Shown: piece after piece, positions 1 to 64,000 of the stretch | Numbering within the stretch: the first letter of the stretch is position 1 | Layout of the letters: every line of letters begins with the position of its first letter | From: Nocardia ninae NBRC 108245 | GTDB taxonomy: Bacteria; Actinomycetota; Actinomycetes; Mycobacteriales; Mycobacteriaceae | Length of the DNA stretch: 64,000 bases | Direction of reading: 5' to 3' | Assembly (NCBI RefSeq): GCF_007990755.1 | Contig: NZ_BJXA01000035.1 | Location: 22,820 to 86,819, forward strand | Program-made: the position numbers and the translations under genes | Notes under the pieces: model-generated | What the model was told of the DNA's origin: nothing | What the model saw: only the letters and a program-made list of their open reading frames with translations | The model's database searches: none

Positions 1-1556
1 CCGTCGGTGTCGGTGTACGCGGTGGTGATCTCCGGCGCCAGAATGTGCGGGATGTTCTGAGTGAACGCGAGCGCGCCGACGATGGCGACGGCCACCGCCG
101 CGAGCCGGAACCGGCTCGGCTCGCCGATCGCCTGGTAGACGGCCCTGGCACCCTCGATGAAGCCGAACGCGCCCGCCGCCCCGAGCAGTACCAGCAGGAC
201 CGGCTCCAGCCGGAACGACAGCAGCGTGGTGCCTGCCGCGGTGGCGGTCATCGACAGCAGCGTCCACAGGTAGATCGCCAGCACACCGATGCCGAGCGCC
301 TGCGCCCGTCGCGACGAGGCCGCGCGTACCACCAGCCAGATCAACCCGACCAGGCACAGCGCGCCGCGCAAGGAGAACTCCGCCATCGGGAACGCCAGCT
401 CGGCACCGCCCTCCGGCAGGTAGTGGAACGCCGAACCGGACCTCGTCGGCACCCCGTCCAGCGCCTTCAACAGGATCGGCAGCCACACGATCAACGCGAC
501 CACCGCGGCGATCGCGGCGATTACCACCAGTCGTACCAGCGGCGGGACGGCTGCCCGCCACACCGGACGAACCGCGCCTTCGGCGGTACGAGCCCGCCGG
601 GGATGACCGGCGAGCCGTCGTTCCCGCACCGCGAGCCACGCCGCCACCAAACCCATCAGCCCGACGGCGAAAGCCGCGACGCCGAAGTACAGCGTGTAGA
701 AGCTCGCCGCCACACCGAGGAAGAGCCCGGTGCCGACCACCGCGCCCCAGCCGCCGGCGGTGCCGCGCGCGGTCGGTTCCTCCGGCCGGTGCAGCGCGCC
801 CCACGCGAGGACGAGCGCGGGCGGCAACAGGATGACGATCACCGAGCTGTACGCCTCCGGCGCGGCGTATGCCACCGCGAGTGCGGTGACCGCCGCCGTG
901 ACCGCGATCGCCCAGTCCGCGCGAATCAGCTTGGACCACAGCACGAGCGAGATCACGGCCGCCACTGCGATCGACCCGATCGCATACGGCTTGAACGCCT
1001 CCCAGCCGTCCATCCCGAGCACGTTCGCGACGCGCCCGCCGATCCAGAACCAGCCCGCCGGATAGAACGGCGGCAGATCCGCATAGGTCATGTCGTGCAG
1101 CGCGGCCGTATCGGTGAGGCGGGTCAGGTATTCGGTACGAAACTCCTGATCCACCGAGACACCCAACAGGTACAGCTTGGTCGCGGCCAACGGCATGCCG
1201 AGGGTGAATGTGACAAACGTCGAAATGCCCACCCAAGAAAGCAGTTTCGCGACCCACGGCCGCGTGAACCACTTGCCCGCGCGCTGTCCGTGGCGAACCA
1301 GCGCGATCGCCGCGACCACGAAGACCGCGGCGACGACCTGTCCCACCGTTGTCAGTGCCCGAGTCACGTTGGAGGAGTTGAACGCGGGCCACTGCACCAT
1401 CGAGAACGCCACGAGCCCCACCGCGGTCACCGCGATGGCGACCAGCGCTGCCAGCATCGCCTCACCGACGCCGGACCCGATGTGCCTGAGCAGCAACGCA
1501 CCTCGCCCGCCGATGGGAGCGGGTGCTTCGCCCCGCTCGGCGACCGTGGCCGTCAT
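1..1556 (-). CDS. aftA: AftA, galactan 5-O-arabinofuranosyltransferase (C-terminus off the left edge)
   Basis: GT-C membrane enzyme that transfers the first arabinofuranose from decaprenyl-phospho-arabinose to galactan. About 518 residues are visible and the coding frame runs off the window; the M. tuberculosis protein is about 643. The reading frame contains many hydrophobic segments and closely follows AftA as I remember it, including the TEYLTRLTDTAALHDMTY stretch, the YADLPPFYPAGWFWIGGR loop and the AYTDTDG motif that begins the periplasmic domain. The ATG at 1556 is preferred; an in-frame GTG 12 codons upstream is possible, and a stop lies just beyond it. It follows dprE2 on the same strand, as in mycobacteria, but after a gap of about 275 bp. 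The missing C-terminal periplasmic domain is an edge effect, not a mutation. Confidence 0.92.
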   Translation of the reverse strand, partial: MTATVAERGEAPAPIGGRGALLLRHIGSGVGEAMLAALVAIAVTAVGLVAFSMVQWPAFNSSNVTRALTTVGQVVAAVFVVAAIALVRHGQRAGKWFTRPWVAKLLSWVGISTFVTFTLGMPLAATKLYLLGVSVDQEFRTEYLTRLTDTAALHDMTYADLPPFYPAGWFWIGGRVANVLGMDGWEAFKPYAIGSIAVAAVISLVLWSKLIRADWAIAVTAAVTALAVAYAAPEAYSSVIVILLPPALVLAWGALHRPEEPTARGTAGGWGAVVGTGLFLGVAASFYTLYFGVAAFAVGLMGLVAAWLAVRERRLAGHPRRARTAEGAVRPVWRAAVPPLVRLVVIAAIAAVVALIVWLPILLKALDGVPTRSGSAFHYLPEGGAELAFPMAEFSLRGALCLVGLIWLVVRAASSRRAQALGIGVLAIYLWTLLSMTATAAGTTLLSFRLEPVLLVLLGAAGAFGFIEGARAVYQAIGEPSRFRLAAVAVAIVGALAFTQNIPHILAPEITTAYTDTD

Positions 1557-1831
1557 CGGCCCACTCCGGCGGCCTCGACGTGCGGCAGGCACGCCGTGCC
1601 GGTGCGGCCTTCTCGGATTACTCGCATGGCATCTCCGGGTTCACTCGGGCTGAGCATTCGCGTCGGCGCCGCATGGTCTCGGTTCGAGAGCGTGCGGGGG
1701 ATCGGCGATCATGCTGCCAGGTCCGGCTTCGGATGCGGCGACCTGTGCCGGTCGTGGCGAAACGAAAACCGCACCTCGCCGCCCCGCGTACCGGATGCGG
1801 GATCGGATCGAGGTGCGGCTCGAAGCAAAAC

Positions 1832-2611
1832 TCAGATGGGCAGCTTGCGGAAGATCGGGCGCGGGATGTGGCGCAGGATCATCATCACGTAGCGGAAGGC
1901 ACCGGGTGCCCAGATCAGGTCCTTGCCCCGCTGGGAAGCCGAAACGGCAAGTGCCGCAACGTCTTCCTTGTCGACGGTGAGCGGAGCCTCCTTGACGCCG
2001 GCCGAGGCCCACGCGTCGATGGTGGTCTTGGTGCGCACCTGACCGGGCCGGATGACCAGCACGCGCGGGCCGTACGGCCGCAGCGCCTCGCCGAGGCCGA
2101 GGTAGAACCCGTCCAGGCCGGCCTTGGTCGAGCCGTAGACGAAGTTCGAGCGGCGCACCCGCTCACCGGCCGCCGAGGACATGGCGATGATCCGGCCGTA
2201 GCCCTGCGCCTTCATCTTCTCGCCGATCAGCACGCCGACCGAAACCGCGGCGGTGTAGTTGATTCCGGCGATCTGCACGGCCTTGCGCTGGTCCTGCCAC
2301 AGCTCCTCGGCATTGCCGAGCAGCCCGAACGCGACGATGGCGACATCGACGTCGCCGCCGTCCCACGCCGCGTCGATCACCTTCGGGTGGCTGTCGGTGT
2401 CGAGGGCGTCGAAGTCGATGACGTCGACCTGGCTCGCGCCCGCCGCCTTCATCTGCGCGACCGCCTCGTCGCGCAGCGGATCGTTGGGCAGCGCGGCGAG
2501 CACGATGCGCGCGGGGCCCTTCTTCAGGTATTCCGCGCAGATCGCCAGGCCGATTTCGGAGGTCCCGCCGAGCAGCAGGATGGCCTGCGGGTTTCCTACG
2601 GCATTGATCAC
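1832..2611 (-). CDS. dprE2: DprE2, decaprenylphospho-2-keto-ribofuranose reductase
   Basis: NADH-dependent SDR that reduces the 2-keto intermediate released by DprE1, giving decaprenyl-phospho-arabinose, the arabinan donor. It is 259 residues (M. tuberculosis about 254). The N-terminal Rossmann motif reads [10 protein letters not shown] (residues 12-21), the catalytic serines lie in MSSAAGE near residue 145, and the YxxxK pair is Y159/K163 in YGSTK. The start is a GTG that overlaps the dprE1 stop as GTGA, so the two genes are translationally coupled. That tight coupling fits the two-step epimerase. I see no missing catalytic residue. Confidence 0.95.
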
Positions 2612-4089
2612 TGCAGCTCCAGCCTTCTCGCCATATCGGACATGAAAACGCCTGTGGGATCGACGCTTCGGCGGATCTTGATCCATTCGTCGATCCGCGG
2701 GTACATCTGGTGGAACGTCTCCGCGGTGGTTCGCGAGTCCTTCGCGGTGTACAGCCTGCCGCCGAACTCCAGCACCCGCCGGTCCAGCTCGCTGACCAGC
2801 TCGTTCAGGCCCGGCCGGATCGGGAAGTCGACACAGATGTTCCAACCCGGCATCGGGAAGCTCAATGGGGACGGATTTCCCGCGCCGAACAGCTTGAACA
2901 CATTCAAGGCCGAGTAGTGACCCGACGCCTGGATGTCGATGATGATCCGCTTGAACTCTTCGACCGCTTCGGTCGGAACCACGAACTGGTACTGCAGGAA
3001 CCCGGCGGGCCCGTAGGCACGGTTCCACTCGGCGATCATGTCGAGCGGGTGGTAGAACTGCGTCAGGTTCTGCACCTTGCCGGTGTAGTTGCCGCCGAGC
3101 GCGTAATACGCCTCGCCCACCGCACCTAGGCTGAGCTTGTTCGCCGTCCAGCTCGGGAAGATGTTCGGCACCGTCATCAGCTGTGGCGCATCGAATTTCA
3201 GTGGATTCGCACGCTTGCGCTTGGGCAGTTCGTCCACCTTGGCAAGGCGGCCACGGGTGATGTTCGCCCGGCCGAGCTTCGGCAGCGGGTTCATCACGTC
3301 GAACCACGCGCTCGAATACGTGTAGTTCGCCTCGCTGCCGTCGCTGTGTGCCGCGATGGTCTCGTCCAGCGTGGTGGTCTTCACACCGTCATTGAGGAAG
3401 TACGCCGTTTCGGTGGGCGTCATCTCGATGGTCGCGCGCAGGATGATCCCGGTGAGCCCGTTGCCGCCGACGGTCGCCCAGAACAGCTTGGCGTTGCGCT
3501 TCGGGGTGATGTGCTGCACCTGCCCATCGGCGGTCAGCAGATCGATCGAGCGCACGTGGTTGCCGAAGCTGCCCTCGCTGTGATGGTTCTTACCGTGGAT
3601 GTCGGAGGCGATGGCGCCGCCGATCGTCACCTGACGGGTGCCCGGCAGCACTGGAACCCAGAGCCCGAACGGCAGCGCCGCCTTCATGAGCTGGTCCAGG
3701 CTGACGCCACCGTCCACGTCGACGATCCGCGTATCGCGGTCGATCCGGTGGATATGGTTCAGCGCCGTCATATCGACGACCAGCCCGCCTGCGTTCTGCG
3801 CGTGGTCGCCGTAGGAGCGCCCGAGCCCGCGCGCGATGATGCCGCGGCGCAGGTGCGGTGGCTTCGAGTCGTTGTCCTCGGCGACCATGGCGACGGCCTT
3901 GGCGATCAGTTCTGGATCGCTGGTCGAGAGCACTTCGGAAGAGGTTGGTGCGGTGCGACCCCACCCGGTCAACGTGCGGGTGTGCGTCGGCAATGCGAAC
4001 GCGTTCCCGGCGTCGGCCCCATCGTTTGTGACGGTGGTGCCGCTCTCGTTACCGGTTGTCGTGGTGGCGGTCGGAGCTTTCGTGGACAT
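2608..4089 (-). CDS. dprE1: DprE1, decaprenylphosphoryl-ribose 2'-oxidase
   Basis: FAD-dependent oxidase of the vanillyl-alcohol-oxidase fold that oxidises the ribose 2'-OH of decaprenyl-phospho-ribose. It is the target of benzothiazinones in mycobacteria. The protein has 493 residues; an N-terminal tail of about 27 extra residues rich in Thr precedes the conserved [12 protein letters not shown]-binding landmarks include RGLGRSYGD (about 87-95) and DIHGKNHH (163-170). The benzothiazinone-reactive cysteine is present in [10 protein letters not shown] at Cys419, equivalent to M. tuberculosis Cys387 counted back from the C-terminus. It is the first gene of the dprE1-dprE2-(aftA) cluster and diverges from the GtrA gene, with a shared 98-bp promoter region. 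Confidence 0.97.
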
Positions 4090-4187
4090 CGGGATAGAGG
4101 CTACAGGTATGACCGGACATCCGGTCGAGGTCTCTTACTCCGGAGTAGTGATCTACATATCGTTTTGGCGACCGCTACGCTCGTCGC

Positions 4188-4643
4188 GTGCATGCCGAAC
4201 CCCACCTGCCGCTCCCGGCCGAGCTGCCGCTGGTCGACGAGCCGGGCGGTACCGACGTCGACCTGAAGACCCAGATCGTCCGGTTCACACTGACCGGCGG
4301 GCTGTCGGCGGTCGTCGACTTCGGGCTGTACAGCCTGCTGTTCAACGTGCTCGGGCTGCCGCGCGAGGCCGCGAAGTCGCTCAGCTTCATCGCGGGCACC
4401 ACCACGGCCTACCTGATCAACCGCCGATGGACCTTCCAGGCGGCGCCGAGCCGAGCCCGGTTCGTCGCCGTGGTGATCCTCTACGCGGTCACCTTCGCCG
4501 TCCAGGTGGGTATCAACGCGGTGCTCTACGAAGCCCTGCCCGACGCCGTCTGGCGTCAGCTGCTGGCCTTCGTCGTCGCCCAGGGCACCGCCACTGTGAT
4601 CAACTTCGTCGTGCAGCGCCTGGTGATCTTCAAGATCCACTAG
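4188..4643 (+). CDS. GtrA-family membrane protein, Rv3789-type
   Basis: Small protein of 151 residues with four predicted membrane segments in the GtrA fold: a 35-residue soluble N-terminus, then TM helices around residues 34-52, 60-76, 94-113 and 122-142. Rv3789 of M. tuberculosis sits beside dprE1 in the same arrangement and has been proposed either as a decaprenyl-phospho-arabinose flippase or as an anchor for AftA; the present context supports one of these but does not choose between them. The ATG at 4188 falls close to the likely divergent promoter with dprE1, with no strong ribosome-binding site visible, so leaderless translation is possible. A second GtrA gene lies at 20151. Confidence 0.85.
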   Translation: MHAEPHLPLPAELPLVDEPGGTDVDLKTQIVRFTLTGGLSAVVDFGLYSLLFNVLGLPREAAKSLSFIAGTTTAYLINRRWTFQAAPSRARFVAVVILYAVTFAVQVGINAVLYEALPDAVWRQLLAFVVAQGTATVINFVVQRLVIFKIH

Positions 4644-4661
4644 GCCCGCGGGACGGCTCGA

Positions 4662-5306
4662 TCAGCGGGTGACCAGCGCGGCCACCTCGACCCGGTCGCC
4701 GCTCTCTGCTTTGGCGCCGAAGTAGTCGCCACCCTTGGCGCGGACATTGTCGGTGCCCCAGTCGCGGCGTTCGCGGTCGGCGGGGACCAGGTGCGGAATG
4801 TGCTTGCGGCAGTGGATGTAGGCCTCTTCGATGTCGACCACCACCCAGCGTTCGGCGGTGCGGCCCTTGAGGTTCTCCGGTAGCCCGGATACCGCGTTGC
4901 GCAAGGTTGCGTCGGGGATGATCCGGGCCGAGCCGTTGATGTGCAGGCCGATCAGGTCGCGCACGAAATCGATTAGCAGGATGCCTACGTGCGGGTTCTC
5001 CAGAATGTTGCCGAGGCTGGCCAGCACCCCGTTGCCGCGGTATTCGGGGTACGCAATCGTGCGTTCGTCGATGACGTGCAGAAAACCGGGTTCGCCTGCC
5101 CGGAAGGTCGAGTCGCACTCGCCGTGTTTGTCCGCCGTGGCGATGAAGGCCATGTCCATCCGCCCGATGAACTCGATCATCGTGGGATTGAGCTGTTCGA
5201 GCACCTGGTCGTGGTAGAAACGCGCCGCTCTGTCCTGTGTGCCGTACCGCTCCTGTAGCTCGTGCTCGCCGTCACTGCCGCACTGCGTACTGGGCATCTT
5301 CGTCAC
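4662..5306 (-). CDS. Pyridoxamine 5'-phosphate oxidase-fold FMN protein
   Basis: The 214-residue protein has the split beta-barrel flavin fold typical of pyridoxamine-phosphate-oxidase-like proteins. Recognisable pieces are EFIGRMDMAFIATADKHGE (barrel entry), a FLHVIDERTIAYPEYRGN stretch that would contact FMN phosphate, and NPHVGILLIDF. The conserved C-terminal RxxW-type PLP-oxidase signature is not evident, so true PdxH activity is unlikely; members of this branch are general FMN or F420 reductases or haem-binding proteins. It converges on the GtrA gene with an 18-bp gap. The substrate is unknown. Confidence 0.75.
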   Translation of the reverse strand: MTKMPSTQCGSDGEHELQERYGTQDRAARFYHDQVLEQLNPTMIEFIGRMDMAFIATADKHGECDSTFRAGEPGFLHVIDERTIAYPEYRGNGVLASLGNILENPHVGILLIDFVRDLIGLHINGSARIIPDATLRNAVSGLPENLKGRTAERWVVVDIEEAYIHCRKHIPHLVPADRERRDWGTDNVRAKGGDYFGAKAESGDRVEVAALVTR

Positions 5307-5537
5307 CCTCTGGTAGCCGGAATCCGGATCCTGCGAGGGTTCGGCGTTGAGCCCCGCGACTAAACCGAAATCCTGTCCATGTTAAGTCCGTTCGGCCTGG
5401 CAAAACTACGAAATCCACGTTGAGAATGCACCGAATGCGTAGTTAGCGCAAGGGATTCCGAAACTTAGCTAAAAGCCGACCGGCCGGAATTATCGTCCGA
5501 GCCGGCCGACGTGCGGGAGAGGATTTCCGGACGCGCG

Positions 5538-7724
5538 TCACGCCGGGTTCAGGGTCACCGGGACACCGTTGAAGACCGCGTTGCCCGACGGCACGTCGAC
5601 CACCGAATCATCGGTCAGCACATTGGCGTTGACGCCCGCGTGCGCCCGCGCCACCGTCTGCGTGCTGTCGGTGTGGCCCCAGCCGTGCGGCAGGCTCACC
5701 ACGCCGGGCATGATCGTCTCGGTCGGCTCCAGCGGCACCGTCAGCGTGCCCGCCGCCGACTTCACCACCGCGTGCTCGCCTAGCCCGAGCCGCGCCACAT
5801 CGGCCGGATTGATATGCAGCGTGCAGCGATTCGACCCGCTCACCAGCTGGCCGATGTTGTGCATCCAGCTGTTGTTGGACCGCAGCTGACGCCGCCCGAT
5901 CAGCACCACGTCCGGCGCGGTATCGGCCAACCGGGCCCGCATCCTGGCCACATCGTCGAGCAGCTGCCGCGGGGCGAGTTCCACCATCTTCGACTCGGTG
6001 CGCAGCGCGCCGGGCAGCTTCGGCTGCAACGGCCCGAGGTCGATACCGTGCGGATTGTCGAGCAGCACTTGCAGATTCAGCGTGCCGCCGTTCCATTCGC
6101 CGTACGGCCCGAGGCGAAGCATCAGGTCGAGGCGTTGTTCGGTGGTGTCGGCCCCGATCAATTCGCCGCGCCGGTCCGCCATTCCGGCTTTCTGCAGCAT
6201 GCCCGCGATGATCAGTTCGTCCACTCCGGTGAGCGGGTCCACCCCGTCCGCACCCTCGTGCGGCATGCCCGAGACCGCCGCGGCGAGGCGCGCCAGCACC
6301 CCCGACTCCGACGGGCGATCGCCGAGCGGCACCAACGGCCGGGAGTAACGGGCGTAGTTGTGCACCGCGAACTGCAGCAGGGCGAAGTCGTAGTGCGGCG
6401 ACTGCACCGGTCGCGGCGGCGGCAGGATCACGTCGGCGTGCCTGGTGGTTTCGTTGCGGTAGCGGTCCACGCTGACCATGAAGTCGAGCTGGGCGAAGGC
6501 GGCGTCGAGCCGGGCACCGCTCGGCGCGGAGAGCACCGGGTTGCCTGCGACCGTCACCAGCGCGCGGATCTGACCCTCGCCCGGGGTGAGGATCTCGTCG
6601 GCCAGCGTCGCGACCGGCAGTTCACCCATCGCCTCGGGCAGGCCCCGCACCCGGCTGGCCCAGCGGCCGAGCCGGAACGGCCTGCTGCGCGTGATTCCGC
6701 CCGCCGCCGCGGTGGCGAACATCGCCCCGCCCGGCGAGTCCAGGTTGCCGGTCAACGCGTTGATCGCATCGACGAGCCACTGGGTGATGGTGCCGAACTC
6801 CGCCGTGCAGGTGCCGATCCTGGCGTACACCGCCGCGGTCGGCGCGGCCGCGAGCTCGCGGGCGAGGCGGATCACCGTCGCCGCGGGCACCCCGGTGCGT
6901 ACCGCCACCGAGTCCGGGCTGAAGGCAGCTGCGGCCGTGCGCAGTTCATCGAGCCCGGCGACCTCGACCCGCAGGTCGGTGAGCTGCTCGGCGAACAGCG
7001 TGTGCACGATGCCGAACAGCAGGTACGCGTCGCTGCCCGGCCGGATGAACAGGTGCTCGTCGGCCAGCTTCGCGGTCCGGGTGACGCGCGGGTCCACCAC
7101 TACGAACCGGCCGCCGCGGCGCTGCAACGCCTTCAACCGCCCGGGGAAATCCGGTGCGGTACACAGTGACCCGTTCGACTCCAGCGGATTCGCGCCGAGC
7201 ATCAGCAGGTAGTCGGTGCGATCCAGATCCGGGACCGGCACCGTCAGCGGATCGCCGAACATCAGCCCGCTGGCCACCTGCTTGGGCATCTGGTCGGCGG
7301 TACTCGCCGAGAAAAGGTTCTTGGTACTCAATGCGCGCAGCAGCACAGGTACGTAGAGCGCCCCGGCAACGGTGTGTGCGTTCGGGTTGCCCAAATAGGC
7401 TGCCGCCGCCTGTTTTCCGTGTTCGGCGACCACCGCGGGAAAGCGTTCCGCGATCAGATCGAAGGCCTCGTTCCACGAGGCGGTCCGCCAGGTATCGGTG
7501 GCCCGGTCGCGAATCATCGGCTCGGTCACCCGATCGGGGTCCTCGTCGAGATGGCCGAAGCTCGCCCCCTTGGGGCAGATGAAGCCCTTGCTGAAGGGGT
7601 CCTGCTTGTCGCCGCGAACCGAGGTCACATGATCATCGGAATCGAGGGTGAGTTCGAGTCCGCACACCGCCTCGCAGAGCGGGCAGGTGCGCAACAGGTT
7701 GCGTGAATCCGTGATCGAGGCCAT
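5538..7724 (-). CDS. Molybdopterin-dependent oxidoreductase, formate-dehydrogenase/nitrate-reductase family
   Basis: DMSO-reductase-family enzyme of 728 residues. An N-terminal Fe4S4 domain holds cysteines C14, C17, C21 and C50 (CPLCEAVC ... FICPKG). The molybdopterin-binding core follows, with GNPNAHTVAG near residue 130 and GANPLESNGS near 200, and a C-terminal MopB_CT domain ends with the VVSLPHGWGH motif. The ATG at 7724 is preferred over an upstream in-frame start because GGGAGG lies just before it. No accessory subunit, FdhD or Mo-cofactor gene is adjacent, so this is a stand-alone cytoplasmic oxidoreductase. No twin-arginine signal is visible. The substrate cannot be told from sequence. 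Confidence 0.85.
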   Translation of the reverse strand: MASITDSRNLLRTCPLCEAVCGLELTLDSDDHVTSVRGDKQDPFSKGFICPKGASFGHLDEDPDRVTEPMIRDRATDTWRTASWNEAFDLIAERFPAVVAEHGKQAAAAYLGNPNAHTVAGALYVPVLLRALSTKNLFSASTADQMPKQVASGLMFGDPLTVPVPDLDRTDYLLMLGANPLESNGSLCTAPDFPGRLKALQRRGGRFVVVDPRVTRTAKLADEHLFIRPGSDAYLLFGIVHTLFAEQLTDLRVEVAGLDELRTAAAAFSPDSVAVRTGVPAATVIRLARELAAAPTAAVYARIGTCTAEFGTITQWLVDAINALTGNLDSPGGAMFATAAAGGITRSRPFRLGRWASRVRGLPEAMGELPVATLADEILTPGEGQIRALVTVAGNPVLSAPSGARLDAAFAQLDFMVSVDRYRNETTRHADVILPPPRPVQSPHYDFALLQFAVHNYARYSRPLVPLGDRPSESGVLARLAAAVSGMPHEGADGVDPLTGVDELIIAGMLQKAGMADRRGELIGADTTEQRLDLMLRLGPYGEWNGGTLNLQVLLDNPHGIDLGPLQPKLPGALRTESKMVELAPRQLLDDVARMRARLADTAPDVVLIGRRQLRSNNSWMHNIGQLVSGSNRCTLHINPADVARLGLGEHAVVKSAAGTLTVPLEPTETIMPGVVSLPHGWGHTDSTQTVARAHAGVNANVLTDDSVVDVPSGNAVFNGVPVTLNPA

Positions 7725-7986
7725 GCCACATCCTCCCGCGCTATGGCCGGTCTGAAAAGAGAACACGGGATATGCGACGCGGGTGGCAGCTACAACGACC
7801 GATACCCGCTACCTCTTCTTCGGACATCGAAGACGTGGTGCGGGTGTCCAGGGCGGCTACGGCGCCCTTCGTATCGACCGAGCGACTGCTGGAAGCAGAA
7901 CGACCGATACCGGAGCGCCGGGGCTGTCGACGCGAATCGGATATCGGTCGTGATGGCCGGGGTTGCCCCGGCCGTCGTTCAAACCT

Positions 7987-8481
7987 CTAGCAGGCGACGC
8001 TGGTGAGCTGGTCGCGCTTCTGCGCGGTCGCGGCCCGGACGGCGGCGCTGATCGCGACCACCGGCGGAACCCAGCGGGCCTCGCCCGGTGCGACACCCCA
8101 GCAGGCCGAACCGGCCAGCAGGTGGGTGGGCGGCAGCGGGACGGTCGCGCCGTCGGTGTGCACGATGGCACCCGCGGATGTCAGCGCCTCGAGCGCCATG
8201 GCGGCCTTGCGGACGCCGGTGACCAGGTGGATCTCGCGACGCTCCGCGCCGGGCAGTTCGATGACCGGGCCGGAAAGATTGTTCGCCCGCAAGAAGCGGC
8301 GAACCTCGCCGGCCAGCTCGCCGCTGACCTCGATGGCCGAAAGGTCGTCATCGGTGATCAGGCAGAGACCGTTGGCCGTTTCTGCGACCGTCCATCCGCG
8401 CTGGGTGTAGTCCTGCGCAGCGGCGGTCATAGCGGCCGCCGAGACGGAAGTCGGAAACGTGGTGCGCACTGTTCTCTCCAT
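7987..8481 (-). CDS. Hypothetical protein, possible small primase-polymerase-like domain
   Basis: A 164-residue soluble protein I do not recognise with certainty. It begins with a helix-forming segment AAAQDYTQRGWTVAET, similar in style to the ALxYAxRGW opening of bifunctional primase/polymerase N-terminal domains in actinobacteria, and ends with a PLPPTHLLAG...RWVPP region also seen in small proteins of that group. The acidic metal motif of active primases is not obvious, so even if related it may be inactive. The gene is monocistronic, with a 300-bp AT-richer region upstream. Confidence 0.5.
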   Translation of the reverse strand: MERTVRTTFPTSVSAAAMTAAAQDYTQRGWTVAETANGLCLITDDDLSAIEVSGELAGEVRRFLRANNLSGPVIELPGAERREIHLVTGVRKAAMALEALTSAGAIVHTDGATVPLPPTHLLAGSACWGVAPGEARWVPPVVAISAAVRAATAQKRDQLTSVAC

Positions 8482-8782
8482 TCCCCGGTAGATCTGGGTC
8501 CTGCATTCATGGGTCGTATCGGTGCCAGCTGTCCGCAGCGTTACGCGATCTTCGAAACTTCTTCGTCAGTGTTGGCTACGTCTCTTTCAGGTGCCCTTGA
8601 AAGCAAATTGCTATGACGTTGCTCGAACTTCGCAAATTTTGTTGTCCCCCGGCTACTTTGAGTCGCTGACCTGTCCTTTCGCTGTGCCATTCCTGCGAGA
8701 CCGCTGAGGATGATGGGACGGATGTGGTCTGCGCTACTTCTCTGGCTGGCTCGGATGTGGGATTGCGGGGAGGATTTCGACC
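8482..8782. other. Gene-free intergenic region
   Basis: This 301-bp stretch separates the divergent genes at 7987-8481 and 8783-9358. It is noticeably more AT-rich than its surroundings around 8590-8650, as expected for promoters in both directions. I see no convincing reading frame, RNA gene or long inverted repeat. Confidence 0.5.
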
Positions 8783-9358
8783 ATGAGCGATGAGTCCACC
8801 GGTGCGGGCAAGGGGACCGAGCCGCCCGACCCGGAGGGGTACGAAGCCGAATCGCGGTGGATCACCTGGAAAGAATCAGCGACCCGCCGGTTCTCCCGCG
8901 CCGCTGTCATCGAGGAGGAGCAACCGGCTGAGCCGTTCGAGAGTCCGCGCGCCTTCGGCCAGTGGAGCGTCGAGGCGGCGCGCGGTTTGCTCGATGTGCA
9001 GTTCCGGCGGCCCGCCACGCGAACGCTGCTGCCGCTGGCCTACATCCTCGGTCTGGTGTTCGCCTGCGCCGTTCCGATCGCGCTGACAGTACTCATGTGG
9101 CGGGTCTCCGCGGTGCTGGGGGTGCTTGCCGCGGTGATCGGAATTCCGTTGGGGCTGACCATCGCGGCCGCGGTGCGCCTGATGCTGGAATTCCTGGTGA
9201 ACGCGTCCCGGTTGGCCACCAGGGTGGAGCACATCAGCGAGCTGGCCGACGATTTGTTCCAGGCGCTGTCCGATGTCGCCGAACCGGTCAATCAGCTCTC
9301 CGAAGACGTTCGCGCCGTGCAGTTCTGGCGCTTCCGCAAGGGCGGCTCGCGCAGGTAG
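8783..9358 (+). CDS. DUF4282 domain membrane protein
   Basis: The 191-residue protein has a hydrophilic N-terminus of about 85 residues, two membrane helices (about 83-105 and 108-130) and a C-terminal amphipathic helix region, which matches the DUF4282 family of small envelope proteins. The conserved core begins at the FRRPATRTLLPLAYILG segment. The start is supported by GGGGAGG nine bases upstream of the ATG. No function is established for the family. It stands alone upstream of the DUF5753 regulator. Confidence 0.75.
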   Translation: MSDESTGAGKGTEPPDPEGYEAESRWITWKESATRRFSRAAVIEEEQPAEPFESPRAFGQWSVEAARGLLDVQFRRPATRTLLPLAYILGLVFACAVPIALTVLMWRVSAVLGVLAAVIGIPLGLTIAAAVRLMLEFLVNASRLATRVEHISELADDLFQALSDVAEPVNQLSEDVRAVQFWRFRKGGSRR

Positions 9359-9572
9359 GCGCGTCGAATCTCGCCCGGCACAGGGTATTTGGCGTTGTTT
9401 TGCCACCGGCCTAGCTGTGACACCCATCGTGACCTATGTCCGTTTTGCTGTGAAACAATGCTGTTTGGATGCCGGTATACCGACGACAGCATCTGGTAGG
9501 GATGGTCCCAATGGCGAACTCGTGAGGGGTTCGGCAGTGCGACCGGCGCACGGCAACGAGGGGGGAACAACT

Positions 9573-10454
9573 ATGGCTTTACCGCAGGGGACCACTGGAT
9601 CGACGATGCCCCGGCGTCAGCTGGGGCGTCACTTGCGTGATCTGCGCAATCGCGCCCGGATGACCACCAGGACGGCGGCTCAGCAGCTGGAATGGTCGGA
9701 GGCCAAGATCTGGCGGATCGAGACGGGCCAAACCTCCTTGCGCAGCCTCGATGTCGAGGCGATGTGCAAGGTCTACGGCGCGCCGTCCGATCTGATCGGT
9801 CCGCTCACCGCCTTGGCGCGGGAGACCAAGGCGCGGGGGTGGTGGACCGCCTACGGTGACGTCATCGCCGAGGGTTTCGAGGTGTACATCGGTCTCGAGG
9901 AGGCGGCGTCCCGGCTGTCGACCTACGAGAACGAACTGGTGCCCGGCCTGTTGCAGACCGAGGCGTACACGCGGGCGATGCTGGCCGCCGCGCGCCCCGA
10001 TATGTCCGCGAGCGAGATCGATCGCCGGGTGCAGCTGCGGATGGCCAGGCAGGCCTTGGTCACCCGGGCCGACGCGCCGTTGCAGCTCGACGCGGTGATC
10101 AGCGAAAGCGTGCTGTGGCGCCGCATCGGCGGGGCCGAGGTGGCCGCCGGGCAGCTGGCGCACCTGCGGCAGATGTGCGACCTGCCCAACGTCGGCATCC
10201 GGGTGGTGCCACCGGATTCCGGCTACCACGAGGGCATGGACTCGGGCCGATTCGTCATGCTCGAATTCCCCGAGTTGCGCGTCGGCGAGCAGCCCGAGCC
10301 GCCGGTGGTCTACGTCGAGGCGTTCACCGGACCGGTCTACCTGGACAAGGACAACGACATCGACCGGTACCGAAGGGCTTTCGCGAGCCTGGGTGCGGTG
10401 GCGGTGGACGCGCGCGAAGGCATCGAAGCGGCGCGCGATAGCTGCACCGTCTGA
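9573..10454 (+). CDS. Helix-turn-helix regulator with DUF5753 (Scr1-like domain)
   Basis: This 293-residue protein has an XRE-type helix-turn-helix at residues 12-65 (LGRHLRDLRNRARMTT, ending WRIETGQT) and a DUF5753 domain from about residue 100 to the end, recognisable from WTAYGDV, YENELVPGLLQTE and the MDSGRFVMLEFPE region. Such proteins in Streptomyces (WhiJ-like, antitoxin-like) usually act with a small DUF397 protein encoded next door. Here no DUF397 gene is visible on either side, so it is an orphan. The start was chosen from the run of G residues (gagggggg) just upstream of the ATG. Confidence 0.85.
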   Translation: MALPQGTTGSTMPRRQLGRHLRDLRNRARMTTRTAAQQLEWSEAKIWRIETGQTSLRSLDVEAMCKVYGAPSDLIGPLTALARETKARGWWTAYGDVIAEGFEVYIGLEEAASRLSTYENELVPGLLQTEAYTRAMLAAARPDMSASEIDRRVQLRMARQALVTRADAPLQLDAVISESVLWRRIGGAEVAAGQLAHLRQMCDLPNVGIRVVPPDSGYHEGMDSGRFVMLEFPELRVGEQPEPPVVYVEAFTGPVYLDKDNDIDRYRRAFASLGAVAVDAREGIEAARDSCTV

Positions 10455-10487
10455 AGTTCGTTGTGCCTCAGCAGTTTCGGCTGGGTA

Positions 10488-10913
10488 TCAGCACTTTCGA
10501 CCGGGCGAGGGCCACGTGTCGCTCAGCACCGCACGGTGGGTGGGCAGCGCCTGCTGGTAGACCTCGCGGCCCTTCTCGGTGAGGCAGACGAACACGGCGC
10601 GCCGGTCCTCGGGGCACATGGTGCGCGAGACCAGGCCGTCGCGTTCCAGCCGGGCCACCGCGCGCGAGAGCGCGCTCTGGCTCAGGTAGATGTCGTTGGC
10701 CAGGTCGCTCATTCGATAGTCGCCACAGTTGGCGTCGACCAGCCGGTCCAGCGTCTCGAACTCGCTGAGTCCGATCCGATGCTGTCCCTGTAGCGCTTTT
10801 TCCAGTGCGCAACTCACCGTCGCATGCCGGTCGAGCAGCTCTCGCCACTCGCCAACCAGCCCGGTCGGCGCGACGGTGCGCCGGGCTGTCTCGATTGCCG
10901 ACGGGTTCGACAT
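10488..10913 (-). CDS. MarR-family transcriptional regulator
   Basis: This 141-residue winged-helix protein has a MarR core: the recognition helix YLSQSALSRAVARLERDGLV (about 80-99) followed by the wing MCPEDRRAVFVCLTEKG. It diverges from the MFS exporter gene at 10999, and the 85-bp gap holds a perfect 10-bp inverted repeat (10951-10976), the probable operator. It is therefore very likely the local repressor of the exporter, and of itself, released by an aromatic or phenolic ligand. The ligand is unknown. Confidence 0.88.
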   Translation of the reverse strand: MSNPSAIETARRTVAPTGLVGEWRELLDRHATVSCALEKALQGQHRIGLSEFETLDRLVDANCGDYRMSDLANDIYLSQSALSRAVARLERDGLVSRTMCPEDRRAVFVCLTEKGREVYQQALPTHRAVLSDTWPSPGRKC

Positions 10914-10950
10914 GGCCCCATCCTAGTGGCCGCCGGAGGTCTATGCAACT

Positions 10951-10976
10951 GCATTAAATGTGTTGGCATTTAATGC
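10951..10976. promoter_or_regulatory. Putative MarR operator, perfect inverted repeat
   Basis: The arms GCATTAAATG (10951-10960) and CATTTAATGC (10967-10976) are exact reverse complements separated by six bases. The site sits between the divergent marR-type gene (start 10913) and the exporter gene (start 10999). AT-rich palindromes of this size are typical MarR targets. It would cover the exporter promoter. Confidence 0.75.
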
Positions 10977-10998
10977 GTGCGCATGTAACGTACCCCGC

Positions 10999-12462
10999 AT
11001 GACTTCACCGGCAACCCCGGCGGCCGCCTCCGCGACCGACGCGAATGTATGGACTACCCGGCTTTGGGGCATGCTGATCACGCTGTGCATCGTGCTGTTC
11101 CTCGATGGCCTCGACGTCTCGATGATCGGCGTGGCGCTGCCGTCCATCGGCAATGAATTGGATCTCTCGACCTCCACCCTGCAGTGGCTGGTCAGCGGCT
11201 ACATCCTCGGCTACGGCGGCCTGCTGCTGCTCGGCGGACGCACCGCCGACCTGTTCGGGCGCCGCAAGGTCTTCCTGATCGCACTGGCCGTCTTCGCCGT
11301 CGCCTCGCTGGCCGGTGGCCTGGTCAGCTCCGGGCCGCTGCTCATCCTCACCCGATTCATCAAGGGCCTGGCCGCCGCGTTCACCGCGCCGACCGGCCTG
11401 TCGATCATCACCACCAACTTCGCCGAGGGCCCGGCCCGTAACAAGGCGCTGTCCATCTACACCGTGTTCGGCGCGGGCGGTTACTCCTCCGGCCTGCTGT
11501 TCGGTGGCCTGATGACCGGGGTCGGCTGGCGCTGGACCTTCCTGCTGCCGGTCCCGATCGCGCTGGCCGCGCTGGCCGCCGCGTGGGTGCTGGTCCCGAA
11601 GGACAAGCCCGCCGAAGAAGGCGGCCACGACCTGTTCGGCGCGCTGCTGTCCACCTCCGCGATGCTGCTGCTGGTCTACACCGTCGTCACGGCGCCGGAG
11701 GCGGGCTGGGCGTCCGCACGCACCCTCGGCTCGTTCGCCGCGGTGCTGGTCTTGTTCGTCGGCTTCGTCGCGGTGGAGAAGCGGGTCAAGCACCCGCTGG
11801 TCCGGCTCGGCATCCTGCGCAAGGTCTCGCTGGTCCGCGCCAGCCTGGCGATCGTCGCGGTGGCCGGTTCCTACTTCAGCTGGCAGTTCATCGTGACCCT
11901 GTACATGCAGGACACCCTGGGCTGGTCGCCGCTGAAGCTGTCGATGGCGCTGCTGCCGGTCGGTCTGATGGTCGCGTTGTCCGCGGTGTTCTCCGACAAG
12001 CTGGTCGACCGGTTCGGCACCGGCCCGATCATCGGCGTCACCATGGCCGTGATGGCCGTCGGCTACCTGATGTTCCTGCGACTGGACACCGCGCCGTCGT
12101 ACTGGACGATGCTGCTGCCCGCGATCATGCTGATCGGCATCGGCTGGGTCGGCTTCCCCGCCATCAACATTCAGGCGACCAACGGGATCGACGACGACGA
12201 ACAGGGTCTCGCGGCGGGCGTGCTGCAGACCTCGATGCAGGTCGGCGCGGCCATCGTGCTCGCCGTGACCACCGCGATCATCGCGTCGGGCAGCCACGGT
12301 GACACCTCGCCCACCGCGATGCTGGATACCTACCGCCCCGGCCTGATCTTCGCCGCGGCCGTCTCCATCGCCGGTGCGCTGGTTGCCCTTTCGGCCTTCT
12401 TCGTCAAGCGCACCAAGCAGGCCGAGCGTGCTCCCGAACCGGAGCTCGAGCTCGTCGGCTGA
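10999..12462 (+). CDS. MFS multidrug exporter, DHA2 (14-TM) type
   Basis: Proton-driven efflux pump of 487 residues. Motif A between TM2 and TM3 reads GGRTADLFGRRKV, and TM1 carries the DHA2 motif LDGLDVSMIGVALPSI. About 14 hydrophobic helices are visible, with a polar C-terminal tail EPELELVG. The start at 10999 is preferred because an upstream in-frame ATG lies inside the operator palindrome; no ribosome-binding site is evident, so translation may be leaderless. It is controlled by the divergent MarR gene, and a strong hairpin terminator follows the stop. The exported drug or metabolite is unknown. Confidence 0.9.
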   Translation: MTSPATPAAASATDANVWTTRLWGMLITLCIVLFLDGLDVSMIGVALPSIGNELDLSTSTLQWLVSGYILGYGGLLLLGGRTADLFGRRKVFLIALAVFAVASLAGGLVSSGPLLILTRFIKGLAAAFTAPTGLSIITTNFAEGPARNKALSIYTVFGAGGYSSGLLFGGLMTGVGWRWTFLLPVPIALAALAAAWVLVPKDKPAEEGGHDLFGALLSTSAMLLLVYTVVTAPEAGWASARTLGSFAAVLVLFVGFVAVEKRVKHPLVRLGILRKVSLVRASLAIVAVAGSYFSWQFIVTLYMQDTLGWSPLKLSMALLPVGLMVALSAVFSDKLVDRFGTGPIIGVTMAVMAVGYLMFLRLDTAPSYWTMLLPAIMLIGIGWVGFPAINIQATNGIDDDEQGLAAGVLQTSMQVGAAIVLAVTTAIIASGSHGDTSPTAMLDTYRPGLIFAAAVSIAGALVALSAFFVKRTKQAERAPEPELELVG

Positions 12463-12483
12463 ACTCCGACAGCCGATACGGAG

Positions 12484-12520
12484 CAGGCCGGTGCCACCGC
12501 GAGGTGGTGCCGGCCTGTTT
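12484..12520 (+). terminator. Rho-independent-like terminator after the MFS gene
   Basis: A 15-pair stem (arms 12484-12498 and 12503-12517, two G-T wobbles) with a four-base loop begins 21 bases after the exporter stop and is followed by TTT. It also lies just beyond the rmlC stop on the other strand, so it can serve both converging genes. Confidence 0.75.
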
Positions 12521-12528
12521 CGTGCTAC

Positions 12529-13077
12529 TCAGGAAAAGGGCGGTGCGGCAGTGTCTTTGGCCGAGCGGATGAAGGTCAGCGGGCTACCGTCGCGGCCGAC
12601 CGTCGGCCAGTCGATGCCGAGCTGCGGGTCGAAAGCGTCGATGTCCCTGTCGAACTCGGGCGTGTACTCCAGCGAGCACAGATAGGTGACGGTGGAGTTG
12701 TCCTCCAGCGAGAGGATCGCGTGGCCGAGGCCCTCGGACAGGAACATCGAGCGCCGGTCGACATCGTCGAGCAGCACGCTGTCCCAGCGCCCGTAGGTGG
12801 GTGAACCCGGGCGCAGGTCGACGACCACGTCGAGAAACGCACCGCGCACACAGGTTACGTACTTCGCCTGCCCCGGCGGATCCTCGGTGTAGTGGATGCC
12901 GCGCAGCACCCCGGCGGCCGAGACCGAGCAGTTCACCTGCCGCAGATCGAACGGCCGGCCCGTCACCTTCTCGAACTCCGAGGCCTTGAAGCCCTCGAGA
13001 AACATGCCGCGGCCGTCGCCGAGCTGGCGCGGGGTGATCACCCAGGCGCCGGGGACGTCGAGCTCCCGGAACTCCAT
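12529..13077 (-). CDS. rmlC: RmlC, dTDP-4-dehydrorhamnose 3,5-epimerase
   Basis: Cupin-fold epimerase of 182 residues and third step of dTDP-L-rhamnose synthesis. The active-site base His62 lies in LRGIHYT, with Lys72 following in GQAKYV and the VVDLRPGSPT strand after it, as in the family. ATG at 13077 was chosen; a GTG at 13083 overlapping the rmlA stop as GTGA is an alternative that would add two residues. It forms an rmlA-rmlC operon. dTDP-rhamnose is needed for the rhamnosyl linker between peptidoglycan and galactan. Confidence 0.95.
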   Translation of the reverse strand: MEFRELDVPGAWVITPRQLGDGRGMFLEGFKASEFEKVTGRPFDLRQVNCSVSAAGVLRGIHYTEDPPGQAKYVTCVRGAFLDVVVDLRPGSPTYGRWDSVLLDDVDRRSMFLSEGLGHAILSLEDNSTVTYLCSLEYTPEFDRDIDAFDPQLGIDWPTVGRDGSPLTFIRSAKDTAAPPFS

Positions 13078-13079
13078 GC

Positions 13080-13952
13080 TCACCAGTCCCGGCCGCGTTC
13101 GAGGATGTCGAGCAGGTAGCTGCCGTAACCGGAGCGGGTCAGCGGTTCGGCCAGCTTGCACAGCTGTTCGTCGTCGATGTAGCCCATCCGCCAGGCCACC
13201 TCCTCCGGCACGCCGATCTTGAGGCCCTGCCGCTCCTCGATGGTGCGCACGTAGTTGGCGGCGTCGAGCAGCGAATCGAAGGTGCCGGTGTCGAGCCAGG
13301 CCGTACCGCGCGCGAGCACGTCGACCCGGAGCCGATCCTGTTCCAGGTAGGCCCGATTGATGTCGGTGATCTCGTATTCGCCACGCGCGGACGGCTTCAG
13401 CGTGCGCGCGATCTCGACCACGTCGTTGTCGTAGAAGTACAGCCCCGGGATGGCGTAGTTCGAGCGCGGGGTCTTCGGCTTCTCCTCGATGGACACCGCG
13501 CGCCCCTCGGTGAACTCGACCACGCCGTACGCCGTCGGGTCCGATACCCAGTAGGCGAACACCGCGCCGCCGTCGATCCCGGCGAAGCGGTTCAGGCTGG
13601 TGCCGAGCCCCGGGCCGTGAAAGATGTTGTCGCCGAGCACCAGCGCCGCGTTGTCGGTGCCGATGTGGTCGGCGCCGAGCACGAAGGCGCGGGCCAGGCC
13701 GTCCGGCTCGGGTTGCACCACGTAGCTGATCGAGAGGCCGAACTGCGCGCCGTCGCCGAGCAGCCTGCCGAACGCGTCGGCGTCCTCGGGCGTGGTGATG
13801 ACGAGGATGTCGCGGATGCCCGCGAGCATCAGCGTGGACAGCGGGTAGTAGACCATGGGCTTGTCGTAGACCGGGACAAGCTGCTTGCTGACCCCGCGTG
13901 TGATCGGATGCAACCGGGAACCGGTGCCACCCGCCAAGATAATGCCCCGCAT
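13080..13952 (-). CDS. rmlA: RmlA, glucose-1-phosphate thymidylyltransferase
   Basis: First enzyme of dTDP-rhamnose synthesis, joining glucose-1-phosphate to dTTP. At 290 residues it has the normal family length. The nucleotide-binding signature [14 protein letters not shown] lies at residues 5-18, with [19 protein letters not shown] after it, the metal-binding LGDNIFHG near residue 110 and [20 protein letters not shown] near 160-180. It is followed by rmlC with a two-base gap to the ATG. Confidence 0.96.
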
Positions 13953-14077
13953 GACCAGGAGTCTGCCAGTTCGGCCTGCGCCAAGCGTCGGCGAGGTTCC
14001 GAGTGTTCGTCGAATTGATTACGGAATCGGCGTTCACGGTTTCCGGAGCGGTCGGTTCAGCGATTCTGTTGCTTAGG

Positions 14078-14114
14078 TCACACAAGCATGGTGTTCTGAA
14101 ACAACACTGTGTGA
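14078..14114. promoter_or_regulatory. Long inverted repeat upstream of the lipase-like gene
   Basis: The outer arms TCACACA (14078-14084) and TGTGTGA (14108-14114) are exact, and inner arms GTGTT (14091-14095) and AACAC (14103-14107) are nested in the same interval. It lies between the divergent rmlA and hydrolase genes and could be a regulator-binding site. No regulator gene is adjacent, so the protein that would bind is unknown. Confidence 0.4.
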
Positions 14115-14188
14115 GATGTCAGCGCCGACAGCTCGCCTGGGACCGCTCGGTCGTGGCTCGGCGCGCCAGTTGGTGAGGTAGGTGCGCG

Positions 14189-15181
14189 ATGGCAGCGACC
14201 AGGGTCGGCGAGTCAGCCACTGTCATGAATCCGGAAAATCTGAGTGCCCCCGCGCGTCTGGTCCTGGCGGCCTGCCTCGGCGTGGTCCGTCCCGCGTTGC
14301 GCGCCGCACCGATCACCCGCGCGACCATCCCGATCGGTGCGCTGGCGATCGACACCCTCGCCAGGTTGCGGCCGGAGCCCCAGGGGATCGATCGGGAGCA
14401 GGTGTCGCTCAACGGTTTCCGGATGGAGATCGTGCGGCCCGCGGGCGCGGCCAGGGCACTGCGCCACGGTGCCCTGCTGTACATGCACGGCGGCGGATTC
14501 GCAGTTTGCGGGTTGCGTACCCACCGGCCGGTCGCGGCGAGCCTGGCGCGGCGCACGGGCCTGCCCGTGGTGAACGTCGACTATCGGCAGTTGCCGAGCA
14601 AGCGCATCACCAACTCGGTCGACGACTGTCTCACCGCCTACCGCTGGCTGCTGCGCCACGGCGCGGACGCCCGCCGGATCGTCTTCGCCGGTGACTCGGC
14701 GGGCGGCTACCTGGCCTTCGCCACCGCACTGCGCGCGATCGAGGAGGGCCTGCCCGCCCCCGCCGGACTGGTCGGGCTGAGTCCGCTGCTGGACCTGGAT
14801 TACGCGGCGAAGCGAACCCACATGAATGTGCGGAAAGATCCGTACATCCCGCTGCTCGCCCTGGAAGCCGTCGTCCGCATCGGTGCGGAGACCGACGGAA
14901 AACTCGATCCGCTGCTGTCCCCGGTCAACGGGCTGCTGGCGGGCCTGCCGCCGGTGCTGCTGATCGCCGCCGAAGACGAGGTGCTCCGGTACGACTGCGA
15001 GTTGATGGCGCAGCGGCTCACCACGGCAGGCGTACCGAACGCGGTAGAGCTCTGGCGCGGCCAAGTGCACGCGTTCATGAGCATCGCGCCGAGTCTGCCG
15101 GAGAGCAGGGCGGCCCTGGCCAGGGTGTCGCGCTTCGTCCGGGCTCGGATCGAGGAAGGCCAACAGGCGCGGACGGCGTAA
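14189..15181 (+). CDS. Alpha/beta hydrolase, hormone-sensitive-lipase family
   Basis: Esterase or lipase of up to 330 residues. The oxyanion-hole motif HGGGF lies at 100-104 and the nucleophile elbow GDSAGG at 168-173 (Ser170); the acid is probably the Asp in AAEDEVLRYD and the base the His in QVHAFMS near residue 300. This set is diagnostic of the HSL (lipase family IV) group, which is abundant in mycobacteria and Nocardia as LipN- or LipW-like enzymes. The start may instead be the ATG 36 bases downstream (MNPENLS). No signal peptide is seen, so it is probably cytoplasmic. The substrate is unknown. Confidence 0.85.
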   Translation: MAATRVGESATVMNPENLSAPARLVLAACLGVVRPALRAAPITRATIPIGALAIDTLARLRPEPQGIDREQVSLNGFRMEIVRPAGAARALRHGALLYMHGGGFAVCGLRTHRPVAASLARRTGLPVVNVDYRQLPSKRITNSVDDCLTAYRWLLRHGADARRIVFAGDSAGGYLAFATALRAIEEGLPAPAGLVGLSPLLDLDYAAKRTHMNVRKDPYIPLLALEAVVRIGAETDGKLDPLLSPVNGLLAGLPPVLLIAAEDEVLRYDCELMAQRLTTAGVPNAVELWRGQVHAFMSIAPSLPESRAALARVSRFVRARIEEGQQARTA

Positions 15182-15200
15182 GCCGGCCGGCCTGTCCAGG

Positions 15201-15235
15201 CGAGCCCCGTTCCGCTGTGGCCGGGACGGGGCTCG
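15201..15235 (+). terminator. Hairpin terminator after the hydrolase gene
   Basis: Exact 10-bp arms CGAGCCCCGT (15201-15210) and ACGGGGCTCG (15226-15235) start 20 bases downstream of the hydrolase stop. No T-run follows on the plus strand. Confidence 0.55.
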
Positions 15236-15252
15236 CGCATGCCGGGACCACG

Positions 15253-15285
15253 AAAAACCCCGCCCGGCAATGGCCGAGCGGGGTT
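15253..15285 (-). terminator. Terminator for the minus-strand glycine-zipper gene
   Basis: On the minus strand the 8-bp arms AACCCCGC and GCGGGGTT enclose a G/C-rich loop, and the second arm runs straight into TTTTT. This is a classical intrinsic terminator about 30 bases past the stop of the gene at 15314-16033. Confidence 0.7.
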
Positions 15286-15313
15286 CTGCTTCGTATTCGG
15301 TTGTGCGCGTTGC

Positions 15314-16033
15314 CTACTTGGCCGGGGCGGCCGGGGGAACGAAGGGGGCGTTGATGGTGGTGAAGTACTGAATCGCCGCACCGATCGCGACCGGGGCGGT
15401 CACGAGGATCTGGCCCGCGATGACGCCGAGGGCGCCCATGGCGGCCGCGCCGCCGAGGCAGCCTGCGATGATGCCGCCGACGAAGGGACCGAACAGGCCG
15501 ACGATGGTGCCGCCGACGATGACGCCGCCCAGCGCGCCACCGAGGACACAGCCGACGGCCGCGCCGCCGAGGCCACCGACGAGGGTGCCGATGGTGGCGC
15601 CCATCGAGATGGTGCTGGTCATCCGGCTCCAGGCCGCCTGCTCACGGTCGTACTCGTTCTTCCACGGCGCCTTGTCCTCGAACGGAAGCGCGACCGGCTT
15701 GTAGACGGCCTTGTTCATGTCGAGCTGCGGGGTGATGGTCGCGGTGCGGTCGGAGATGTCGGCCGCGAGCGGGAACTCGAAGTCGTCGAGGCGGAACTTC
15801 AGCGGCGTGCCCGCGACGGTGGTGCCGTTGGCGGCCTTGATCTTCAGCGCGTCGTCCTCGACGACCAGCGAGCCGGAGTCGATGGAGATGATCGATTGGG
15901 TGTCTGTTGCCTGGGACGTGAAATTGATCGGCGCCTCCGTCTCGGCGGCCGGTGCCGCGTTGACGGTGCCCGCAGTCACGCCGAGCGCGGCGATCAGCAG
16001 CGCCGAAGACACGGCGAATTTCCTCATCAGCAT
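15314..16033 (-). CDS. Secreted protein with C-terminal glycine-zipper membrane domain (DUF8020-like)
   Basis: 239 residues. A signal peptide (MLMRKFAVSSALLIAALG, cut after VNA-A near residue 27) is followed by a beta-rich domain of about 100 residues, a DREQAAWSRM segment, and then a roughly 70-residue region full of GxxxG repeats (about 145-215), which should form tightly packed membrane helices. I recall several such proteins per Nocardia genome, all of unknown role. The start at 16033 is favoured by GAGG nine bases upstream; the ATG at 16027 is the alternative. It is monocistronic, with a T-rich terminator. The architecture suggests an envelope protein that inserts in, or oligomerises at, the mycomembrane; this is inference. 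Confidence 0.65.
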   Translation of the reverse strand: MLMRKFAVSSALLIAALGVTAGTVNAAPAAETEAPINFTSQATDTQSIISIDSGSLVVEDDALKIKAANGTTVAGTPLKFRLDDFEFPLAADISDRTATITPQLDMNKAVYKPVALPFEDKAPWKNEYDREQAAWSRMTSTISMGATIGTLVGGLGGAAVGCVLGGALGGVIVGGTIVGLFGPFVGGIIAGCLGGAAAMGALGVIAGQILVTAPVAIGAAIQYFTTINAPFVPPAAPAK

Positions 16034-16343
16034 GTGGTGCAACCTCAATGTGAAGCGTTCGGAGGGGACTAGACGATCGAAATCTAGACCAGCCAACGAG
16101 TGGTGAACGGGTTGTGACCTTTTATTCAAATTTTGTTCACCAAAGAGACTTGTCGCATGGTGGGGTCTCGGAAATGCACACTCTAAGTGCGGTTTTGGGC
16201 TGTAAACAGGACTGGATGTCCGACTTCTACTGAAGAGTAAGAGACGAAGGTCACAGAGCGCAACTCTGGCGGCATGGGCTAGTTCGATCGATAGAGCGCG
16301 CCTATCTCGAATCGATCACGCTGTGCCGAACCGGTGGAAGTAA

Positions 16344-17366
<1,023 letters not shown>

Positions 17367-17379
17367 CCGCACACCTGTC

Positions 17380-17425
17380 GATTTCCCACACCGAGATTCG
17401 CATGCGATTCCAGGTGCGGGAAATC
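17380..17425. terminator. Bidirectional hairpin between rmlB and the DUF2142 gene
   Basis: Arms 17380-17392 and 17413-17425 pair at 12 of 13 positions around a 20-base loop. The hairpin sits between the two converging stops. No strong T-run follows on either strand, so termination efficiency is uncertain. Confidence 0.5.
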
Positions 17426-17439
17426 AATAACGGTGCGGC

Positions 17440-19014
17440 TCAGCCCCAGACGATGTCGTAGTACTTCCAGACCGCGCCGATGAGGGCGATCACGGTGGCG
17501 ACGATGATGGTGACGGCGGGGCCGACGGTCGGCGTGCGGCCCGCGATGTTGGTGAGCCGCAACGGCATCCAGCGCAGCAGCACCGCGAAGGCGACGATCG
17601 CCAGCGGCACGAAGTAGCGGCCCTGCACACCGTCGATGATGTAGTAGCCGACCGGCGTGAACGACATGTACAGCGTCACGTAGATCATCGCCACGCTGGC
17701 CGCCACGGTCAGCGCGACGAGCAGGGTGCGCCGGAAGGTGGCCGCGCTCAGTCGATCCGCGACACCGATGCTCACCGCGAAGGCGAACAGGCAGGCCAGC
17801 ATCGTCAGCGCGGGGACATCGATGTAGGCGAAACCGAGCTCGCCGAAGAACTGGCTGAACCACCGTTGGTCGCGCAGTGCGATGCTCTCGCCGAACACGG
17901 AGATGAAATGCCCTGGGTCGGTGAGAATTCCGCGCAGCTGCTCGCCCGGCTGCACCGAGCGCCACTGGTGCTCGGGTCGCATCAGGCCCATGCCGTCGCC
18001 GGTGGGTGCCGCGATCTTCATCCACGCGGCGAAGACCAGACCGCCCGCTGCCGCGAAGGCCCACGGAATCCAGCGCCGCCAGCCGGTGAAACCGAGCCGG
18101 TCCGCGGGCACCAGCACCACCAGCATCGCGAGCAGCACATAGGTCGGCTTGCTCACCGGCAGCAGGATCGTCGCGGCAAGCAGCGCACCGGTTTCCACCC
18201 GACCGAGCTGGTCGCCGAGGAACAGCGCCTTTACCAGCAGCGCCGACACCATGATGGCCAGCGCGTTGGTCATGGTGTCCGCCGTGACGGTGCCCGCCTG
18301 GAACACCGCGATCGGCAGCACCGCGACGGTGAACGCCAGCCACTGCACTCGATGCCTGCGCAGCGCGTACAGCCCGAAGCCGACCACCGTCAGGTAGGCG
18401 AGCAGACCGGCGAGCCTGGTCAGTGCGATCATTCCGCCGACGTCGAGCCCGAACAGCTCGGCCAGTCGAATACCCACGGCCGCAGGGATATACGGCACCG
18501 GCGAGTAGGCGGCGGTGTTGGTGAACCAGACCGGTTCGGTGGCGTCGGAGACCGCGGCCCCGCCGAGCCGGTCGTAGGCACCCGGGTCCTCGACCATCGA
18601 GCCCGGCTCTTCGGGGTTGGTCGTGTAGTCGCGCAGCGCGTAACCCATTACGGCGGTGATGCTTTTCGGCACATCGCCGCCGTAGGCGACGCCGCGGGTG
18701 TCGTGAATCTGCTGTGGCAACAGCCCGCCGTGCGCGACCTGGTAGGCGCGGCCGAACTGGGTGATCTCGTCGTGGCCCCAGAAGGGCGGCGTGAGAACGG
18801 TGAACAGCCCGCCGAAGATCGCGACGAGCACGGTGAACGCGACCGTTGCCCCGCCGAGACGCGTCACGATCCGGGCGCCGAAGTCACGGGCCGATCCGGA
18901 CTTGGCAGGAGCCTCGACCGAGGTGGTCTTCGTCGACCCGTTGGTCGATTCAGCAGCCGATTCGTCCAGCGCCGGTGTCGAATTCGATTCGGTGTCCTCC
19001 GCCGCGGTGGTCAC
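17440..19014 (-). CDS. DUF2142 multi-pass membrane protein, probable GT-C-type glycosyltransferase
   Basis: 524 residues with about 60 hydrophilic N-terminal residues and then 10-12 membrane helices. The first periplasmic loop carries WGHDEITQFGRAYQVAHGG, the kind of acidic loop that holds the catalytic residue in GT-C enzymes using polyprenyl-phosphate sugars. DUF2142 proteins are commonly found in cell-surface polysaccharide clusters. The gene overlaps the upstream GT2 gene by four bases (19011-19014), so the two are co-translated. With the GT2 and the nearby GtrA gene it would supply the final transfer step of a lipid-linked sugar to a wall polymer. The sugar and acceptor are unknown. Confidence 0.75.
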   Translation of the reverse strand: MTTAAEDTESNSTPALDESAAESTNGSTKTTSVEAPAKSGSARDFGARIVTRLGGATVAFTVLVAIFGGLFTVLTPPFWGHDEITQFGRAYQVAHGGLLPQQIHDTRGVAYGGDVPKSITAVMGYALRDYTTNPEEPGSMVEDPGAYDRLGGAAVSDATEPVWFTNTAAYSPVPYIPAAVGIRLAELFGLDVGGMIALTRLAGLLAYLTVVGFGLYALRRHRVQWLAFTVAVLPIAVFQAGTVTADTMTNALAIMVSALLVKALFLGDQLGRVETGALLAATILLPVSKPTYVLLAMLVVLVPADRLGFTGWRRWIPWAFAAAGGLVFAAWMKIAAPTGDGMGLMRPEHQWRSVQPGEQLRGILTDPGHFISVFGESIALRDQRWFSQFFGELGFAYIDVPALTMLACLFAFAVSIGVADRLSAATFRRTLLVALTVAASVAMIYVTLYMSFTPVGYYIIDGVQGRYFVPLAIVAFAVLLRWMPLRLTNIAGRTPTVGPAVTIIVATVIALIGAVWKYYDIVWG

Positions 19015-20012
19015 AGCCCTGCTCCGCCGGTGCGGGCGTCACCGCCGTTGCCGTTGGGCTGGTGCTCGTCCGCGCTCACCGCGGAGTAACGCAGGTACAC
19101 CAGTCGCGCGGCCTCGTGCCGCGAGCGCCGGATGCCGTCCAGGATCAGACCCGCGGTCCACGCCAGGCTGCCGAGCAGCAGCAATGTGAACGCGAGGAAC
19201 AGCGTCGGGAACCGGGGCACCTCACCGGTGTTGTAGAACTCGACCACGATCGGAACGCTCAGAATGATGGAGACCAGCCAGCTCAGCGTGCCGAACAGTC
19301 CGTAGAACGCGACCGGGCGTTCGTGCCTGGCCAGACCGATGATCAGCGCCAGGATCTTGAACCCGTCGTGATAGGTGCGCAGTTTGCTCTCACTGCCCGC
19401 GGGGCGGTCGCGGAAGCCGACCGGCACCGCGGTCCGCGGCACCCGCAGGTGCAGCGAGTGCACCGTCAGTTCGGTCTCGATCTCGAACTCGCGCGACACG
19501 GCGGGGAAGCTCTTCACGAACCGGCGGGAGAACACCCGGAAGCCGCTCAGCATGTCTTCGACGTTCTCGCCGAACACCTTGCCGACCACGCCGTTGAGCA
19601 CCTTGTTACCGGTCTCGTGGCCCGTGCGGTACGCCGAACCGCTCTCGTCCTGCCTGCGGACGCCGAGCACGTGGTCGTACGGACCGTCGAGCAGGGTCTT
19701 GATCATCAGCGGCGCGGCCGACGCCTCGTAGGTGTCGTCGCCGTCGATCATCAGGTAGACGTCGGCCTCGATGTCGGCGAAGGCGCGGCGCACCACATTG
19801 CCCTTGCCCTTGGTGTATTCGTGGCGCACGATCGCACCGGCCTCGCGGGCGCGTTCGGCCGTCTTGTCCGTACTCAGGTTGTCGTAGACATAGACGACGA
19901 TTCCCGGCACGGCGGCCAGCAGGTCGGCCACGACCTTGGCGACGGACGCCTCCTCGTTGTGGCACGGCACCACGGCGGCAATTCGAAGCTCGGTGGAGTC
20001 CACCCGGGTCAA
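19011..20012 (-). CDS. GT2 glycosyltransferase, polyprenyl-phosphate type
   Basis: 333 residues. The N-terminal GT-A domain opens with AAVVPCHNEEASV, carries the DxD metal motif as DGDD at 90-93, and has the RTGHETGNKVLN and DMLSGFRVFSRRF segments seen in GtrB/DPM1-like enzymes. Two C-terminal membrane helices (about 240-262 and 270-295) follow. It would load a sugar from a nucleotide donor onto decaprenyl phosphate at the inner face of the membrane. It overlaps the DUF2142 gene and diverges from a GtrA gene about 140 bp away. In M. tuberculosis PpgS (Rv3631), a GtrA-like partner and Rv3779 form a comparable set that adds galactosamine to arabinogalactan. Confidence 0.85.
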   Translation of the reverse strand: MTRVDSTELRIAAVVPCHNEEASVAKVVADLLAAVPGIVVYVYDNLSTDKTAERAREAGAIVRHEYTKGKGNVVRRAFADIEADVYLMIDGDDTYEASAAPLMIKTLLDGPYDHVLGVRRQDESGSAYRTGHETGNKVLNGVVGKVFGENVEDMLSGFRVFSRRFVKSFPAVSREFEIETELTVHSLHLRVPRTAVPVGFRDRPAGSESKLRTYHDGFKILALIIGLARHERPVAFYGLFGTLSWLVSIILSVPIVVEFYNTGEVPRFPTLFLAFTLLLLGSLAWTAGLILDGIRRSRHEAARLVYLRYSAVSADEHQPNGNGGDARTGGAGL

Positions 20013-20150
20013 TCCTCGCGATCGGTGGTGAATGTGGGAACACCGGGAGGGTACAGGGAACTCACTGCGGACGTGTGGCCGACCTCAGCGCGCCGACGGG
20101 GGAATTTTCGGTCGCGCCATGCCGCGCCGGGGCTGCGGTACCGTCGGGCC

Positions 20151-20699
20151 GTGCCAACCAGTGAATCGACCGCGCGGGCGGGCGAGACCGTGCCGCCTGC
20201 CCAGGGATCGATCGTCGGCAAGGTGCTCGCCGCGCTGCGGCAGGGCAGCGCGTTCCTGGTGGTCGGGGCGATCGGCTTCCTCGTCGACGCGGGCACCTAC
20301 AACCTCCTGGTGTTCTGGGGCGGCGAGGGCATGCTTTATCACTACCCGCTGCCCGCCAAGATCATTGCGATCGCGGTGGCCACGGTGGTCACCTATTTCG
20401 GCAACAAGTGGTGGACCTTCGCGCACAAGAAGACCGACAACCCGGGCCGCGAATACCTTCTCTATGCCGTCTTCAATGTCGTCGCGATCGGCCTGCAACT
20501 GGGGTGCCTGGGTTTCTCCCGGTACGTGCTGGACCTGTCCTCGCCGCTCTCGGACAACATCTCCGGCACGCTCATCGGCCAGATGGTGGCGGTGATCTTC
20601 CGCTATTGGGCCTACGACAAATTCGTCTTCACGGGCGCGGGCAAGCGTGGTGACGAGGCAGGCACCGACGGAGCAGCGAACGTTCAGCAATCGAAATAG
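20151..20699 (+). CDS. GtrA-family membrane protein, probable flippase or GT partner
   Basis: 182 residues with four predicted helices starting at FLVVGAIGFLVDAG (about 34-50) and the conserved KWWTFAHKK loop that marks GtrA proteins. The start is a GTG at 20151. It precedes glfT2 by about 120 bp on the same strand and diverges from the GT2/DUF2142 pair. GtrA proteins flip polyprenyl-phospho-sugars or stabilise the partner GT2. The context makes it the natural partner of the GT2 at 19011. Confidence 0.82.
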   Translation: MPTSESTARAGETVPPAQGSIVGKVLAALRQGSAFLVVGAIGFLVDAGTYNLLVFWGGEGMLYHYPLPAKIIAIAVATVVTYFGNKWWTFAHKKTDNPGREYLLYAVFNVVAIGLQLGCLGFSRYVLDLSSPLSDNISGTLIGQMVAVIFRYWAYDKFVFTGAGKRGDEAGTDGAANVQQSK

Positions 20700-20821
20700 G
20701 ACACGGCGGCACCACGGCTGAGCAGGCAGCTCGCTACGGTGGTTGATATCCTCACCCCCGCCGCGAACGGCATCCAGGGGCAGTCTGTCCCGTCCGGCAC
20801 GATAACGATTTCGAGGACTTC

Positions 20822-22735
20822 ATGGATCAGTCGGCTACCCAGGCCGTTACCGAAACGAACGATCGAGCGCCGGCCGTTGTCGCGCCTGCCTCGCTGCGCT
20901 CCGACCACCGGGCGCCGGATCGGCTGGTGTTGCAGCGCGGCATCTTCACCGGTCCCTCGGCGAAGGTGAGCGACGAGCTGTATGCCGTCGTCAAGGGTCG
21001 CGCGCATCGGGAACGCCAGGTGCTGCGGCTGGAAAAGGGCGCGGCCGCGCACACCAACACCTACTTCGGCCGATTCGCCGCGAGCTACTGGCAGCGCTGG
21101 ACCACCGTCACCGAGGTGCGGGTGGCCATGGTGCTCGACGTGACCAAGAAGGCCAGGATCCGGCTGGTCGCCTCCGATATCGCGGGGCACCGCCGGATCA
21201 TCGACACCGCGCAGGTCACCGAGAGCGGCCCGCTGACGCTCACCGCGCCGCTGGATCAGTACGTCGACGGCGGGGCGATCTGGCTCGAATTCGACGCCAT
21301 CGGTGGCGACCTCGGCATCACCGAGGTCAGCTGGACCACGGCAGCGCCGGACCACATCCGGCCGGTCGCGATCGCCATCTGCACCTTCAACCGCGCCGAG
21401 GACTGCGCGCACACCGTCGCGGCGCTGGCCTCCGACGAGGTCGTGCTCGGCGCGATCGACGCGGTGTACGTGGTGGACCAGGGCACCGACCTGGTGCAGG
21501 ACCGGCCGCTGTACCAAGAGGTCGTTCCGGTGTTCGGCGACAAGCTGCGCTACCTGCGCCAGCCGAATCTCGGTGGGGCGGGCGGCTTCACCCGCGGGCT
21601 CTACGAGGTGTCCGCGGCGAACGAGCACGCCGACGTCATCCTGATGGACGACGACATCCTGTGCGAACCGGAAACGGTGTTGCGGCTCAACGCCTTCGCC
21701 AACATGACGGTGGAGCCGACCCTGGTCGGCGCGCAGATGTTGTTCCTGCTCAACCCCGATTACCTCAATGTCGGCGCCGAAGAGGTGCATCTGCAGCAGC
21801 TGCGGCACGGCCAGAAGGTGCCGAAGGCGTTGCGCAACACCAGCATGCTCAAGCGCAACCAGGAGCGTCGCGTCGACGCCGGGTACAACGCGTGGTGGAC
21901 CTGCCTGATCCCGGCCGAGGTGGTCGCCAAGATCGGGCTGCCCGTCCCCATCTTCTTCCAGTGGGACGACGTCGAATACGGCATCCGCGCCCGCGAGAAC
22001 GGTTTCGTCACGGTCACCCTGCCGAACGCCGCGGTGTGGCACGCGGACTTCTACTGGAAGGACTACGACGACTGGGCGCGCTACTTCAGCACGCGCAACT
22101 CGTTGATCGTCGGCTCGCTGCACACCGATCTCGACGGAAAGGCGATCACCCGCAAGCTGTTCCGTGAGCTGGCCGAACAGCTGGTCGCGATGCAGTACGG
22201 CCTGGTGCATACCACCCTGCAGGGCATCGAGGACTTCCTGAAGGGCCCGAAGGTGTTGCAGGACGGCGGTATCGCCGCGCTGGCCGCCGCCCGCGGCAGC
22301 CGGGCCGACTACCCGGAGACGATCAAGCATCCGGCCTCGACGCCGCCGGTGCGCTCCGGTGACATCCAATTGCGCCGCGCCACCGGCGAACCCAGTCGCC
22401 CGATGCTCGTGCTGATCAAGCGCGCCGTCAACCAGTGGTTCGGCCGCACCCAGCACGGCGTCATCGGCGTCACCCGCGAAGACGCGTACTGGTGGCATGT
22501 CTCGCTGTTCGACCACGTGGTGGTCACCGACGCCTCGCAGTCCGGCGTTCGCGTCCGGCAGCGGGACAAAGCGCGGGCCCGTCAGCTGCTGCGCCGCACC
22601 ATTCACGTGCTGCGCAGGCTCCGCAACGAACTGCCCGCCCTGCAACGGGAATACCGCGCCGCGGTGCCCGAGCTGACCAGCCGCGCCAACTGGGAGCGGC
22701 TGTACGGCATCGCGAATGCCAAGCAAGACAACTGA
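20822..22735 (+). CDS. glfT2: GlfT2, galactofuranosyltransferase (galactan polymerase)
   Basis: 637 residues, the same length as M. tuberculosis GlfT2. Domain order is an N-terminal beta-sandwich (about 35-175, with YFGRFAASYWQRWTT), a GT-A domain, and a C-terminal helical domain (about 430-637). The metal-binding motif is DDD at 276-278, the catalytic WDDVE at 381-385, and the conserved His at 407 in AVWHADF. It alternately adds beta-1,5 and beta-1,6 galactofuranose from UDP-Galf to build the galactan. The ATG has GAGGA seven bases upstream. The usual neighbour glf (UDP-galactopyranose mutase) is not in the window. Confidence 0.92.
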   Translation: MDQSATQAVTETNDRAPAVVAPASLRSDHRAPDRLVLQRGIFTGPSAKVSDELYAVVKGRAHRERQVLRLEKGAAAHTNTYFGRFAASYWQRWTTVTEVRVAMVLDVTKKARIRLVASDIAGHRRIIDTAQVTESGPLTLTAPLDQYVDGGAIWLEFDAIGGDLGITEVSWTTAAPDHIRPVAIAICTFNRAEDCAHTVAALASDEVVLGAIDAVYVVDQGTDLVQDRPLYQEVVPVFGDKLRYLRQPNLGGAGGFTRGLYEVSAANEHADVILMDDDILCEPETVLRLNAFANMTVEPTLVGAQMLFLLNPDYLNVGAEEVHLQQLRHGQKVPKALRNTSMLKRNQERRVDAGYNAWWTCLIPAEVVAKIGLPVPIFFQWDDVEYGIRARENGFVTVTLPNAAVWHADFYWKDYDDWARYFSTRNSLIVGSLHTDLDGKAITRKLFRELAEQLVAMQYGLVHTTLQGIEDFLKGPKVLQDGGIAALAAARGSRADYPETIKHPASTPPVRSGDIQLRRATGEPSRPMLVLIKRAVNQWFGRTQHGVIGVTREDAYWWHVSLFDHVVVTDASQSGVRVRQRDKARARQLLRRTIHVLRRLRNELPALQREYRAAVPELTSRANWERLYGIANAKQDN

Positions 22736-22751
22736 TCTCGCACGGACATGA

Positions 22752-22780
22752 GCGGGGGACGGGCCTGGCCCGTCCCCCGC
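22752..22780. terminator. Strong bidirectional hairpin after glfT2
   Basis: Exact 12-bp arms (22752-22763 and 22769-22780) with a five-base loop lie between the converging glfT2 and SDR stops. The stem is very G/C-rich, and only TT follows on the plus strand. Confidence 0.7.
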
Positions 22781-22787
22781 TTCCGTG

Positions 22788-23660
22788 CTACCTGCCCAGT
22801 GGCGAGTCGGACAAGAACAGGTCGGTGGTGAGCGGGCCGTCGCCGGGGATCACGCGGTATTTCTCCAGATCCGTGATGCCGTGCGCGGCAAGGACATCGT
22901 CGTCGATGAAGAAGTTGCCGGAGGTCGACTTGGCCGGCGAGGTGAGCACCAGGTAGGCGGCGTCGGCGTAGATGTCGGGGGTGCGTGAGGTGGCGATCAT
23001 CTCCTCGCCGCCGAGCAGGTTCTTCACCGCGGCGGTGGCGATGGTGGTGCGCGGCCACAGCGAGTTCACGCCGATCCCGTCGCCCTTCAGCTCTTCGGCC
23101 AAACCCAGTGTGGTGAGCGACATTCCGTACTTGGCGATGGTGTAACCCAGTGCCATGCCCGCCCATCTCGGGTCGAGATTGAGCGGCGGGGACAGGGTGA
23201 GGATGTGCGGGTTGCGGTCGGCCGCGGCCGAGGCGCGCAGATGCGGGATGCTCAGCTTGGACAGCAGGAAGCTGCCCCGGGTGTTGATGTCCTGCATCAG
23301 GTCGTATTTCTTCATCGGCAGCGCGTCGGTGGGCGACAGATCGATGGCCGAGGCGTTGTTCACCACGATGTCGATGCCGCCGAACCGCTCGACCGTCTGT
23401 CGCACGGCCTCGGCTACCGAGTCGTCGATGCGCACATCGCCGACGAACGGCAGTACCTGAGCGCCGGCCGCCTCGAGTTCGGCCGCTGCGGTATGGATGG
23501 TGCCGGGGAGCTTCGGGTGCGGCAGATCGGTCTTGGCGATCAGGGTGATGTTCGCGCCGTCGGCCGCTGCCCGCTTGGCGATCTCCAGACCGATGCCGCG
23601 GCTGCCGCCCGACATGATCAGCGTTCTACCCGCGAGCGGCTTGGATCCCGGTTCCGTCAT
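22788..23660 (-). CDS. SDR oxidoreductase, HSDL2-like
   Basis: A 290-residue short-chain dehydrogenase. The cofactor motif SGGSRGIGLEIA lies at 18-29, NNASAI near 112-117, and YxxxK occurs as YTIAKYG; the region ILTLSPPLNLDPRW...NSLWPRT is the hallmark of the HSDL2 (hydroxysteroid-dehydrogenase-like 2) branch, in which the usual catalytic-serine strand ends in SPP. The SCP2 domain of animal HSDL2 is absent. It is likely involved in lipid or sterol-type substrate reduction. It is monocistronic. Confidence 0.85.
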   Translation of the reverse strand: MTEPGSKPLAGRTLIMSGGSRGIGLEIAKRAAADGANITLIAKTDLPHPKLPGTIHTAAAELEAAGAQVLPFVGDVRIDDSVAEAVRQTVERFGGIDIVVNNASAIDLSPTDALPMKKYDLMQDINTRGSFLLSKLSIPHLRASAAADRNPHILTLSPPLNLDPRWAGMALGYTIAKYGMSLTTLGLAEELKGDGIGVNSLWPRTTIATAAVKNLLGGEEMIATSRTPDIYADAAYLVLTSPAKSTSGNFFIDDDVLAAHGITDLEKYRVIPGDGPLTTDLFLSDSPLGR

Positions 23661-23878
23661 TGACCTGCTCCTGTCGTCAGCGCCGCAGGGGGAGACCCCG
23701 CAGCGTCCACCGTGTGCACACTAAGCGTAAACCCTCGTCATATGCAACCAGTTGCATAGCATGCTGAGCGGGTTCTTCATGATCAACAACGTTGGCTCGT
23801 GCCGTTGCCTGAGGCAACGCGGTGGCCGGGGCGGACGGCGCTGATCACCGACTGCTACCACCCGCCCGGCCGCCGGGT

Positions 23879-24925
23879 TCAGCGGCGGGAACCTCGTTCC
23901 TTGTAGCCCTGTCGCTGCTGTCTGATGACGCTGCGCCATTGGCGGTCGCGCTCGGCCTGCAGGCGTTTGTCGGTGCGCGCCGCCATCCAGGCGTTCTCCT
24001 TGGCGAGCTTGCGGTAGCTGTCGAAGCGCCGCTGCGGGAGTTCACCGTTGTCGATGGCGGCGAGCACGGCACAGCCGGGTTCGCCGTTGTGCGCGCAGTC
24101 GCCGAATCGGCATCGGGCGGCAAGGGATTCGATGTCGCTGAAGGTCTTCTCGAGGCCTTCGGCGGCGTCCCACAGCCCGATTCCGCGCAGTCCCGGTGTA
24201 TCGATCAGCGTGCCGCCGTTCGGCAGCGGCCGCAGTTCCCGATGCACCGTCGTGTGCCTGCCCTTCTTGTCCGCGGCGCGAACGGCGTTGGTGGCGAACA
24301 CTTCCTGCCCGAGCAGGGCATTGGCGAGAGTGGATTTCCCCGCGCCGGACGGTCCGATCAGCGCGACGGTGCCGTCGAGCACGGCGGCGAGCACATCCAG
24401 GCCGGCCCCGCTGTTCGCGCTCACCGCGGCCACCGCGGCGCCGGGTGCGACCGCCCGCACGTCGTCGAGCGGAATATCTTCTGCCGCATCGGCTTTGGTG
24501 AGCACCACGATGGGCTGGGCGTTGCTTTCCCAGGCCAGCGCGAGCATCCGCTCGATCCGCCCGAGGTCGACGTCACCGTCGGCCGCGGTGCAGATCAGCA
24601 CCGTGTCGACATTGGTGGCGAGCACCTGCCCTTGCGAGCGTCCGGACGCCGACGATCGCATGATCGCCGACCGGCGTGGCAGCAGCTGCCGCACCACCGA
24701 TTCGGCATCGATCGTCACCCAGTCGCCGGTGCAGAGCCCACTGACCTCGGCGTCGGCGCGCGGACACTTGGCCCTGGCCGGTCCGGTGGGGGTCGCGACA
24801 TCACATTCGCTGCGATCCATCCGGACAACCCGGGCGGGCACACAGCCTTCCTCGATCAGCGAGGCGTATTCATCGGCTACGGCTTCGGTCCAGCCGTAAG
24901 GGACAAGGAGGTCGTTCTCGACCAT
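23879..24925 (-). CDS. rsgA: RsgA, small-ribosomal-subunit-dependent GTPase
   Basis: A circularly permuted GTPase of 348 residues that helps mature the 30S subunit. An N-terminal OB-fold (about 30-80) is followed by the permuted G motifs: G4 LTKAD (about 142), then G1 GPSGAGKST (about 192), then G3 DTPGLRG (about 243). A zinc-finger tail carries CRFGDCAHNGEPGC (near 272-285) and a basic helical C-terminus. The start at 24925 lacks a good ribosome-binding site and could lie slightly elsewhere. A tiny reading frame with a strong ribosome-binding site lies upstream (24968-25057). Confidence 0.93.
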   Translation of the reverse strand: MVENDLLVPYGWTEAVADEYASLIEEGCVPARVVRMDRSECDVATPTGPARAKCPRADAEVSGLCTGDWVTIDAESVVRQLLPRRSAIMRSSASGRSQGQVLATNVDTVLICTAADGDVDLGRIERMLALAWESNAQPIVVLTKADAAEDIPLDDVRAVAPGAAVAAVSANSGAGLDVLAAVLDGTVALIGPSGAGKSTLANALLGQEVFATNAVRAADKKGRHTTVHRELRPLPNGGTLIDTPGLRGIGLWDAAEGLEKTFSDIESLAARCRFGDCAHNGEPGCAVLAAIDNGELPQRRFDSYRKLAKENAWMAARTDKRLQAERDRQWRSVIRQQRQGYKERGSRR

Positions 24926-24967
24926 GATGGAAGGAATCTTTCGTTGGGCACCGAGCCCAACGCGGAC

Positions 24968-25057
24968 TCAGTGACTGAAGAATGAGGGGGCGTTTCGTGT
25001 GGCGGCGTGCGCAGGCACAGCTCGTCCGAACACGACAATCCGCAAGCTCCTAGCCAC
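24968..25057 (-). CDS. Possible 29-residue leader peptide upstream of rsgA
   Basis: A GTG at 25057 preceded at eight bases by AGGAGG (25066-25071 on the minus strand) opens a frame of 29 codons ending 42 bases before the rsgA start. The product is basic and carries VARSLRIVVFGRA at its start. The ribosome-binding site is better than that of rsgA itself, which suggests a translated leader. Length and lack of recognisable homology keep confidence low. Confidence 0.3.
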   Translation of the reverse strand: MARSLRIVVFGRAVPAHAATRNAPSFFSH

Positions 25058-25177
25058 GGTCCACACCTCCTCGCCTCACTCGCAGTTGCCCAACATTGAC
25101 ATGGCTCGACACCCCACGCAACTCATTTATTGCCGGGTTCCGACTCCCTCGTGCGCGCAGCCTGGCTGTGCGCAGGT

Positions 25178-26185
25178 TCAGGGACGCTCGTCGGGTTTGC
25201 CGAACTGCTCGTGGCGGCCCAGCGAGCGCAGATGGAACCATTCGCGCAGGCCCGCCGGGTCGCGGCGGGTGACCAGGAAGAACCAGGAGAAGCGAATCCA
25301 TTCCTGCGGCAGCAGCTTCCGCATACCGGGCTGCGACATCAGGTATCCCCGGTTCCGATAGGTGAAATAGCGCTTCACCGGGTCGTCGGGGTACTGGGTG
25401 TGCATCCGGCCGCCCAGGATCGGCTTGAACTCGGCGGCACCGTTGGGATGCAGGTACGCGGTCTGCAGACAGGTGCCGAAGGGCAGCCCGGAGCGGACCA
25501 GCCTGCGGTGCACCTCGACCTCGTCGCCGCGCACGAACAGGCGCAGATCGGGCACGCCGATCACGTCGACGGCCTTGGCGGAGATGAGCGCGCCGTTGAA
25601 CAGCGAGGCGATGCCGGGCAGGAAGTCCTCGTCGCCGAGTTCGGAACGCAGCCGCCGCCACACCACGCCGCGGCGCAGCGGGAAGGCGAGCTGGTCGGGC
25701 TCGTTGATGTCGCAGACCACCGGCGATACCTCGACCAGGCCGTGCCGTTTCGCGCAATCCAGCAGGATGGCAAGGACTTCCGGGCCTTCGGGCCGACCGT
25801 CGTCGTCGGCCAGCCAGACCCAGTCCGCGCCGAGGCTCAGCGCGTGCAGCATGCCGAGCGCGAAACCGCCCGCGCCGCCGAGGTTGTGCGCCGAACCGAG
25901 GTAGGTGGTCTCGATCGGCTGGTCCCGGACCAGGTCCGCGACCTCGGGCTCGTTGGCATTGTCGACCACGATCAGGTGGTCGACCGGACGAGACTGGGAG
26001 GCAATGACTTTGAGCGACTCGGCGAGCAGCTCGCGACGCTTGTGCGTGACCACGATCGCCACGATCCGCGCCTCGGGGCCGGTGCCGACGGCAGCGCCGC
26101 TCGCGCTCACCGACGGTGTGGTGGCGTCGACCGGAGCAGATGCCCCTTCCTCGATCGGGGTGTCCTGCCCGGTCGGCTCACTCAT
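25178..26185 (-). CDS. glfT1: GlfT1, galactofuranosyltransferase (galactan initiation)
   Basis: GT2 enzyme that adds the first two galactofuranose units to decaprenyl-PP-GlcNAc-Rha. 335 residues, with about 38 extra N-terminal residues compared with Rv3782. Landmarks are AIVVTHKRRELLAESL, DHLIVVDNAN, NLGGAGGFALGML (101-113), the DDD metal motif at 127-129 in WLADDDG, and the conserved HTQYPDDPVKRYFTYRNRGYL near the C-terminus. The ATG overlaps the wzt stop as ATGA (26182-26185), giving translational coupling with the galactan exporter. Confidence 0.96.
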   Translation of the reverse strand: MSEPTGQDTPIEEGASAPVDATTPSVSASGAAVGTGPEARIVAIVVTHKRRELLAESLKVIASQSRPVDHLIVVDNANEPEVADLVRDQPIETTYLGSAHNLGGAGGFALGMLHALSLGADWVWLADDDGRPEGPEVLAILLDCAKRHGLVEVSPVVCDINEPDQLAFPLRRGVVWRRLRSELGDEDFLPGIASLFNGALISAKAVDVIGVPDLRLFVRGDEVEVHRRLVRSGLPFGTCLQTAYLHPNGAAEFKPILGGRMHTQYPDDPVKRYFTYRNRGYLMSQPGMRKLLPQEWIRFSWFFLVTRRDPAGLREWFHLRSLGRHEQFGKPDERP

Positions 26186-27021
26186 GCCTGGTTCCGCTCC
26201 AGTTCTCGTTCGGTGTCCATGGTCTTTTCGGCTTCCAATTCGCGCAGCACGGTCGCGACGTGGTTTCCCGCGTCCGGACCCTCGTAGGCTCGCACCACTT
26301 CTTCGATACCGCCGCGCAGGCGGATCTGTCCGTGATCGATCCACAACGCGGAATCGCAGAGTTGCGCGAGAAATTCGTTGGAATGGCTGGCGAATACCAG
26401 GATGCCCGATCGGGCCACCAATTTCTGCAGACGCAGCCGGGCTTTCTTCATGAATTCGGCGTCCACCGCGCCGATGCCCTCGTCCAGCAGCAGGATCTCC
26501 GGGTCGATCGAGGTCACCACGCCCATGGCCAGGCGAACCCGCATACCGGTGGAGTAGGTGCGCAGCGGCATGGACAGGTACTCACCGAGCTCGGTGAAAT
26601 CGGCGATCTCATCGATCTTGGCCAGCATCGACTTTCGCGTCTGCCCGAGGAAGAGCCCGCGGATGATGATGTTCTCGTAGCCGGAGATCTCCGGGTCCAT
26701 GCCGACGCCGAGGTCGAACACCGGGGCCACCCGGCCGCGGATGCGCGCACTGCCGCGCGACGGTTCGTAGATGCCCGAAAGCAGCCGCAGCAGCGTGGAT
26801 TTACCCGCGCCGTTGTGCCCGACCAGGCCGACCTTGTCGCCTTCCTTCAGCGAAAGGGTGATGTCGCGCAACGCTTCAACCACCACCACGTCGGATTGGT
26901 TGCGCCCGATCGCGCCGCCCGCCTTGCCGAGGAACGCCTTCTTCAGCGACCGCGATTTGGCGTCGAAGATCGGGAATTCGACCCAGGCCTGGCGGGTTTC
27001 GATACTCACATGGTCGGTCAT
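26182..27021 (-). CDS. wzt: Wzt, galactan ABC exporter ATPase
   Basis: 279-residue ATP-binding subunit (Rv3781-type) of the exporter that moves lipid-linked galactan across the membrane. Walker A GHNGAGKST lies at 68-76, the ABC signature is altered to YSTGMRVRLA as is usual for polysaccharide exporters, and Walker B ILLLDEGIGAVD is followed by the H-loop FASHS. It lacks the C-terminal carbohydrate-binding domain of some O-antigen Wzt proteins. Gene order wzm-wzt-glfT1 with minimal gaps forms one operon. Confidence 0.95.
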   Translation of the reverse strand: MTDHVSIETRQAWVEFPIFDAKSRSLKKAFLGKAGGAIGRNQSDVVVVEALRDITLSLKEGDKVGLVGHNGAGKSTLLRLLSGIYEPSRGSARIRGRVAPVFDLGVGMDPEISGYENIIIRGLFLGQTRKSMLAKIDEIADFTELGEYLSMPLRTYSTGMRVRLAMGVVTSIDPEILLLDEGIGAVDAEFMKKARLRLQKLVARSGILVFASHSNEFLAQLCDSALWIDHGQIRLRGGIEEVVRAYEGPDAGNHVATVLRELEAEKTMDTERELERNQA

Positions 27022-27030
27022 CGATGCCTC

Positions 27031-28107
27031 CTAAACCCAGTACGGCACGCGCGAGCGGAACTGCTTCATCGCGTAGATCGCGACGAGCCAGCCGACCACG
27101 GTGATGGCGCCGACGATGCCCCAGTGATACAGATGCTGATCGTCGCCGAGCAATGGCGCGCGGATGATCTCCAGGTAGTGGAACGTCGGGACCAGCTCGG
27201 CCAGTTTCGCGCGTTCGCTGACCTGGCCGCCCTGCGCCTCGAGGCTCTTGGTATTCCACATCACCGGCGTCAGCACGAACAGCATCAGCGTGAGGCTGCC
27301 GAGGATCGGCGCGATATCGCGGTAGCGGGTGCTGAAGATGCCGAACACGATCGACACCCACATCGCGTTCAAAAACAGCAGCCCGAGCGCGGGAATGGCG
27401 AACAGCGCGGTCCAGTGCAGTTTCTCCCACACACCGAACGCGACGAGCACCACGAGATAGATCAGCATGTTGTGCGCGAAGAACAGCAGCTGCCGCCAGA
27501 CCAGCCGGTAGACGTGCACGCTCAACGCCGACGGCAGCTGTTTGATCAGCCCCTCGTTGGCGATGAAGACATCGGAGCCCTCGAGGATGCTCGCATTGAT
27601 CACATTCCAGACGATGATGCCCACCGCCACGTACGGCAGGTAGTCCTTGATCGGCTGATTCAGCAGCGCTGCGTACAGCAGGCCGATCGCGGCCGCCTGG
27701 ACACCGGTCGCGATGGTGATCCAGAACGGCCCGAGCACCGAGCGCCGGTACCGCTGCTTGATGTCCTGCCAGCCGAGCGACAACCACAGTTCCCGCTGGC
27801 CGAAACCGACGCGGAAATCCTTGAACGCCCGCTGCAGGGTCTGCGAATCCGAGGCGATCGGCTCGGTGTCCACCGGCTCGGCCGTCTGCTCGGGCGCAGC
27901 CGAGGTCTCCGCGGGACTCACCGGATCCTCTTCCGCCGCGCCGTCATCGGAGCGCACCGTGCTGTCGCCGGAGGAATCCTCCTCCGGACGCACGGAGTCA
28001 TCTGAACGCACTTGGCTGTCATCTGAACGCACTGAGCTCTCTTCAGGACGCCCCGGACTCTGTTCCGAGTCGGGGCGAGCGGCAGCGGCGGGCACGGTGC
28101 TCGACAC
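27031..28107 (-). CDS. wzm: Wzm, galactan ABC exporter permease with acidic N-terminal extension
   Basis: ABC-2-type permease (Rv3783-type) of 358 residues. The conserved permease starts near residue 90 (LQRAFKDFRVGFGQRELWLSLGW) and has six membrane helices ending at residue 345, with QRYRRSVLGPFW as the family signature. It is preceded by about 88 residues of Ser/Asp/Glu-rich sequence with repeats VRSDDS at 26-31 and 33-38, VRPEE at 39-43 and VRSDDG at 51-56; this tail is much longer than in M. tuberculosis as I recall it. The tail is cytosolic and probably disordered. The gene follows bpa after a hairpin. Confidence 0.93.
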   Translation of the reverse strand: MSSTVPAAAARPDSEQSPGRPEESSVRSDDSQVRSDDSVRPEEDSSGDSTVRSDDGAAEEDPVSPAETSAAPEQTAEPVDTEPIASDSQTLQRAFKDFRVGFGQRELWLSLGWQDIKQRYRRSVLGPFWITIATGVQAAAIGLLYAALLNQPIKDYLPYVAVGIIVWNVINASILEGSDVFIANEGLIKQLPSALSVHVYRLVWRQLLFFAHNMLIYLVVLVAFGVWEKLHWTALFAIPALGLLFLNAMWVSIVFGIFSTRYRDIAPILGSLTLMLFVLTPVMWNTKSLEAQGGQVSERAKLAELVPTFHYLEIIRAPLLGDDQHLYHWGIVGAITVVGWLVAIYAMKQFRSRVPYWV

Positions 28108-28127
28108 TACCCTTGGACATTCCTACC

Positions 28128-28150
28128 GACCCGCGTGGCACACGCGGGTC
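28128..28150 (-). terminator. Hairpin between bpa and wzm
   Basis: Perfect 10-bp arms (28128-28137 and 28141-28150) with a GCA loop lie seven bases past the bpa stop and 21 bases before the wzm start. No T-run follows. It probably ends or attenuates bpa transcription ahead of the galactan export operon. Confidence 0.6.
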
Positions 28151-28156
28151 AGCGCC

Positions 28157-28774
28157 TCACAGATACTGCCCGGAACCGCCGGTCACGTGATTGGCCGGGC
28201 CGCCGCGGGGGTCGCTCGCGTGGATGCCGGGCGGTAGCGCGCCCTGGCGCATTTGCTCGAGTTGCGCCCGTGCGGCCATCTGCTGCGCGAACAGTGCGGT
28301 CTGGATGCCGTGGAACAGGCCCTCCAGCCAGCCGACCAGCTGAGCCTGCGCGATCCGCAGTTCGCCGTCGGACGGAATGGCGTCGTCGGTGAACGGCAGC
28401 GTGAGCCGCTCGAGTTCGTCGCGCAGTTCCGGGGCAAGGCCCTGTTCCAGCTCGCGCACCGACGACTTGTGAATCTCCTTCAGCCTGCTGCGGCTGGCGT
28501 CGTCGAGCGGAGCCGCGCGCACCTCTTCCAGCAGCTGCTTGATCATGGTGCCGATGCGCATGACCTTCGCGGGCTGCTCGACCATGTCGGCGAGCGATTC
28601 GCCCGTATCGTCGCGGTCGTCCGACTTGTCCTTCTTGTCCTCGTCGGTCACCACCTGCGCGGTGAAGGGCGCGTCGTCCGCGGCCTCCGCTGGGATGACC
28701 AACGGGCGGCCGTCGGGTCCGACTACGACGATGTGGTCCGGGGCCTCATCCGATTGCGTCATGGTCCCTATCAT
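28157..28774 (-). CDS. bpa: Bpa (PafE), ATP-independent bacterial proteasome activator
   Basis: Ring-forming activator that opens the 20S proteasome gate without ATP. 205 residues: a disordered acidic N-terminus (about 1-58), then a helical bundle starting LADMVEQPAKVMRIGTMIKQ that closely follows Rv3780, a second conserved block QLVGWLEGLFHGIQTALFAQQ, and the C-terminal motif GQYL, which docks between proteasome alpha subunits. All key elements are present. An ATG four codons downstream is an alternative start. As in M. tuberculosis it lies next to the galactan exporter genes. No proteasome gene is in the window. Confidence 0.95.
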   Translation of the reverse strand: MIGTMTQSDEAPDHIVVVGPDGRPLVIPAEAADDAPFTAQVVTDEDKKDKSDDRDDTGESLADMVEQPAKVMRIGTMIKQLLEEVRAAPLDDASRSRLKEIHKSSVRELEQGLAPELRDELERLTLPFTDDAIPSDGELRIAQAQLVGWLEGLFHGIQTALFAQQMAARAQLEQMRQGALPPGIHASDPRGGPANHVTGGSGQYL

Positions 28775-29013
28775 GTCGCGTCGCTCCCGAACGCGCTAAG
28801 CCGGTGTTCACGCCGCCTGTGGATAACCGGCTGCGACCAGGTTGCCCGGTCCTCGTCATAGGCGCGGGGCGGCGTTCTATTCTGTTCGGGTCGTGTGGTT
28901 CGGATTTGCTGAAAGTCGGTCGCCATGCTGAGTCCCAGGTCGCTGTGCCCCCGCTGTGAAGCGGAGGGGAACACGGTTACACAGGCTCGCCCGCTGCCCT
29001 TAGAGTGGCCAAC

Positions 29014-30216
29014 ATGACTTACGACGTCGCGAGGGTTCGGGGCCTGATACCGTCCCTCGGCGACGGCTGGATCCATCTCGACCCGCAAGCGGGCATGCTG
29101 GTGCCCGATGCGGTATCTCGCGCCGTCTCAACAGGATTCCGAACTTCCTCTTTTTCGCATATCGGTCGCAATGGTGCGGCGGTGCGTAGCGCCGCCATTC
29201 TGGACGCGGCCCGCGAGGCGGTGGCGGATCTGGTGGGCGGCGATCCGGCGGGCGTTGTGCTCGGCCCGGATCGGGCCGTGCTGCTCGCCTGGTTGGCCGA
29301 ATCCTTGAGCTCGCGGCTCGGGCTCGGCACCGGCATCGTGTTGTCCCGGCTGGACGACGAGGCCAATGTCGCGCCGTGGTTGCGCATCGCCAATCGCTAC
29401 GGCGCGCACGTGCGCTGGGCCGAGGTGGAGATCGAGACCTGCGAGATGCCGTCCTGGCAGTTCGAGGAGTTGATCGGGCCCACCGCGCGGCTGGTGGCAC
29501 TCACCGCCGCCTCGCCGATCGTCGGCTCCGCTCCCGCGGTCCGGGTGGCCGCGGACCGGGTGCACGAGGTGGGCGGACTGCTCGTCGCGGACGCGTTCGG
29601 CGCGGCGCCCTACGCGCTCATCGACATCGACGAACTCAACGCCGACGTGGTCGCGCTGAGCGCGCCCGCCTGGGGCGGTCCACAGATCGGCGCGCTGGTA
29701 TTCCGCGATCCGGCCTTCCTGGACCGAATTCCCTCGATGTCGTTGAACCCCTACGCGAAGGGCGCCGAGCGGCTCGAGGTCGGCGGACACCAATACGCCC
29801 TGCTCGCCGGGCTGACCACCTCGATCGACTTCCTGGCCGGCCTCGACGAGCGGGCGCGCGGCAGTCGCCGCCAGCGCCTGGAGATGTCGATCACCTCGCT
29901 GCAGGACTACCACGATCAGCTGTTCGAGCACCTGATGGATGTGCTGGACAAGATCCCGAACCTGACCGTGATCGGCCGGGCCTCCACCCGAATCCCCACC
30001 GTCAGTTTCACTCTCGCGGGCATGCAGGCCGAGAAGGTCGCCGCCAAGCTCGCCGACAACCGCATCGGCACCCTCAGCGGTGTACACGGTGGCAGTCGGC
30101 TGCTCGACGCGCTCGGCGTGAACGACGAAGGCGGCGCGGTCACCATCGGCCTGGCGCCTTACACCACCAAGTTCGAGATCGACCAGCTCGGCCGCGCGCT
30201 CGCGGCGATGGAGTAG
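29014..30216 (+). CDS. Class-V aminotransferase-fold protein (Rv3778c-type) lacking the PLP lysine
   Basis: 400 residues in the cysteine-desulfurase/isopenicillin-N-epimerase fold. Family landmarks remain: SRLDDEANVAPWLR (about 111-124), the PLP-contacting Asp193 in LLVADAF, and GGPQIGALVF (221-230). At the position where SxHK carries the PLP-binding lysine, the sequence reads S216-A217-P218-A219, so the lysine is replaced by Ala219. M. tuberculosis Rv3778c, from memory, has the same loss. It therefore cannot form the normal internal aldimine and may be a non-catalytic or unusual enzyme. ATG at 29014 was chosen; a GTG nine bases upstream is possible. It is divergent from bpa. Confidence 0.85.
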   Translation: MTYDVARVRGLIPSLGDGWIHLDPQAGMLVPDAVSRAVSTGFRTSSFSHIGRNGAAVRSAAILDAAREAVADLVGGDPAGVVLGPDRAVLLAWLAESLSSRLGLGTGIVLSRLDDEANVAPWLRIANRYGAHVRWAEVEIETCEMPSWQFEELIGPTARLVALTAASPIVGSAPAVRVAADRVHEVGGLLVADAFGAAPYALIDIDELNADVVALSAPAWGGPQIGALVFRDPAFLDRIPSMSLNPYAKGAERLEVGGHQYALLAGLTTSIDFLAGLDERARGSRRQRLEMSITSLQDYHDQLFEHLMDVLDKIPNLTVIGRASTRIPTVSFTLAGMQAEKVAAKLADNRIGTLSGVHGGSRLLDALGVNDEGGAVTIGLAPYTTKFEIDQLGRALAAME

Positions 30217-30379
30217 TCGAGCGCCGTTCTCTCGCGCTCCCGATCAGCTCCCCGCGCCCGTATTCGCCAGCAGCTCACGCGCCCGAATTCGCTGGCAATC
30301 GCTGCGCGCCATGGCAATTCGTCCGCGAGGTGAGGGCAGCCGCGTCAGTCGGTGACGTGAGCGGCATCCCCGTACGAGC

Positions 30380-31378
30380 TCAGAGCTCCTGTACTCGCAG
30401 CACGACCTTGCCGAAGGCGTCGCCGGATTCCAGCAACCGATGCGCCTCGCCCGCTTCACTGATCGGCAGTTCCGCGTGGATCACCGGCGCGACGGTGCCG
30501 TCGGCGACCAACGGCCACAGCTGCCGGCGCACCTCGGCGATGATCTCAGCCTTGCTGCCGTGGCCGGTGGCCGGCCGGTTGCGCACATTGGTGGCGTGCA
30601 CCGTGCCCCATTTCCGCAGCAGCGCACCGATATTCAGCTCGCCGCCGACCCCGCCCTGCATGCCGATCACCACCAGGTGCCCGAAATTCGCCAGGGCCTC
30701 GACATTGCGGGCCAGATAGGCCGCGCCCATGTTGTCCAGGATGACGTCGGCGCCCGCACCGTCGGCCCGCACCGCGGCGACGAAATCGTCGTCCCGGTAG
30801 TTGATCAGCACGCTCGCGCCGAGTTCCTTGCATCGCTGCAGCTTGTCGGCCGACCCCGCGGTGACCGCGACCCGCGCGCCGAGGCTGCGCGCCACCTGGA
30901 TGGCGTGCGTGCCGATCCCGCTGCCGCCACCGTGGATCAACACCAGCTGACCCGCTTGCAGCCCAGCCGTCATGACCAGGTTCGACCACACCGTCGCCGC
31001 CACCTCGGGCAGCCCGGCGGCCGCGCCGAGATCCAGCCCGTCCGGCACCGGCAGCAGTTGCGTGGCCGGGACGACCACCTTTTCGGCGTACCCGCCGCCG
31101 GAGAGCAGCGCGCATACCCGGTCGCCGACCTGCCAGTCGTGCACGCCGTCACCGAGCTCGGCGATGACGCCGGAGCATTCGAGACCGAGCACCTCGCTGG
31201 CACCCGGCGGCGGCGGATAAAACCCTTGGCGTTGCATCAGGTCGGCGCGGTTCACCCCGGCCGCCGCCACCTCGATCAGCACCTCACCGTGACCGGGCGC
31301 GGGATCTACCGCCTCGGCCCACGTCATTACCTCGGGTCCGCCGAATCCGTTCAGCTCGATAGCGCGCACGGGTTCCAT
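30380..31378 (-). CDS. NADPH:quinone oxidoreductase-like MDR protein (Rv3777/PIG3-type)
   Basis: 332-residue medium-chain reductase without the zinc ligands of alcohol dehydrogenases. The N-terminal GroES-like domain contains GVNRADLMQRQGFYPPPPGASEVLGLECSG, the PIG3-type signature, and the cofactor domain has HGGGSGIGTHAIQ near residue 150. It reduces quinones or similar electrophiles with NADPH. It is divergent from a MarR gene (31575), which may regulate it. The ATG at 31378 is preferred over an upstream frame extension that lacks homology. Confidence 0.9.
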   Translation of the reverse strand: MEPVRAIELNGFGGPEVMTWAEAVDPAPGHGEVLIEVAAAGVNRADLMQRQGFYPPPPGASEVLGLECSGVIAELGDGVHDWQVGDRVCALLSGGGYAEKVVVPATQLLPVPDGLDLGAAAGLPEVAATVWSNLVMTAGLQAGQLVLIHGGGSGIGTHAIQVARSLGARVAVTAGSADKLQRCKELGASVLINYRDDDFVAAVRADGAGADVILDNMGAAYLARNVEALANFGHLVVIGMQGGVGGELNIGALLRKWGTVHATNVRNRPATGHGSKAEIIAEVRRQLWPLVADGTVAPVIHAELPISEAGEAHRLLESGDAFGKVVLRVQEL

Positions 31379-31574
31379 AGTGCCCCCGTCCGCGCCGTCC
31401 CGAACTGCGGGCCCCTCGCGAGCGGTCGCGGCACCGGTCGGCTCAGGCGCAACCACAAGCGCATTCTCGCGGTTTCGCGAACCGCGCCGAGCTGGAGAGA
31501 TCACTGCGCGAGACTGTCCACTGAGCGATACATCTTTCCCCACAGGGAATTTCCGCAGTTGAGGGCGGCATAGA

Positions 31575-32072
31575 ATGAGCACCGTGCATCCAGAACCGAG
31601 TAGTCCCGTGGCCGAACCGAGGTGGCTCACCCCGGCGCAGCAACGGGCCTGGCGGGCCTATATGGATGGCCACCAGCGACTGATGACCGCGCTGAACCGG
31701 CAGTTACAGCGCGACAGCGACCTCAGCGTCGCCGAATACCGCATCCTGGTGCTGCTGTCGGAAGCGCCCGGGCGTGCCTTACGGATGAGCGAACTCGCCG
31801 ACGGCGTGCTCTCCTCGCGCAGCCGCCTCACCCACCAGATCCGGCGCCTGGAAGGCGAGCGCATGGTGCGCCGCAACACCTGCCTAGAAGACGGCCGCGG
31901 CGTCCTCGCCGAGCTCACCGACGAGGGCATGCGCCGCCTCGAAGCCGCCGCTCCCGGCCACGTCGAAGCCGTCCGCCGCGACTTCGTCGACCTGCTCACC
32001 CCGCACCAGCTAGAGGTCATCGCCGAAGTCTTCGCCCGCATCGATCAGGAAATCGGAACGCGCCCCCTCTGA
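31575..32072 (+). CDS. MarR-family transcriptional regulator
   Basis: 165 residues, with the winged helix at RMSELADGVLSSRSRLTHQIRRLEGERMVRRNTCLEDGRGVLAELT split over about 78-125. It is divergent from the quinone-oxidoreductase gene, the commonest arrangement for a MarR repressor sensing quinones or oxidative stress. No conserved redox cysteine beyond one Cys in the wing (NTCLED) is visible. No clear palindrome was found in the 196-bp intergenic region. Confidence 0.88.
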   Translation: MSTVHPEPSSPVAEPRWLTPAQQRAWRAYMDGHQRLMTALNRQLQRDSDLSVAEYRILVLLSEAPGRALRMSELADGVLSSRSRLTHQIRRLEGERMVRRNTCLEDGRGVLAELTDEGMRRLEAAAPGHVEAVRRDFVDLLTPHQLEVIAEVFARIDQEIGTRPL

Positions 32073-32096
32073 CCCGTCCGCTACCATCGTGGTCCT

Positions 32097-32181
32097 GGAG
32101 ACGTGGCAGAGCGGCCGAATGCACTCGCCTTGAAAGCGAGCGTCGAGAGATCGACCGGGGGTTCAAATCCCTCCGTCTCCG
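32097..32181 (+). tRNA. tRNA-Ser (UGA anticodon)
   Basis: A complete class-II tRNA cloverleaf. The seven-base acceptor arm GGAGACG (32097-32103) pairs with CGTCTCC (32174-32180). The anticodon TGA is at 32131-32133 in a loop closed by CTCGC/GCGAG, a long variable arm follows, and the T-arm has loop TTCAAAT. No CCA is encoded. The 3' part from the anticodon loop onward is duplicated 1,238 bp downstream, marking it as an integration site. Confidence 0.97.
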
Positions 32182-32189
32182 CAACAGAC
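32129..32189 (+). repeat. 61-bp direct repeat, left copy (att-like, inside tRNA-Ser)
   Basis: Bases 32129-32189 are identical to 33367-33427. The repeat covers the anticodon loop to the 3' end of tRNA-Ser plus eight bases beyond. One mismatch upstream, similarity continues for a few more bases. This is the usual extent of attL/attR for tyrosine recombinases that use tRNA genes. Confidence 0.9.
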
Positions 32190-32281
32190 GCCCAGGTCAC
32201 GCCGTTGGCCTGCGGCGTCCACGCGTTCGAATCGGCCGAACGGTGACCGTCTTGTCACGGTTTGTCACAACCGCGTCAAGA

Positions 32282-32304
32282 GCGGCGGCCCTACGGGCCG
32301 CCGC
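32282..32304 (+). terminator. Hairpin inside the tRNA-Ser element
   Basis: Perfect 10-bp arms GCGGCGGCCC and GGGCCGCCGC with a TAC loop. It lies about 100 bp after the tRNA and could terminate tRNA transcription. No T-run follows. Confidence 0.5.
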
Positions 32305-32525
32305 CGCCGCGCTCACGACGCGCAACGGGCCTACGCTCCGTCCCTCCGCCGCCCCGGCGCAGTCGGCGCGTCGGCGACGGCCCGTACGGCCGAGTGCCCC
32401 GCTCATCTACTAGGCTGACCTCTACCGCCATCGAGTAGCGCTGAGCACAGCGTTCGCCGTATCCGACCTGCTCTTCAGAAGCAGTGGTCGACTATGCCAG
32501 CGCCTCTGGTTGGCGCTCCGATGGT

Positions 32526-32870
32526 CTAGCGATAATCGCCCTCGCACTGGATCCCATGGAGCTCTGTCTTCGATATGTACGTCGTGATACACGCGATCTT
32601 TTCTCCGTCGACCGTGCCCCGGATATACACCTCCGGATGGGTCTTCTCCCCGTACTTGTCTTCACCGGCCTTCTCGAATTTGCCCGCCTCGGGCGCGCCA
32701 CCGACCGCCGAACAGTCATGGCCGTACACGCCACCGCCTGCCGGGAACACCAAGGCACACTCGTACCCCGGATCGGCAGCGTAGGCCGTTGAAGCGGTTG
32801 CTATCCACCCTGCACCAGCCAATGTGGCCACTGCGACCAAGGCAGTCATCCGGGCACGATCAAAGGACAT
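32526..32870 (-). CDS. Small secreted protein with four cysteines, cargo of the element
   Basis: 114 residues from the ATG at 32870 (GGGAA six bases upstream). A signal peptide ends at AYA-ADPG near residue 31. The mature part of about 83 residues has four cysteines (YEC, HDC, IAC, IQC), enough for two disulfides, and is rich in Gly, Lys and Glu. I do not recognise a family. It is the only clear gene within the tRNA-Ser direct repeats, so it is probably accessory cargo. An upstream in-frame ATG would add 11 residues. Confidence 0.65.
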   Translation of the reverse strand: MSFDRARMTALVAVATLAGAGWIATASTAYAADPGYECALVFPAGGGVYGHDCSAVGGAPEAGKFEKAGEDKYGEKTHPEVYIRGTVDGEKIACITTYISKTELHGIQCEGDYR

Positions 32871-33366
32871 AGCGGTTCCCGTCCGTCGAGGTGTACCAGC
32901 CAATCTGATTCACCGTACGTTCCCGTATTCGGAGCCGAACGCAGTCTGGATAGACAGAGCAGTGGTGCCACCTCGACACGACTAGGGAAGGGGGCAATGC
33001 TTAGGCGATTCGGTGATTGTCACGTTCTACCGATCGACGTGGCCGGGCTGGGTATCCGCCTCCTCATGGCCCAATGATCTGACTTCGCCACGGGAGAGTA
33101 AAGGGCGCTTCGCGTCGCTGCGCGATGCCTACGGCACCCTTGACTATCCCTCTCTCAGCACAGGATGGCCGGTATGAGGAAGCGGGGTTTCTAGGTGCCG
33201 GATAGACAACCTATCCGCGAAGGACCACGACAGGGTGATGGTGTCACGCAGGTGTCACAACTCGGCCATACGACCCCGGACACGACGAGACCCCCACGGA
33301 AGCATTTCGGCACTTCGCGTAGGGGAATGGACATCGGCAGACGACGAGCGGACCTCAGATATTCGA

Positions 33367-33427
33367 CTTGAAAGCGAGCGTCGAGAGATCGACCGGGGGT
33401 TCAAATCCCTCCGTCTCCGCAACAGAC
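33367..33427 (+). repeat. 61-bp direct repeat, right copy (att-like, tRNA-Ser 3' half)
   Basis: Identical to 32129-32189 but without a tRNA 5' half, so it encodes no functional tRNA. It runs directly into the terminator at 33425-33454, which suggests that this copy is the original chromosomal 3' end of the tRNA gene. Confidence 0.9.
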
Positions 33428-33454
33428 CTTGACCTGAACCAGCAGGTCAAGGTC
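33425..33454. terminator. Terminator at the liv operon end / former tRNA-Ser end
   Basis: Perfect 12-bp arms (33425-33436 and 33443-33454) with a six-base loop sit nine bases past the livK-type stop on the minus strand. It overlaps the right repeat by three bases. Before insertion it would have followed tRNA-Ser directly. Confidence 0.75.
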
Positions 33455-33462
33455 GTGCGCGG

Positions 33463-34713
33463 CTACTTGCCGGTGTTGATCAGGTCGCCGATGAGCGTCC
33501 AGTGGTCACCTTCGAACTTCTGGATCCGCATGGCTTCGAGCGGGAACGCGTCGCCGGGGCCGGTCTTCACGGTGATGCCGGGCAGCAGCAGGCCGATATC
33601 GATGTTGTCGAGGGCCCGCATGGCGTCGCGGAGTCCTTCGCGGGTGGGGCATTTCGCCGCTTCCATGGTCTTGTGGAAGGTCTGCGCCATCGCCCAGCCG
33701 ACGGCCGTGTACTGGTTGGTGGGGTCGGCGTCGCGGGTGTACTGGGCCACTTTGTCCCGGTAGGTGCGCATGCCGGCGTCGGCGTCCCACTGCGCGTCGG
33801 CGGGGTCCTTCATGAACGCGACCGACACCACGTTCTGCACATTCTGGAAGCCGACCTGCTTGAGCATGGTGACGCTGTTCGCTACCTGCGCGAGGATGTG
33901 CAGCGGGTTCCAGTCGGTGTTGCGTGCATCGGCGGCCAACGCCTGCGACGCGAACTTAGGGGTCGAGAAGTTCAGCAGCACATCGGCTTTCGTGTTGGCG
34001 AGATTGCGCAGCTGCGGTTCCACGGTCGGGTCGGTGACCTCGTAGCTCTGCTCACCCACGATCTTGATGCCGCTGCCCGCGACGGCCTCGGTGAAGCTGG
34101 TCAGCAGGTCTTTGCCGAAGTCGTCGTTCTGGTAGAGCACCGCGACAGTGGCGTTGGGCCGCTGTTCGCGGACGTAGCGTGCGAACGCCTGCCCCTCGGC
34201 CCGATAGCTGGGCTGCCAGCCGATGGTCCAGGGGTGTTCGGTGTCGCTGCCCCATTTGGTCGCACCGCCCGCGATGAACGCCTGCGGCACCTTCCGCTGA
34301 TTGAGGTAGTCCCACACCGCGGCCGAGGTCGCCGTGCCCAGGGTGGAGAAGACCGCGAACACCTGATCCTGTTCGACGAGCCGCCGGGTTTCCTCCACCG
34401 TTTTGGGCGGCTGGTAACCGTCGTCGCGGATCAGGAACTCGACCTTGCGCCCGTCCACCCCGCCTTGCTCGGCATTGACGTAGTCGAAGTACGCGCGCAC
34501 GCCCTTGGGCAGTTCGCCGTAGGCGGAGGCGGGCCCGGACAGCGGGTAGACGCCGCCGAGTTTGAGGCTTGTCTCGGTGATGCCGGTGGTCTGCTGCCCC
34601 TTGCAGTCGCCCTGTCCCACGGTGCCGCCGTCTTCGCCGCGGCCACCGCAGGCGGTCGCCGTGAGCAGCACGGCCACCGCCGCTCCCACGGCTCGGATCG
34701 CCTTAGTGCGCAT
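33463..34713 (-). CDS. Branched-chain-amino-acid-type ABC transporter, substrate-binding lipoprotein
   Basis: 416-residue LivK-like periplasmic-binding protein. A signal peptide ends in the lipobox TATAC, so Cys22 should be lipidated. The type-I fold starts at LKLGGVYPLSGPASAYG and shows DDGYQPPKTVEETRRLVEQDQVFAVFSTLGT, the usual hinge and ligand region. The specificity is not readable; liv-type systems next to PucR regulators may import amino acids, amides or urea derivatives. It is last in the livG-F-H-M-K operon and overlaps livM by 11 bp. Confidence 0.88.
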   Translation of the reverse strand: MRTKAIRAVGAAVAVLLTATACGGRGEDGGTVGQGDCKGQQTTGITETSLKLGGVYPLSGPASAYGELPKGVRAYFDYVNAEQGGVDGRKVEFLIRDDGYQPPKTVEETRRLVEQDQVFAVFSTLGTATSAAVWDYLNQRKVPQAFIAGGATKWGSDTEHPWTIGWQPSYRAEGQAFARYVREQRPNATVAVLYQNDDFGKDLLTSFTEAVAGSGIKIVGEQSYEVTDPTVEPQLRNLANTKADVLLNFSTPKFASQALAADARNTDWNPLHILAQVANSVTMLKQVGFQNVQNVVSVAFMKDPADAQWDADAGMRTYRDKVAQYTRDADPTNQYTAVGWAMAQTFHKTMEAAKCPTREGLRDAMRALDNIDIGLLLPGITVKTGPGDAFPLEAMRIQKFEGDHWTLIGDLINTGK

Positions 34714-35770
34714 GGGTTTTCCCTTTCCGAAGGAGGTTTTCCAGCCAGCGCGCCGCCCGACCGATGAGCCCGGCCAATCCGTTCGGCGCGAGGTACATGA
34801 CCGCGATGATCAGCAGTCCGAAGATGACGCCCGGCGCGGCCTGGTTGATGTCCTGGGCGAAGCTCGGCACGTACAGCACGAACAGCCCGCCGAGCAGCGG
34901 TCCCCACTGGGCGCCGAGCCCGCCGACGACCAGTCCGGCCAGCAGTGTGATCGACAGCCCGACCGCGAACGAGTCGGGGGAGACGAAGGCGATCACCCAG
35001 GTGTAGACACAGCCCGCGACGCCGGCGAGCATCGCGCTCCAGGCGAAGGCGAGCGTCTTGTAGAACGCTGTGCGCACGCCGAGCATCTCCGCGGCGATCT
35101 CGTTGTCCCGGATGGCGTGTAGTGCGCGACCGACCCGCGATCTGAGCAGTCCCGCGACGAGCAGGAAGCACAGCCCGGTGGTGACCAAGGCCAGAAAGTA
35201 CAGCCACTGGTCCTCGGCCAGCCCGGTCCATTGCGGCGGCAGGGGTTTGGTCAGGGTCAGCCCCATGGACCCGCCGGTCAGCGTCTCGAATCGCTTGAGC
35301 AGCGGCACCAGGAAGATCGCGATGGACAGCGTGACCAACGCCAGATAGAGCCCGCGCAGCCGGAGCGCGGGCACGCCGAGCGCGAAGCCGAGCACGAACG
35401 CCACCAGCGCCGCGACCGGCAGCGTCGCGAGATACGGTGTGTCCCAACGGTTCATCAGCACCGCGGTGGTGTAGGCGCCGATGGCGAAGAACGCGCCGTG
35501 TCCGAGTGAGATCTGACCGGTATGTCCCACCAGCAGATTGAGCCCCACCAGGGCGATCGCGTAGATCATCGCCATCGCGAGCTGGAAGGTGCGAAACGGC
35601 ACCAACTGGAACGGCGCATAGCAGGCGAGAACGATCACCGCGGCTACCGCGAGCCATCGCCAGTGTTGTGCCGCGAGTCCGCGCAGCGATGTCTTCCGTG
35701 GTGGCACAGCCTGTTGCACAGCGAGTTCGGCGGTCACCGTCTCGGTGACCGGCTTGGTGGTGTCGCTCAT
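34703..35770 (-). CDS. livM: LivM-type ABC permease
   Basis: 355 residues, with an N-terminal soluble stretch of about 38 residues and then roughly ten membrane helices. Family motifs include LNLLVGHTGQISLGHGAFFAIGAY (about 93-116) and the EAA-like loop ALHAIRDNEIAAEMLGV. It forms the membrane channel with LivH. The start overlaps the livH stop by four bases as ATGA. Confidence 0.92.
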   Translation of the reverse strand: MSDTTKPVTETVTAELAVQQAVPPRKTSLRGLAAQHWRWLAVAAVIVLACYAPFQLVPFRTFQLAMAMIYAIALVGLNLLVGHTGQISLGHGAFFAIGAYTTAVLMNRWDTPYLATLPVAALVAFVLGFALGVPALRLRGLYLALVTLSIAIFLVPLLKRFETLTGGSMGLTLTKPLPPQWTGLAEDQWLYFLALVTTGLCFLLVAGLLRSRVGRALHAIRDNEIAAEMLGVRTAFYKTLAFAWSAMLAGVAGCVYTWVIAFVSPDSFAVGLSITLLAGLVVGGLGAQWGPLLGGLFVLYVPSFAQDINQAAPGVIFGLLIIAVMYLAPNGLAGLIGRAARWLENLLRKGKTHAH

Positions 35771-36654
35771 ACCCGCTCCACCGCCGCCCGGCCGAACAGG
35801 CCTTGCGGCCGGACCAGCAGCACGCCGAAGATGATCACCAGTGGCACACCGATCTTGAGTTCGGTCCCGATCACGTCGACGTATGCGCCGGTGAGGGTTT
35901 CGGCGATGCCGACGATCAAACCGCCTGCCACCGCACCGCCCGGGCTGTCGAAACCGCCGAGCGTCGCCGCCGCGAAGGCGTAGATGAGGACCCCGCCCAT
36001 CATGGTGGGTTCGAGGAAGAGCAGCGGGGCGGACAACACCCCCGACACCGCGCCGACCAAAGCGGCCAGCCCCCACCCGAGCGAGAGGACGGTGCCGACC
36101 CGAATCCCGACGAGCCTGGCGGACTGGGGATTACACGCGACCGCCCGCATCGCCAACCCGATCTTGGTGTAGCGGAACAGCAGATACAGCAAACCCATCA
36201 CCACACCGACTACCGCAAGCACACCGAGGTTGCCGTATCCCGCGGTCACGCCACCGGCTCGTAATGCACCGTCCGGGAACGGATTCGGGAACGACTTGAC
36301 CTGGAAAGACCAGATCCAGCCCGCTGCGGCGTTGATGAAGAAGAACAACCCCACGGTCACGATGACCAGCGTCAATTCCGGGGCGCCTTCGACCGGCCGG
36401 ATGATCACCCGTTCGATGAGCATCCCGCCGATGAACGAGACGATGAGTGTCGCGATAAGCGACAACCAAAAAGGAAAGCCGTGCTGCATGAACTGCCACG
36501 CGAGAAAAGCCGAGAACATGGCCAGCTCACCCTGGGCGAAATTCACGATCCCGGTGAACCGGTAGATCAGCACCAAAGCCAGCGCCAGCCCGGCGTACAA
36601 CGCGCCGGAACTGATGCCTTCGAAGATCTGCTGTAGGAATCCGGCCACGATCAC
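35767..36654 (-). CDS. livH: LivH-type ABC permease
   Basis: 295 residues with eight predicted helices. Signatures are YRFTGIVNFAQGELAM near residues 31-46 and the EAA loop LAMRAVACNPQSARLVGI near 170-187. The start is a GTG that overlaps the livF stop as GTGA, so the operon is tightly coupled. Confidence 0.92.
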   Translation of the reverse strand: MIVAGFLQQIFEGISSGALYAGLALALVLIYRFTGIVNFAQGELAMFSAFLAWQFMQHGFPFWLSLIATLIVSFIGGMLIERVIIRPVEGAPELTLVIVTVGLFFFINAAAGWIWSFQVKSFPNPFPDGALRAGGVTAGYGNLGVLAVVGVVMGLLYLLFRYTKIGLAMRAVACNPQSARLVGIRVGTVLSLGWGLAALVGAVSGVLSAPLLFLEPTMMGGVLIYAFAAATLGGFDSPGGAVAGGLIVGIAETLTGAYVDVIGTELKIGVPLVIIFGVLLVRPQGLFGRAAVERV

Positions 36655-37376
36655 ACCCGGTATCCGAGGTAAGACCTGGCGACCTGCTCGTCGGCCTTGA
36701 TCTCGGCGGCGGTGCCGGACAACACGATTCGGCCGGTCTCGAGCACGTGCGCCTGATGCGCGTTCTCCAGTGCCAGATGAGCGTTCTGCTCGACAACGAT
36801 CACCGTGGTTTTTTCCTCTTCGTTGATGGTGTGCACGATGCGAAAAAGCTCCTGGGTGACCAGCGGCGAAAGCCCGAGCGACGGCTCGTCCAGCAGCAAC
36901 AGTCGGGGCGCCAGCATCAGCGCCCGGCCGATGGCCAGCATCTGTTGCTGGCCGCCGGACAGGCCACCGGCCGGCTTGCGCAGGTTGTCCGCGAGCACCG
37001 GGAAGTAGCCGAACACCCGCTGTAGGTCCGTCTCGACGCGGGCGCGATCGCGACGTGGGTACGCGCCGAGCCGCAGGTTCTCCTCGACGGTCAGCGGCAT
37101 GAAGGTGCCGCGCCCCTCCGGCACGTGGGCGACGCCGAGCCGGGCCATCGCCTCCGGTGCGCGTCCGGTGACTTCAGCGCCGTCGAGCCGTACCGTGCCG
37201 CGCGGCCGGATCATGCCGCAGATAGCGCGCAGCAGGGTCGATTTCCCCGCACCGTTGGCGCCGAGGATCGCGCAAACCTCGCCGCGGCGGACCGTGAAAC
37301 TCACTCCGTGCAATACCTGGGCACCGCCGTATCCGGCTCGCAGCTCGGTGACGGACAGGAAGGGTTCCTCGCTCAT
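36651..37376 (-). CDS. livF: LivF-type ABC ATPase
   Basis: 241 residues. Walker A GANGAGKST near 36-44, signature LSGGQQQMLAIGRAL near 139, Walker B LLLLDEPSLGLSP, and VVEQNAHLAL as the LivF-specific H-loop region. It pairs with LivG. It overlaps livG by four bases. Confidence 0.93.
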   Translation of the reverse strand: MSEEPFLSVTELRAGYGGAQVLHGVSFTVRRGEVCAILGANGAGKSTLLRAICGMIRPRGTVRLDGAEVTGRAPEAMARLGVAHVPEGRGTFMPLTVEENLRLGAYPRRDRARVETDLQRVFGYFPVLADNLRKPAGGLSGGQQQMLAIGRALMLAPRLLLLDEPSLGLSPLVTQELFRIVHTINEEEKTTVIVVEQNAHLALENAHQAHVLETGRIVLSGTAAEIKADEQVARSYLGYRV

Positions 37377-38131
37377 GCCGCCGTCCCCAGGTACGCCGCG
37401 ATGACGGCCGGATCACGTTGCACCGCTTCGGGATCACCCTCGGCGATCAGCCGCCCGAAGTCGAGGCAGACGACCCGATCGCAGGTGCCCATGACGAACC
37501 CCATGTGATGCTCGACGACTATGACCGTCAGATCCGATTCGTCACGCAGCGCCCGCAGGCGATCGGCGAATTCGCCGACCTCACTGTGGTTGAGCCCGTT
37601 GACCGGCTCGTCCAGCAGCAGCAACCGCGGCTGGACGGCCAGCGCCCTGGCCAGTTCGATCCGTTTGAGCGTGCCGAACGGGAGCCCGGCAGCCGGATGA
37701 TCGGCCACGTCGGCCAACTCCAAACGGTCGAGCAGCGCGTCGATTTCGATGCGTAAGGCTCGCTCCTCGCGACGCACCCGCGGTAACCGCAATGCCGCGC
37801 TGGTGAATCCGGCACCGGCCCGGTGGTGTGCGCCCACCAGGACGTTGTCGCGCACCGACATCCGAGGGAACAGCCCGAGATTCTGAAAGGTTCTGGCGAT
37901 CCCGAGCGCGGCGAGCGCATCCGGTCGCACGGTCAGCAGATCGGTGTCCAGATAGCGCACAGCACCCGAATCCGGCAGGTGGCGGCGGGTCAGGCAGTTG
38001 AACAGCGTGGTCTTCCCGGCGCCATTGGGTCCGATCAGGCCGACCATCTGTCCCGGCTCCACCCGGAATCCGACCTCGTGCAGTGCGGTGATGCCGCCGA
38101 AGCGGACGGTCAGGTCGGATATTTCGAGCAT
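37373..38131 (-). CDS. livG: LivG-type ABC ATPase
   Basis: 252 residues from the ATG at 38131, which has GGGAGG five bases upstream. Walker A GPNGAGKTT lies near 34-42, RTFQNLGLFPRMSVRDNV follows, and the signature is the LivG-type LPFGTLKRIELARAL. Walker B is LLLLDEPVNGLNHSE. It is the first gene of the importer operon and diverges from the PucR regulator with about 220 bp between starts. Confidence 0.93.
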   Translation of the reverse strand: MLEISDLTVRFGGITALHEVGFRVEPGQMVGLIGPNGAGKTTLFNCLTRRHLPDSGAVRYLDTDLLTVRPDALAALGIARTFQNLGLFPRMSVRDNVLVGAHHRAGAGFTSAALRLPRVRREERALRIEIDALLDRLELADVADHPAAGLPFGTLKRIELARALAVQPRLLLLDEPVNGLNHSEVGEFADRLRALRDESDLTVIVVEHHMGFVMGTCDRVVCLDFGRLIAEGDPEAVQRDPAVIAAYLGTAA

Positions 38132-38350
38132 TCGGCCTCCCAGCCCACGTTTGAGACGTGGGAAAAAATCCCTGCGCGACAACAACTTCAGCTGCCCGCC
38201 TGGAGTGCAGATGGTCAGCGTAAGTGCGCTGGTCAGCGGGCACATCGGCCGTGGAGGCCAAAGCCGCCCCGCGATGTTGTCCTCGCCGGACATGGACGGC
38301 CCGGCTCTAGTCGTGTTGACACCCCCGATACAGCGATGGAGTATCCGCAT

Positions 38351-39652
38351 ATGTCAGCTGGGTCACATTCGGACAGCACGGTGTATCCGGACGAAGTACA
38401 GGCCGAGCGCATTCGAATAATCGGCAACGCCTATGCCCAGGCGGAGGAGATCGCCGACGCCGGACTGTCGGCGATCCTCGCCCAGATTCCCAGCTACGCG
38501 GCTCGCGACAGCACCTTCCACGCCGACGTGCACGATCAACTGACCAGGCTGTGCCGGTGCGGGCTCAGCGCGTTCCTGGAGCACCGCAAGGTGACCGTCG
38601 AGGAACTCGCCTACACCCGCCGGGCCGCGGTGCGCCGGGCCAGGGCCGGGCTCACCCTGGTCGACTACATCACCGCCTTCCGGCTCGGCCAGCAGGCGAC
38701 GTGGAAGGCGCTGCTGGCCTTCGCCGGTGAATCCGAGGCCGGGCGGCAGGCCGCGCTGTCGATGGTCGCTCCACTGGCGCGCTACAACGATCTGGTCAGT
38801 ACCGAGGCCGCCAACGCCTACCTCGAGTTCCAGCAGGCGTGCTCGGCCGACTTCGGTCGCGAAGGACAGGACCTGCTGGAACGGCTGCTCGCCGGCGCAC
38901 TGCCCGAGCGGGGACCCCTACTCGCCAAGGCAAGCGCGCACGGCATCGGCGCGGAGAGCACCGCCGCGATGGTGGTCGTCACCGCGACCGTGCTCGACAG
39001 CCAGCTGCGCGAGGCGCAGGACGGAACCGACACCGAGGCAAGACAACTCGCCGCCGCGGCGATGGCAGGTGTCGGCGTCAACGGACTGCGCACCCTCGCG
39101 GTGGTGCGCGGCAGCGAGATCATCGCCGTCCCCGCGCTCAACCGCAGCGCGAGCACCGGCGAACTCTGCGAGCGACTACAGGCGATGCAGCGCAAACTGA
39201 GCGCGGCAGGCATCACCCTCGCCGTCGGCGTCAGCACCGTCGTCGCCGGCATCGCGCAACTGCCGAAGGCGTACCAGCAGAGCCGCAACGCCCTCGGTCT
39301 GCTGCTCGAGGCGGGCGGCGTACTGGCGCTGCCGCACATCACCCCGTTCCGCTACCTCATGCTGCGCGCCGACGACACCGCCCGCCACCTCATCGACCCC
39401 GGGATCGCGGCGGTCCTGTCCGACGACCGGACCCGCGGCGGCGTGCTCGCCGACACCATCCGCGCCTTCGCCGCCGCCGACATGAACCTGCGCGAAGCCG
39501 CCGACACCCTGCGCATCCACCACAACACCGCCAAATACCGCCTGCGCCGCATCCAAGACCTCACCGGCCGCAGTGTCCGCAGCGTCAACGACCTGATCGA
39601 GTTGCTGGTGGCGATCGAGCTACAGCAGCCCGCGGCGCCGGTCGGCTCCTGA
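38351..39652 (+). CDS. PucR/CdaR-family helix-turn-helix regulator
   Basis: 433 residues. An N-terminal helical RsbRD-like domain (about 30-170) is followed by a GGDEF-related CdaR-type domain and a C-terminal PucR HTH (AADMNLREAADTLRIHHNTAKYRLRRI, about 375-405). Such proteins sense nitrogen-rich metabolites, and the divergent importer operon is the likely target. The ATG at 38351 has GGAG nine bases upstream and is preferred to the ATG five codons earlier. Confidence 0.85.
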   Translation: MSAGSHSDSTVYPDEVQAERIRIIGNAYAQAEEIADAGLSAILAQIPSYAARDSTFHADVHDQLTRLCRCGLSAFLEHRKVTVEELAYTRRAAVRRARAGLTLVDYITAFRLGQQATWKALLAFAGESEAGRQAALSMVAPLARYNDLVSTEAANAYLEFQQACSADFGREGQDLLERLLAGALPERGPLLAKASAHGIGAESTAAMVVVTATVLDSQLREAQDGTDTEARQLAAAAMAGVGVNGLRTLAVVRGSEIIAVPALNRSASTGELCERLQAMQRKLSAAGITLAVGVSTVVAGIAQLPKAYQQSRNALGLLLEAGGVLALPHITPFRYLMLRADDTARHLIDPGIAAVLSDDRTRGGVLADTIRAFAAADMNLREAADTLRIHHNTAKYRLRRIQDLTGRSVRSVNDLIELLVAIELQQPAAPVGS

Positions 39653-39781
39653 GTGGTTGACCGACACCACGTTTGGTGTCCAGGGCAGGGGCGATAGGTG
39701 CCGCCCCGGCTTATCGCCGCCCAGAACGCGTGTTTGTCACCCGCGACGCCGGGTAACCGGCCGTCGACTGGGAGGTGCCAA

Positions 39782-40195
39782 ATGACAGAAGCGCGGAGCG
39801 GGCCACCGGCGGAGACTCGGTCGGTCGGCGAACTGGTCAACGACGCTACCGAGCAGATCAGCAGGCTGATCCGGGACGAGTTGCAGCTGGCCAGGCTAGA
39901 GGTACAGAAAAAGGGCAAACTCATCGGCCGTGGTGCCGGGCTTGCCGGAGTCGGCGCCCTCTTGGCGCTCTACGGCGGAGCGGCCTTGATCGCCGCGGCG
40001 ATATTCGCCTTGGCGATACCGCTACCGGCGTGGGCTGCGGCGCTGATCGTCGGTGGAGTGCTGGTGGTCGTCGGTGCCGTACTCGCCCTCCTCGGCAAGA
40101 AGGACGTCCAGGAGGCGGTCCCGCCGGTGCCGCAGGAAGCGGCCGCGGGCGTCAAACGCGACATCGAAACCATCAAGGACGGGAGACACCGATGA
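39782..40195 (+). CDS. Phage-holin-like (YqjE/DUF1469-type) membrane protein
   Basis: 137 residues with a conserved N-terminal amphipathic helix SVGELVNDATEQISRLIRDELQLARLEVQ and two membrane helices (about 53-77 and 82-105). This is the actinobacterial holin-superfamily-III/YqjE type, a stress-related envelope protein rather than a true holin. GGGAGG precedes the ATG. It is the first gene of a three-gene operon, overlapping the next gene as ATGA. Confidence 0.85.
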   Translation: MTEARSGPPAETRSVGELVNDATEQISRLIRDELQLARLEVQKKGKLIGRGAGLAGVGALLALYGGAALIAAAIFALAIPLPAWAAALIVGGVLVVVGAVLALLGKKDVQEAVPPVPQEAAAGVKRDIETIKDGRHR

Positions 40196-40821
40196 GCGAC
40201 CAGGGACGCCGGGCCGCCGACGACACCACCGAAGTCGACACGCCGATCGTGAGCGGTCCGATCGAAGAGGAAGCACTGCGCGCGGACCGTGATGCGACCA
40301 GAGAACAACTCGGGCAAACGGTTTCGGAGCTGACCGACAAACTGGACGTCAAGGGTCGAGCGCAGGACAAACTGCACGACACCGCCGACACCGTGCGCGA
40401 AAAGGCAACGGAGGCAACCGAAGCCGCCGCCGAGAAGACCGCGCAGGCCAAGTCCGCTGCCAGCCGCAAGGCGGCCGAAACCAAGGAAGCCGCGGCCAAG
40501 AAGGCTGCCGCGACCAAGCAGGCCGCGAGCAAGAAGGCCACGGAGGCCAAGGAATCCACCAGCAGGAAGGCCGCCGAGGTGGAGGCGGCGACCGCCGAGA
40601 AGGCCGCGCAGGTGAAGCAGGCCGCCGAGGAGAAGGCACAGCAGGCCAAGGCGCAGGCGCGCGACCTGGTCGACAAAGCCGAAGCCGCCACCCCCGAGCC
40701 GGTCGTCGAACGCGGCAGGCAGGCCGCGGACGTGGCGCGTCGGCAACCCGCCGCCGTGGCCGGTGCCGCGGCACTCGCGGCGCTCATCGTCTGGTGGATC
40801 CTGCGCAGGCGGCAGGCATGA
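40192..40821 (+). CDS. DUF3618 protein with long Lys/Ala coiled-coil repeat
   Basis: 209 residues. The DUF3618 motif ADRDATREQLGQTVSELTDKLDV (about 31-53) is followed by about 100 residues of Ala/Lys/Glu repeats (blocks such as KKAAATKQAASKKA and RKAAEVEAATAEKA) that should form a long alpha helix, and a C-terminal membrane helix (AAVAGAAALAALIVWWIL) with a basic tail. It is coupled at both ends by ATGA overlaps to the holin-like and DUF4235 genes. The architecture suggests a membrane-anchored cytoplasmic spacer; its function is unknown. Confidence 0.85.
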   Translation: MSDQGRRAADDTTEVDTPIVSGPIEEEALRADRDATREQLGQTVSELTDKLDVKGRAQDKLHDTADTVREKATEATEAAAEKTAQAKSAASRKAAETKEAAAKKAAATKQAASKKATEAKESTSRKAAEVEAATAEKAAQVKQAAEEKAQQAKAQARDLVDKAEAATPEPVVERGRQAADVARRQPAAVAGAAALAALIVWWILRRRQA

Positions 40822-41075
40822 AGACGCTGTACAAGCCGCTCGGCATGCTGGTCAGCGTGGTGGGCGGCCTCGCGGCCAATGCGGCGTTCACCCGCGTGTG
40901 GCGAACCGTCAGCGGTGAGGACGAAGCCCCCAGCGCCACGGCGCGGAACTACACCTGGAGCGAGGTCTTGATCGCCGCCGCGCTCCAGGGTGCCATCTTC
41001 GGCCTCGTCAAAGCCGCCATCGACCGGGCGGGCGCGACCGGCTACAAGTCGTTGACCGGCACCTGGCCCGAGTAA
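40818..41075 (+). CDS. DUF4235 membrane protein
   Basis: 85 residues with two helices (about 6-25 and 50-70) and the family motif KPLGMLVSVVGGLAANAAFTRVW. ATG overlaps the DUF3618 stop as ATGA. It is the last gene of the operon, which converges on nos with a nine-base gap. Its function is unknown. Confidence 0.85.
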   Translation: MKTLYKPLGMLVSVVGGLAANAAFTRVWRTVSGEDEAPSATARNYTWSEVLIAAALQGAIFGLVKAAIDRAGATGYKSLTGTWPE

Positions 41076-41084
41076 CCGGCTGGT

Positions 41085-42230
41085 TCATTCGTCGCCGCTG
41101 AAATCCCGGCGGACGAAGTTGGGGCGGATGTCGGGGTCCGGCGGATCGTAATACCGGTGGAACGTCGGGGTCAGACCCGACGAGATCGGCGGGTTGATCC
41201 AACTCCAGTCGGTCGGGCAGGTCCGGCCCGCGGCCTCCTCCCGTTTGACGTGATCGCAGAACTGCTTTGCCACCGTGTGGTGATCGACGATGTACACCCC
41301 CGCTTTGCGGAAGCTGTACAGCACCGCGCGATTGAGTTCGACCAGCGCCGAGTCCCGCCACAGCGTGCGCTCGGAACGCGTGTCCAGGCACATCATTTCG
41401 GCGATCAGCGGCAGCATGTTGTAGCGGTTGGTGTCGCTCAGGTTGCGTGCGCCGATCTCCGCGCCCAGATACCAGCCGTTGAACGGCGCGAACGGGTAAG
41501 TGACACCGCCGACCTCGAGGTTCATGTTGGAGACCGCGGGCAGCGCGTGCCAGCGCAGGCCCAGCCCGGCGAACCACTCGAACTCCGGGTGCTCCAGTTC
41601 CACCTCGCGGGCCAGCTCGGGCGGAATGTCGAACCAGCGGATCGGCTCGTCCGGCGTGCTGATCAGTAGCGGCAGAATGTCGAAAGGTGTTCCGGCACCG
41701 CGCCAGCCGAGTTTCATCGCGAACTCGGTGAGCGTTACATTCGCGGCATCGCCGGTGACGGTGCCGTCGCCGTTGCGGTAACCGGCGTAGCGGATGAGCT
41801 GCGGGCTGACGATCCGGAACTCGCGCCCGTCCGGCTGCCGCGGCGGTCCGACGGTGATCATCGATTGAATAGCACCACCATTGGTGGCCATCTGCAGATG
41901 TTGCCAGCAGACCTCGGCCAGATCACGCGCGGACCGCACGCGCCGCGCGTCGAGCAATTTCAAGGAGCGCCAATGCTTTCGGCCGACACAGCGGGCGTGA
42001 TTGCGCCACGCGAGCTTGGCGCCGATCAGGATCTCCTCGGCGGTCTGCAGATAGCCGCCGGTCTGTTCGAGCTGCTCCAGCGCGGTGCGGCGGCGCTGGG
42101 ACGACAGATGGGCCAGTTCCGGCATGCGGAAGAATTCGTCGCACTCACGTAGCCGGCGTTTCAGATCGGTACTGAAAGGCTGTGTGTCAGGAGAGTTTTC
42201 GAACGGTGGCACGGGTAACACAGGATTCAC
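41085..42230 (-). CDS. nos: Bacterial nitric oxide synthase, oxygenase domain
   Basis: Haem-thiolate enzyme that oxidises L-arginine to citrulline and NO. 381 residues, normal for stand-alone bacterial NOS; there is no reductase domain, so electrons come from general flavodoxin or ferredoxin reductases. The haem ligand is Cys81 in RCVGRKHW. The arginine-binding region WHALPAVSNMNLEVGG and the FNGWYLGAEIGARNL motif with its conserved Glu are intact. The start is a GTG with GGAG six bases upstream. NOS activity was reported from a Nocardia species in the 1990s, which fits. No dedicated redox partner is adjacent. Confidence 0.95.
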   Translation of the reverse strand: MNPVLPVPPFENSPDTQPFSTDLKRRLRECDEFFRMPELAHLSSQRRRTALEQLEQTGGYLQTAEEILIGAKLAWRNHARCVGRKHWRSLKLLDARRVRSARDLAEVCWQHLQMATNGGAIQSMITVGPPRQPDGREFRIVSPQLIRYAGYRNGDGTVTGDAANVTLTEFAMKLGWRGAGTPFDILPLLISTPDEPIRWFDIPPELAREVELEHPEFEWFAGLGLRWHALPAVSNMNLEVGGVTYPFAPFNGWYLGAEIGARNLSDTNRYNMLPLIAEMMCLDTRSERTLWRDSALVELNRAVLYSFRKAGVYIVDHHTVAKQFCDHVKREEAAGRTCPTDWSWINPPISSGLTPTFHRYYDPPDPDIRPNFVRRDFSGDE

Positions 42231-43017
42231 GGTTTTCTCCGGTCGGGCATCGGTACTGCGGTGAAACAGACAAGTTCGAGCGGGAGAATTCGTACGGGCG
42301 CGTGGCCGACACCGTCGCCCGCCGGTGGCCCGCGCGGGTGGGCACGCAGGGTGATGCCGCGAATTAGCTTCGGCTCGAAGGAGAGTGCGCGCCGACACGG
42401 GCTGTCGCGACTCCGTACCGAGCGGCCGGTCCGCTTGCTGGGCATAAGCGCAGCGCGGCGAGCTCGGTGCCGATAGTGCGGATCCACGATCATGTGCGTC
42501 CTTGGTCATGCCCGGGAGAGGCCCGGAGAGTAGCGTACGGCGGGTGTGCTGGCGGTGTGCCCGGATTTGCTGGATTTGCTGGGCCGGACCGAGTCGCGGA
42601 TCGAAAACGGGTGGCGTCGAGTCCCGTTGACGGCGTGGCGGGTTCGCGCACCAGGAGTTTGCTGCGTGTGCAGGACGGCCATTTTGCGGTGGTGATTCAT
42701 GGGGTCCAGGGGCACCGTCGACATCCCGCGCGGCTGGGGCGCCGCCGACGCAAGCCGCGGCACCCGGATGCTGTCGGTTGTGCGGGCGGGCAACGCAGTC
42801 TGTCGGCGGATCCACGTGATCTCGGCAACAGCATTGCCGGACGCGTTGTGGCCCGCCGGGTCGCCACCTTCGCCATCGGGCGGTCGGCGGGATCAGAACG
42901 TTCCTGGCAGGGCTCGAATGCAGGCGCTCCAAAGCTCAAACGTGGCCCTGGTCACACATTATTGCGACTCGCTATGGCCGCCCGATCGATCCGCACATTT
43001 CTGGCAGGATGGGTCGC
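42231..43017. other. Gene-free interval between nos and the mycolyltransferase gene
   Basis: 787 bp between two divergent genes. Several long open frames exist but none has recognisable composition or homology, and they overlap each other. A GTG-initiated frame of about 49 codons from 42544 looks slightly protein-like but has no good ribosome-binding site. I find no RNA gene; the length is unusual for this genome. Confidence 0.5.
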
Positions 43018-44088
43018 ATGCTGTCTCGGCGCAGGATGCGGCGCTGGGTTTCCAGCGTCTTGGTCAGTGCGGCACTGGTTTCCGGTGCTGTGGTGTTCGG
43101 CGCTCCCCAGTTGTCGGCGGCCCCTTCGGATGCACCCAAACCAAGCACCGGCTCCTCGGACGGCCCGGCCCCGGCCGAGCCGACCACGGGCCGGGCCGCG
43201 AAACCGGCGATCGACCGCATCGAACCGGTCAACGATCGGTGGCTGCGGGTCTTCGTCGAATCGCCCGCCATGCGCCGCGCCGTGGAGGTGCAGGTGCTGC
43301 TGCCGCGCGACACGTCGAAACCCCGTCCGACCGTCTACATGCTCGATGGGCGCAGCGCGAGCCCCGACAGCAACAACTGGACCGAAATGGGCCACGCCGA
43401 CCGGTTCTTCGAGGACAAAGACGTCAATGTCGTGCTGACCGTCGGCGGCCCGGCTAGCTTCTACACCGACTGGAAGAAGCCCGATCCGGTGCTCGGCACC
43501 AACATGTGGGAGACCTTCCTGGCCCGCGAGCTACCGCCGCTGATCGACGCGAAGTTCAACGGCAACGGACGCAACGCCGTGATGGGTGTCTCGATGGGCG
43601 CCGAGGCCGCGATGATGCTGTCGTTCCGGAACCCGCAGCTGTACACCGCGATCGCGGCGCACAGCGGATGCTTCTCCATGGGCACCGACCTCGGCCAGGC
43701 GCAAGCCAGGACGGTGATCGCCACCTATCAGGGCGAGCCGGACAACATGTTCGGCCCGCAGGACGATCCCGCCTGGCTGGACCACGACGTGACGCTGCAC
43801 GCGGAAGCGTTGCGCGGCAAGACGATCTACATGTCCGTCGGCAGCGGTATACCCGGCATCCACGACGTGCCCGGCAACCCGGACGTCGACGTGGCCACCG
43901 CCATCAGCTTCGGCGGTCCGCTCGAGGCCGCTACCAATATCTGCACGCACCGGCTCACCGATCGGCTCCGCGTGCTCGGCATCCCGGTCACCGCGCACTT
44001 CCGGCCGACCGGGACCCACTCGTGGCCGTATTGGGCCGACGAGTTGGTCCGGTCGTGGCCGGTCGTGGCGGGCGCCCTCGGTGTCTGA
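43018..44088 (+). CDS. Secreted mycolyltransferase, antigen-85-like
   Basis: Ester-transferring alpha/beta hydrolase that moves mycolates onto trehalose or arabinogalactan outside the cell. About 356 residues. A signal peptide ends near LSAAPS, a Pro/Ser-rich linker follows, then the catalytic domain with the antigen-85 hallmark SFYTDW, nucleophile GVSMGAEAA (Ser192 from this start) and the His in GTHSWPYW near the C-terminus. The ATG at 43018 is preferred because AGGA lies eight bases upstream; an ATG three codons earlier is possible. It stands alone, facing away from nos. Confidence 0.9.
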   Translation: MLSRRRMRRWVSSVLVSAALVSGAVVFGAPQLSAAPSDAPKPSTGSSDGPAPAEPTTGRAAKPAIDRIEPVNDRWLRVFVESPAMRRAVEVQVLLPRDTSKPRPTVYMLDGRSASPDSNNWTEMGHADRFFEDKDVNVVLTVGGPASFYTDWKKPDPVLGTNMWETFLARELPPLIDAKFNGNGRNAVMGVSMGAEAAMMLSFRNPQLYTAIAAHSGCFSMGTDLGQAQARTVIATYQGEPDNMFGPQDDPAWLDHDVTLHAEALRGKTIYMSVGSGIPGIHDVPGNPDVDVATAISFGGPLEAATNICTHRLTDRLRVLGIPVTAHFRPTGTHSWPYWADELVRSWPVVAGALGV

Positions 44089-44100
44089 CCCCGCTGCGGT

Positions 44101-45180
44101 CTAGATCGAGAAGCGTTCCAGCACTGCGGGATCGGTGGCGAAGCTCAGGAACAGGTCGTTCTCATGCGGATCTCCGGTGGTGATTCGCACCCCGTCACCG
44201 CCGTAGGGCCGGACGAGCACGCCTGCCTCGGCACTGGCCTCGCCGAACTCGACGCTGCGCGCGCCCAGCGGCAGCCAGACGAAGTTCGCCTCGCTCGGCG
44301 GCACCTGATAGCCCGCGGCCAGCAGCGCGTCCCGCACGCGGTCGCGTTCGAGCACCAAAGCGTGGGTGCGGTCCAGCAATTCGTGCCGCGCCTCCAGCGA
44401 GGCGATCGCCGCGGCCTGCGCGACCCGGTTGACGCTGAACGGGATGTGCACCTTCGTCAGCGCCGTGATCACGGCCGGATCGCCCACCGCGTAACCCGCG
44501 CGCAGGCCGGCCAGGCCGTACGCCTTCGAGAAGGTGCGCAGCACAACCACATTCGGACGGGTGCGACCCAGCTCGATACCGTTCGGGTAGTCCTCCTCGG
44601 CCAGCCGCAGATACTCGAAGTACGCCTCGTCCAGCACGATCAGCACCCGCTTGGGCACCGTGTCCAGGAAGCGGGTCAGCTCGGCCTTGCCGACCGCGGT
44701 GCCGGTCGGGTTGTTCGGGTTGCAGACGAAGATCAGCTTGGTTCGCTCGGTCACCGCGGCGGCCAGCGCGTCCAAATCGTGCACGTGATCCGGTGTGAGC
44801 GGCACCTGGACGGCGGTCGCGTTACCCACCTTGGTGACGATCGGGTACGCCTCGAACGAGCGCCAGGCGAACAGCACCTCGTCGGTCGGTGCGTCGCAGG
44901 TGATCTGCACCAGCTCTTGGCACAGCGCGACGCTGCCGCAGCCGACCGCGACGTTGTCCTGCGCGACGCCCAGGAACTCGGCCAGCGCGGCACGCAACTC
45001 CAGGGCCAGATTGTCCGGATACCGGTTGGCCAGCTCGGCGGCCTCGGCGATCGCCTTGGCCGCGGCGGGCAGCGGGCCGAAGGTGGTCTCGTTGCTGGCG
45101 AGCTTTACCGCGCCGGGGTGGTTGCGGCCGGGAACATACGCCGGAATCGAATCGAGGTCCGGCCGGGTTGACGCTGTCAC
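44101..45180 (-). CDS. hisC: HisC-type aminotransferase (histidinol-phosphate / aromatic amino acid)
   Basis: PLP fold-type-I aminotransferase of 359 residues, the counterpart of Rv3772 (hisC2). KLASNETTFGPLP near the N-terminus, VGCGSVALCQELVQ, FVCNPNNPTGT and the PLP lysine in RTFSKAYGLAGLR are all present. In mycobacteria this paralogue works as an aromatic aminotransferase as well as in histidine synthesis, so the exact role here is open. The start is a GTG at 45180. It converges on the mycolyltransferase gene. Confidence 0.93.
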   Translation of the reverse strand: MTASTRPDLDSIPAYVPGRNHPGAVKLASNETTFGPLPAAAKAIAEAAELANRYPDNLALELRAALAEFLGVAQDNVAVGCGSVALCQELVQITCDAPTDEVLFAWRSFEAYPIVTKVGNATAVQVPLTPDHVHDLDALAAAVTERTKLIFVCNPNNPTGTAVGKAELTRFLDTVPKRVLIVLDEAYFEYLRLAEEDYPNGIELGRTRPNVVVLRTFSKAYGLAGLRAGYAVGDPAVITALTKVHIPFSVNRVAQAAAIASLEARHELLDRTHALVLERDRVRDALLAAGYQVPPSEANFVWLPLGARSVEFGEASAEAGVLVRPYGGDGVRITTGDPHENDLFLSFATDPAVLERFSI

Positions 45181-45297
45181 ATACCAACCATAGGTGGCCC
45201 GGCGCAAAGCATGGCCCGCGTACCGGAAAATCTGTGGTCGATGGGCCCCCAACAGCAATTTCTACCGAAGATCAAGAAGTCGCCCTACGCTGGTTTC

Positions 45298-46023
45298 ATG
45301 TCGGGCACTTACAACGACCTCGCCCCCCTGCGCCGCGACGACCCGTCGCCCGAACCCGAGACCGGCTCGAAACCTCAGGCCGCCGACACCCAGGTGCCCA
45401 TCATCGTGGTGGAGCCCGAGGGCAATGCCCGCGGCGGCATCGTGATGCTGCACGAATCCCGCGAGTTCACCGGTGCGCTGCTCGCGCTGATGAACTCGCT
45501 GGCCTCCGAGGGCTGGACCGTGGTCGCGCCCAACCTGTTCCACCGGTCCGGCCGCGAATCGGTCGCGGAGGTGTTCGGCGACGAACTCTTCGACGACTTC
45601 GACGCCTGCTTCGACTGGCTGACCCGGCACGGGGTGTTCCCCGACACCATCGGCGTGCTCGGCTTCGACTCCGCGGGCACCGCCGCGTTCCTGGTCGCCA
45701 CCAACCGCCCGGTCGGCGCGGCGGTCAGCGTCGCCGCGCCCGGCATCGTCGAACCGCTCACCGAACAGGCCGACGCCCTCGTCCGCGTCGCCCCGCACCT
45801 GCAGGCGCCGTGGCTCGGACTGTTCGGCACCGACGACCCGGCCACCCCGCCCGCGGAGGTCGAACGACTACGCGACGCGACCGGCCGAGCCGCGGTGGCC
45901 AGCCTGGTCGTCAGCTATCCCGGCCTGCGCCACCGCGCCGACCATCCCGGCACCGAAGACGACAACGGTCTGGTCGACTCCCAGACCCGTATTTTCGACT
46001 GGTTCGACAGCAACTTACGCTGA
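45298..46023 (+). CDS. Dienelactone-hydrolase-family protein with altered nucleophile
   Basis: 241 residues in the alpha/beta hydrolase fold of dienelactone hydrolases. The conserved Glu near the N-terminus (LHESREFTG) and the C-terminal His (YPGLRHRAD) are present, but the nucleophile elbow reads GFDSAG, with Asp124 where the family has Cys (GxCxGG). The enzyme may therefore be inactive, or may use the neighbouring Ser. The ATG at 45298 appears leaderless, with a TACGCT-like -10 sequence just upstream. It is divergent from hisC. Confidence 0.8.
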   Translation: MSGTYNDLAPLRRDDPSPEPETGSKPQAADTQVPIIVVEPEGNARGGIVMLHESREFTGALLALMNSLASEGWTVVAPNLFHRSGRESVAEVFGDELFDDFDACFDWLTRHGVFPDTIGVLGFDSAGTAAFLVATNRPVGAAVSVAAPGIVEPLTEQADALVRVAPHLQAPWLGLFGTDDPATPPAEVERLRDATGRAAVASLVVSYPGLRHRADHPGTEDDNGLVDSQTRIFDWFDSNLR

Positions 46024-46114
46024 TAACCAGCCGTTTTGCGATCTGGACAACGGCTACTGTAATCTTCATGCTCGGCGGTTCGAAAGGACCGGTGCCCTCG
46101 AAGAGAAGGCTCCA

Positions 46115-46204
46115 GGAGGCGTGCCAGAGCGGCCGAATGGGACTCACTGCTAATGAGTTGTCCCTTCACGGGGACCGGAGGTTCAAATCCTCTCGCCTCC
46201 GCCA
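46115..46204 (+). tRNA. tRNA-Ser (GCU anticodon)
   Basis: Acceptor arm GGAGGCG (46115-46121) pairs with CGCCTCC (46194-46200), discriminator G, and CCA is encoded at 46202-46204. The anticodon GCT is at 46149-46151 between ACTCA and TGAGT. A long variable arm identifies it as serine. Confidence 0.97.
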
Positions 46205-46239
46205 CAACCCGGGCAACCGGTACACAACTGAATAACCAT

Positions 46240-46312
46240 GCGGCTGTAGCTCAACGGATAGAGCATCTGACTACGGATCAGAAGGTTAGGGGTTCGAATC
46301 CCTTCAGCCGCA
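46240..46312 (+). tRNA. tRNA-Arg (ACG anticodon)
   Basis: Acceptor arm GCGGCTG (46240-46246) pairs with CAGCCGC (46305-46311), discriminator A. The anticodon ACG is at 46273-46275 in the stem TCTGA/TCAGA. T-loop TTCGAAT. It is 35 bases downstream of tRNA-Ser(GCU), and the two are probably co-transcribed. Confidence 0.97.
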
Positions 46313-46320
46313 CATCGGTA

Positions 46321-46354
46321 GAAGGCCCCTCTCGGGTAATCGGGAGGGGCCTTC
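46321..46354 (+). terminator. Terminator of the tRNA-Ser/tRNA-Arg unit
   Basis: Perfect 11-bp arms (46321-46331 and 46344-46354) directly follow tRNA-Arg and are followed by a short pyrimidine stretch. Confidence 0.8.
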
Positions 46355-46582
46355 TCGCATGTCTGATGGAGCTGCCTGTGGTGGAGCTGTGGTGCAAGAT
46401 TCGCTACACGGGCCCGCGTCGACGTCCATCGAGAACGGCCCCCTCGCCTACCGAGATCGATTCGCTTGGGGTTCGGTTCATCTTCGCTCGAGATTCGCCT
46501 GACCCGGTATAGTTGGGACATCACGCAAGTGATGCTGGCGGTGGGACGCCGATTGCAGTCGACGCCCCACCTGATGGGTTAC

Positions 46583-46696
46583 TTAGCCCCTCAACCAGCG
46601 GACCAGCACGAGCGCCCCGGCGACCACGGCAGCTGTAGCAAGCAAGATGCCGTAGTCGACCGGGGCCTTGCTCTTTGCCCGGCGATGTTTCGCCAA
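46583..46696 (-). CDS. 37-residue single-pass membrane protein
   Basis: A short frame starting at TTG 46696 with an ideal GGGAGG eight bases upstream (a GTG at 46702 is less well spaced). The product has a basic N-terminus (AKHRRAKSKAP), a YGILLATAAVVAGALVLV membrane helix and a WLRG tail. The strong ribosome-binding site and clean topology make it believable despite its length. I do not recognise a family. It faces the tRNA pair on the opposite strand. Confidence 0.6.
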   Translation of the reverse strand: MAKHRRAKSKAPVDYGILLATAAVVAGALVLVRWLRG

Positions 46697-46912
46697 ACCC
46701 ACTACCTCCCTTCTCGGCACGGTATGGCTGGACCGATTCCATACCGCCCCTGAGCTGGAGGTGGCACCACCCTACGCCGGGCCGCCGACCAGAAACCGTT
46801 ACAACGCAGCCCATTCCGAGGTGCGTGCAGATTCCGTGCTGAATCTGCTTGTGTTTCTGGAACCTATTCCCGTGCTACAGGATTCACGCGGGCTGAGAAT
46901 CCAGTGAGAGGC

Positions 46913-47610
46913 TCATCGCGGGTCGGTTCGAAAAGCTCTGCGGTAAGCACCCGGGGTGGTGCCGAGGGCGCGGAGGAAGCGTCGGCGGAGGTTGGTGGCG
47001 GAGGAGAGGCCGACGTGGCGGGCTACGGCTTCCACCGGGAGGTCCGAAATTTCCAGTAGTTCGCGGGCTGCCGCGATGCGCTGGGCCAGCAGCCACTGTC
47101 CTGGTCCGATGCCGAGTTGGTCGGTGAAGCGGCGGGCGAGGGTGCGGGGGGAAACTGTGGCTCGGGCGGCCAGGTCCTCGACGGTGAGGGGGTCGCCGAG
47201 GCGTTCGGTGGCCCATTCCAGCAGCGGTGCCAGGGAGCCGTCGATCTGGGTGGGATGGGGCGGTGCGGCGTACTGCAGTTGCCCGCCCTCGCGGTGCGGT
47301 GGCATGACCATCCTGCGGGCGACCTGGGCAGCGTATCCGGCACCGTGATCCGTGCGGACGAGGTGCAGGCACAGGTCTATGCCGGCTCCAGCGCCCGCGC
47401 TCGTGGCCACATCGCCGTGGTCGACATAGAGCACGTCGCGATCGACGTCGACAGCTGGGAACCGGGTGGCCAGTTCGTCGGCGCGGGCCCAGTGGGTGGT
47501 CGCCCGGCGTCCGTCCAAGACTCCCGCGTGGGCGAGCGCGAAAGCGCCGGTGCAGATGCTGACCAGCCGCGCACCGCGATCGTGCGCGTGCCGGAGGCAC
47601 CGGATAACGG
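46913..47610 (-). pseudogene. GlxA-type AraC regulator, 5'-truncated
   Basis: The frame encodes the second half of a DJ-1/PfpI-like domain (from VIRCLRHAHDRGARLVSICTG, with the conserved SICTGAF and DGRRATTHW) and a complete C-terminal AraC double HTH (PLTVEDLAARATVSPRTLARRF and VGLSSATNLRRRF). GlxA-type proteins are about 320 residues; here about 90 N-terminal residues and the start codon are missing. Upstream of about 47610 the frame changes abruptly into nonsense, while the opposite strand begins to encode a cupin. A TTG at 47518 could yield a 201-residue fragment with the DNA-binding part. Confidence 0.8.
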
Positions 47611-47775
47611 CGGGGCGACCCGGGCCCCGAGGAGGTCTTCGTGGTATCCGGGGTCTTCAACGACGGCGTACGCGACTATCCCGCAGGCTCTTTCATCCAT
47701 GCCCCCGCGGGTTCCTCACACATTCCGCAATCGGTGACCGGTTGCACGCTGTTCGTTTTCTATCCCGAAGGGTAG
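47608..47775 (+). pseudogene. Cupin-domain protein (ChrR-like), 5'-truncated
   Basis: A stop at 47605-47607 is followed by an open frame of 55 codons encoding GDPGPEEVFVVSGVFNDG, then DYPAGSFIHAPAGSSHIP and CTLFVFYPEG, the C-terminal half of a ChrR/anti-ECF-sigma cupin with its PAGS..H strand. There is no start codon or ribosome-binding site. The fragment abuts the truncated GlxA gene on the other strand, so one deletion appears to have removed the 5' ends of two divergent genes. Confidence 0.75.
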
Positions 47776-47869
47776 GGGCTGCCACTAGAACTGGGGTCAG
47801 CGAAGGTGATCGAGGGAGGCGGAGCCAGCCGCTACATTGCACCGAAAGGCCTAACGAACGGAGATCGAA

Positions 47870-48247
47870 ATGGTAGCTGTCCGGCGCCGCATCATCACTG
47901 GTTCGACTCTCTTCGGCGTCGCCGCGGCCGCGGCCATCGCCACCGCCGGTTCGGCGGTGGCGGAGCCGAGGGATTGTGTCCTGGATCGGTCGGTGACCGG
48001 GGCGACGGGCTTCTGTCCGGGCGGGGACGGGTATTTCACCGTGGAAGCCGACTGCTTCGGTGTGTTCGTCACCCGTGGCGGCCTGGGGTTCGGCCCGTAC
48101 CGGCAGACAAGTCAGCGCCACGCCTACGCGGGCCCGCACCCTGAGATGGATGCGACGCAAACCCATCCCAGGGCCGAGTGCAACGAATTCATCACCGGTC
48201 ACTTCGGTATCGCTACCGATGCTCGCCTGTACGAGACCTTCCGCTGA
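47870..48247 (+). CDS. Small secreted protein with four cysteines
   Basis: 125 residues. A signal peptide with basic start (MVAVRRRIITGS) is cut after AVA near residue 31. The mature part of about 94 residues has four cysteines (RDC, GFC, ADC, AEC). GGAGA precedes the ATG at about five bases. I do not recognise a family; it resembles other short exported proteins of Nocardia with no assigned role. Confidence 0.7.
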   Translation: MVAVRRRIITGSTLFGVAAAAAIATAGSAVAEPRDCVLDRSVTGATGFCPGGDGYFTVEADCFGVFVTRGGLGFGPYRQTSQRHAYAGPHPEMDATQTHPRAECNEFITGHFGIATDARLYETFR

Positions 48248-48301
48248 CCTTCAGCGAAGGAGAACTATTGCGCGACTGGCTCATTCGGAAGCCGGACGGC
48301 A

Positions 48302-49033
48302 CTACTTCCAGGCGGGAAGCTCGGGCAGCTCACCGGTGAGATCAGAACCATCGGACCGCCCGATGAGCCATGCGGCAATGGACGACGCGGGACCGGCCAC
48401 GGAGCGGGTGGGGGCATCGGCGCCGACGATGCCGTGGAAGCCGGTGTCGGTGGCATCGAGTTCGAAGCCGGGGACGGGTTCGGTTGCGGCGGCGGTGATT
48501 CGGTTCATGTCGACGGTGGCCTGGTGCAGCACGCGAGCCACGAAGGGGGCGGGCCAGTCGGCGGGGGTGTACCCGGCGTTCAGGTCGACGTGGTGAATCT
48601 CCACCTCCTGCAACCGCATCCATCGCACTTCGCTGGCGGGGATCGGCCGCCCTTGCCGGGTACGGACTTCCGCGTGCCAGGCCTCCTCGGTAAACGAATT
48701 GGCCAGGGCGAACCAGCGTTTGGTGGCCGCTTCGTTGTCGATGAGTTGTTCGGTGGCGGGCCGGGGCGCACCGGCTTCGATGTCGAAATCGCGCAGGAAC
48801 ATGCTCGCGTACTGGGGGATCTCCACCCCGGTGTGCGCCCACAGCAGCAGGTTGAGCAAGCTGTCGGCGTTGCGCGCGGTGTGCGCCAACACATGTCCGC
48901 GGGTCCAGCCGGGAAGCAGCGACGGTTCGTGCACATCGTCGTTGCTCAGTTTGCGCGCGGTGTCGAGGAAACGATCGGTCGCCTCGGCGAGAATGTCGAG
49001 TGAGACGGGGCCTTCCAAAGCAGCACTGGTCAC
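48302..49033 (-). CDS. Mycothiol-dependent maleylpyruvate-isomerase-family enzyme (MDMPI)
   Basis: 243 residues. The DinB/MDMPI four-helix bundle is at the N-terminus, with LPGWTRGHVLAHTARNAD carrying the first metal His, and the second site in EVEIHHVDL. A C-terminal domain of about 80 residues with WLIGRSDG follows, as in the MDMPI C-terminal family. Such enzymes use mycothiol as cofactor in isomerisation or detoxification. The substrate is unknown. It is monocistronic. Confidence 0.85.
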   Translation of the reverse strand: MTSAALEGPVSLDILAEATDRFLDTARKLSNDDVHEPSLLPGWTRGHVLAHTARNADSLLNLLLWAHTGVEIPQYASMFLRDFDIEAGAPRPATEQLIDNEAATKRWFALANSFTEEAWHAEVRTRQGRPIPASEVRWMRLQEVEIHHVDLNAGYTPADWPAPFVARVLHQATVDMNRITAAATEPVPGFELDATDTGFHGIVGADAPTRSVAGPASSIAAWLIGRSDGSDLTGELPELPAWK

Positions 49034-49129
49034 AGTCCCGACCCTAGCGATCCCGGGCTGGCCTTGCCGGGCTTCTTCATGATCAACGGGACAGACGAGT
49101 AATCATCATGTCCCGTCGATCACGCGGGA

Positions 49130-49522
49130 CTACTCGGCGATGATCGCGTCCGCTTCGATCTCGACCAGCAGCGCGGGGGTGATGAGCGCGCTGATCTCGT
49201 ACATGGCGGTGGCGGGCCGGATGTCCCCGAAGACCTCGGCGTGCGCCTTGGCGACCTCGGGCCAGCGAGAGATATCGGTGACGAAGATGCGGGTGCGGAC
49301 AACGTCGGCGAGGCTCGCACCAGCCTCGGTGAGGGCGCTGCCGATGCGCCGCAGGGTTTCCCTGGCCTGTTCGCCGATATCGTCCCCGCCGACCGCGCCG
49401 CCGCCGGTGATCGAGGCGGTGGTGCCGCTGACCGCGACGTGGTTGCCGACTCGGACGGCGCGGCTGTAGCCGACGATGTCCTCGAACTCGGAGCCGGAGG
49501 AGATGTTCACGCGTGCGGTCAT
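49130..49522 (-). CDS. RidA-family (YjgF/UK114) protein
   Basis: 130 residues from the ATG at 49522. The trimeric RidA fold is recognisable by GNHVAVSGTT, ARETLRRIGSALTEAGASLADVVRTRIFVTD, where the second Arg corresponds to the imine-binding arginine of active RidA, and VEIEADAI at the C-terminus. It probably hydrolyses reactive enamine/imine intermediates. It is monocistronic. Confidence 0.9.
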   Translation of the reverse strand: MTARVNISSGSEFEDIVGYSRAVRVGNHVAVSGTTASITGGGAVGGDDIGEQARETLRRIGSALTEAGASLADVVRTRIFVTDISRWPEVAKAHAEVFGDIRPATAMYEISALITPALLVEIEADAIIAE

Positions 49523-49641
49523 GGCGACAGCATCGCATGGGACGTCGATCGGGTAGTAAACGGCTGGCAACGCCGATGTTCGACACCGAGTTGTCACCTG
49601 CGCGTCGGTCAGAAGTCGGATCGGCGGGGTAGGCAGTCCCG

Positions 49642-51213
49642 GTGAAAGCTCATTCTCGTCCTCGCGTCACCGCCGCCGCCGTCCTCTGTGTCGGCGCGCT
49701 GGCCGTCGGCTGTTCCGCCTCGGATTCGCCCGCGGATTTCACCGCGACCGCGGACCAGCCGCTGGTGATCTCCCTGGATGACTTGCTCGACAAGACGGGT
49801 GGCAGCGCCGCCGTCCGCATCGCCGACCCGGAGCACGGCAAGCTGAGCCGCCGGGTGGACGGTGCGCTGGTCTACACCCCTGACGCCGGCTACCGCGGCT
49901 CCGACACCTTCGAGGTGACCACCACCGACGCGGTGCGCCTGTACACCACCGACATTCCGCCGCTGGGTGAATTCGGCGGAACCACGGTGCAGGGCAGCGG
50001 TTTCGGCTCCGCGTGGACCCCGGTGCCGGGCAGCACGGACGAGTTCTACGGGCTCACCGACCGCGGCCCGAACGTGGACGGCCCCGGCAAGAACGAGAAG
50101 CTCGCGCCGATAGCGAGTTTTGTGCCCAAGATCGGCCGGTTCAAGCTGGTCGGCACCCGCGCGGTGCTGCAATCGAGCATCGACCTGCACACCGCGGCAG
50201 GCGTGCCGTTCAACGGCCAGGTCGACGTCGCCGCGAACACCGGCGAAACGATCAAGGATCTGGCCGGAAATGTGTTGCCGCCCACCGATCACGGCCTCGA
50301 TCCGGAGGGGCTGGTCGCACTGCCCGACGGCACCTTCTGGGTCTCCGACGAATACGGCCCGTTCCTGGTGCATTTCGACGCCAAGGGTGCCGAGATCGAG
50401 CGGCTCGCACCGGGATCCGGCCTGCCCAAGGAACTTTCGCTGCGCACACCGAACCAGGGCATGGAAGGCCTGACCATCACCCCCGACGGCAGCACCCTCG
50501 TCGGCCTGATGCAGAGTGGCCTGAACACGCCCGGCCTCAGCGGTTCCGCCAAGGAGACACCGCTGACCCGCATCGTCACCGTCGACCTGAAGACGAAGGC
50601 GTTGAAGGAGTTCGTGGTCCCACTGGAGAACCCGAAGAGCAGCAAGGTCGCCGACTCGGAGATCACCGCGCTGAGCGCGACCACCTTCCTGATCGACGAG
50701 CGCGACGGCAGCTTGGCGCCGAAGGCGGACAAGAAGCTGTGGACCGTCGACATCGCCAGCGCCACCGATGTCGGACCAGACGCGAAAGTGCCTGGCGCGC
50801 AGTACGATCCGGAACGCGGCCTGCAGATCGACGGCAAGTCGCTGGAGACGCTGGTCGGCTCGGTCTCGACCGCCGACGGTGTCGCCGCACTCACCAAGGC
50901 GGGCGTCACCCCGGCCGCCAAGACCAAGAATCTCGACTTCGCGGCCCTGGTCCGGGAACTCGACGCCGACGGAAAGTTCTTCGGCCACGACAAGATCGAG
51001 GGCGTCGCCACCCTGGACGGCGGTACGACGCTCTACATCGCCAACGACAGCGACTTCGGTCTGGCCGGCAGCAAGGGCGAGCTGCCGCCGTTCGCGCTGA
51101 AGCCCAAGACGCTGCCCAACGGCGTCCAGGACAGCGGCGAGATCTTGTTCATCGACACCACCAAGCTGCCCGCGAAGACCGCGGAACACACGGTCAAGCT
51201 GACGGTGGAGTAG
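49642..51213 (+). CDS. Phytase-like esterase lipoprotein
   Basis: 523 residues starting at GTG 49642. A lipoprotein signal ends at LAVGC (Cys24). Residues about 40-95 resemble an Ig-like/cadherin-type domain (GALVYTPDAGYRGSDTFEVT), and a beta-propeller follows, with the phytase-like motifs FYGLTDRGPNVDG, DPEGLVALPDGTFWVSDEYGPFL, NQGMEGLTITPDG and FGHDKIEGVA. Several acidic loops would bind calcium. It is an envelope-anchored phosphoesterase-like protein of unknown substrate. No operon partners. Confidence 0.85.
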   Translation: MKAHSRPRVTAAAVLCVGALAVGCSASDSPADFTATADQPLVISLDDLLDKTGGSAAVRIADPEHGKLSRRVDGALVYTPDAGYRGSDTFEVTTTDAVRLYTTDIPPLGEFGGTTVQGSGFGSAWTPVPGSTDEFYGLTDRGPNVDGPGKNEKLAPIASFVPKIGRFKLVGTRAVLQSSIDLHTAAGVPFNGQVDVAANTGETIKDLAGNVLPPTDHGLDPEGLVALPDGTFWVSDEYGPFLVHFDAKGAEIERLAPGSGLPKELSLRTPNQGMEGLTITPDGSTLVGLMQSGLNTPGLSGSAKETPLTRIVTVDLKTKALKEFVVPLENPKSSKVADSEITALSATTFLIDERDGSLAPKADKKLWTVDIASATDVGPDAKVPGAQYDPERGLQIDGKSLETLVGSVSTADGVAALTKAGVTPAAKTKNLDFAALVRELDADGKFFGHDKIEGVATLDGGTTLYIANDSDFGLAGSKGELPPFALKPKTLPNGVQDSGEILFIDTTKLPAKTAEHTVKLTVE

Positions 51214-51915
51214 CTAATCGCCGCGATCGGTCCACTCACGGCCCTCCAGAATCACCGCCGCGGCCAACGTGATCAGCCACAGCGACATCGAACCGACCTG
51301 GATCCGCTGGGCGATCCCCAGCGCGTAATTGCCGGAGAGGTTGTCGGCGACCAGCATCCACACGGTCGCCGCCGACCCGACCACCAGCACGACCAGCCCG
51401 GCTTCGCGCAGGATCCGCCAGCGGTGATAGCGGAACGCGGCCAGGCTGAACGCGAACGTGGCGACGGCGATCGAGGTGACCGCGATGGTGCTCGACAGTG
51501 CGTGCGGTTGGTGCAACTGCGGGAAGAGCTCGCTTTCCCCACCGCACGCACTATCGCTCGCCGTGCAATCCTGCAGCGGCAGCAACACATCGGCGATCGT
51601 CGCGGCACCGAAGCAGAGCAGCGCGACCCAGCCGATCGTGGTGAACCGGCGCCGCGGAAAAACCAGCAGTCCGCCGATCGCCGCGGGGATCAACAGCGCG
51701 CCGACGATCTTGTCCGCGGTGGCGAACACCGCACGATAGGGCTTACCTTCGGCATCCAACTCGCTGAGGAACGAGTTGACCGGGTCGACGTCGACCTTCA
51801 GGAAGAACTCGAGCACCCAGGACGAGTAGCACACGCCCGCCACCAGGATTGCCGCTGCGATCGCCAGGGACGCCACTCGCGTGCGCCGCTCGGCGACCTC
51901 CTGGCTATTCGTCAC
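51214..51915 (-). CDS. DUF998 membrane protein
   Basis: 233 residues from a GTG at 51915 that has GGAG nine bases upstream. Six or so membrane helices, with the first extracytoplasmic loop DPVNSFLSELDAEGKPYRAVF being typical of DUF998 (integral membrane proteins of unknown role). Two or three cysteines in the second outer loop (DCTASDSACGG) could form a disulfide. It converges on the phytase-like gene with no gap. Confidence 0.8.
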   Translation of the reverse strand: MTNSQEVAERRTRVASLAIAAAILVAGVCYSSWVLEFFLKVDVDPVNSFLSELDAEGKPYRAVFATADKIVGALLIPAAIGGLLVFPRRRFTTIGWVALLCFGAATIADVLLPLQDCTASDSACGGESELFPQLHQPHALSSTIAVTSIAVATFAFSLAAFRYHRWRILREAGLVVLVVGSAATVWMLVADNLSGNYALGIAQRIQVGSMSLWLITLAAAVILEGREWTDRGD

Positions 51916-52061
51916 GGATCCATTCTCCTCCCTGCCGCCGGACCGATAATCGAACGGTAGGTCAGCGCGTCGGCAAACACACGCCATTGACAACCAGCAC
52001 ACAGGCTCCTGTCAGGTTCGACCGACAGGCTGACAGGGAAGCGTTCCCAAGGAGGTCCCAC

Positions 52062-52175
52062 ATGATCGGCTTCGCAACAGCCGCCGCCGGAATAGCCGTG
52101 ATGTCGGTGATGGTGGCGTCGAGCTACCTCGCCGCCCACGCACCGCGCACCCTGGTCCGGGTCAGGTCTCGCTAG
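52062..52175 (+). CDS. 37-residue single-pass membrane protein
   Basis: ATG at 52062 preceded by a consensus AAGGAGG six bases upstream. The product MIGFATAAAGIAVMSVMVASSYLAAHAP has one membrane helix and ends with a basic tail. Its 3' end overlaps the vsr stop on the other strand by 14 bp. The excellent ribosome-binding site is the main support; function is unknown. Confidence 0.6.
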   Translation: MIGFATAAAGIAVMSVMVASSYLAAHAPRTLVRVRSR

Positions 52176-52650
52176 GTCGGTGTCCCAGCGCGGCCTGCAC
52201 CCGATCGGCGGCGGCCACCGCGTCTTCGTGCTCCCACACGCGAACGACCTGCCAGCCGGCCGCCGTCAACGCCGCATCGGTCGCCCGGTCCCGCGCCACG
52301 TTCCCGGCCAGCTTGTCGGCCCACCACTGCGCGTTGTTGCGCGGATCGGTCGCATGCTGCGGGCAGCGATGCCAGAAGCAGCCGTCGACGTACACCGCGA
52401 CCCGTAGTCGCGGAAATACCAGATCGGCCCGCCGCCGCTGCCCACGCAGTGGTGCTCGATCGACGAAGTACCGCATCCCGCGCCGATGCAACTCCCTGCG
52501 CAACGCCAGCTCCGGCTTGGTCCCGCTGCGCCGCTGCCGCGCCATCCGCGCGCTGGTCGCCGCATCGGTCAGCGGACGAGACGCGCGTCCAACCGGTTGC
52601 TGTCGCGCATCGCCGGGCGCGTCGTCCAGACCGTCCCGCGAGTCGCTCAT
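52162..52650 (-). CDS. vsr: Vsr, very-short-patch mismatch endonuclease
   Basis: 162 residues. Cuts next to T:G mismatches created by deamination of 5-methylcytosine. The catalytic Asp76 lies in RRADLVF, and the zinc site C91, H94, C96, H99 is in CFWHRCPQH, followed by the NNAQWWADKLAGNVARD helix typical of Vsr. The start overlaps the methyltransferase stop by four bases, the classical dcm-vsr arrangement. Confidence 0.93.
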   Translation of the reverse strand: MSDSRDGLDDAPGDARQQPVGRASRPLTDAATSARMARQRRSGTKPELALRRELHRRGMRYFVDRAPLRGQRRRADLVFPRLRVAVYVDGCFWHRCPQHATDPRNNAQWWADKLAGNVARDRATDAALTAAGWQVVRVWEHEDAVAAADRVQAALGHRPSET

Positions 52651-53795
52651 GCCGCCCAGCCGCCCATCCGATCGAGATGACTCTCCACATCATCGAGGAA
52701 GCCCGGTGGAAACCGCAGGCTGCCCATGCCGGTCCGGCGCAAGAACCCCGCGGTCGCCCGCGCGGAGAGCAGTCGTGAGTCGGTCAGGAAGTTCCGCAGG
52801 TCCTCGTACGGCTCGTGCACCGGCCAGGTCGACACGGCCACCCGATGGGCCACCCCGTTGTGTCCCCAGGCCGCAACCGGCCACGGTGTTCCCGGCGGTA
52901 GTGGCTGGTCACCGGGCAGCGGAGTCAGCGGCGCGGCCAGTCGGGACCCGACCCACCCGGCCATCCGCACACTCACGGCATTGCCGACCAGCTTCCACCG
53001 ATGCCCCTGCCGGATACCCGGCACGTCACCCGCGGGTGCGGTCCAATCCGGCTCGAAGCCTTGCAGCCGCTCCACATCCACCAGTCCGGGCGTGACGATC
53101 TCGCCGGACGGCAGCCGCACCGCGGGCGGGCTCGCGATACCCAGCGCGGACCCACCCTTCAGCGTCGGCACCGCGTTCACGGCCCAGCCCAGCCCGCGCA
53201 CTCCCTCGGTCCAGTAGAAGCCACACGGATCGCGGTCCGCGTCGCCGACGATCCGCGGCCCCGCGTCCTCGCCGAACAACACCCCACGCGGGTCCTCGGT
53301 CCGGGAAGCCAGCATCAGCACCCGCTGCCGCCGCTGTGGCAAGCCGAACGCGCGTGCGTCCACCACCCGATAGGCCCAGGTGTAGCCGAGCTCCTCCAGG
53401 GCGGTAGTGATGTGGCGCATCGCGGCACCGCGACCGAGCTGCAGCATGAACGGCACGTTCTCGATCAGCAGCCAGCGCGGCCCGCGCTTACGGCGCACCA
53501 ACCGGAAGACCTCGTCGACCAGACCCGAGCGCTTGCCGGTGATGCCGGCGGTGCGCCCGGCCTGGGAGAGGTCCTGGCAGGGGAAGCCTGCCGCGACCAG
53601 TTCGGTGCCCGCCGGTAGCGCGCGCAGACTGGTGATGTCGGAATGCAGTGGCACATCGGGAAAACGGGCGGCCAGCACGCCTTGTGCGCCCGCGTCGATC
53701 TCGCACAGCAGCTCGGACTGCCAGCCATTGCGGGCGAGACCGAGCTCGAGCCCGCCGATCCCGGCGAACAGCCCGACCATCCGCGCGCCCGTCAC
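52647..53795 (-). CDS. DNA (cytosine-5) methyltransferase
   Basis: 382 residues from a GTG at 53795 (an ATG five codons downstream is possible). Motif I GLFAGIGGLELGLA (8-21), the catalytic PCQ with Cys73 in AGFPCQDLSQAG, motif VI IENVPF (112-116), motif VIII QRRQRV (154-159) and motif X LVGNAVSV are in the standard order. The target-recognition region (about 165-270) does not reveal the recognised sequence. No restriction endonuclease is next to it, only vsr. It is probably an orphan regulatory or protective methylase. Confidence 0.92.
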   Translation of the reverse strand: MTGARMVGLFAGIGGLELGLARNGWQSELLCEIDAGAQGVLAARFPDVPLHSDITSLRALPAGTELVAAGFPCQDLSQAGRTAGITGKRSGLVDEVFRLVRRKRGPRWLLIENVPFMLQLGRGAAMRHITTALEELGYTWAYRVVDARAFGLPQRRQRVLMLASRTEDPRGVLFGEDAGPRIVGDADRDPCGFYWTEGVRGLGWAVNAVPTLKGGSALGIASPPAVRLPSGEIVTPGLVDVERLQGFEPDWTAPAGDVPGIRQGHRWKLVGNAVSVRMAGWVGSRLAAPLTPLPGDQPLPPGTPWPVAAWGHNGVAHRVAVSTWPVHEPYEDLRNFLTDSRLLSARATAGFLRRTGMGSLRFPPGFLDDVESHLDRMGGWAA

Positions 53796-54172
53796 CGACT
53801 GTCCCTTCTTCGCGTCCTCGGTTCCCCTGTGCTCGGCAGAGGTTACTCGAGTTGCCGGTTGCCGTCCGCGAACACCGCCATGACGGCGCGACGGAGCAAA
53901 CCCGAGGGTGGCCTGGTACCGTCCGCGTGTCAGCAACATGATCGGTCTGCTGCTGCTCGATAATGCTCATCGGCCGATCATGTGTGCGGCCCTGATGACA
54001 GGCTCGGCAGGCTGATCTGCCTGCGCTCCAGCGCTATCCGCGCGGACGCCGCCCCACGTGCTCGGCGGCGCGTCCGCATGCGAAACGCATTTGCTCCACA
54101 CAGCGTCTGTGCTCCACAAGGTTTTGGGCTCGACAAATTTCTTAGTCGTCACGCTAGGGAAAGTGAGCGAAC
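53796..54172. other. Gene-free intergenic region
   Basis: 377 bp between the divergent methyltransferase and ketosynthase genes. Only overlapping, uncharacteristic frames are present. The last 40 bases before 54173 hold a TTGGGC/TCTTAG-like pair and AGGGAAAG, consistent with the ketosynthase promoter and ribosome-binding site. Confidence 0.45.
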
Positions 54173-55420
54173 ATGCAGATACCTTCGAAAAACAGGAGCT
54201 TTCCCAACGTCGTGGTCACCAGCCTCGCGGCGACCACCTCGATTGCGGGCGATATCGACTCGACGTGGAAAGGCCTGCTCAACGGGGAGAGCGGGATCGA
54301 CGTCCTGGAGGACAGCTTCATCGACCAGTTCGAACTGCCGGTCCGCATCGGCGGGCACCTGAAGGTCTCGCCCGCCGAGAGCCTCACCAGGGTCGAGGCG
54401 ACCAACATGTCCTACGTCGAGCAGATGGCCACGGTCCTGTGCCGCGAGGTATGGCGCAACGCAGGCAGCCCGGAGGTCGACAAGACCCGGCTCGGCGTCG
54501 CCATCGGCACCGGTCTCGGCGGCGGCGAGTACATCATCGACGCGCGGGACCGGATCAAAAACGGTGGCTACCGCAAGATTTCACCGCTGACCGTGCAGCG
54601 GATCATGCCCAACGGCTCGGCCGCCTGCGTCGGCATCGAGCTCGGCGCGGGCGCGGGCGTCGTCACGCCGGTGTCGGCCTGCTCGTCCGGCTCCGAGGCG
54701 ATCGCCAACGCGTGGCAGATGATCGTGATGGGCGACGCCGACATGGTCGTCACCGGCGGTGTCGAGGGCTCCATCCAGGCGGTGCCGATCGCGGCGTTCA
54801 CCATGATGCGCGCGATGAGCACCCGCAACGACGATCCGAAGAGCGCGTCGCGCCCGTTCGACAAGGACCGCGACGGCTTCGTGTTCGGTGAGGCCGGGGC
54901 GATGATGATCATCGAGACCGAGGAGCACGCCAAGGCGCGCGGCGCGACCATCCACGCGCGGATCATGGGGGCGGGCATCACCTCCGACGCCTTCCATCTG
55001 GTCGCGCCCGATCTCGAGGGCAAGGGCGCCGCGCGCGCGATGACCAGGGCGATCGAGAAGGCCGGGCTGACCAAGAAGGATGTCACCCACGTGAACGCGC
55101 ACGCCACCGCCACCCCGATCGGGGATACCGCTGAGGCGCAGGCCATTTCGTCGGCTATCGGGAGTCACACGTCGGTGTACGCACCGAAATCGGCGCTCGG
55201 GCATTCGATCGGTGCGGTCGGAGCGCTGGAGTCGGTGATCACCGTGCTGTCCATTCGGGACGGAATCGTCCCGCCGACCCTGAATTTGGACAATCAGGAC
55301 CCTGAAATCGACCTCGATGTGGTCAAGGGGCAGAGCAGGCCGGGTCGGATCGATTACGCCGTGAACAACTCGTTCGGTTTCGGCGGACACAACGTGGCGA
55401 TCGCCTTCGGGCGGTACTGA
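54173..55420 (+). CDS. Beta-ketoacyl-ACP synthase, KasA/KasB-like
   Basis: Condensing enzyme of FAS-II-type chain elongation, 415 residues. The catalytic residues are Cys170 in SACSSGS, His310 in NAHATAT, Lys339 and His344 in KSALGHSIG, one position off the KasA numbering. In mycobacteria KasA/KasB extend meromycolate chains. Here it lies alone, followed by a hairpin and a FadD32-like ligase, not in the usual fabD-acpM-kasA-kasB order, so it may serve a dedicated lipid. AGGGAAAG precedes the ATG. Confidence 0.92.
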
Positions 55421-55458
55421 GCGTCGGAAGGCTGCGCACCTGCTAGCCTTCCCGACGC
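55421..55458 (+). terminator. Hairpin between the ketosynthase and FadD32-like genes
   Basis: Arms 55421-55433 and 55445-55458 pair along 13 bases with one bulged C and are followed by TTCGTT. It starts directly after the ketosynthase stop codon. It may terminate or attenuate read-through into the ligase gene. Confidence 0.65.
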
Positions 55459-55524
55459 TTCGTTATCGACCTGTGTTCGGTGTAACTGCACGGCATGTGC
55501 GTGCTTTGGCAAAAGGATAAGGCG

Positions 55525-57450
55525 ATGATCGACGAGACCTTCGACGACTATTTGGACGACCAGGGCAATATCAAAATCCGCGGCGACAAGACCCTGATCG
55601 ACTTCGTCGACAAGCACAGCGCGGAGAACGGCGACGACCTCGCCTACCGCTATATCGACTATTCGCGGGAACGCGACGGTGAGTACCACGAGTTGACCTG
55701 GCGACAGTTCGGCGTCCGGCTACGGGCCGTTGCGGCACGGCTACAGCAGGTGACCAAACCCGGTGACCGGGTAGCGATTCTGGCACCGCAGGGGCTCGAC
55801 TATGTCGTCTCCATCTTTGCCGCCGTCTACGCGGGCAATATCGCGGTGCCGTTGTTCGACCCGGAGGAGCAGGGGCACACCGACCGGCTCACCGCGGTGC
55901 TCAGCGACTGCACGCCGGCCGCGATTCTCACGGTCGGCACCGCGGCGGGCGGTGTGCGGAACTTCTTCCGCCATCTGCCCGCGGTACAGCGGCCGCGGAT
56001 TATTGCGGTGGAAGCGATTCCGGACACCGTCGGCGCGACGTGGGTGCGCCCGGATATCAATATCGACAGCGTCGCTTACCTGCAATACACCTCCGGGTCC
56101 ACCAGAACGCCTGCGGGCGTGGAGATCACGCACCGGGCCGTCGGCACGAATCTGCTGCAGATGATCGATGCGATTGGTGTCAAGGAGAATTCGCGCGGCG
56201 TCACCTGGCTGCCGCTGTTCCACGACATGGGCCTGCTGTGCGTGATTCTGCCGACCGTCGGTGGCGGATTCATCACCATCATGTCGCCGAGCGCGTTCGT
56301 GCGTCGTCCGTACCGCTGGATCAAAGAACTGGCCGCCGCCTCCGACGGGGCCGGAACTTTCGCGGCGGCACCGAATTTCGCCTTCGAACACGCCGCGGCG
56401 CGCGGTAAGCCGAAACCGGGCGAAGAGCTCGACCTGTCGAATGTGATCGGGTTGATCAACGGCAGCGAACCGGTGTCGGTGTCGTCGATGCGGAAATTCA
56501 ACGAGGCGTTCGCGCCGTACGGGTTGCCGAAGACGACGATCAAGCCGTGCTACGGCATGGCCGAGGCGACGCTGTTCGTGTCCGCGACCAAGGCCGAGGA
56601 CGAGGCGCGGGTCGTGTATGTCGATCGCGCCCAGCTCAATTCGGGCCGGATGGTCCAGGTCGAAGAGGGCGCGGAGAACTCGATCGCGCAGGTGTCCTGC
56701 GGCTATGTGGCTTTGTCGCAGTGGGCCACGATCGTCGATCCGGAGACCGGCGTCGAGCGGGCCGACGGTGAGGTCGGCGAGATCTGGTTGCACGGCGAGA
56801 ACATGGGCATCGGTTACTGGGGGCGTCCCGAGGAAACCGAGGCCACCTTCCAGGCCAAGCTCGCGGCTCGGCAGCCGACGGGCAGCCATGCGGAGGGCAC
56901 ACCGGAGGACGCCCACTGGATGCGCACCGGCGATTACGGCGCCTACCTCGACGGCGAGTTGTACATCACCGGCCGGGTGAAGGACCTGGTGATCGTCGAC
57001 GGTCGCAATCACTACCCGCAGGACCTGGAGTTCTCGGCACAGGAATCCAGCACCGCACTGCGACCCGGTTTCGTCGCGGCCTTCTCGGTACCCGCGAACG
57101 AACTGCCTGCGCTGGTCTTCGAGAAGGGCAGTCACTCCGGGCTGAAGTTCGACGCCGACGACAACTCCGAGCAGTTGGTGATCGTCGCCGAACGCAACAC
57201 CGGCGCGGGCAAGCTGGAGACCGAACCGGTCGCGGACACGGTGCGGGCGGCCGTCTCGCAGCGGCACGGCGTCACCGTGCGCGATGTGCTGCTCGTGCCC
57301 GCGGGTTCGATCCCGCGGACCTCCAGCGGCAAGATCGCCCGACGGGCCTGCCGGGCCGCGTACCTGGATGGCACCCTGCGCGGCGGATATCAGCAGCAAG
57401 CTTTCCCGGACGCTCCCGCAGAGGAGCGGGAGAGCGCGGGCGTTCGCTAG
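55525..57450 (+). CDS. Long-chain fatty-acyl-AMP ligase, FadD32-like
   Basis: Activates a fatty acid as acyl-AMP for loading onto an ACP or PKS domain, without CoA. 641 residues. The AMP-binding motif [12 protein letters not shown], the FAAL-type stretch [39 protein letters not shown] and the C-terminal [10 protein letters not shown] lysine are present. Similarity with M. tuberculosis FadD32 extends over the whole length, but the usual partner pks13 is not adjacent. It may be a second FadD32 copy working with the ketosynthase upstream. ATG 55525 has AAGGAT at a good distance. Confidence 0.9.
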
Positions 57451-57725
57451 AGGCGCACCTCGTTCGCACAGTCGAATTCACTGACCTCGGCGCCCACGAT
57501 GTGGGCGCCGAGGTCGTTTGTCGTTCCAGTGCCACGGAACCTGTCCACCGCGGCCCTGGTCGTCCAGCGCTCGTAGATATTCACGCGATCGGGCTCGACC
57601 AGATCGGCCCCGAGGGTGAAGTCCAGGCAGCCGTCGGTGCCGCGGGCGAGTTCGACCACCTCGCGGCAGGCGGCGAGATAGCGGTCCCGGTCGGTGACCT
57701 TCAGATACCCGGCGACGATCAGCAT
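57447..57725 (-). CDS. Antibiotic-biosynthesis-monooxygenase (ABM) domain protein
   Basis: 92 residues forming a single ferredoxin-like ABM domain: [10 protein letters not shown], a helix with [12 protein letters not shown], then [10 protein letters not shown] and [15 protein letters not shown]. Such cofactor-free dimers oxidise quinols or degrade small reactive compounds. It converges on the ligase gene with stops overlapping by four bases. The partner or substrate is unknown. Confidence 0.82.
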
Positions 57726-57983
57726 GCCGCGGAGTCTATTCGGCGAATCGACCCTTGACCTCGAGGTTGCTCGAGGTTGTTGGCTTGGCTCATGAAGGTT
57801 GTCGTGACCTGTGGGCAGACCGTGATATCCAGCACGGATACCGATGCTGCGGTATCGGCCGACGCGGAAAACCAGTTGGCTGGCCCAGGTGATGCTGCCA
57901 CTCTGAGATGTCGGACCTCGATGCGAACATCACCGAGTGTCCGGGTTCTCGACACTGCCATCCACAGACCTCGAGGGGGAACT

Positions 57984-59807
57984 ATGTCGGTTGCACTTGA
58001 TGTCGCGACGGTGGATCCGGAGGCCGACAGACCGGAGCGGCCCGGTGCGTCCGTGCCGGGTCGCCTGCATTCGCTGCGGCGTTTCTGGCCGTACGTGCGC
58101 CCGTATCGGCGCGCGCTGCTCGGTGCCACCACGCTCGCGATCCTCGCCTCGCTGACCGCGATCGTGATCCCCCTGGTGATCGCCAAAATCATCGACGGGC
58201 CGATCGCCCAGCGCGATCTCGGCGCGGCCGTCGCGCCGGTGCTGCTGGTGTTTGTGCTCGGCCTGCTGGAAGCCCTCGGCGTATGGGGGCGCCGCTGGTT
58301 GGTGTCCAAGCCGGCGTCGATGGTCGAGATCACCATGCGCGCCAAGATCTTTCGCAAGCTGCAGTCACTGGCGATCGGACGGCACGAGGCCTGGGAGTCG
58401 GGTCAGCTGCTGTCCAGGGCGGTCGACGACATGGCCACCCTGCGTCGCTTCGTCGCGTTCGCCGGTCCGTTCCTGATCATCCACATCATCCTGATCCCGG
58501 TCGGCCTGCTGGTGCTGGTGTGGCTGAGCTGGCAGGTCGGGCTGATCTTCGCGATCATCTCGATTCCGTTGACCTACATCTGCATTCGCTTCGAGCGCGA
58601 GTACTCGTTGGCGTCGCGGAAGTCCCAGGACCAGTCGGGTGACCTGGCCACCATCGCCGAGGAGTCGGCGCAGGGTGTGCGGGTGCTGAAGGCGTTCGGG
58701 CGCGGTGCGTTCTTCGGTGGGCGCTTCCTCGCCCAATCGCGCGAACTCCAGCAGACCGAGCTGCACAAGGTGCGGCTGGACGCGCGGCTGTGGTCGGCGA
58801 TGACGGGTCTGCCGCAGCTGGCGATCGCGTTCGCGCTCGGTTTCGGCGGCTATGCGGTGGTGCAGGGCTCGATGACGCTGGGCACCTTGGTCGCGGCGAT
58901 CACGCTGGCGAACTTCCTGCAGTGGCCGATCATCTGGACCGGCTTCCTGCTGGCCGAGTTGAACGATGCCCGCACGGCGGGGGACCGGTACTGGGAGATC
59001 ATCGACACGCCCGTCGATATCACCGACCCGGCCGATCCGGTCGAGTTGCCGGAGACAATGGTCGGCGAATTGCGCTTGGAAGGCGTGAAATTCGCTTTTC
59101 CCGACGCGGAATCGCCAGTACTGCAAGATGTCTCGATCAAGATTCGGCCCGGCGAGACGGTTGCGCTGGTCGGTGCGACCGGCAGCGGAAAGACCGCGCT
59201 GCTCAACCTGATTCCACGGCTCTACGACCTGTCCGGCGGCGCGATCACCATCGACGGCATCGACATCGCGTCCATGCGGCTGAGCGATCTGCGTTCGCTC
59301 GTCTCGGTCGCGTTCGAGGATCCGGTGCTGTTCTCGGCGAGCGTGCGGGAGAACGTCGCGCTCGGCGACCCGACGGCCACCGACGCCGATGTGCGGCGCG
59401 CACTGGATGTCGCGCAGGCCACCGAGTTCGTCGACAACCTGCCGTGGGGACTCGACACCAGGATCGGCGAGCAGGGACTCAGTCTGTCCGGCGGCCAGCG
59501 GCAGCGGCTCGCGCTGGCTCGCGCCGTGCTGAGCGGGGCTGGCCCGGGCAGTCGCAGCCGGATCATGGTGCTCGACGACCCGCTGTCCGCGCTCGACGTG
59601 GAGACCGAGGAACGGGTGCAGGAGCGACTGCGCACCGTGCTGGCCGGCGCGACGACGCTGCTGGTCGCGCACCGGCCCTCGACGGCCGCGCTGGCCGACC
59701 GGGTGGCGGTGCTGGCCGAGGGCCGGATCGTCGCCGAAGGCACCCACGACAACCTGCTGCGCACCAGCAGCCGATACCGCGACCTGATGGGAGGTGAACA
59801 GCGGTGA
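57984..59807 (+). CDS. ABC exporter half-transporter, subunit with degenerate ATPase site
   Basis: 607 residues: six membrane helices (about 45-310) fused to an ATPase domain. Walker A GATGSGKT, signature LSLSGGQRQRLAL, but Walker B IMVLDDPLSALD has Asp in place of the catalytic Glu, and the H-loop is AHRPST. This is the pattern of the non-canonical half of heterodimeric exporters such as TM287/288. The ATG at 57984 is preceded by GAGGGGG. The next gene overlaps by four bases and supplies the canonical half. Confidence 0.9.
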   Translation: MSVALDVATVDPEADRPERPGASVPGRLHSLRRFWPYVRPYRRALLGATTLAILASLTAIVIPLVIAKIIDGPIAQRDLGAAVAPVLLVFVLGLLEALGVWGRRWLVSKPASMVEITMRAKIFRKLQSLAIGRHEAWESGQLLSRAVDDMATLRRFVAFAGPFLIIHIILIPVGLLVLVWLSWQVGLIFAIISIPLTYICIRFEREYSLASRKSQDQSGDLATIAEESAQGVRVLKAFGRGAFFGGRFLAQSRELQQTELHKVRLDARLWSAMTGLPQLAIAFALGFGGYAVVQGSMTLGTLVAAITLANFLQWPIIWTGFLLAELNDARTAGDRYWEIIDTPVDITDPADPVELPETMVGELRLEGVKFAFPDAESPVLQDVSIKIRPGETVALVGATGSGKTALLNLIPRLYDLSGGAITIDGIDIASMRLSDLRSLVSVAFEDPVLFSASVRENVALGDPTATDADVRRALDVAQATEFVDNLPWGLDTRIGEQGLSLSGGQRQRLALARAVLSGAGPGSRSRIMVLDDPLSALDVETEERVQERLRTVLAGATTLLVAHRPSTAALADRVAVLAEGRIVAEGTHDNLLRTSSRYRDLMGGEQR

Positions 59808-61687
59808 GCACGGAGACAGTTACGTCGAAAGATGGGACTACCACCGAGAATTCGACGGTCCTGGACAAACCACGCGACGAAGCCGCCGATTGGCGCGGCA
59901 TCGCCAGCGAGGACAAGGAGGTCACCCAGGCCGGAAACCTGGTGCTGGCCGAGCGATCTCGCCGACTGCTGCTCGACCTGGTCCGGCCCTACCGCAAGCT
60001 GGCGGCGTTCGCGCTGGTGCTCATCGTGGTCGACAACGCCGCGATGGTCTCGGCGCCGCTGTTCGTCGCGTACGGGCTCGACAAAGGCATAGCCGAAGGT
60101 CGCCAAGGGAATTGGGCCCCGCTGACCTGGACGGTCGGCGGGTACCTCGGCGCGGTGCTGCTCGGCATCGCGACCACCTTCCTGTTCCTGCGGGTGTCCG
60201 GCAGGCTCAGCCAGAGCGTGCTGTTCGACCTGCGGGTGCGCTCATTCACGCACATGCAGCGGCTGAGCGTCGCCTTCCACGAGAAGTACACCTCGGGCAA
60301 GGTCGTCGCGCGCCTCACCGGTGACATCGAGACGCTGCAGGAACTGCTGGAGAGCGCGCTGAACCAGGCGTTGAGCGCGATCCTCTCGGTGGTGACCATC
60401 GCGGCGCTGCTGATCTACCTGGATCTGATGCTGGCCGCGATCGTGCTGATCGGTTTCGTGCCATTGGTGTTCGTCACCCGGTGGGCGCAGCGCAGGCAGC
60501 GGGCAGGCTACCGCCGCACCCGTGGCGCCATCGCGAAGGTGGTCGTGCAGTTCGTCGAGTCGATGGGCGGCATGCGGGCCGTGCAGACCTTCCGCCGCGA
60601 GCAGCGCAACGAGTCGGTGCTGGCTTACGAGGACGCCGAATATCAGCAGGCGACCACCACGGCCATGCGCGGCATGGGCGACTACGCGGGCTTGACCAGG
60701 CTGCTCGGCAACCTGACCACGGTGATCATCATCCTGGTCGGCGCCTGGCAGGTGATCGAGGGCAATCTCGCGGTGGGCGTGCTCGCGGCATACCTGTTGT
60801 ACCTCAACGAGTTCTACGGTCCGCTCGATGAACTCGCCCAGGTGTTCAACTCGTATCAGTCCGCGGCCGCGGCACTGGAGAAGATCTCCGGCGTGCTCGA
60901 GGAAGAGCCCTCGGTGGTGGAGCCGACCGATCCGACGCCGCTGGCGAAGGCCGAGGGTGCGGTCCTGATGGATCGGGTGTCGTTCGGCTACGGCACCGAA
61001 CGTCAAGTGCTGCCGGAGTTCTCCCTGGACATCCCGGCCGGACAGGTCGTCGCGCTGGTCGGTGCCACCGGCGCGGGCAAGTCGACGCTGGCCAAGCTGC
61101 TGACGCGGTTCTACGACCCGTCCGACGGCGTGGTCACCCTGGACGGCATCGATCTGCGCCGGATCTCCGACGTCGATCTGCGCCGCAATGTCGTGATGGT
61201 CACGCAGGAGTCCTATCTGTTCTCCGGTTCGGTGGCCGACAACATCCGGCTCGGCAGGCCGGACGCGTCCGACGAGGAGGTGTTCGCGGCGGCCCGCGCC
61301 GTCGGCCTGTACGACTTCGTGCAGGCGCTGCCGGAGGGCTTCGACACCGACGTGCGCAAGCGCGGCGGCAGGCTCTCCGCGGGGCAGCGTCAGCTGGTCG
61401 CGTTCGCCCGGGTGTTCCTGGCGGATCCGGCGGTGATCGTGCTGGACGAAGCCACGTCCAGCCTGGACATCCCGAGCGAGCGGTTGGTGCAGCGGGCACT
61501 GGAAACGGTGCTGCGCGAGCGCACCGCGGTGATCATCGCTCACCGGCTGTCCACGGTGGCCATCGCCGACCGGGTGCTGGTGCTGGAATCCGGGCGCATC
61601 GTGGAGGACGGCACCCCGGCCGAGCTGATCGCGGGCACCGGTCGGTTCGCCAGCCTGCACGCGGCATGGCGCGAATCCCTCGTGTGA
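59804..61687 (+). CDS. ABC exporter half-transporter, canonical ATPase subunit
   Basis: 627 residues starting at a GTG that overlaps the previous stop as GTGA. An N-terminal soluble tail of about 55 residues is followed by six membrane helices and an ATPase with Walker A GATGAGKST, signature GGRLSAGQRQLVAFA, Walker B VIVLDEATSSLD with the catalytic Glu, and H-loop AHRLST. It forms a heterodimer with the preceding subunit. The family exports lipids or drugs; the substrate here is unknown. Confidence 0.92.
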   Translation: MSTETVTSKDGTTTENSTVLDKPRDEAADWRGIASEDKEVTQAGNLVLAERSRRLLLDLVRPYRKLAAFALVLIVVDNAAMVSAPLFVAYGLDKGIAEGRQGNWAPLTWTVGGYLGAVLLGIATTFLFLRVSGRLSQSVLFDLRVRSFTHMQRLSVAFHEKYTSGKVVARLTGDIETLQELLESALNQALSAILSVVTIAALLIYLDLMLAAIVLIGFVPLVFVTRWAQRRQRAGYRRTRGAIAKVVVQFVESMGGMRAVQTFRREQRNESVLAYEDAEYQQATTTAMRGMGDYAGLTRLLGNLTTVIIILVGAWQVIEGNLAVGVLAAYLLYLNEFYGPLDELAQVFNSYQSAAAALEKISGVLEEEPSVVEPTDPTPLAKAEGAVLMDRVSFGYGTERQVLPEFSLDIPAGQVVALVGATGAGKSTLAKLLTRFYDPSDGVVTLDGIDLRRISDVDLRRNVVMVTQESYLFSGSVADNIRLGRPDASDEEVFAAARAVGLYDFVQALPEGFDTDVRKRGGRLSAGQRQLVAFARVFLADPAVIVLDEATSSLDIPSERLVQRALETVLRERTAVIIAHRLSTVAIADRVLVLESGRIVEDGTPAELIAGTGRFASLHAAWRESLV

Positions 61688-61738
61688 TGCGAGCTGGTGT
61701 GGTGCGGACTACAGCTCGGTGTCGCTTACGGTAGATAC

Positions 61739-62356
61739 GTGACGACTCCAGCCCCCGAGAGCCAGGCCCCCGGCCCCGAGACGCCCCCGGCCTCCCGTTG
61801 GCCGGCGATTCTCACCTGGCGCGCCCACAACGCGTCGCGGATGGAGTCGGTGCGCGTGACCTTGAACGGCAATCGCATCCGCGCCGCCGGTCGCATGATC
61901 GGCGGCGCGTGCGACGACCACCCGGCGTTCAGCGCGTCCTACGACCTGGTCACCGACGAGAGCGGCGCCACCAAGCGGCTCTCGCTGCGTACCACCACGG
62001 CCGCCGGTGAGCGGCACGCGTCCATCGCCAGGGACGAGGAGAACTACTGGCTGGTCGACGCGGGCGGCAGCCACGTGCGCTCCACCTTCGCCGGGGCGCT
62101 CGATGTGGACGTAGTGCTCAGCCCGTTCTTCAACACGCTGCCGATCCGCCGCTTCGACCTGCAGCACGCGGTGCACGACGTCCAGGTCCCGGTGGTCTAC
62201 GTGCGCCTGCCCGACCTGCTGGTGCAGGAAGCGAGCCTCACCTACAGCAGCGCCGCCGACGGCATCAGCGTGCTTTCCCCGGTTTCCAGCGCGACGGTCA
62301 CCGTCGACGCGGACGGCTTCCTGCTCGACTACCCGGGTCTCGCCGAGCGCATCTGA
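61739..62356 (+). CDS. Putative glycolipid-binding domain protein (PF06475-like)
   Basis: 205 residues from a GTG at 61739 that seems leaderless. The domain starts at WPAILTWRAHNASRMESVRVTLNGNRIRAAG and continues through YWLVDAGGSHVRS, DVDVVLSPFFNTLPIRR and a beta-rich end, the signature of the family described as glycolipid-binding. The fold is a beta-barrel; no signal peptide is present. The link to glycolipids rests on the family description, not on anything specific here. Confidence 0.78.
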   Translation: MTTPAPESQAPGPETPPASRWPAILTWRAHNASRMESVRVTLNGNRIRAAGRMIGGACDDHPAFSASYDLVTDESGATKRLSLRTTTAAGERHASIARDEENYWLVDAGGSHVRSTFAGALDVDVVLSPFFNTLPIRRFDLQHAVHDVQVPVVYVRLPDLLVQEASLTYSSAADGISVLSPVSSATVTVDADGFLLDYPGLAERI

Positions 62357-62395
62357 GTTTTCAGCGCGTCGCGTTTTCTCGGCGGTGCTTCGGGA

Positions 62396-63346
62396 TCAGG
62401 TCAGTCGAGTGATTACGCCGCCGCGTTGTCCGGCATCCCGAAGGCTCGCGAGCCAATTGTGGTCGCCGGGACGGATGTCGGTGATTTCCCATCGGCGCGC
62501 GGTTTCGTAGCGTTGCCGGGCATCGTGTCCGGCTTCGACGAGATCGGCCAGGGAATTGTCGGCGCGCAGGCTGTCGCGTGCGGCGCCGAGTACGGTGAGC
62601 GTTTCCTCGAGGACCGTCAACAGTGCGCCGGAATTCGGTTCGCAAATGGCGCGCACTAGATCGGGTGCGGTGCCCGCGACGCGGGTGCCGTCCCGGAATG
62701 AGCCCGCCGCCAGACCGAGGGCCAGCCCGCCGCCCGCCGCCCCGGCCAGCGCCAGCGCCTCGGCGAGCACATGCGGCAGATGCGAGATCCGGGCCACCGC
62801 GCGGTCGTGCTCGTCGGCGACGATCGGGACGACCACCGAACCGCAGTCCAACGCCAGCCGCACGACCCTGGTCCACGGCTCGACGTGGGTGCCTTCGTCG
62901 ACGCCGACCGCCCACACGGCGTCCCGGAACAAGCCGGAATCGGTGGCTGCCCACCCGGATTCGGCGGTACCCGCCATCGGGTGCCCACCGACGTAGCGGG
63001 CCGACAAACCCTCCTTACGCACCCCCTCGGCGACGGGTGCCTTCACACTGACCACATCGGTCAGCGCACTATCCGGCGCGTAGGTGGCGATGGCGGAGAG
63101 CATGTGCCCGACCGCAGGCATCGGCACGGCGATGACGACCAGCGCGTCCGTCGCCGCCGCCCGGGTGAGCGCGGTGGGCAGCTCCTCGGTGACGTCGAAG
63201 CCGTCGGCCCGCGCGGCCTGTGCGCCGGCCGGCGATCGGTTGTAACCCCAGGCGTCGTACCCGGCGCCGACGGCCGCGCGCAGCAGGGAACCGCCGATCA
63301 AGCCGGTGCCGAGGACGCACACGGACGCTTTCTCAGTCGAAGTCAC
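62396..63346 (-). CDS. tyrA: TyrA, prephenate dehydrogenase
   Basis: NAD(P)-dependent enzyme of tyrosine synthesis (Rv3754-type), 316 residues from a GTG at 63346. The Rossmann motif VLGTGLIGGSL lies near 11-21, SVKAPVAEG and the substrate motif GGHPMAGTAESGW near 110-135, and HLPHVLAEALA near 205. It is divergent from the deaminase-associated gene, the same arrangement as in M. tuberculosis Rv3752c-Rv3754. Confidence 0.93.
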   Translation of the reverse strand: MTSTEKASVCVLGTGLIGGSLLRAAVGAGYDAWGYNRSPAGAQAARADGFDVTEELPTALTRAAATDALVVIAVPMPAVGHMLSAIATYAPDSALTDVVSVKAPVAEGVRKEGLSARYVGGHPMAGTAESGWAATDSGLFRDAVWAVGVDEGTHVEPWTRVVRLALDCGSVVVPIVADEHDRAVARISHLPHVLAEALALAGAAGGGLALGLAAGSFRDGTRVAGTAPDLVRAICEPNSGALLTVLEETLTVLGAARDSLRADNSLADLVEAGHDARQRYETARRWEITDIRPGDHNWLASLRDAGQRGGVITRLT

Positions 63347-63404
63347 CGGAACAGATTCGCATACGACTTCAACATTTCGGGTCGGGCAGACTACCGTTGC
63401 GCCC

Positions 63405-63944
63405 ATGGCAGCACAGCGCTCGGGCACGAATAGGGCGGCGTCGGATGATTACGACGACGTAGAAGGGTTCGCAGTGGCGGTTGTCCGCGAAGAAGGCAAA
63501 TGGCGGTGCAGCCCGTTGAGCCAGGCCGCGCTCACGGATTTGTCCGCCGCGGAAAACGAACTGAAGGCCTTGCGTAGCTCGGGAGCCGTGTTCGGTCTGC
63601 TGGACATCGATGACGAGTTCTTCATCGTCGTCCGGCCCGCGCCGAGCGGCACCCGGATGCTGGTTTCGGATGCGACCGCCGCCATTGATTACGACATCGC
63701 CGCGGACGTCCTCGACGCCCTCAACGTGGAAATCCCGGACATCGACCCCGACGAGCTCGACGACATCGAGCCGTGGGAAGAAGGCGACCTCGGCGTGCTC
63801 GCCGATCTGGGTCTGCCCGAGCCGGTACTGAGCGTCATCCTCGCCGAGACCGACCTTTATCCCGACGAGCAGCTCGGCATGATCGCCCAACGCCTCGGCT
63901 TCGCCGACGAACTAGCGGCGGTGCTGGACAAGCTCCCCCGCTGA
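63405..63944 (+). CDS. tRNA adenosine deaminase-associated protein (Rv3753c-type)
   Basis: 179 residues, strongly acidic. The N-terminal DYDDVEGFAVAVVREEGKWRC and central SSGAVFGLLDIDDEFFIVVRP are conserved in actinobacteria immediately upstream of tadA; a C-terminal helical part (LAETDLYPDEQLGMIAQRLGF) ends the protein. The role is unknown but the constant linkage suggests an aid to wobble-base deamination. The ATG at 63405 was chosen over upstream frames without homology. Confidence 0.88.
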   Translation: MAAQRSGTNRAASDDYDDVEGFAVAVVREEGKWRCSPLSQAALTDLSAAENELKALRSSGAVFGLLDIDDEFFIVVRPAPSGTRMLVSDATAAIDYDIAADVLDALNVEIPDIDPDELDDIEPWEEGDLGVLADLGLPEPVLSVILAETDLYPDEQLGMIAQRLGFADELAAVLDKLPR

Positions 63945-63945
63945 C

Positions 63946-64000
63946 ATGACCGCCCCGTCGGACGCCGACATGGTGCGCGCCGCGATCGCCGCGGCCGCCG
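63946..64000 (+). CDS. tadA: TadA, tRNA-specific adenosine deaminase (N-terminal fragment, cut by right edge)
   Basis: An ATG one base after the stop of the associated gene opens a frame of 18 codons that runs off the window. The start MTAPSDADMVRAAIAAA matches the beginning of actinobacterial TadA in style, and the gene pair is conserved. The catalytic HAE motif lies beyond the window, so the call depends on context. Confidence 0.65.
   Translation, partial: MTAPSDADMVRAAIAAAA

Follow-up and report, generated by a model that had tools for sequence, protein, structure and literature searches.

A probable AICE remnant at a tRNA-Ser(UGA) gene of Nocardia and the conserved DNA hairpin that it carries

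Introduction

To our knowledge, the DNA biology of replication and transfer in AICEs and actinobacterial plasmids is poorly mapped. The known single-strand origins (sso) are non-coding and form hairpins. AICEs are recognized by their int, rep and tra genes and by att repeats which are usually found at the 3′ ends of tRNA genes, and remnants of such elements are mentioned as well (PMC3218068, in the excerpt available). Elements which have lost the genes for integration and transfer and retain attL and attR are defined as CIMEs (excerpt of PMC5704250), whereas for the plasmid pIJ101 a single-strand origin and a 12-bp sps palindrome have been described (excerpt of PMC4170104). Here, we analyze a small element integrated at a tRNA gene in a stretch of 64,000 nucleotides (hereinafter, the window) from Nocardia ninae NBRC 108245, the genome of which comprises 9.7 Mb in 204 contigs.

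Results

Insertion at tRNA-Ser(UGA)

The target gene, tRNA-Ser(UGA), is located at positions 32097–32182 on the plus strand of the window and was called as a complete tRNA by ARAGORN, with an Rfam tRNA match of 57.4 bits. Its 3′ half lies within attL (32129–32189, plus strand), one copy of a 61-bp direct repeat of which the other copy is attR (33367–33427, plus strand). Re-comparison of the two copies revealed no differences over the 61 bp, and in the extended 65-bp alignment (32125–32189 versus 33363–33427) there is one mismatch, far above chance similarity. Both the perfect repeat at this tRNA and the full tRNA in its left copy had been noted in the original prediction. In the right copy, no tRNA was called by ARAGORN. 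The prediction further held that the right copy runs into the terminator of the tRNA; the perfect inverted repeat is indeed there (33425–33454, plus strand, with 12-bp arms at 33425–33436 and 33443–33454), but it is absent from the list produced by a simple terminator scan, so that the label derives from its position and the inverted repeat. The inverted repeat probably represents the terminator displaced from the tRNA.

When 148 genomes of the genus were searched, the longest match to the flanks of the element came from genome G079, where the site is empty. Window positions 31500–32189 correspond to positions 5866–6555 of the G079 locus (98.1% identity) and positions 33363–35000 to 6491–8128 (97.0% identity), the two alignments sharing one 65-bp copy of the repeat (6491–6555), and the inverted repeat is found directly 3′ of the tRNA. 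This junction, which agrees with the site-specific insertion predicted originally, indicates that the 1,238 bp represent such an insertion and not a tandem tRNA duplication. They were gained in the lineage of the window or precisely lost from G079.

Integrase remnant and candidate arm sites

The left end of the element carries the last 26 codons (DAVVTNRDKTVTVRPIRTRGRRRPTA) and the stop codon of a tyrosine integrase gene (32197–32277, minus strand), with 69% identity over 35 aa to residues 373–407 of an integrase from genome G065. Hence, of the claim that the interior has one clear gene and no recombinase sequence, the first part holds and the second does not. In G065 and G117, tRNA-Ser(UGA) is followed by a convergent gene for a 407-aa tyrosine integrase, which ends 12–14 bp from the tRNA; the two int genes are 91% identical, and in the stretches fetched the contig end is reached before any second repeat. 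Relative to tRNA-Ser(UGA), the remnant in the window occupies the expected place and strand. Relatives of this integrase (E ≤ 1e-20) are encoded in 68 of the 148 genomes, many of them being ~30–40% identical, and those at least 84% identical to the G065 query are three, namely, G065 itself, G117, and G016.

Repeats of the TGTCAC / TGTCACAAC type are present at both ends of the element. Those of the left end (32253–32271, plus strand) are shared by most sequences of the left-end alignment, L041 being an exception, and those of the right end (33242–33261, plus strand) in the alignment with L048, L049, L056, and L057, with a one-base variant in L049. We infer that these pairs are putative arm-type integrase sites. 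In G047 (L038) and G008 (L041), tRNA-Ser is likewise followed by sequence from the left end of this type of element, with broken int-like pieces discerned by eye in the former; in both, a second repeat is absent from the fetched stretch. These loci are possibly further decayed insertions.

Interior segments and the putative deletion joint

The int-type sequence abuts sequence typical of AICE ends at 32272–32277, where the two share a short TCAA. Matches of the int type stop at 32274–32277 (L036, L038, L042, L056, and L057), and those to AICE ends begin at 32276 (L035, L040, L043, and L047). Two non-coding segments of the latter kind were delineated. Segment A (32276–32393, plus strand) is 97% identical to L035 (G065:C190), 79% to L040 (G040), 78% to L047 (G076), and 76% over 101 bp to L043 (G108); segment B (33026–33221, plus strand), which includes a conserved hairpin, is 94%, 88%, 80%, and, over a partial match, 88% identical to the same four loci, respectively. 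All four loci contain the segments in the same order, separated in the alignments by ~66–187 bp versus 632 bp in the window. AICE genes are located near the segments in L035, L040, and L043, and the 12 kb fetched around those of L047 contain no AICE marker gene. In L040, int adjoins a tRNA-Cys gene and is followed by a RepSA-like gene, with the segments ~5 kb from the tRNA on the other side of rep; the gene beyond them is taken as chromosomal, and the attR of this element was not located. This layout places segments A and B at the attR-side end of the AICE. For L035, the locus most similar to segment A, the fetched 12 kb include no tRNA. The rest of the right end (33240–33423) is ~81% identical to element ends in G016, G117, and G136.

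The simplest reading appears to be a single internal deletion between the 3′ end of int and the far end of an AICE. Among the matches listed in the search of 148 genus genomes, none except the window itself crosses the deletion joint.

Related elements at the same tRNA

A full-length relative is available in G016:C30, where two copies of the repeat lie 11,126 bp apart and enclose an 11.1-kb element. Its integrase (PF00589) is 84% identical to that of G065, and the Pfam scan further recognized RepSA (PF20199, E 1.4e-89), an FtsK/SpoIIIE protein of the FtsK/TraB type (PF01580), a DUF2637 protein, and a GntR regulator, whereas an excisionase-like HTH_17 protein scored just below the curated cut-off and two of the eight proteins scanned gave no Pfam match. 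The presence of int, rep, and tra genes and of att repeats identifies the element as an AICE in the terms of the excerpted PMC3218068. It has in common with the window only the final ~180 bp of the right end and not segments A and B. Two further remnants occupy the same tRNA: that of G136 spans 1,506 bp and contains an 83-aa piece of a truncated int, and that of G095 spans 2,868 bp with a 90-aa piece. In the latter (G095:C175; L057/L072), an open reading frame resembling a NUDIX hydrolase was noticed by eye.

Putative cargo gene

The clear gene of the interior (32526–32870, minus strand) encodes a small protein of 114 aa with four cysteines and, as judged by eye from the translation, a signal-peptide-like N-terminus. 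It is probably secreted cargo. Its Pfam match is below threshold, and assignment to a known family was rejected for this reason; indeed, no Pfam match above the cut-off was obtained for this frame or for ten further frames of the element. Relatives are encoded in 3 of the 148 genomes, including the source genome, which also encodes a 36% identical paralog. In G076 (L047, 5167–5730), a different small protein of the secreted type is encoded beside segments A and B, and its locus and the window have in common an 84-bp stretch of 82% identity around the beginning of the secreted-protein gene. The different protein combined with this similarity suggests that this AICE end may serve as a cargo slot.

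A conserved hairpin with a cloverleaf-like core

Segment B contains a conserved structured non-coding element (33057–33189, plus strand), which matches a 133-position model (R1) with 156.5 bits, the window copy being itself a member of the model. Folding and parsing delineated a cloverleaf-like core (33098–33144, plus strand), in which 8-nt arms (7 of 8 positions paired in the window) surround three abutting mini-hairpins, CGC-TTC-GCG, TCGC-TGC-GCGA, and TGCC-TAC-GGCA.

Covariation was assessed in 14 Nocardia copies; AICE marker genes occur in the vicinity of 8 of the 13 copies other than that of the window. In the 40-pair structure, 93.5% of cells are paired, a figure that benefits from the derivation of the structure from the window copy and an earlier consensus, and 10 of the 40 pairs are changed on both sides (22 such cells). 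None of 500 shuffles attained the values for cells paired, both-side pairs, or both-side cells, and sliding the partner by 1–3 columns lowered the pairing to 36–46%; the measure of further pair types was not significant (93 of 500 shuffles). Covariation thereby provides the conserved secondary structure relevant to an sso or oriT reading of 33057–33189.

Of 113 unique copies of the core collected by BLAST and pattern search, 106 can be parsed into three hairpins, and in 73 every hairpin has a TNC triloop, compared with 0 of 2,260 shuffled cores. Most of hairpins 1 and 2 was prescribed by the search pattern, which makes the 39 copies obtained by BLAST the less biased sample; of these, 33 parse, 28 lack any spacer between hairpins, and 18 display three TNC loops. 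The third hairpin is represented by more than 15 stems of differing sequence, which constitutes independent support. The outer arms provide further support of this kind: among 33 copies with distinct arms, 18 have a native pair that outperforms no fewer than 95% of the swapped combinations. The window copy fails this test, with 46 of 50 swapped combinations pairing as strongly, and numerous Nocardia copies besides it fail likewise. Its folding energy is likewise not significant (z −0.5 to −1.7), compared with z values of −3.3, −9.1, and −11.1 for three plasmid copies. Given the weak energy in the window, the case for the hairpin rests on covariation and the other copies.

The loops read TNC on the plus strand and cGNAg on the minus strand. 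Triloops of the cGNAg type are unusually stable in DNA, and their presence may point to a function in the single-stranded state. An assignment of the cloverleaf to one strand was dropped, as AICE and plasmid contexts pointed to opposite strands.

A known RNA family was rejected for the hairpin, because within 32000–33600 the tRNA alone passes an Rfam gathering score. For nine loci with cloverleaf copies, the seven Rfam matches at E ≤ 0.1 are all below the gathering scores and none is at the core. A description of the cloverleaf or of an AICE sso was not found in the open-licence literature; the main text of PMC11541004 mentions neither actinobacteria or actinomycetes nor a hairpin or stem-loop. 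The class may therefore be new.

Distribution and genomic context of the hairpin

BLAST searches with the hairpin yielded matches, many of them partial, in 51 of 150 genomes of the genus, and under strict filters a scan of the family produced a model match at E ≤ 0.001 in 12 of 151 genomes. We inspected 29 chosen Nocardia loci besides the window, counting as AICE genes int, rep, tra, DUF2637, and a conserved AICE protein, with GntR and relaxase genes left out. Such genes are present at 16 loci, among which are two pairs that look like near-duplicates (L045/L046 and L249/L250); relative to the hairpin, they occupy the opposite strand in all 16 and the same side in 15. This fixed orientation is compatible with a role as an sso or a transfer origin.

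Matches to the core at E ≤ 0.1 were obtained in 20 plasmid records, the genera of which we take to belong uniformly to Actinomycetota. In 7 of the 15 records for which the surroundings were inspected, mobC or a relaxase gene is located within ~3 kb on the opposite strand. The Nocardia-built model was given a set of 20 preselected loci and matches all of them at E ≤ 5e-4, 13 over its full length. An exact pattern scan across genomes of 84,980 species returned 86 stretches. Of the 80 that were listed, 78 have actinobacterial titles, and thus presumably stem from that phylum, and 2 belong to metagenome bins of other phyla; of the marker genes tried, several of them unspecific (resolvase, integrase, GntR), at least one is found near 33 stretches, and none near 47.

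The Curtobacterium plasmid D03b (L106) comprises 1,579 bp with the core at 760–808, and its only listed gene encodes a CopG-family protein, a minimal context for the core. In the 132,838-bp linear plasmid of Streptomyces sp. NBC_00663 (L116), the core lies ~600 bp from one end; telomeric palindromes are to be expected near the ends of linear plasmids. Two copies in opposite orientation, ~600–800 bp apart, were observed in L093, L103, and L257/L258 (G000:C111), the second copy in G000:C111 being weak (E 0.05).

Discussion

Origin of the element

We consider it highly probable (about 90%) that the element is a decayed AICE of the pSAM2 type, integrated at tRNA-Ser(UGA) and later stripped by an internal deletion to a CIME-like remnant. 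The observations behind this reading are the empty site of a relative, the 3′ remnant of int, the AICE-end sequence of the interior, and an AICE between the same repeats elsewhere (G016). An AICE-type element would have entered the 3′ half of the tRNA gene by means of its own tyrosine integrase, generating attL, with the intact tRNA, and attR as the 61-bp repeats. A subsequent deletion would have extended from the last int codons to just inside the attR-side end and removed nearly all of int along with the xis, repSA, tra, and gntR region, leaving two att sites, the putative arm sites, the secreted-protein gene, and the conserved hairpin; integration followed by deletion is the presumed order. 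A relative with the exact pre-deletion element was not found in the 148 genus genomes, so the parent is pieced together from parts in different genomes. The resulting element would be immobile by itself; mobilization would require a related AICE, either as a source of integrase in trans or as a neighbor integrated alongside.

The second option left by the original prediction, a very small element moved in trans, found no positive support, unlike decay, which is supported by the int remnant and the AICE-end sequence. A non-autonomous MITE- or IME-like element, integrated when already small by an AICE integrase acting in trans through its att and arm sites, would account for the retention of attL and attR and of the candidate arm sites at either end, and for the three small elements without intact int that occupy the same tRNA, with both repeats present, in different genomes. 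The three differ, however, in size and in int breakpoint (26 codons, 83 aa, and 90 aa), as expected of independent decays. Moreover, the searches for further copies and for a trans-acting recombinase in the source genome were both negative: the whole element occurs there once, the three other matches being short and partial and including two copies of the hairpin, and the integrase search gave three matches, none of which exceeds 31% identity to the cognate type. With the recombinase reduced to a remnant and no joint shared among the matches listed for the 148 genomes, a mini-element is improbable.

Tyrosine integrases and tRNA targets also fit phages. A prophage or phage-satellite origin, with which these general features would agree, is nevertheless very improbable in view of the RepSA, FtsK/TraB-type, and DUF2637 proteins of the full-length G016 relative. 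It was rejected after distant blastn of 32060–33480 against 50,697 phage records, which gave matches confined to the tRNA and its edge (two records, query positions 35–129), and the pattern of the hairpin core had no exact match in the IMG/VR contigs. The alternative that the 3′ half of tRNA-Ser was long ago duplicated in tandem around an unrelated spacer, favored by nothing beyond the direct repeat itself, is contradicted by the empty site of G079 and by an interior made up of AICE-end sequence and the 3′ end of int, and can be dismissed as the least probable explanation.

Significance

Decay of an AICE thus appears, on sequence comparison, to account for the locus, which offers a clean case of reduction to little beyond the tRNA attachment sites, with an empty site in a near relative and differing decays elsewhere. 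The wider point, and the part worth following up, is the structured DNA that was kept. Perhaps the hairpin functions as a single-strand origin or transfer site. Tentatively, and with somewhat less than even confidence, we propose that it represents an undescribed class of structured DNA, a ~133-nt imperfect hairpin with a four-way cloverleaf core of three mini-hairpins mostly without linkers, which would be common to AICEs, MOBP conjugative and mobilizable plasmids, and linear and tiny cryptic plasmids of Actinomycetota and would act on single-stranded DNA as a start for the second strand or as the site of transfer or entry; on this view, the remnant would amount to a relic acting in cis only, equipped with its integration sites and this site. 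If the cloverleaf is the sso or transfer site of AICEs and actinobacterial plasmids, it would provide a simple sequence marker and a testable cis-acting site.

Comparison with known systems

The window element is a remnant and not an AICE: the integrase, replication initiator, and TraB/FtsK translocase that are all present in G016 are lacking. It resembles AICEs, as these are presented in the excerpt of PMC3218068, in the target at a tRNA 3′ end, the direct-repeat att sites, the position of int beside the tRNA, and the existence of a relative that encodes RepSA together with an FtsK/TraB-type protein. Unlike them, it has lost the rep, tra, and regulator genes and retains just 26 codons of int.

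The element is only 1.2 kb long, which sets it apart from CIMEs, most of which are larger than 1.2 kb. Otherwise, it has the properties of this class as given in the excerpt of PMC5704250: attL and attR are kept, as witnessed by the perfect repeat and the G079 empty site, and the genes for integration and transfer are lost save for the end of int. Decay from an ICE or IME is apparent from the int of tRNA-Ser elements at the left end and the AICE ends in the interior, the intact parent being inferred. By definition, therefore, the element fits a CIME-like status, with putative mobilization in cis, and is ordinary in kind.

The hairpin differs from described sso in its cloverleaf-like core, which is absent from Rfam. 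Set beside them by description, it is nevertheless similar to the sti/sso of pIJ101 (PMC4170104) and the sso of ICEBs1 (PMC4595007), both from rolling-circle systems, in being non-coding and hairpin-forming and in its fixed orientation to the rep and tra genes at the AICE loci examined.
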